From a virus: DNA of 22,627 bases. A program made the position numbers and the translations under genes. The notes below the pieces were generated by a model. That model had not been told where the DNA came from. It saw only the letters and a list, made by a program, of their open reading frames with translations, and searched no databases. Positions 1 to 22,627 of the stretch are shown here, piece after piece. Where the stretch lies: positions 1-22,627 of the IMG/VR virus record IMGVR_UViG_3300013233_000650. One strand, 5' to 3'. Within the stretch, counting starts at the first letter, position 1; each line of letters begins with the position of its first letter.

Positions 1-90
1 ATCATATATATACATCAGAGAATAGAAGAACCCTACATGTTTAAATTCCCATGGGTTGGCAATCATAAATACCATCACAAACACATATAA
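1..90 (+). CDS. Possible C-terminal fragment of an upstream gene
   Basis: Frame 1 is open from the window edge to a TAA at 88-90, giving 29 residues rich in His, Lys and aromatic residues (ending KYHHKHI). It stops 16 bases before the portal start, a spacing that would suit the end of a preceding late gene. In T4 the gene before the portal is the tail tube gene 19, but I do not recognise a gp19 C-terminus here. It could equally be a chance open frame. The piece is too short for a function call. Confidence 0.3.
   Translation: MIYIHQRIEEPYMFKFPWVGNHKYHHKHI
64..71 (+). promoter_or_regulatory. Candidate T4-type late promoter box (CATAAATA) for the portal gene
   Basis: CATAAATA differs at one base from the T4 late consensus TATAAATA. 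It lies 35 bases before the portal ATG, the distance expected for a late promoter with a short leader. The same C-variant precedes three other late genes in the window (4537, 6975, 14069), which supports it. It would lie inside the end of the preceding open frame, if that is real. Confidence 0.45.
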
Positions 91-106
91 AACCTGGTAA
101 TTAAAA

Positions 107-3100
107 ATGGCAAAATGGACAAATTATTTTAAAATTGTAACCCCATCACCTGAATCGGTTCGCATGACGAACAGTCAAGAAATGGCAGATGGTGGTGCAT
201 ATAATAACTATACATGGTACCAACGATTAGTTCAGGGTTCCGCTTCACGAATGACAAGATATCGTGAATACGATCTCATGGATAATGATGTGGAAGTAGC
301 GAGAGCATTAGACACGATTGCCGAGGAAATGACAGGCAATAATCCAAAAACAAACGACCCACTAGAGCTTGATATATTAACAGAAGATGAGAACCATGTT
401 AAAAGTTCATCAGTGTTAACAATAAAGGCTGCACTACGCAAGTGGGGAATGCTACATGATTGGGAAAACAAACTATTCACAGTATCTCGTATGCTTATCA
501 AGTATGGTGATGTTTACTTTAGAAAGCCAAAGAATATTCATGACAAATGGACATTCATCCACCCAAAAAATGTAGTTGCGGCTATTGTATCAGAAACAGA
601 CGCTACGAAGGTAGTTGGGTGGCAAATAAAGAACGACATCAAAAAACCACACTCTGGTGGAACATCACTTAATCTTGGTCCTGTTTCTAACGCATCATCT
701 CAGGAACAGACAGAAGTTGTTGATGCTTTGGATATTGTTCGTTTTACCTTAAATGATGATATGTCAGATACTGCTCCATTTGGTGAATCTGTGCTGCGTT
801 CAGTATACCGCTCTCATAAACAAAAAGAATTGTTGGAAGATGCAATCATCATATATCGTGTACAACGTGCACCAGAACGCCGTGTGTTTTATATTGATGT
901 TGGAAAGATGCCACCACAACGAGTTAAAGCTCATTTAGAAGGCATCAAAAATGAAATCAAACAAAAGAAAGTTCCAACCAGCAATGGTGGAGCAGCAGAA
1001 GTAGATTCAGTATATAATCCACAATCTATGTGTTTATCATTGGATACTGAAATTCCTTTGTTGGATGGTCGCACAGTTGAATTATCAACCCTTATCAGCG
1101 AACATGAAGAAGGCAAAGAGAATTGGGTATACAGTATTGATCCCAAGTCAGGTGATGTTGTGCCTGGACCAATTAGTTGGGCAGGAATCACACAAACAAA
1201 TGCTGAAACTATTAAGCTTATTCTGGATAATGGTGAAGAAATCGTATGCACACCGGAACACAAATTTCCTATTCAAGGGCATGGTGTTGTAGAAGCAAAA
1301 GATATCACTCCGGAAATGAGCCTGTGGCCATATGCAGTAACAGAAGACCACCTAACAACCCCAACAGGAAAAACAACATCAAAATATAGAAAAATTTACA
1401 ATCCTTCCACAAAATCCTGGAAATTAGTACATCGGTTAGTGGCTAATTATATGAAATCATTAGGGTTTGATAATGAAATGGTTCATGATGATCGATATAA
1501 ACACGAACAAAAACGCACTATCCACCACAAGAATTTCAACGGATTAAACAATTCTCCTGATAATTTAGCATTCATGCACCATATTGATCATGTTAATTAC
1601 CACAAATCACTAAAAAACCAAGAAGCTGTTTTTCCTGAAAAAATGATTAGCCGTTTCATTGCTATAGCTAATGGGAATATCTTTGTCAAATTTAAAGATT
1701 TAATGGAAACATTAAACACTGATGAAGTATTCATGGATGCATATTATCAATCAAACAAAGTACAAACAGAAAGAAACTACAAATTGAAACTGGGTCAATT
1801 CAGACAAAAAATGTTTCTTAAATTTATAAAAGAAGTTGGATTTAAAAATTGGAAAGAATACCAACAAAGTGTTATCCAGGCGCGCATTAACATAGATACA
1901 ACAGTGTCCAAAAGCACAATACACACCAATGATGATATTAAGTTAATTCAACATGTATTGGGGTTAATCAAAACTAAGGGAATTCATAACTTTAAATTGG
2001 TGAATCACTTAAAAGACCACAAACGTGAATGGAATGTTTTACGATCTCTATATAGCAAATCCAACATTGGGATTAATTCAGAATCATTAAACACTCCAGA
2101 AGCATCAATGTTCGAAAGAATTTCAAAATATTTCGGATATGGTAACTTTAAACATATGGTATCGGAAGCATATTCTTTCAATCACCGTGTTGTTAGAATA
2201 GAAAAAGGTGCCAATCAAAACGTCGGAACATTGACAATTGACCAAGCCGAAAAGTGCCATAATTTCCATAATTTCGCTTTAAAATCAGGGGTTTACACAA
2301 ACAACAGCGAAGATTTTTTCTTCGCTAGTAGGCCCGATGGGCGTGGTTCTAGAGTTGAAACATTGCCAGGTGGCTGTCTAGCAATGGATACTAAAATTCC
2401 ATTGCTTGATGGTAGAACATTATCATTGACTGATATCACATCAGAATACAATGAAGGCAAAGAACTCTGGGCGTACAGCACAAACCCACAAACTGGTGAA
2501 ATTGTTCCTGGTAAAATTGATTGGGCTGGTATAACACACGCAAGTGCTGATGTTATGGAAATCGTATTGGATAATGGAGAGAAAATAACCTGCACGCCAG
2601 ACCACAAATTCCCTATATGGGGTAAAGGTTTCATGCGCGCAGATGAAATCACATCTGATGATAGCTTCATGCATTTCGAAACAAGAGAGGAAAGCGTCTC
2701 TACTAAGCCAGACGGCAAGAAGTATACTCAAGTATATGATCATTCAACAAAGAAATGGGAATTCGTTCACCGCACTGTACGTAAGTTCATGGATGATAAC
2801 AATGAAGTGAATGAATTGTTGTTTGAAGATGATGAGTGTAAACATGAAATCATACACCATGCAAATGTGAACAGATTTGATAACACTCCATCTAATTTAG
2901 CTTGGATGGGCAGGGTAGATCATTTTAAACTGCATGGAACATTAGGGAAACACGCAAGCTCTAAACGATTAGAAAAACAAAATAACGATCCTGTGTGGAA
3001 AGCCGCTGTGTACAAAAAAAGTGGAGACTCTTTACGTAAACGATTAGCAGAAGATAGTGAGTTGTTGAATGCACGCAAAGCTGTTTTCGCTGAAAAAATA

Positions 3101-4507
3101 CAATTTGCTCCAGATAACGCTAAATTAACGTTTAGCCCTGATATGTTAACCATAGTCAGATATTTATTTGATGAGGGAACTATACAACAGGCTCCGTTAG
3201 TTGCTCTGTTAAATGACACACCAGAATTTATGGATTTGTGGAATATTCTGAATATCCAACAACAACCATTAACAAATTATGAAGAAAAAATAGTTGGAAT
3301 TAATCGAATTACTGAACATTTTCAGCGCCATCATTTAGATTTATTACTAAAAGAATACGGTTATGATACATGGTCAACGTTCAAATTAGACAGATTGACT
3401 CAGGTTGATTCTTCTAAATTGGATGGATATTGTTCCGACAATTCACTGTCGAAATTAAAAACAACGTTAATGAAAAAGATAATCAAATTAACTACAACAC
3501 ATTATAAGCCATTTCATTTAATATCGTATCTAAACGAAAACGTATCTAAGTGGGATGACTTGGTAAAATTGTATAACGAAATCTGCACACCAAAACACCG
3601 ACTACGAAATGGAAAAATTAGATATCACCACTTCGATCGGTTAGTAGAAGTTCTTGGGTTTTCTGACTATAACGATTTTCTTTCGAAGAAAGCACTATTC
3701 AATCATAAGATTGTGTCAGTGACTAAATTGGAAGGAAATATTCCGGTAGGAACACTAACAATTGACCAAAAAGAACAATTTCATTCGTTCCATACATTCG
3801 CATTAGACGTGGGAATATTCACGAAGAATAGTGGATTGGGGGAATTGTCAGATTTATCGTACTTCCAGCAAAAAGTGTGGAGAGGATTAAGAGTTCCGGC
3901 CTCGTATATGCTAGAACAAGCTGATGGTGGAGCTATGTTTAGTGATGGTAAAGTAGGAACAGCATATATCCAAGAATTACGATTTGCATTATTTGTTGGT
4001 CGCTTGCAAGGATACATCGAAAAGACATTAGATGAAGAATTCAAGAAGTACATCCGAGCTGCTGGTATCAATATCGATCCACATATGTATCGTATACGTA
4101 CTCCAGAACCTTCCAACTTTGGTAAATATCGCCAGTATGAATTAGATTCAGCATTACTTAGCTCATTTGGCTCAGCAGATGGTATCCAATACTTATCTAA
4201 GCGATTCATTCTTGAAAAGTATCTTATGTTATCAGATGAAGAGATTATTCGTAATGAACGTCTTAAACGTGAAGAAGTTGCTATTGATACTGATGGCGGC
4301 AAAGAAGATTACCCAACTATATATGGTGATGGACAAGGCGGTGATGGTATGGGCGGAATCGGCGGCGGTGGCGGTGGATTGGGCGCTATGGGTGGAGGTT
4401 TAGGTGGTGTTGATATGGACATGGAAGCTGGCGGTGAAGATGCTGGTGGAATGGAAGATGCACCGGCCGATCCCAACGCAGAAGCAGCAGCTGGGGCCAC
4501 CTCGTAG
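107..4507 (+). CDS. 20: Portal vertex protein (gp20-like) precursor with two inteins
   Basis: Portal of the prohead: the dodecameric ring at one head vertex through which DNA is packaged and to which the neck binds. The frame encodes 1466 residues, but residues 309-733 and 757-1241 are inteins. The spliced protein would be about 556 residues, close to T4 gp20 (524). Extein 1 (1-308) carries the typical portal N-terminal region. Extein 2 (734-756, SEDFFF...ETLPGG) matches the portal stretch that in T4-type proteins reads EDYW...DTLPG. Extein 3 (1242-1466) begins SGLGELSDLSYFQQKVW and includes the RVPASYM segment. The C-terminus is a Gly-rich and acidic tail (about 1405-1466). Position directly before core, protease, scaffold and capsid genes matches T4 order. 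The Shine-Dalgarno site is weak (CTGGTAAT). Protein splicing is inferred from motifs; unspliced, the portal would be unlikely to work. Confidence 0.93.
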   Translation: MAKWTNYFKIVTPSPESVRMTNSQEMADGGAYNNYTWYQRLVQGSASRMTRYREYDLMDNDVEVARALDTIAEEMTGNNPKTNDPLELDILTEDENHVKSSSVLTIKAALRKWGMLHDWENKLFTVSRMLIKYGDVYFRKPKNIHDKWTFIHPKNVVAAIVSETDATKVVGWQIKNDIKKPHSGGTSLNLGPVSNASSQEQTEVVDALDIVRFTLNDDMSDTAPFGESVLRSVYRSHKQKELLEDAIIIYRVQRAPERRVFYIDVGKMPPQRVKAHLEGIKNEIKQKKVPTSNGGAAEVDSVYNPQSMCLSLDTEIPLLDGRTVELSTLISEHEEGKENWVYSIDPKSGDVVPGPISWAGITQTNAETIKLILDNGEEIVCTPEHKFPIQGHGVVEAKDITPEMSLWPYAVTEDHLTTPTGKTTSKYRKIYNPSTKSWKLVHRLVANYMKSLGFDNEMVHDDRYKHEQKRTIHHKNFNGLNNSPDNLAFMHHIDHVNYHKSLKNQEAVFPEKMISRFIAIANGNIFVKFKDLMETLNTDEVFMDAYYQSNKVQTERNYKLKLGQFRQKMFLKFIKEVGFKNWKEYQQSVIQARINIDTTVSKSTIHTNDDIKLIQHVLGLIKTKGIHNFKLVNHLKDHKREWNVLRSLYSKSNIGINSESLNTPEASMFERISKYFGYGNFKHMVSEAYSFNHRVVRIEKGANQNVGTLTIDQAEKCHNFHNFALKSGVYTNNSEDFFFASRPDGRGSRVETLPGGCLAMDTKIPLLDGRTLSLTDITSEYNEGKELWAYSTNPQTGEIVPGKIDWAGITHASADVMEIVLDNGEKITCTPDHKFPIWGKGFMRADEITSDDSFMHFETREESVSTKPDGKKYTQVYDHSTKKWEFVHRTVRKFMDDNNEVNELLFEDDECKHEIIHHANVNRFDNTPSNLAWMGRVDHFKLHGTLGKHASSKRLEKQNNDPVWKAAVYKKSGDSLRKRLAEDSELLNARKAVFAEKIQFAPDNAKLTFSPDMLTIVRYLFDEGTIQQAPLVALLNDTPEFMDLWNILNIQQQPLTNYEEKIVGINRITEHFQRHHLDLLLKEYGYDTWSTFKLDRLTQVDSSKLDGYCSDNSLSKLKTTLMKKIIKLTTTHYKPFHLISYLNENVSKWDDLVKLYNEICTPKHRLRNGKIRYHHFDRLVEVLGFSDYNDFLSKKALFNHKIVSVTKLEGNIPVGTLTIDQKEQFHSFHTFALDVGIFTKNSGLGELSDLSYFQQKVWRGLRVPASYMLEQADGGAMFSDGKVGTAYIQELRFALFVGRLQGYIEKTLDEEFKKYIRAAGINIDPHMYRIRTPEPSNFGKYRQYELDSALLSSFGSADGIQYLSKRFILEKYLMLSDEEIIRNERLKREEVAIDTDGGKEDYPTIYGDGQGGDGMGGIGGGGGGLGAMGGGLGGVDMDMEAGGEDAGGMEDAPADPNAEAAAGATS
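1031..2305 (+). mobile_element. Intein 1 in the portal gene (425 aa, HNH endonuclease type)
   Basis: Self-splicing protein element at portal residues 309-733. It starts with Cys1 (CLSLDTEIPLLDGRT, block A), has block B CTPEHKF at intein residues 73-79 with the TxxH motif, and ends with block F/G (GTLTID, then HNFALKSGVYTNN) followed by Ser+1. Between the splicing blocks lies an HNH homing endonuclease domain: HRLVANYM at about 134-141 and IHHKNFNGLNNSPDNL at 164-179. After it come Lys-rich helical segments that may contact DNA. The residue before the terminal Asn is Asn rather than the usual His. The edges are set by Cys1 and Asn-Ser and agree with continuous portal sequence on both sides. 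Confidence 0.9.
2375..3829 (+). mobile_element. Intein 2 in the portal gene (485 aa, HNH endonuclease type)
   Basis: Second intein, portal residues 757-1241, inserted just after the extein motif ETLPGG. Cys1 opens block A (CLAMDTKIPLLDGRT), block B is CTPDHKF, and block G is FHTFALDVGIFTKN followed by Ser+1. The HNH region is HRTVRKFM (about 132-139) then IIHHANVNRFDNTPSNL (159-175). Compared with intein 1 the motif has NRFDN in place of NGLNN, and the following segment has lost one His pair. Hand alignment gives 48 identities in the first 81 residues with intein 1, with no gaps, so the two are close relatives. The C-terminal half has two further Lys-rich helical modules (about 320-460). The penultimate residue is Lys, not His. 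Confidence 0.9.
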
Positions 4508-4536
4508 TTAATTTAACTAAATATATATAACACAAC

Positions 4537-4544
4537 CATAAATA
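4537..4544 (+). promoter_or_regulatory. Candidate late promoter box (CATAAATA) before the first core gene
   Basis: CATAAATA ends on the first base of the AGGAGA ribosome binding site of the next gene. A T4-type late start would fall about six bases further on, at or after that site, so a transcript from here would lack the binding site of the 4556 gene. It could still serve the second core gene at 4729. This makes the promoter reading less certain than for the other boxes. Confidence 0.3.
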
Positions 4545-4555
4545 GGAGAATAACA

Positions 4556-4723
4556 ATGGCTGATACAGACAAAATACGTAACATGCTTGATAATTTAATT
4601 AACGACAAAGCAGAAGATGCCCAGGTTGATTTTCATGATTACCTTCAAGGAAAGATGAAGGAAGTTACTGGAATTGTCAATCCGGAAACAATATCTGCCC
4701 CTGCCAAATCTACTGAGGAATAA
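4556..4723 (+). CDS. Small prohead core-like protein (55 aa)
   Basis: Encodes 55 residues starting MADTDKIRNMLDNLI and ending KSTEE. AGGAGA at 4544-4549 lies 6 bases before the ATG. The segment IRNM(LDNLI...)HDYLQGK lines up without gaps with IRTM(VESLI...)HSYLRSK of the next protein, so the two appear to be paralogues. Placement between portal and protease is where T4 keeps its small prohead core genes 67 and 68, so a role as an internal core component of the prohead is inferred. It lacks the acidic tail seen in its neighbour. Function rests on context and on resemblance to that neighbour; I recognise no catalytic motif. Confidence 0.75.
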   Translation: MADTDKIRNMLDNLINDKAEDAQVDFHDYLQGKMKEVTGIVNPETISAPAKSTEE

Positions 4724-4728
4724 TCACA

Positions 4729-5124
4729 ATGGCCAAGAAGAATTCAAACAACAAACACATTCGCACTATGGTAGAATCACTTATCAAAGGTGATTCTGAT
4801 GCGGCTGGCACAGCACTTCATTCATACTTACGAAGCAAAACCAACAAATTAATTTTGGGTGAAGCAGACAAAGAAGATGAGTGTGATGACTGTGGAAAAT
4901 CTCCATGTGCATGTGATGACGAATCAAAGGACGATAAGAAGGACAAGAAGTCTGATAAGAAGGACAAGAAGTCTGATAAGAAGGACAAGAAGTCTGACAA
5001 GGAAGATAAAGACAAGGACGATAAGAAGGATGACGAATCCGACGATGACAAGAAACCTGAAAAAGGCAAGAAAGGTGTAAACCCATTTGCCAAGAAAGAC
5101 GACAAAGACTCTGACGACGAATAA
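4729..5124 (+). CDS. Acidic/lysine-rich prohead core protein (gp67/gp68-like)
   Basis: Encodes 131 residues. Residues 11-40 form a helical head related to the preceding 55-aa protein. LILGE at 41-45 fits the Leu/Ile-X-Glu cleavage signal of T4-type prohead proteases, with cleavage predicted after Glu45. A Cys cluster follows (Cys52, Cys55, Cys60, Cys62; CxxCx4CxC), possibly metal-binding, which I do not know from T4 core proteins. The rest (64-131) is an extremely charged Lys/Asp tail including three exact DKKDKKS repeats at 69-89. T4 gp67 is likewise highly charged and is cut to internal peptides in the head. GAGGAA at 4715-4720 is the ribosome binding site and overlaps the end of the previous gene, so the two are likely translated from one message. 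Exact equivalence to 67 or 68 is unclear. Confidence 0.78.
   Translation: MAKKNSNNKHIRTMVESLIKGDSDAAGTALHSYLRSKTNKLILGEADKEDECDDCGKSPCACDDESKDDKKDKKSDKKDKKSDKKDKKSDKEDKDKDDKKDDESDDDKKPEKGKKGVNPFAKKDDKDSDDE
4933..4995 (+). repeat. Three exact tandem copies of a 21-bp unit
   Basis: The unit GATAAGAAGGACAAGAAGTC plus a final T occurs at 4933-4953, 4954-4974 and 4975-4995 and encodes DKKDKKS three times. Codon-for-codon identity points to recent slippage or unequal recombination, so copy number may vary between related phages. Confidence 0.95.
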
Positions 5125-5141
5125 CACGGAACGTTAAATTG

Positions 5142-5185
5142 ATGCATCCAGATATTTTATTTGGATGCATTTCTCTTTTATTCTA
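5142..5185 (+). terminator. Hairpin terminator after the core genes
   Basis: A 9-bp perfect stem (ATGCATCCA at 5142-5150, TGGATGCAT at 5162-5170) with an 11-base loop is followed by the T-rich TTCTCTTTTATTCT. It lies 17 bases after the core gene stop and 8 bases beyond the stop of the convergent endonuclease gene. The T tract favours plus-strand termination; the hairpin may also protect the 3' end of the minus-strand message. Confidence 0.7.
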
Positions 5186-6896
5186 ACACCCACCTTTGCA
5201 ATCCACAATTGAATATTCTAAACCAGTTGTTATTGATTGTGTTTTCCAATTCTGTTTTTGATTGATCATATCCATCCCCCAGTATATTTCTTAAATTCTT
5301 ATGCCTGAAGTTGAACTTGTGAATTCTAGTTTGATTTGATGTATTAACATAACTATAATCAGGTGGCAATACTTTATCCAGAACCCAGTTATTGGTTGCA
5401 TATACATTACCATTACTCCAACGCAGATCAGCGAAACTAACTATTTTTGACCACTCATTTGAACTCTTGAAGTGAGCTAGTAATTTACCAAACCCACCAG
5501 GAACTCGCCCAAGTGTTGCGTATCGGTTAAGACAATGTTGCCCTTTTTGTTTAATAAATCCCATCACAGCAACAAGCGATCCGCCATGCATTAATCCCAC
5601 ATTAATAGAACTAGGGCCATTACCTTGTATATGGTTATCGTCGAAGAACTGCTGCTTTGTTTTACTGTCAACATCAACAATGCTGCATTTCCTTGCGTAT
5701 GTAACCGCTGTTTTATCTAATCCCAAAATATTTAATATTTTACTTCTCACTATGCTTTCTTTGTGAATCCACTCATCCTCAAAGATTGTGATCAATCTAA
5801 TCCCAAGGGCGTTACACAAATCCAACTTTGTCTTGTGGTAATTTTTTGAAATATTCCCTCTAGCTGAACTGTGCCAATATAATCCACAATATTCAATAGC
5901 TACATTGTGGGATGGTATGTATATATCAATCTCTAGTGGAGCTATAATGTGCCTAGAGTTTGTGATGTATGTGATATCATGATCATCCAACAATGCACAT
6001 AATTGGCGTTCTGGATAACTAACAGGATGTCGTATTCGTGACATTCCGACCATCTTCATATAATTACCAACAGTCTCTTTATCCACATTTAACATTCTAG
6101 CTATTTCGGTGGTTGGTATTTTATTGGTGATGTGTTGAGTGTATAACCATTCCTTGTCGTTCAATTTATCCATAACATCTGTAGGTATGTGGGAATTACT
6201 CCAACTTTCACTGTCATACTTGAGCAGTGTAGTTTCCTTCCTTTTTTCCATTGATGCTGGGTGGTGCACACTATGTTCAGACCCATATTTCTCAATCATA
6301 GTAACTTTTCGTTTTGCCTTAAACTCACTAGTTTCGGTATACTTATCGGTTCCGAATTTCTGTCGTTTGATATCCTTTACCATATCCGATGCCAATACAT
6401 TGATGTGTCCATATTTTTCTAAATTAGTATTTCTGCGTTTATCTAATATGTGTTGTGATTCTTCGGTAGATCGATTTTCTACAGTAATTCTCCGTTTTTC
6501 ATTTGCATCTTCCGTCATTGATCTATTCGGTCGGTTTTTAAACTCATCAGTTTTACTGAACGATGAAACCCCATAATGCTGCATGCATGTATTCGCCTTC
6601 TTTTGGTGCACATCCTTGTGGTTGCTTCCACAGGCAGATGAACAGAATTCTGCGTACTTTGACGGCTTATACGTTGTTATCCATTTCACCACATTATCAC
6701 AACTCTTGCATTTTGGAATCTCATGAGTGTCAGTCATTACGTGGTACAACATACACGCAGCTGTCGCACCATCAGGTAGAAAATCTGTATACTTACGCAA
6801 CTTATAATATATTGGTTTTTTCCACCTTGTCAAGTTCGCAGTAGTTTTTTTGGTGCTATAATAAACAGCCAATTCGATTAAATCTGTTGGGTACAT
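5178..6896 (-). CDS. Free-standing homing-type endonuclease with GNAT-like C-terminal domain
   Basis: A 572-aa protein from the chosen start. Visible parts, in order: a Cys4 finger (CKSC at 63-66, CSSAC at 85-89); a series of degenerate EKYG-type repeats (about 95-230), typical of phage homing enzymes and probably DNA-binding; a helix-turn-helix (PTTEIARMLNVDKETVGNYM, about 261-280); a Vsr/EDxHD-like nuclease core (EIDIYIP at 322-328, AIEYCGLYWH at 333-342, then FEDEW at about 372); and a GNAT-like domain (about 408-517) with GRVPGGFGKLL and SFADLRWSNGNVY. The open frame runs up to an ATG at 6995, but that codon lies inside a promoter -10 box. The ATG at 6896 has AAAGGA at 6903-6908, six bases upstream, so I prefer it. 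It is antisense between core and protease genes, as expected for a mobile intruder. Target site unknown. Confidence 0.82.
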   Translation of the reverse strand: MYPTDLIELAVYYSTKKTTANLTRWKKPIYYKLRKYTDFLPDGATAACMLYHVMTDTHEIPKCKSCDNVVKWITTYKPSKYAEFCSSACGSNHKDVHQKKANTCMQHYGVSSFSKTDEFKNRPNRSMTEDANEKRRITVENRSTEESQHILDKRRNTNLEKYGHINVLASDMVKDIKRQKFGTDKYTETSEFKAKRKVTMIEKYGSEHSVHHPASMEKRKETTLLKYDSESWSNSHIPTDVMDKLNDKEWLYTQHITNKIPTTEIARMLNVDKETVGNYMKMVGMSRIRHPVSYPERQLCALLDDHDITYITNSRHIIAPLEIDIYIPSHNVAIEYCGLYWHSSARGNISKNYHKTKLDLCNALGIRLITIFEDEWIHKESIVRSKILNILGLDKTAVTYARKCSIVDVDSKTKQQFFDDNHIQGNGPSSINVGLMHGGSLVAVMGFIKQKGQHCLNRYATLGRVPGGFGKLLAHFKSSNEWSKIVSFADLRWSNGNVYATNNWVLDKVLPPDYSYVNTSNQTRIHKFNFRHKNLRNILGDGYDQSKTELENTINNNWFRIFNCGLQRWVLE

Positions 6897-6902
6897 TCGG
6901 TG

Positions 6903-6908
6903 TCCTTT
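6903..6908 (-). promoter_or_regulatory. Ribosome binding site that decides the endonuclease start
   Basis: AAAGGA on the minus strand, six bases before the ATG at 6896-6894. The alternative in-frame starts at 6995, 6977 and 6926 have no comparable purine-rich site in front of them. Confidence 0.6.
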
Positions 6909-6974
6909 CGTTTTGGTGTTTTTCATTAACCAGTATGGAACTAGAGCCTTTTTGTTGTCCTTGACCACTAACCC

Positions 6975-6982
6975 CATAAATA
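6975..6982 (+). promoter_or_regulatory. Candidate late promoter box (CATAAATA) for the prohead protease
   Basis: CATAAATA lies 28 bases before the protease ATG, with AAGGA at 6999-7003 between them, so the predicted transcript keeps its ribosome binding site. It is one base from the T4 late consensus. Confidence 0.55.
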
Positions 6983-6993
6983 GAAATAAACTC

Positions 6994-7022
6994 ATTATAA
7001 GGAACTACAAATGAAAAATCAA
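6994..7022 (-). promoter_or_regulatory. Sigma70-type promoter for the endonuclease, antisense to the protease start
   Basis: Minus strand: -35 TTGATT (7017-7022), 17-base spacer, -10 TATAAT (6994-6999). The start of transcription would be near 6987, giving a leader of about 90 bases before the preferred ATG at 6896. The -35 box lies in the first codons of the protease gene and the -10 box overlaps its leader. Confidence 0.6.
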
Positions 7023-7649
7023 CTACTAACTGAAGAGTTAACCCCAACAGAAGCTAAAATCATCACTGAAAGCTCTGCTGATGGAAAGACAGCATGGATG
7101 AGTGGAATTTTCATGCAAGCTGATATCAAGAACCGAAACAATCGTGTTTATCCGTTATCCGAAATAACAGAGGCGGTAGCATCTGCAAATCGCATGATAA
7201 CCGAACGTAATGGAATTCTAGGCGAGCTAGACCACCCACAGAGCTTGTCTATAAACCTAGACAGAGTTTCACACATGATTACTGAAATGCACATGGATGG
7301 AAATAATGCAATTGGTAAAGCAAAAATGCTAAACACTCCAATGGGTAATATAGCTAGTGAATTGATCAGAAGCGGCGTTTCATTAGGTGTTTCTTCTCGT
7401 GGTGCTGGAACAGTAAATGAATCTGCTGGTACAGTATCTGGCTTTATTCTAACAACAGTAGATGTGGTAGCCATGCCATCCGCTATGGATGCTTACCCCT
7501 CAACCGTGTTTGAATCATTAGAATCAGCACAGAACGGCAAAGTCATTTTAGATTTAGCAGAATCTGTTAAGCATGATGATGCGGCTCAGAAGTATCTGAA
7601 AAAAGAAATCCTAGCTTGGTTATCCACAGGATTATTTGCAAAGAAATAA
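7011..7649 (+). CDS. 21: Prohead maturation protease (gp21-like)
   Basis: Serine protease packed in the prohead, which cuts scaffold, core and capsid proteins before DNA packaging. The 212 residues equal the length I recall for T4 gp21. The family's active-site segments are present: GELDHP with the catalytic His at 75, and GVSSRGAG with the nucleophile among Ser128/Ser129. GIFMQADIKNRNNRVYP at 32-48 matches the conserved N-terminal strand region (T4: GIFMQAEVVNRNKRLYP). The N-terminus reads MKNQLLTE, where LTE at 6-8 fits the enzyme's own cleavage signal and suggests self-processing. AAGGA at 6999-7003 is the ribosome binding site, 7 bases from the ATG. It is followed by a hairpin terminator, then the scaffold gene under its own late box. 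Confidence 0.93.
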   Translation: MKNQLLTEELTPTEAKIITESSADGKTAWMSGIFMQADIKNRNNRVYPLSEITEAVASANRMITERNGILGELDHPQSLSINLDRVSHMITEMHMDGNNAIGKAKMLNTPMGNIASELIRSGVSLGVSSRGAGTVNESAGTVSGFILTTVDVVAMPSAMDAYPSTVFESLESAQNGKVILDLAESVKHDDAAQKYLKKEILAWLSTGLFAKK

Positions 7650-7658
7650 TAGATCATA

Positions 7659-7690
7659 GCCCTCTAACATTAGAGGGCATTTGATTTTAG
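7659..7690 (+). terminator. Hairpin terminator after the protease gene
   Basis: GCCCTCTA (7659-7666) pairs with TAGAGGGC (7671-7678) around a 4-base loop, followed by ATTTGATTTT. The stem is GC-rich and sits 10 bases after the stop. The T tract is broken by AG, so termination may be partial. The rest of the 274-base gap to the scaffold gene holds a smaller hairpin (GAGCCA 7752-7757 with TGGCTC 7767-7772), the late box at 7818 and an AT palindrome. Confidence 0.65.
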
Positions 7691-7817
7691 TGGTATTTCT
7701 ACACCAAAACACAAAAAGTTAGAATTTCACAAAATCACCGAACACCACTCAGAGCCACATGTTACCTGGCTCTAATATCACAACACACATAACTCGCCAG
7801 TTACCACATCTCCCTTC

Positions 7818-7825
7818 TATAAATA
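7818..7825 (+). promoter_or_regulatory. Late promoter box (TATAAATA) for the scaffold and capsid genes
   Basis: Exact match to the T4 late consensus TATAAATA, 98 bases before the scaffold ATG. No terminator is seen between scaffold and capsid genes, so this promoter probably serves both. The leader of roughly 90 bases is longer than at the other late genes here and includes a 16-bp AT palindrome at 7866-7881. Confidence 0.7.
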
Positions 7826-7865
7826 ATAATGTACGGAAATGTACGTTATGCTTTTTGCATGACAG

Positions 7866-7881
7866 ATTTAATATATTAAAT
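7866..7881. repeat. 16-bp AT palindrome in the scaffold gene leader
   Basis: ATTTAATATATTAAAT is a perfect inverted repeat with no loop, 42 bases before the scaffold start and 30 bases before its ribosome binding site. It may form a weak RNA structure or be a protein site; AT-rich sequence makes chance occurrence quite possible. Confidence 0.4.
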
Positions 7882-7923
7882 TTTTAAAACAATACAAACT
7901 TAAAACTAACAGGAGATTGAGTA

Positions 7924-8865
7924 ATGAATGAGTTGCTGCAAAAACTCCTTGAAGCTGAAGTCCTTTCAGAAGATACAAAAACTGAACTGGAACAAGCATT
8001 CAAGACACAGTTAGACGAAGCTATAACAGCCGCTAAAGATGAAGCAGCAGCTGATGTACGTGCTGAGTTAACTGAACAATGGGTAAAGGAACGTGATACA
8101 TTAGTAGAAGCGATCGATTCGAAAGTAGGTGAATTCCTAGAAGAAGAGATTACTGAACTTAAAAGTGATATCGAAAGCTTCCGTGATTTAGAAGCAGAAT
8201 ACGCTACAAAGATTGTTGAAGCGAAAGCATCAATGGGCGATGAGTTGAAATCTGACTTAACTGAATTAGTAGAAAAAATTGACGCATTTTTAGAAATCCG
8301 TCTTGCTGCTGAAATAGAAGAATTGCATGAAGACATTATGGAAGTTCGTAAAAACGAATTCGGCCGTAAAGTATTTGAAGCATTCACTGCTGAATTTGCT
8401 GATAACTATGCAGACGATGATAGCGCAGCCGCATCTCTACGTGAGAAGACAGAACGCTTAACAGATGTAGAAGCACAATTACAAGAATCAGAGCGCGTGC
8501 GTAATGATTTAGAAAGAACTATCAAGATGGAAAGTGTACTTGAGCCATTAGCTGGAAGACAGCGTGACATCATGGAAGCAATCCTACGCAAGGTAGACAC
8601 AACTAATCTCGAAGAAGGATACAAGACATTTATCGGTCGTGTACTTCGTGAATCGGAAGATACAACTGTATCAGAAGATGCCAAATCAGAGAAGGAAGAT
8701 AAAGTACTAGCTGAAGGCGAAGAGAAAAAAGGTAAGAAAACTCCTGTAGTTGAAGGTGTGGTACTTACTGGCGATAAAAAAGCAATCATCGAAGAAAGCG
8801 TTGAAGTAGATGCAGATGCGGAATCTCGCAAAGCATACCTACGAAAATTAGCTGGAATCGTATAA
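7924..8865 (+). CDS. 22: Prohead scaffold protein (gp22-like)
   Basis: Major internal scaffold on which the capsid shell assembles and which the prohead protease degrades before packaging. The 313 residues (T4 gp22: 269) are almost wholly helical, very acidic and heptad-patterned, as expected for an elongated coiled-coil core. The N-terminus MNELLQKLLEAEVLSE ends in LSE at 14-16, a predicted protease cut after Glu16. A second feature is the Lys/Glu-rich tail (about 245-313). AGGAG at 7911-7915 lies 8 bases before the ATG. It sits directly between protease and major capsid genes, the T4 order. Identification rests on position, composition and cleavage motif, since this family is poorly conserved. 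Confidence 0.88.
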   Translation: MNELLQKLLEAEVLSEDTKTELEQAFKTQLDEAITAAKDEAAADVRAELTEQWVKERDTLVEAIDSKVGEFLEEEITELKSDIESFRDLEAEYATKIVEAKASMGDELKSDLTELVEKIDAFLEIRLAAEIEELHEDIMEVRKNEFGRKVFEAFTAEFADNYADDDSAAASLREKTERLTDVEAQLQESERVRNDLERTIKMESVLEPLAGRQRDIMEAILRKVDTTNLEEGYKTFIGRVLRESEDTTVSEDAKSEKEDKVLAEGEEKKGKKTPVVEGVVLTGDKKAIIEESVEVDADAESRKAYLRKLAGIV

Positions 8866-8911
8866 AACTTTTCGAACTTTAAACTATAATAACTTTAGGA
8901 GTTAAAACAAA

Positions 8912-10387
8912 ATGAACGATTTATTCGAAAACTGGGCAGAAACCAAAGGCGCATTGCTTGAAGGTTTAAACGCTGAGAAGCAAGCAATTGTTGCACCGCT
9001 TCTTGAAAACCAAAAAGCACAGCTGTTATCAGAAGATGCAGCTTCAGGGTCTACGACCGCACATGATATTGCAGGCTTCCGCAAAATCTTAATCCCAATG
9101 ATCCGTCGTATTATGCCTGGCACAATCGCAACGGAATTAGTTGGTGTACAACCTATGACAGGTCCTGTTGGACTTACATATTCTTTACGCTACAGATATT
9201 CTGAAGCAGTTGCTGGAACACCTGGTGCTAACCCTTATGGTTTACCAAATGATACAGCAGCAGGCGACGAAGCATTCTCAAACGTATCTCCAATCCGTTC
9301 TTTCTACTCAGGTGGAAACGGTACTGCTCAAGTAGCTGGTGCTGATGGTATTGGTGCAGGTTCAGAAGCTCCGGCAATGAATGACACTAACCCAGCAACT
9401 GGTAAAGCATGGGGCTCTTCTTTAGATGCAGCAAATGCTTCTTCTTTTGGCCCATATGGTGATCCTGGATCAGCAGCTGAAGCAGCAACTAACTCAAACG
9501 GTGACCGTTCTGCTAACTACTTTAAAGATGTAGCTGGTTCATTACACGGTGGTTCTGGTTCAAACCTTGAAGGTTCTGGTGGTCGTAAGATGACTTTGGA
9601 CGTTGTTTCTCAAGCAGTTGAAGCTGGTTCACGTAAGTTACAAGCTGGCTGGACTATTGAAGCTATGCAAGACCTTAACGCACAACACGGCTTAGATTTA
9701 GAATCAGAAATGACTCAAGCTCTTTCAGCTGAAATTGTACAAGAAATCGATTACGAAATCATCTCTGACTTATTAGCTCTTGCTGGTACTGTTGAGACTT
9801 TTGACGGTTCTGGTGCAGGTTCATATGGTGGTGGCGCTGGTGGTAATTATGCTCCTGCTTATGTTGGTGATCGTTTAGCTAACTTAGGTGTTATCATAAA
9901 CCGTGTTGCAAATGAAATCGGCCGTAAGACTCGTCGTGGTTCAGGTAACTTCATGGTGGTTTCACCATTAGTTGTTTCAGTTCTACAATCTGCTGCTAAG
10001 TCAGTATTCGCTCCAGCCGTTGAAGGATCTTTTAAAGGACCTAACAACACTATGCTAGTTGGTACACTTAATGGAAACATTAAAGTATATAGCTACATGT
10101 GGAACCAGGCAGGTGCAGGTTTAAACTTAGGTGGTGGTGATTCTGTGAACGATACAGCACTTATCGGCTATAAAGGCGGAAACGGTGAAACCGATTCAGG
10201 TTATTTCTACTGTCCTTATATTCCATTAATGAGTTCTGGTGTGATTATTCATCCTACTACCTTCCAACCTGTAGTTTCACTTATGACAAGATATGGCAAA
10301 AGCGTATTTGTTAATAACGAAACTTCACTTGGAAATTCTTCCGATTACTACGGTAAGATAAATGTTGCCAACCTTGACTTAGTGTAA
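8912..10387 (+). CDS. 23: Major capsid protein (gp23-like)
   Basis: Forms the hexameric shell of the head, HK97 fold. Encodes 491 residues (T4 gp23: 521). The N-terminal delta-type segment reads GLNAEKQAIVAPLLENQKAQ and is followed by LLSE at 38-41; cleavage is predicted after Glu41, which would leave DAASG as the mature N-terminus. The next block, IPMIRRIMPGTIATELVGVQPMTGP, contains the strongly conserved motif of the family (T4: VRRAIPNLIAFDICGVQPM). A Gly/Ser/Ala-rich stretch from about residue 85 to 225 corresponds to the surface insertion region. The last third includes the FMVVSPLVVSVLQ and YCPYIPLM segments. AGGAG at 8897-8901 precedes the ATG by 10 bases. A strong terminator follows. 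Favoured codons look tuned for high expression compared with the endonuclease genes. Confidence 0.95.
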   Translation: MNDLFENWAETKGALLEGLNAEKQAIVAPLLENQKAQLLSEDAASGSTTAHDIAGFRKILIPMIRRIMPGTIATELVGVQPMTGPVGLTYSLRYRYSEAVAGTPGANPYGLPNDTAAGDEAFSNVSPIRSFYSGGNGTAQVAGADGIGAGSEAPAMNDTNPATGKAWGSSLDAANASSFGPYGDPGSAAEAATNSNGDRSANYFKDVAGSLHGGSGSNLEGSGGRKMTLDVVSQAVEAGSRKLQAGWTIEAMQDLNAQHGLDLESEMTQALSAEIVQEIDYEIISDLLALAGTVETFDGSGAGSYGGGAGGNYAPAYVGDRLANLGVIINRVANEIGRKTRRGSGNFMVVSPLVVSVLQSAAKSVFAPAVEGSFKGPNNTMLVGTLNGNIKVYSYMWNQAGAGLNLGGGDSVNDTALIGYKGGNGETDSGYFYCPYIPLMSSGVIIHPTTFQPVVSLMTRYGKSVFVNNETSLGNSSDYYGKINVANLDLV

Positions 10388-10406
10388 TCTAATTACTTTG
10401 AGTTAG

Positions 10407-10437
10407 AAAAACCCCGCATGTTATGCGGGGTTTTTTT
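10407..10437 (+). terminator. Strong intrinsic terminator after the capsid gene
   Basis: CCCCGCAT (10412-10419) pairs with ATGCGGGG (10423-10430) around GTT. Five As before the stem face seven Ts after it. This is a classic rho-independent terminator, 19 bases after the capsid stop. Confidence 0.93.
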
Positions 10438-10711
10438 ATGTCTAAATTATGTACCACTTTCCACTATGTGATATTTACTTACTGATTGGTAACGCTAGTA
10501 CTCATATTATAATATTACACTGCCAATGTTCACAGTGGGTTCCCTCCTTAAATTGACAACACATCTTTCATTCCAACAACAACAATACTTAATCAGCTTT
10601 CCCGTCACCATTCACACAGACTGGAACTACGTGTGTGGTATTACTGTTGACTTATCATTAAATGTGGTATACTCTCTTTTAACATTGCCTAATATAAACA
10701 TGAGCACCTAA
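10438..10711 (+). promoter_or_regulatory. Gene-free stretch with candidate sigma70 promoters for the second endonuclease
   Basis: No convincing gene lies here. Two sigma70-like arrangements are visible: TTGGTA (10486-10491), 16 bases, TATAAT (10508-10513); and TTGACT (10647-10652), 15 bases, TATACT (10668-10673). The second is close to the endonuclease but its spacer is short; the first has a better spacing and -10 box but leaves a leader of about 190 bases. A near-late box TATAAACA at 10693-10700 is probably fortuitous. A mini-frame ATG AGC ACC TAA (10700-10711) abuts the endonuclease ATG, which lacks a clear ribosome binding site, so reinitiation is possible. Confidence 0.4.
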
Positions 10712-12748
10712 ATGACAGCTAAACTAACAATAACAGAAATATTATCACGACTTGAATCACGCAACATCACAACCGGAATACCAATTCAGTTATATCCAAT
10801 TTCCCAACCATACGTATCCCAGAATGCCCCATTGCAATTTAAATGTCAATATAACCATAAATGGATGGGCAACGTCAATAACACAATAACACTACTGAGG
10901 GGATGTCCGGACTGTAAAAAAATAAACGAGCGAGAAAATAAGCGAATTCCATTTGCAACATTATTACAACAATTTAACAAACATTTTCCGTTGTTTACAT
11001 ATGATGAAAGCTCATACACCAATGCTACTACCCAAATGATAGGTAGGTGTCCAGATCATGGCAAGTTTGATATTATTCCTAGATTGCATGCATTGGGAAA
11101 ACAGGATTGTCCTGATTGTACAGAGATCAAAAGACAACAACTATGGGTAGAGACATTTAAGATAAAAGCCAGTAAAAAACATGGCGGATTTTATACATAC
11201 GATGATGTAGTGTGCGGTAAGCCTCACATTGGAGTGCTAATCACGTGTCCAACACATGGAACATTTAGCCAGCGTCCTGGTGATCATTTACGTGGTCATG
11301 GATGTAAGGCTTGTGTGAACGGTTCAGTATCCCGTAAACAGATATTTTGGACAATGCAGGTTGCAGAACGCGACAATATAACGATTGAACATGCTGGAAA
11401 CGTCGGGGAGTATTTAATACCAGGAACAAGGTTCAAAGCTGATGGGTTCTGTCGAGATACCAATACAGTATATGAATTTCATGGTGATGCATTCCATGGC
11501 AATCCAGAATTATTTAAACCATCTGATAAATGTCACCCATTTGATAAAAATATAACAGCTGGTGAATTATTGCTAACAACAAAGAAGAAAGAAGATACAA
11601 TACGACAAGCTGGATTCAATTTAGTTGTTATGTGGGAACATGACTTCAATAAATTGTATCCTGATTTTACTCCATCGATGGTAACAATTCCATTACTGGG
11701 AACTACGTTGAATTACAATCGTGACATTCCACATGATGAGTTGAAAGCAATACATATAGTATTAAAAGATAAAAAATTTAAAGGATTTAGACATAATCAT
11801 AATTATATTTGCAAACTGTGTGGAAATGGGTTTATATCAACACTAACTCAACGCAAACAAGCATTTAGAAAATATAATGCAACTGGATGTCCCAAGTGTT
11901 CATCTCGGTCATTATCGAATAATGACATACTAGTTGAAATACAAGAAACTGTTGGAGGTACAATCACTAACAATATACTACACATGACTGATACTATCGC
12001 TGTAATGATACAGGGATTGCAGGAAAATAGCAAATATAGTTCAACAAGATTGCAACAATATCACACTGATATTGGAATCCAGTTAATAATAATATTCATG
12101 GATGAGTGGATCAACAACAATCAGTTAATATTGGATAAGTTGATGCATTATAGTGGACATAACTATTATAAACAGATATACGGAAGAAAATGTACAATCC
12201 ACAAAATAACAGGCAAGGAAAAATCAAAGTTCCTCAATGACCACCACGTTCAGGGAAATGATGCTGCCATGATGAGCTATGGCGCTTTCCATGAAGATGA
12301 ATTGGTTGCGGTAATGACGTTTACCAAACCACGTGTCGCCCTTGGATATAAGGACAAGGACAGAACAAAATACGATCTAACGTGGGAACTCAGCAGATTT
12401 GCAACCAATACCAAATATCGAGTGCCAGGAATCGCATCCAAATTGCTGGCCCATTTTAAACGAACCAATCAATGGAATACCATTATTAGTTATGCTGATA
12501 GACGGTGGAGCGTTGGCAATATGTATGATAAATTGGGCTTTGTGTTAACCGTAAAGAACCCACCCAACTACCACTACATCATTGACGGCAAACGGAAACA
12601 CAGATGGAATTTTAGAAAGGATATATTGAAAAATACATTGCCTCACTATGATAAACAGCTCACCGAATACCAAAATATGCAAAATGATGGTAAATGGAGA
12701 GTGTGGGATTGTGGAACGTTACGTTATGTTCTTGAGAGACCGCAGTAG
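10712..12748 (+). CDS. Chimeric homing-type endonuclease with zinc ribbons, two nuclease-like domains and a GNAT-like domain
   Basis: A 678-aa protein. Three zinc-ribbon units open it: Cys45/65/68, Cys113/133/136 and Cys179/198/201, each ending in a CPxC-like or CxxC pair with a His nearby. Then comes a Vsr/EDxHD-like nuclease, FKADGFC (241-247), VYEFHGDAFHGN (253-264) and MWEHDF (307-312), a pattern common in T4-like phage endonucleases. A fourth ribbon (CKLC 367-370, CPKC 393-396) follows. Residues about 405-490 align with the nuclease domain of the other two free-standing enzymes (GIQLIIIFMDEWI matches GIRLITIFEDEWI), but the catalytic stretch IEYCGLYWH has become VMIQGLQEN, so this copy looks dead. 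The GNAT-like domain is at about 497-622 (YRVPGIASKLL, SYADRRWSVGNMYDKLGF). It lies between the capsid terminator and a convergent gene two bases away. Its ribosome binding site is weak. Confidence 0.82.
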   Translation: MTAKLTITEILSRLESRNITTGIPIQLYPISQPYVSQNAPLQFKCQYNHKWMGNVNNTITLLRGCPDCKKINERENKRIPFATLLQQFNKHFPLFTYDESSYTNATTQMIGRCPDHGKFDIIPRLHALGKQDCPDCTEIKRQQLWVETFKIKASKKHGGFYTYDDVVCGKPHIGVLITCPTHGTFSQRPGDHLRGHGCKACVNGSVSRKQIFWTMQVAERDNITIEHAGNVGEYLIPGTRFKADGFCRDTNTVYEFHGDAFHGNPELFKPSDKCHPFDKNITAGELLLTTKKKEDTIRQAGFNLVVMWEHDFNKLYPDFTPSMVTIPLLGTTLNYNRDIPHDELKAIHIVLKDKKFKGFRHNHNYICKLCGNGFISTLTQRKQAFRKYNATGCPKCSSRSLSNNDILVEIQETVGGTITNNILHMTDTIAVMIQGLQENSKYSSTRLQQYHTDIGIQLIIIFMDEWINNNQLILDKLMHYSGHNYYKQIYGRKCTIHKITGKEKSKFLNDHHVQGNDAAMMSYGAFHEDELVAVMTFTKPRVALGYKDKDRTKYDLTWELSRFATNTKYRVPGIASKLLAHFKRTNQWNTIISYADRRWSVGNMYDKLGFVLTVKNPPNYHYIIDGKRKHRWNFRKDILKNTLPHYDKQLTEYQNMQNDGKWRVWDCGTLRYVLERPQ

Positions 12749-12750
12749 CG

Positions 12751-13554
12751 TTATTTGCTGCATTTCCCCTTTTTCTTCGTTGGCGCTTTCCTGAAACTGC
12801 ATTCATTGAATCCGTGACCGGTAATGCGGTATTTGTCTTCTGGTTCAATGATATCAGGATTGCCACCACCCAGAACACCATATAAGAACATGTCAATCTC
12901 CTGCATCATTGTGTAGGGATCCATGATCTTCTGGAAATCATATTGAGATAATTGTGGGTTTGTTAGCAATACTCCCTTGTTTCTGTCTGTGTCTCCAGTA
13001 ACATCAATTACCCAAATAGGAACATTCTCTTCAACAAATATATTGTGGAATCCTTCACTCCCTGAGAATTGATTGAAATATGCATCAACCTTTTTATATT
13101 CCCACTTGATCGTATCATACCACGAATAAGCCGTTTGTTGAGTTCCTTTTGTGAAATTGTCTGCGTATTCACCTCTTGTTTCTTTGTAATCATCGTATTC
13201 GTTCAATACTTTTAATACTTGATCTGCAGTGAATGCTGTGTGTGTTCTCTCTTTCAGGTTGAAACTTGTTGTCCATGACATATGTATCGCTGGATATACC
13301 TTACCACACACCCCAATGTATATTAATTTCTTATTGATATCGGATGTGTTGGATCTTTCAGTTGAAGGTCTTTTCTTAAACATATCCGAATTAAAGAAAT
13401 CATGCATTATTGGCAGTGAATTATCTTTATAATAGTTTGCAGGAGAGACACGAACAACCTTAGTTTCTACGTTCCTGACCCAATGTTTAGATGTATCAAC
13501 CCCATAAGCTAACGCAGAATCGTAGTAATCTTTATATTTTGAGTGTATTTTCAT
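12751..13554 (-). CDS. Conserved-looking protein of unknown function, minus strand
   Basis: A 267-aa soluble protein starting MKIHSKYKDYYDSALAYG. It has no signal peptide or membrane segment. Notable stretches: KLIYIGVCGKVYPAIHM (about 76-92), a Tyr/Trp-rich centre (YSWYDTIKWEYKKVDAYF), PIWVIDVTGDTDRNKG, and a basic C-terminus ending KKKGKCSK. I have the impression that MKI.SKYKDYYD-type proteins recur as hypothetical genes in large myoviruses, but I know no function. AAGGGA at 13562-13567 is the ribosome binding site, 7 bases before the ATG. A near-consensus sigma70 promoter (TTGCAA-17-TATAAT) lies just upstream, so early expression during infection is likely, in contrast to the late genes around it. 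Its stop is two bases from that of the convergent endonuclease, with no clear terminator between them. Confidence 0.8.
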   Translation of the reverse strand: MKIHSKYKDYYDSALAYGVDTSKHWVRNVETKVVRVSPANYYKDNSLPIMHDFFNSDMFKKRPSTERSNTSDINKKLIYIGVCGKVYPAIHMSWTTSFNLKERTHTAFTADQVLKVLNEYDDYKETRGEYADNFTKGTQQTAYSWYDTIKWEYKKVDAYFNQFSGSEGFHNIFVEENVPIWVIDVTGDTDRNKGVLLTNPQLSQYDFQKIMDPYTMMQEIDMFLYGVLGGGNPDIIEPEDKYRITGHGFNECSFRKAPTKKKGKCSK

Positions 13555-13581
13555 GGGTGTTTCCCTTATTGGAGTTGTTGG

Positions 13582-13610
13582 ATTATACTATTAACTGCAT
13601 TGGATTGCAA
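13582..13610 (-). promoter_or_regulatory. Sigma70-type promoter for the minus-strand unknown gene
   Basis: Minus strand: -35 TTGCAA (13605-13610), exactly 17 bases, -10 TATAAT (13582-13587). Start of transcription near 13575, just ahead of the ribosome binding site at 13562-13567. A strong match in both boxes and spacing. Confidence 0.75.
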
Positions 13611-13620
13611 CTGATTTTTG

Positions 13621-13649
13621 TTGACGTATGTGGTGCCTTTGTGTATAAT
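13621..13649 (+). promoter_or_regulatory. Sigma70-type promoter, divergent, for the small 13712 gene
   Basis: Plus strand: -35 TTGACG (13621-13626), 17 bases, -10 TATAAT (13644-13649). It is back to back with the minus-strand promoter at 13582-13610 and 10 bases separate the two -35 boxes, so a bound polymerase on one side could affect the other. Confidence 0.7.
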
Positions 13650-13674
13650 ATTTCGAAGTAATAACAGTCACTAT

Positions 13675-13682
13675 TATAAATA
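13675..13682 (+). promoter_or_regulatory. Late promoter box (TATAAATA) for the small 13712 gene
   Basis: Exact T4 late consensus, 37 bases before the ATG at 13712. Together with the sigma70-type promoter just upstream, it implies expression at more than one stage of infection. Confidence 0.65.
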
Positions 13683-13711
13683 TTACATCACCCAATAGAT
13701 TGGAAGGGACA

Positions 13712-14041
13712 ATGGGACATAAACTAACATTCAAAGAATATGTAGAATCAAAAACCACATTGCTTGCCGCTATTGATAAAACACCCCAGTGTGTTGTTGA
13801 ATATAACGTCTCCAAGTATTGCAAACTTGTCGTTGGAGAATCAATGAACAACAAGGAACATATTGGGTTAAAGCCGAATCAAAAGGTGTTGGTTGAATGG
13901 AAATATGAAGACGTTGATAACCCGACGATAGTGAATATCAGCTTCTCAAAAGTTGATAAGGTCGACCCCTCCCAACAATATAACAGCTATTGGGGAACAG
14001 CCAGATTACAACGCTGGCTTCTCAGTAATACTCAAATCTAA
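13712..14041 (+). CDS. Small protein of unknown function before the neck genes (109 aa)
   Basis: Starts MGHKLTFKEYVESKTTLLAAI and ends WLLSNTQI. It is mixed alpha/beta in appearance, without membrane segments, with a likely beta-rich centre (KVLVEWKYEDVD) and a C-terminal WGTARLQRWLL helix. A TTG in frame at 13700 would add four residues, but the ATG at 13712 is preferred: it follows the purine tract GGAAGGGA (13702-13709), though the spacing is short. The gene carries both a sigma70-type promoter and a late box, which is unusual for a purely structural protein. I do not recognise the family. Context ahead of the neck module permits a head-completion role, but an early accessory function is equally open. 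Confidence 0.75.
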   Translation: MGHKLTFKEYVESKTTLLAAIDKTPQCVVEYNVSKYCKLVVGESMNNKEHIGLKPNQKVLVEWKYEDVDNPTIVNISFSKVDKVDPSQQYNSYWGTARLQRWLLSNTQI

Positions 14042-14068
14042 CATAAATTAAGTCTCTATATATCTTTT

Positions 14069-14076
14069 CATAAATA
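14069..14076 (+). promoter_or_regulatory. Candidate late promoter box (CATAAATA) for the neck module
   Basis: CATAAATA is 30 bases before the ATG at 14107, with AGGAG at 14094-14098 between them. No terminator is visible from here to the end of the tail terminator gene at 19689, so this box probably drives all three neck and completion genes. Confidence 0.55.
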
Positions 14077-14106
14077 CTACTAAAATAACAATTAGGAGTA
14101 ATTTGA

Positions 14107-17100
14107 ATGTCAACTTTCAAAGCGCCAGGTGATGCACCATTTCAGATTAAATCAGAAGGTGAAACCATTTCAATCTCATTCAAGGAAGGATTACCAACAA
14201 CAGGCCAAGGCTTAGTTGAATGGAATATTCCTGCACCAGCCAGAGGATGTGCTGAAGGAAATGTTGGAGCGTATTGTGGCTTTGTGGTTTTAATAAGTGA
14301 TAAACCTCTACAACCAAAACACTCTCCAGTTAATGGCAATTATTATACTCCAGATAACACTGCAAACTCAGATGTTCACGCTGGTGATAATATCAATGGC
14401 GCTAATGTGGTGGGAGCCTTCTATGAAGGAACTTCCATTAACCAAGGAAATGAGCCAACAACATCTTTTGTTATAAACGATATTCTCCCGAATACCCCCT
14501 ATTATGTTGCTGGTTATGCAGTTGATTGTCAAGGACGGTATCATACAGATGGTGTACGTGCATATTCTGCAGATTACGGAACAGTGGAAGCTGCGGGAAC
14601 ATCCAGCAATCAAATTATTAAATTAAACAGTGGAGATGGTGTATTACCTACCGATGGAACTTTCCTTGTTCCTGGAATGAACTATGGGTTTGATATTGAA
14701 ATAAATTCAACATTTCCAGAAGCAGCTGGCCGTCGAGTAGTAAGAACAATCATTGATGGTATTAATGCAAGCACATACGAAGCTATGGTTAATGAAATAA
14801 ACAAATCATTATCACTTGCACAACAACCAATGCAATCTCCCGTACCTCCAAATACTGATCGATATTACTGGGATGGTACATCATTATTTCAGTTTGATGG
14901 GACATCCAATCAACCATTATCTGCGATTTTGGAAACAGCTGATCCTGGTGCTCCATCTATTGGTGATTATTGGTTTAATGGAACTACTCTGCGCATGTGG
15001 GGAATTCCATTAGCGTCTCAATGGAATGATATAGATTATGTTAAATATAATGAATCACCAACAACATTAACTGCTGGTGATGATTATTGGTTTGATGGGA
15101 CTAATGGATATAAAAGATGTGGAGCTACCTGGTGCCAGGAAGTATTATACAATCAAATAATTGATCCTTTATTGCCAGCTGTTATAGATGATTGTGGTAA
15201 TTATTGGTTTGATACTGCATCATCCACTTTAAACCACAGAAATATAGAAACAAATAACTGGGACGTTGAATACGCTATAACATGGGATGTTAGCCCAAAT
15301 GCCATCATAGATGGATCGTATTGGTTTGATATTGACACTGATAAATTATATATTCGTGATACTGGTGCATGGGTAGAGATCCTACCATCTGCGGATGTTA
15401 CATTGTCGACAGACTTGCGGGTATTGATATCTGACGTTATTCCTGATGTTCCCGTTGAAAATTTATATTGGTACAATCCAACAACAGAAGAATTATCACT
15501 ATACAACACAACAACATTGGTATTTGATCCCACCACACTTTTAGTGTGGACTGGAGATCCAACCGATACAAAATCGTGTGATTTGTGGTGGGATTCTGTA
15601 AGTGATTCACTATTTAAATGGGACATTGTTCACTTAGAATGGGACGCAGTAACTTCTTTTGTTCAACAAGAAACTGATCCTTTATCTGCCCCGATCATAA
15701 ACATAGATGAATTGTGGTACGTATCAACAACAAATACCATGTCCCGTTTTGATGGGACAGCTTGGAGAGACGTTACATTCCTCAATAACCCAACTGACCC
15801 TGCTATTCCTGTCGCACAAACTGGTTGGTGGAATGATGTTACAAACAAATGGTACATATGGGATACTCCAATCGCAAGTCAGTGGAATGTAATTGATCCA
15901 ACTGTATCTCCTATAGATCCAAATGCAGTACCACCATCAACTCTATGGTTCAATACAGCAACAACAGCGTTATATGAACGTGTTGGAGCTTCATGGGTTG
16001 CTCTGCCTTTTTCTACTGTTGAATTTGCTCAACCGGTTGGAACGTTATGGTTCAACAACGCAACAAATGAGTTATTTGAATGGAATGGAAATTCCTGGAT
16101 CACATCAACACCTCTCGTTGTTGCAAGTCTAAACAATGATGGTGACTTAATGTTTGAAACAACATTTACTGGGACAGGAGCCTTTTTAATGGTTCTAGTT
16201 CCATTTGCTGCCAATTCCCAAGCGAATCCAAGCGAATTAGCAACAGGTGTTGCAGGTCACGACTTCTTTAATTATGGTATTTTTGATTACGTATCAACTA
16301 CATCCTCAACTGTTGATCGCGAATCATTCCTATTTGATAACTTACCACGAGCATTCGTTCAGAAGCAAACATATGGAACTGATGGGGTAGATGACGTTCC
16401 TAGTTACGATATGATAGGAGTTGGAGATGATGGATCACCTGATGAGCGTAGAAATCTAGCTGATCGTATCATGCAACAATTGGGATATCCAACTGTCGAT
16501 GTTGAGATTACTCCAAGCCAATTAAACATTGCAATTGATTTAGCATTAAGTGAACTGAGAGAAAGATCATCAGCAGCATATACCCGAGGTTTCTTTTTCT
16601 TGGATGTCGAACCACACAAACAAAGCTATCAATTAACAGACAAAACTGTTGGATTTAATACAGTAGTTACTGTAATGGGAGCAACACGAATGACTTCAGC
16701 ATTTTTAAGTGGTGCTAATGGTGGTGGTGTGTATGGTCAAGTTGTATTACAGCAATTGTATAATATGGGATCATTTGATTTATTAAGCTTTCACCTTATA
16801 TCCCAATATATTGAACAAATGGAAATGTTGTTCGCTACTCGATTGACTTACCATTGGGATGAATCATCAAGAACTTTAGATCTTCATAATTCTTTTTATA
16901 CACGAGAACGCATATTATTAGACGTTACAGTAGAGAGAACTGAACAAGATATACTAAAAGATCGTTGGACACGTAACTGGATTGAGCGATATTCACTAGC
17001 AGAAACAATGAGAATATTGGCACAAGTTCGTGGTAAGTATGCATCATTACCAGGAGCTGGTGGTGGAATTGCACTGAATGCTGGTGAATTGATGGCTCAA

Positions 17101-17199
17101 CATGACCAAATGAAAATGGAATTATTACAAGAAATTGATGATTACGTGGTTAATGATATTGAAGACATTGGCCAAGGCGCACAATTAGTTATTGGATAA
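14107..17199 (+). CDS. 13: Giant neck protein: Trp/Phe-repeat appendage region fused to a gp13-like domain
   Basis: A 1030-aa protein. Residues 1-160 look like a beta-sandwich, fibronectin type III-like unit (ILPNTPYYVAGYAVDCQGRY). From about 250 to 670 come eleven copies of a ~40-residue repeat with the core YWF(D/N)...T..L(Y/F).W.G..W, for example at 284 (DYWFNGTTLRMWG), 402 (SYWFDIDTDKLY) and 644 (TLWFNNATNELFEWNGNSW). From about 765 to the end is a domain like T4-type gp13: LADRIMQQLGYPTVDVEITPSQLNIAIDLAL, then QSYQLTDKTVGFNTVV, and RYSLAETMRILAQVRGKY. In T4 gp13 (about 309 aa) helps close the filled head, and the whisker gene wac precedes gene 13. Here the upstream part may be a neck appendage fused to gp13. 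AGGAG at 14094-14098 is the ribosome binding site. The gp13 call rests on the C-terminal domain only. Confidence 0.8.
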   Translation: MSTFKAPGDAPFQIKSEGETISISFKEGLPTTGQGLVEWNIPAPARGCAEGNVGAYCGFVVLISDKPLQPKHSPVNGNYYTPDNTANSDVHAGDNINGANVVGAFYEGTSINQGNEPTTSFVINDILPNTPYYVAGYAVDCQGRYHTDGVRAYSADYGTVEAAGTSSNQIIKLNSGDGVLPTDGTFLVPGMNYGFDIEINSTFPEAAGRRVVRTIIDGINASTYEAMVNEINKSLSLAQQPMQSPVPPNTDRYYWDGTSLFQFDGTSNQPLSAILETADPGAPSIGDYWFNGTTLRMWGIPLASQWNDIDYVKYNESPTTLTAGDDYWFDGTNGYKRCGATWCQEVLYNQIIDPLLPAVIDDCGNYWFDTASSTLNHRNIETNNWDVEYAITWDVSPNAIIDGSYWFDIDTDKLYIRDTGAWVEILPSADVTLSTDLRVLISDVIPDVPVENLYWYNPTTEELSLYNTTTLVFDPTTLLVWTGDPTDTKSCDLWWDSVSDSLFKWDIVHLEWDAVTSFVQQETDPLSAPIINIDELWYVSTTNTMSRFDGTAWRDVTFLNNPTDPAIPVAQTGWWNDVTNKWYIWDTPIASQWNVIDPTVSPIDPNAVPPSTLWFNTATTALYERVGASWVALPFSTVEFAQPVGTLWFNNATNELFEWNGNSWITSTPLVVASLNNDGDLMFETTFTGTGAFLMVLVPFAANSQANPSELATGVAGHDFFNYGIFDYVSTTSSTVDRESFLFDNLPRAFVQKQTYGTDGVDDVPSYDMIGVGDDGSPDERRNLADRIMQQLGYPTVDVEITPSQLNIAIDLALSELRERSSAAYTRGFFFLDVEPHKQSYQLTDKTVGFNTVVTVMGATRMTSAFLSGANGGGVYGQVVLQQLYNMGSFDLLSFHLISQYIEQMEMLFATRLTYHWDESSRTLDLHNSFYTRERILLDVTVERTEQDILKDRWTRNWIERYSLAETMRILAQVRGKYASLPGAGGGIALNAGELMAQHDQMKMELLQEIDDYVVNDIEDIGQGAQLVIG
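14860..16110 (+). repeat. Eleven diverged ~40-residue Trp/Phe repeats inside the neck protein gene
   Basis: YW or LW cores are spaced 90-140 bases apart, starting near 14863, 14959, 15077, 15197, 15314, 15458, 15578, 15707, 15823, 15938 and 16039. Each unit is a DP..P..G linker, a [YLW]W[FYW] core and a closing W. The DNA is diverged while the protein pattern is kept, so this is an old and selected repeat array. Confidence 0.8.
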
Positions 17200-17204
17200 C
17201 AATT

Positions 17205-18902
17205 ATGACAGAAGAATGCAAAAGTACTACAGGGCCTAAACATCCTGAGCCATCTACAAATGGAATAAATGGTGGATTAGCATCAGGGTGCTCCACGTTA
17301 CCTGGATCTAATATATCATGTCCCACTCCAGCCGCCGCAAGTTGTACCAATTTTCAACTATCACAAAGTGGAGATAGTTGTTTTATTGCAAGCATGGTAA
17401 GTGAATCATTAAACATTGCTGGTGCTGATATGAATGTTCATAAATTATTAGGAGTACATGAACAATGCAAAACTGTTGATGCTACCGGCAAGGGTGTATC
17501 AATATCAAACGGCTCTGTTAATGGATTTAGTTCTGACAATGCATTCACTATATTGGCCAATTCATGGCGATCAATACAAACAGGAAATGGAGTATTAGCA
17601 TCTGCGTATATTGGGTATGACTTTGGCACTGTTAAAGTCCCTGATGGTTCACGGGATGTATACAGCACATCCGCAAGCATCCGCAAACACATAACTGCTA
17701 TCACCATTAAACAATCTCCTATACAAACCAATAGAGTAACAAGAGCTAGAGTTGAACGATCAGAAGATGGAATAAAGTGGTACGGAGCAGGTATTGTAAA
17801 TCTTCCAGATGATGATTGTCTGAACACTATATTATTTAAAGAATCAGTGCTTAATAGATTTTGGAGAATACGCCCAACAGATTTCAATGGATCCACCAAT
17901 GATTATTGGGAAGTTCAAGCAATTGAAATGTTCCACAATTATATAGCAACGGATGAATCTAATGTACAAGATAAAGTATTCCTGGAAAATCGTGATCGGG
18001 AATATGACAAAGAATCGTTACTATTGAAGGGATCGTATGATTTATTAGACACTCAATCTGAATTATCGCGTTTTGGCATTGAGGTGCCATCACAATCATT
18101 TTATCTTAATGTAAGTTTTTCATCCTGTGTTGCGTTGTTAGGTAGACCACTTATCATCGGGGATATCATAGAAATGCCATCTGAAGCCCAATACTCAGCA
18201 GAAATGATACGCATATTGAAATGGATGGAAGTTACAGATGTTGCGTGGAGTACTGAAGGATATACGCCTGGGTGGCAACCAACAATGTTGCGTGTCGTAC
18301 TACAACCAGCTTATGCATCTCAAGAAACCCAAGATATTTTTGGTGATTTGGCGGAAGCTGATATCCCTGATGGTTTGGGATTAGTAGAGAATTATGGAGA
18401 CGGCAGAACTGGGGCATTCCAAGATTACTCGGACATTAGTCAAACCATAATTGCAATGGCAAAGGAAGACGTACCAGTAGCTGGTGCAGAATATACATCA
18501 CAAATTAGAAAATTTGAAGACGAAGAAATAGAAGCATTTAGAGCAGTAGCTGGTGATGAAGCTGCAGCAAAGATGAAACAAATAGGATTAAACAACAAGT
18601 CCTTGTATACCGAAAATGCCATGCCACCTAATAATTTACCATATACTGAAGGGACTGAATATCCAACAACAGCTAATCATGGGGATTATCACCGTCTAAC
18701 ATTCGAAGGATTAGCTGGTGATGTACCTACTAGACTGTTCAGATATTCCGAATCAAAGAATAGATGGATATGGTTAGAGACTGACAAACGGGCTGAATAT
18801 GATGGTGCTGAACCTAAGCTGCAAGAATATATAACAAACCCAGATCGTCAAACACAAACACGTATATTGCGTGAAGATACTAATAAGCAATGCGAGGAAT
18901 AA
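17205..18902 (+). CDS. 14: Neck protein (gp14-like) with a discoidin-like insert
   Basis: A 565-aa protein, more than twice T4 gp14 (256). Residues 1-60 are a Cys/Ser/Pro-rich low-complexity leader. About 85-245 reads as a discoidin (F5/8 type C)-like beta-sandwich: SSDNAFTILANSW..., AYIGYDFG, ITAITIKQSP, RARVERSEDGIKWYGAG and NRFWRIRP...YWEVQAIEMF, a pattern of carbohydrate-binding modules. About 250-385 resembles the T4 gp14 core: DKVFLENRDREYD, SRFGIEVPSQSFYLNVSF, then RPLIIGDIIEMPSE. A charged helical tail follows. gp14 acts with gp13 to close the head and form the connector to the tail. It starts 5 bases after the previous stop without a strong ribosome binding site, so translational coupling is likely. 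The gp14 call is moderate; the discoidin-like reading is from pattern only. Confidence 0.77.
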   Translation: MTEECKSTTGPKHPEPSTNGINGGLASGCSTLPGSNISCPTPAAASCTNFQLSQSGDSCFIASMVSESLNIAGADMNVHKLLGVHEQCKTVDATGKGVSISNGSVNGFSSDNAFTILANSWRSIQTGNGVLASAYIGYDFGTVKVPDGSRDVYSTSASIRKHITAITIKQSPIQTNRVTRARVERSEDGIKWYGAGIVNLPDDDCLNTILFKESVLNRFWRIRPTDFNGSTNDYWEVQAIEMFHNYIATDESNVQDKVFLENRDREYDKESLLLKGSYDLLDTQSELSRFGIEVPSQSFYLNVSFSSCVALLGRPLIIGDIIEMPSEAQYSAEMIRILKWMEVTDVAWSTEGYTPGWQPTMLRVVLQPAYASQETQDIFGDLAEADIPDGLGLVENYGDGRTGAFQDYSDISQTIIAMAKEDVPVAGAEYTSQIRKFEDEEIEAFRAVAGDEAAAKMKQIGLNNKSLYTENAMPPNNLPYTEGTEYPTTANHGDYHRLTFEGLAGDVPTRLFRYSESKNRWIWLETDKRAEYDGAEPKLQEYITNPDRQTQTRILREDTNKQCEE

Positions 18903-18906
18903 CATA

Positions 18907-19689
18907 ATGTCAGAGATATCAACGTATTATTACGATGGACAAATGAAGAGATATTTGGTTCAGTTTATGGCAATATTTGGTGATATGCAAATATCTGTAG
19001 GCAAAAATGCAGATTTATCTGAACGATTGGTGAAAGTTCCAATTTACGGAGCAAGCAAGGATCGAGTGGTAGCAGCTATAAAAAGCGAAAACACACAGAA
19101 TGCCCCTGTTAGATTACCAGCAATGAGTGCTTGGATGGCAACAATAGATCAAGCCCCAGAATCAAGAAAAGGAATAGGTGCTGTTCGTAGAAAAACATAC
19201 ATGCCAACTGGTGGGGTATTTCCCGATGATATTGGTGTTGTTGAACAACGTATGCCTGTTCCGTATAAATCTCAATTTGAGTTGACAATATGGACTAGCA
19301 ATACTAGCCAAATGCAACAAATACTTGAACAGATAATGATGCTATTCAATCCATCAATTCAAATACAGACAAGTGACGAGCCGTATGATTGGCAGAAATT
19401 AACAACGGTGGAGTTAGTAGACATACAACCAGAAGAAAATATTGAACCAGGAAATGATCGTAGAGTGTCCAGATATGTATTACGGTTTGAGATTCCTTTC
19501 TGGATTGGAGTTCCTGCAAAAGTTCATAACGACTTTGTATCAAAAATATACACTAGAGTGTCGGCAGTATCGGATGCTACACAAAGCTCTGATGCATTTT
19601 TGGCAGACTTAAATGATACTGACCAAGTACCAGAACTTGTGTTTGATTTAGATGGAGCCACAATAAACCTCGGACTCACTATACCTTAA
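18907..19689 (+). CDS. 15: Tail terminator / proximal sheath stabiliser (gp15-like)
   Basis: Caps the finished tail tube and sheath and joins the tail to the head. The 260 residues are near the T4 gp15 length (272). Like T4 gp15 it starts with YYYDGQMKRYLVQFMAIFGDMQI (T4: YFYNSSFRRYATLMGDLFSNIQI), followed by RLVKVPIYGASKDR, then MPVPYKSQFELTIWTSNTSQMQQILEQIMMLFNP and RRVSRYVLRFEIPFWIG, all with clear T4 counterparts. The ATG at 18907 is chosen over an upstream in-frame start at 18871 because GAGGAA (18894-18899) lies 7 bases before it and the upstream start would overlap the previous gene. Its stop codon overlaps the stop of the convergent endonuclease. Confidence 0.92.
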   Translation: MSEISTYYYDGQMKRYLVQFMAIFGDMQISVGKNADLSERLVKVPIYGASKDRVVAAIKSENTQNAPVRLPAMSAWMATIDQAPESRKGIGAVRRKTYMPTGGVFPDDIGVVEQRMPVPYKSQFELTIWTSNTSQMQQILEQIMMLFNPSIQIQTSDEPYDWQKLTTVELVDIQPEENIEPGNDRRVSRYVLRFEIPFWIGVPAKVHNDFVSKIYTRVSAVSDATQSSDAFLADLNDTDQVPELVFDLDGATINLGLTIP

Positions 19690-21542
19690 TCATCAGTAAT
19701 GATGTTTTCATTTTCCCATTTGAAAACATCATTACCACAATCCCAAATTCTATCATATCCATCTCGTTGCATATTCTGCCACTCTGTCATTTCTGGTGAA
19801 AACATTGCCAGAACCTTTTCCAATTTGTGCTTTTGAAATTTAACACGGTGGAATAATTGTTGAGTGTTTGTTGGCCTGAAATAGTAATAATTAGGCTTTG
19901 CTTGGTGCATAAACGTAAATCCTAACTTGCTGTATAACCCACCAGTGTTCCATCTTCTATCACTATACGTTACTATGGATGCTGGATCTTTCATTCGTGT
20001 GAAGTGAGAAAATAACCGAGACGCTCCACCAACAACGTTAGTGAGTAAATCATTGGAATATCTTATTAATTCCCATTCATATTTCTTCGAAAACCTGGAC
20101 TTGCTGAATGACATTGCAGCAACCAACTTCCCTTCATATTCTAATCCATATCCAACACTAGCAGTTGCACTTCCCTGTATGTGTGTTTTATTGAAAAACT
20201 TACTACTGTCAGTGAAGTTCAATACCACGATTTTTGTCTTGCGAGCATATATTACTTTATTGACGCCCAACATAGATGAAATACGCGACTTCACAATCTC
20301 TTGTTTGTTGTTCCATTCAGTGTCTGTGATTTGTACCAATCTAACACCTTTAGCAGCACAATCAATTAATTTGTTTAAATGATACCTACGTTCCTTTCCT
20401 TGATTCTCCCCATGCCAATATACTCCATTATACTCAAACGCTAGCTTAAACGAAGGTAAGTACACATCAACCTCCTTGGGAGAAATTAAATCTCTGGTAT
20501 TTGTAATCACATTTTCTGTTGGAATTAACTGCTTGATGTAATCAGCCATGTCTCGTTCTCCTTGTGAAGAACTATTGAATATTGGATCAATACCATGGTG
20601 CTTCATTCTGTCACCGACAACACTATCTGATATGCCCAGTTCTGCAGCAATCCGTTGAAAGGTTTTCTGTTGTGATATATGTTGATCCAACATCCAATCT
20701 TTATTGTCAATATTCAACAGTGCTTGTGGATCCATTTTTGCTTGGTGTGGGTTGGATACTGGTGGACTGTCCTCACCCAAATAACGATCAGCTGTTGTCC
20801 TTAGCATCTTCGTTAGTAATTCCTTTTTTTGTATTGGGTATTCCACTCCATGTGCATCCAACATGCCATCTTTTCGTAGTCGCTGTCCGTGTTCAGAACC
20901 AAAGATATTCTCATGGCCATACTTCTCCAAATTGGTTTGCTTGATTTTATCACGAACCTCTTTACTCTTGAGTGGATTGTCAACACCATATTTTTCAATT
21001 AGAGTTGCTTTCGCTTTATTTCTTATATCCTCATTGTCCAGTGGGTTCTCATGGCCATACTTCTCCAAATTGGTTTGCTTGATTTTATCACGAACCTCTT
21101 TACTCTTGAGTGAGTTATCAACACCATATTTTTCCATCATTAAATCCTTTGTTTTCTGTTTCACATCCGCCCGTTGCAGCACGTTTGCAACACCATGTTT
21201 TTTCATATTGGTTTGTCTTCTTTTTTCTTTAATTGTGTCATCAGCAGCAATGCATTTTGAACTACAAAATGTAGGAAACGTATATATGTATTTTCCATCC
21301 AGGCGCATTTTAACTGCAGTGTTGCATTGGGAACATGTTGGCTGTTGGGTTATATCCTTTAGTATGCAATGAAGCCTTGCTTTGATTGGCGCTGAGTATT
21401 GCAAAAATATAGTATAATCTAGTATCATCTGAATCAATTCTGGCAATTTATTCAGCTTCGATTGGAATCTGATGTTTAGAGAATTGTCGGTATTTATTAT
21501 TAAATATTGTTTTAATATTCTAGTGATTTGGGTTTTTGTCAT
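19686..21542 (-). CDS. Free-standing homing-type endonuclease with GNAT-like C-terminal domain
   Basis: A 618-aa protein, same architecture as the enzyme at 5178-6896. A Cys4 finger (Cys70, Cys73, Cys93, Cys97) is followed by five ~23-residue repeats with the core KIKQTNLEKYGHEN (about 105-215), probably DNA-binding. Then a helix-turn-helix (FQRIAAELGISDSVVGDRM, about 295-313), a Vsr/EDxHD-like nuclease core (KEVDVYLP at 356-363, AFEYNGVYWHGEN at 368-380, TDTEW at 406-410) and a GNAT-like domain (about 436-554; NVVGGASRLFSHF, YSDRRWNTGGLYSKLGF). AAGGAT at 21548-21553 is the ribosome binding site. It is antisense between the tail terminator and sheath genes, and its stop overlaps the gp15 stop by three bases. 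All expected nuclease residues are present, so it looks active. Confidence 0.83.
   Translation of the reverse strand: MTKTQITRILKQYLIINTDNSLNIRFQSKLNKLPELIQMILDYTIFLQYSAPIKARLHCILKDITQQPTCSQCNTAVKMRLDGKYIYTFPTFCSSKCIAADDTIKEKRRQTNMKKHGVANVLQRADVKQKTKDLMMEKYGVDNSLKSKEVRDKIKQTNLEKYGHENPLDNEDIRNKAKATLIEKYGVDNPLKSKEVRDKIKQTNLEKYGHENIFGSEHGQRLRKDGMLDAHGVEYPIQKKELLTKMLRTTADRYLGEDSPPVSNPHQAKMDPQALLNIDNKDWMLDQHISQQKTFQRIAAELGISDSVVGDRMKHHGIDPIFNSSSQGERDMADYIKQLIPTENVITNTRDLISPKEVDVYLPSFKLAFEYNGVYWHGENQGKERRYHLNKLIDCAAKGVRLVQITDTEWNNKQEIVKSRISSMLGVNKVIYARKTKIVVLNFTDSSKFFNKTHIQGSATASVGYGLEYEGKLVAAMSFSKSRFSKKYEWELIRYSNDLLTNVVGGASRLFSHFTRMKDPASIVTYSDRRWNTGGLYSKLGFTFMHQAKPNYYYFRPTNTQQLFHRVKFQKHKLEKVLAMFSPEMTEWQNMQRDGYDRIWDCGNDVFKWENENIITDD
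19696..19735. repeat. Perfect 14-bp hairpin at the convergent gp15/endonuclease junction
   Basis: GTAATGATGTTTTC (19696-19709) pairs with GAAAACATCATTAC (19722-19735) across a 12-base loop. It begins 7 bases after the gp15 stop and lies within the last codons of the endonuclease. No T tract follows on either strand, so it is not a standard intrinsic terminator. It could protect the 3' end of the late message or mark a site recognised by the element. Confidence 0.75.
20908..21112. repeat. 67-bp exact direct repeat from a 138-bp internal duplication
   Basis: Positions 20908-20974 and 21046-21112 are identical over 67 bases and are offset by 138 bases (46 codons, two 23-residue units). Similarity continues past 20974/21112 with a few changes. 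It lies in the EKYG repeat region of the endonuclease and indicates recent in-frame duplication. Confidence 0.92.
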
Positions 21543-21567
21543 TTTTCATCCTTCTGTGTATAGCCCT

Positions 21568-21596
21568 AGTATACCCGTATTTATAATTATCTACAA
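21568..21596 (-). promoter_or_regulatory. Sigma70-type promoter for the third endonuclease
   Basis: Minus strand: -35 TTGTAG (21591-21596), 17 bases, -10 TATACT (21568-21573), with transcription expected from near 21561, 8 bases before the ribosome binding site at 21548-21553. A TATAAATA late box on the same strand (21578-21585) lies between the two boxes, so late transcription of the endonuclease is also possible. Confidence 0.55.
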
Positions 21597-21613
21597 CAGA
21601 ATAAGCGTAATTG

Positions 21614-21621
21614 TATAAATA
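21614..21621 (+). promoter_or_regulatory. Late promoter box (TATAAATA) for the tail sheath gene
   Basis: Exact T4 late consensus, 38 bases before the sheath ATG, with AGGAG at 21647-21651 in the leader. It fits a highly expressed late protein. Confidence 0.75.
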
Positions 21622-21659
21622 CATATAACTAACTAACACCCCCAAAAGGAGAACAACAA

Positions 21660-22627
21660 ATGGCAACATTAGTAAGCGCAGGAGTAAGTGTAACAGTCAC
21701 AGATGAATCATTTTTCATCCCGGCATCAGCCCCAACAGTACCACTTATCTTTATCGCAACAGCGGATCAAAAGACTCAACCCGATTTTATATCAGATGCT
21801 GAAGGAACTTTTGAATATGACACAGTTCGTACAATTACGTCTATTGGACAAAGCATCAACACATTTGGTATTCCAAAATTCATGGAAGACGCAGGTACAG
21901 GACAACAATACCACGGTGATGCAAGAAACGAATATGGACTATTCGCACTTAATCAATTTTTAGGTTTGGGCTCACGTGCATACGTTGTTCGTGCTAATGT
22001 AAACTTAAATGATGATTTTGATGACTTACAGACTTATTGGGACACATCTGTGTTGGAATCCAAAGTCGTATTAGAGAATTTGATTAATCAGTTCATCAAT
22101 GAATATAATGCAGCAAACAATTTCATTCCATCCAGCGTTGGATACAAAGAAACAGTTTCTGATACTGATCTTATTTCGTTAATTGAAGAATCATCACCTT
22201 GGTTGCATCCATTATTAGGACAATACAATTTCAAAAAAGTTCATGACGACTTTATTAATGATCAATCTATTGCTCCATTAGGTGTATATGCAAATGGGTT
22301 TAGTCAACCATCAACAGGAACATATGAAGGTGCTACATATATTGCAGCCAACCTAGCTATTTTCCCAACGTACCCAGGTGGCGGAACAGTTGCAGGTGAG
22401 TTCACAGCACAAGAAGGTGGAGATTTCTTCGTAGCAGTTGCGGATGATTTCAAATTCACTCAAGAATTCTTTAATAAAACTTCTTTAGGCGCAAACGACG
22501 CTGCTCGTAGAACAGCTATACGTGAAGCACTAGAAGCGCAAATTGGAGCAGGTTCAGAAGCTGGACGTGCAGTTCGATCAGAAGCATTCGATTACAACTT
22601 AATTTTATGCCCAGGATATCCTGAAGT
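21660..22627 (+). CDS. 18: Tail sheath protein (gp18-like), N-terminal part, cut by window end
   Basis: Forms the contractile sheath around the tail tube. The first 322 codons are present and the frame is still open at the edge (T4 gp18: 659 aa). The start MATLVSAGVSVTVTDES matches the typical sheath N-terminus (T4: MTLLSPGIELKETTV). The segment VRTITSIGQSINTFGIPKF corresponds to the T4 stretch VNTFGQPTA, and YGLFALNQFLGLGSRAYVVRANVN to T4 AMNFLQYGNDLRVVRAVD. IFPTYPGGG matches the T4 LPIYPGGG. AGGAG lies 8 bases before the ATG. In T4 genes 16 and 17 (terminase) lie between 15 and 18; here that place holds an endonuclease, so the terminase genes must be elsewhere or outside the window. Confidence 0.92.
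   Translation, partial: MATLVSAGVSVTVTDESFFIPASAPTVPLIFIATADQKTQPDFISDAEGTFEYDTVRTITSIGQSINTFGIPKFMEDAGTGQQYHGDARNEYGLFALNQFLGLGSRAYVVRANVNLNDDFDDLQTYWDTSVLESKVVLENLINQFINEYNAANNFIPSSVGYKETVSDTDLISLIEESSPWLHPLLGQYNFKKVHDDFINDQSIAPLGVYANGFSQPSTGTYEGATYIAANLAIFPTYPGGGTVAGEFTAQEGGDFFVAVADDFKFTQEFFNKTSLGANDAARRTAIREALEAQIGAGSEAGRAVRSEAFDYNLILCPGYPE

Follow-up and report, generated by a model that had tools for sequence, protein, structure and literature searches.

Two predicted HNH inteins 23 residues apart in a T4-type phage portal gene, and related inteins at neighbouring portal sites

We found that the T4-type portal gene of an uncultivated virus contains two complete in-frame HNH inteins, 425 and 485 amino acids long. 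The gene lies in a 22,627 bp virus record classed as linear (the window; we use this word for the whole stretch of DNA analysed). Records classed as linear are often fragments. We put at roughly 90% the probability that these are two self-excising, class-1-type inteins of a portal HNH family, gained one after another at neighbouring sites. Both inteins would cut themselves out of a 1466-residue precursor and the flanks would rejoin, leaving a 556-residue portal. The HNH enzyme of an intein would presumably cut an intein-free copy of its own site, and repair would copy the intein in. The family's landing points appear to recur within 44 codons, those for the channel loop and the last part of the clip. 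A gene with one intein could then be invaded at a neighbouring site, and pairs and triplets would build up sequentially.

The portal gene is a single open frame of 1466 codons at 107-4507 (+ strand, as are all parts of the gene described below). The Portal_T4 model (PF07230) matched across its exteins (9.4e-79) and, among solved structures, the exteins matched T4 gp20. Extein 1 (107-1030; residues 1-308 of both precursor and spliced protein) was placed by PF07230, a portal HMM and alignment to intein-free portals, and comprises the N-terminal part, wing, first stem helix and clip start. Extein 2 (SEDFFFASRPDGRGSRVETLPGG; 2306-2374) has only 23 residues (precursor 734-756) and was placed by alignment to T4 gp20 (6uzc). 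Extein 3 (3830-4507; precursor 1242-1466, spliced residues 332-556), placed by the portal HMM and alignment, contains the second stem helix, tunnel loop, wing and crown and ends with the stop codon at 4505-4507.

Removing both inteins leaves exactly 556 residues. The spliced protein is 52% identical to the portal of XacN1 and 49% identical to that of Stenotrophomonas phage CM1. It aligned without a gap at either junction to these two and to more distant jumbo-phage portals; the intein-free portals aligned in this way also included those of Atu_ph07, Callisto and SCTP-2. The same was true of the closest empty relative found (locus L010; 60% identity), in which the junctions read YNPQQM/SED and LPGG/QGLGEL (slashes mark insertion points). 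The portal HMM stepped from 332 to 333 and from 355 to 355 over the two inserts, and the excess was exactly 425 and 485 residues. At the base composition of the window, the chance of a 910-codon open frame is ~1e-31. A preliminary description of this DNA had proposed that its T4-type portal gene contains two complete HNH inteins, that the three exteins should align to T4-type portals without gaps, and that both inteins must splice out to leave a normal portal of ~556 residues. Our analysis supports all three points, and every coordinate and length it gave was exact.

Intein 1 (1031-2305; precursor 309-733) lies between YNPQSM and SEDFFF, and intein 2 (2375-3829; precursor 757-1241) between LPGG and SGLGEL. 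Both were delimited with PF14890, TIGR01445 and AlphaFold models. The Intein_splicing model (PF14890) spans both, and the intein_Nterm model TIGR01445 scored 39.1 bits for intein 1 and 39.6 bits for intein 2 (NCBIfam cut-off, 24.5). In intein 1, the N-terminal Hint half (1031-1345) has Cys1 and the block B motif TPEH, with C1, T74 and H77 invariant among 40 family members. The HNH core, from IHHKNFNGLNNSPDNL to DHVNYH (1418-1606), was recognized by PHROG HNH matches and contains H165, H166, N174, H187 and H191, all nearly invariant in the family. The C-terminal Hint half (2165-2305), with predicted Hint strands, ends in TNN followed by Ser, and its Asn425 is invariant. Intein 2 has the corresponding parts: an N-terminal Hint half with Cys1 and TPDH (2375-2689; family alignment), an HNH core from IHHANVNRFDNTPSNL to DHFKLH (2756-2938; HNH_3, PF13392, E 0.0073) and a C-terminal Hint half (3689-3829) ending in TKN followed by Ser, with an invariant terminal Asn485. 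The near-invariant residues of the family HNH motif are present in both inteins.

Each insert is predicted to form a full Hint domain, from its first residue to its last, around an HNH-bearing insert. The AlphaFold models (pLDDT 84 for intein 1 and 79 for intein 2) superimposed on the NrdJ-1 intein (8ubs) with Z 21.8 and rmsd 1.5 for intein 1, and Z 21.1 and rmsd 1.6 for intein 2 (142 residues aligned in each case). Cys1, the block B Thr-x-x-His, the terminal Asn and a Ser at +1 are class-1 features, and both inteins have them. Splicing and HNH cleavage are predicted for both inteins. The penultimate His is absent, replaced by Asn in intein 1 and Lys in intein 2. This His is frequent in inteins and does not define them; another residue in its place can slow Asn cyclisation.

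The second insertion site is occupied by many members of a large family of related inteins. We searched for DNA encoding LPGG directly followed by the start of an intein, which led to portal genes, and used 13 such inteins as profile seeds. A profile scan then gave the best 80 loci, some of them contigs obtained before (loci carry L numbers here). After removal of identical copies the family has at least 90 distinct inteins, including the two in the window. Among the loci listed, all strong N-terminal family matches were in portal genes, except in SP-15 and GXN1, which had been obtained earlier as distant tblastn matches. A scan of genome_contigs with a different pattern gave two matches, both portals. 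Thus, in the collections searched, HNH inteins of one large family live in T4-type portal genes and are apparently portal-specific, a term that covers the nearest relatives only, with portal inteins as the seeds and the best 80 loci considered.

Nearly all of the inteins listed fall within 44 residues of the spliced portal (292-335, clip domain and channel loop), at eight points: 292, 295/296, 306, 308, 317, 331, 332 and 335. An additional intein, in L006, is at 374. Positions that our script had given as 311, 334 and 339, and two of three rows at 332, were reassigned by their flanks to 306 or 331. Among the inteins listed, the first window site (308, YNPQSM/SED) is occupied in the window only, and the second (331, LPGG/S) by ~50 distinct inteins. 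For each window intein alone, IMG/VR exact-peptide scans found no close relative, and in tblastn against 50,697 phage records the only matches were distant.

The residue at +1 was Ser in 89 of 90 listed inteins and Thr in the other. At LPGG, Ser was at +1 in ~49/50 occupied genes and in only 5/137 empty genes, and L010 has Gln; the near universality of Ser when the site is occupied and its scarcity when empty therefore mark a splicing requirement. Many empty LPGG genes have Thr at this position, and Thr could play the part as well. Site 306 has a native Ser in 138/140 empty genes, which may be why that site is popular. We considered whether insertion itself changes the +1 residue to Ser. This fits LPGG/S and fails at site 308, where L010 already has Ser.

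Some of the listed inteins have only 148-170 residues; these mini-inteins leave no room for an HNH domain, and the homing cycle predicts such forms. The Hint domain of the family is under strong purifying selection (dN/dS 0.04-0.07 in all seven computable pairs); the endonuclease part is looser (0.07-0.43). These data bear on whether the window inteins still splice. The non-His penultimate residue of both might indicate that one or both inserts no longer do so, and that the portal is dead, unspliced or cleaved. However, such a residue is the rule in the family (Lys in 60/90 and His in 5/90 of the inteins listed), yet the Hint domain is strongly conserved by selection. In addition, both window inteins are intact in frame, Cys1, TxxH, terminal Asn and Ser +1, and the neighbouring head genes look intact. 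We consider loss of splicing very improbable.

Two unusual portal inteins were noted in passing. One, in L199/L200 (portal frame residues ~301-714), belongs to the family described here and does not have the usual first Cys (APMPVWKNTPIPLLDG), has a Cys in the block F region (VYCMTV) and ends in KN followed by Thr; possibly it splices by a non-class-1 mechanism or is inactive. The other is an upstream LAGLIDADG-like intein in the stem region of L167/L190, read by eye, which is present besides an HNH-type intein at LPGA.

In T4 gp20 numbering, counted from the alignment, intein 1 lies between M330 and T331 and intein 2 between A353 and D354, in the channel loop. The clip domain of T4 gp20 is 279-358, with R338 and K342 in an inner clip loop and a channel loop at 350-359 (PMC4493910). 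From these limits and the junction positions, the 23-residue middle extein runs from the clip end through the inner clip loop into the first part of the channel loop. That it is conserved portal sequence, as had been proposed, held up: it corresponds to T4 gp20 residues 331-353.

The arrangement itself is less exceptional than first described, since this stretch holds two or three inteins in about a dozen other uncultivated phages, many inteins share the LPGG/S site, and portal inteins were already known in cluster C1 mycobacteriophages (PMC5050341). Two-intein portals were listed at L093, L104/L118/L184, L111, L147, L151, L181, L186, L194 and L199/L200, and three-intein portals at L105, L097 and L120, the last two cut at the contig start. 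In some relatives the middle extein is as short as 11 or 14 residues. An automatic tally of the listed loci gave 76 single, 12 double and 2 triple, and is approximate because some loci are one contig obtained twice.

Occupancy is rare overall. We drew a sample of portals by the motif KQKELLED, which is unrelated to inteins. Of 77 classifiable portals, 76 were empty and one contained an intein. In contrast, 6 of 17 distinct portals picked solely by an intein at LPGG (LPGG/C) held another just upstream. The difference (Fisher p 9.5e-5) is between overlapping, non-identical groups of portals, which makes the excess an indication and not an exact figure.

A sister site gives a view of how a second intein may arrive. 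L147 has inteins at 317 and 331, whereas L146 and L148 have one at 331 only. The contigs are near-identical and, by their names, come from different metagenomes. The two flanking blocks of L147 and L146 were 99.4-99.75% identical and the frames, minus the extra intein, 99.5%; the extra intein at site 317 is exactly 1,125 bp. Of the 16 differences between L147 and L146, five fall in the 64 bp upstream of this intein (binomial p 1.1e-5, for a stretch picked post hoc). The closest intein to that of L147 at site 317 is the one in L111 (1121/1125, 99.6%), although the portal DNA around the two inteins is only ~75% identical (upstream extein). The three L147 differences nearest the junction agree with L111, giving 24 identical bases beside the intein; those at -52 and -64 disagree.

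The simplest reading is that an intein homed recently into a gene in which site 331 was already occupied, and that a short stretch of flank was converted with it. Loss of the intein from L146 and L148 is less likely, because the loss would have to be exact and the match to L111 would be left unexplained. Near-identical phages with and without the second intein show that occupancy can change readily, a point to set beside the earlier suggestion that the conserved middle extein may guard both window inteins against deletion. The footprint lies at site 317, where the window has no intein, and not at 308 or 331; for the two window sites we found no pair of empty and occupied alleles. The window's own two inteins probably arrived sequentially. 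Separately, L108/L158, L129 and L151 have exteins ~95% identical, but the inteins that occupy their shared LPGG site differ markedly, with identity between the L129 intein and those of L151 and L158 down to 39-40%, which indicates turnover or replacement of inteins there.

The position of the window inteins might also indicate a control on portal production or motor docking, by timed or conditional splicing, rather than mere passengers. The inteins interrupt the part of the portal that in T4 contains the channel loop and the inner clip loop, and therefore an unspliced subunit could form no normal clip. Conditional splicing is known in other inteins, for example two in mycobacterial DnaB (PMC6195587). 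However, occupancy as rare as 1/77, and variable between near-identical phages, is what passengers would give, and we regard such a control as improbable.

We also considered whether the window inteins are copies of one another, one having been pasted 23 codons away in the same gene. Their homology spans the full length (32% identity, E 2e-76), with 68% DNA identity over the first 242 bp. FastTree joined them with support 0.75, and as sisters they were neither supported nor rejected by an AU test (p 0.56). However, a free search under a better (mixture) model placed them apart, on long branches, although a constrained tree later scored slightly higher. Each is nearer to inteins of other phages than to its partner: intein 1 is nearest overall to the site-306 intein of L120 (43%), and intein 2 to those at site 331 in L107 and L112 (37%). 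Sites other than 331 mostly form their own clades. This pattern favours site-specific homing from outside, and we think duplication within the gene unlikely. FastTree similarly grouped the two inteins of L093, giving the look of local duplication; neither that grouping nor the window's was upheld by the free mixture-model tree.

In the mixture-model tree, sites 306, 292, 317 and 296 formed one clade each and 331 was spread. The site labels needed 10 changes (the least possible), compared to 34 in shuffles. This fits a lineage that would rarely change site. Sequential gain is our preferred reading for the pair. The chances are about even for a fuller history, in which a portal-specific lineage radiated between neighbouring codons, occupied genes stood open to the next site, and the intein at 308 was acquired separately.

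The closest parallel is the inteins a-d of haloarchaeal MCM, which also occupy neighbouring sites in one conserved gene, are often co-occupied and are mobile at two sites (PMC10643990). The authors of that study find that the alleles invaded by double inteins had for the most part one intein already, and the L146/L147 pair fits this. Unlike MCM, an archaeal replicative helicase, the portal is a virion protein, and its HNH family uses eight points in 44 residues with up to three inteins at once. Cluster C1 mycobacteriophages share with the window an intein-bearing portal gene; tblastn of the window inteins against the phage collection at E 1e-3 matched no mycobacteriophage record. TerL of crAss-like phages has two in-frame inteins in one packaging gene (PMC7886860), there the terminase and here the portal. 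The nearest named model is RtcB-family intein 2 (NF052663), from another host gene, which matched full-length at 86.8 bits (intein 1) and 79.4 bits (intein 2), far under a whole-protein cut-off that includes RtcB.

A T4-type portal with three in-frame inteins is also present in L006 (LR756508.1, 2027-6187), from an uncultured 484-kb phage. Two are 13 residues apart in the vicinity of the stem, near PFGK and LLEDA, and have no strong match to the portal intein family profile. The third, at spliced residue 374 and 43 residues further on than the second window site, is homologous to the window inteins (33% identity, E 7e-25).

In the open-licence literature we found no description of inteins in T4-type gp20 or of what appears to be a wider multi-intein portal pattern. 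It is set apart by one homologous family, seemingly confined to one virion protein and caught with and without a second copy. It offers a natural system for how inteins change site and whether neighbours help or hinder homing, and raises the question of how a motor ring of 12 subunits copes when its protein must be spliced two or three times. Tightly spaced inteins with 11-14-residue exteins between them may serve as splicing tools, and intein-bearing portals can easily be annotated wrongly, as fragments or as novel proteins.

The rest of the window is a T4-type head module, with prohead protease, major head protein, head-tail adaptor and sheath-related proteins in addition to the portal. Three large free-standing homing-endonuclease-like genes interrupt it, at 5178-6995 (- strand; PHROG 3339 and DUF7487), 10712-12748 (+ strand; PHROG 559) and 19686-21542 (- strand; DUF7487). 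The product of the second gene resembles Mom-like DNA modification proteins at its C-terminus and, weakly, GNAT acetyltransferases. Between the portal and the first of these genes, 4729-5124 (+ strand) encodes a 131-residue, Lys/Asp-rich repetitive protein with no PHROG match, whose position suggests a head-core protein. The 1030-residue homolog of head-tail adaptor Ad2 (phrog_211) at 14107-17199 (+ strand) has YWFD/WYNPTT-like motifs that recur in the middle of the protein.
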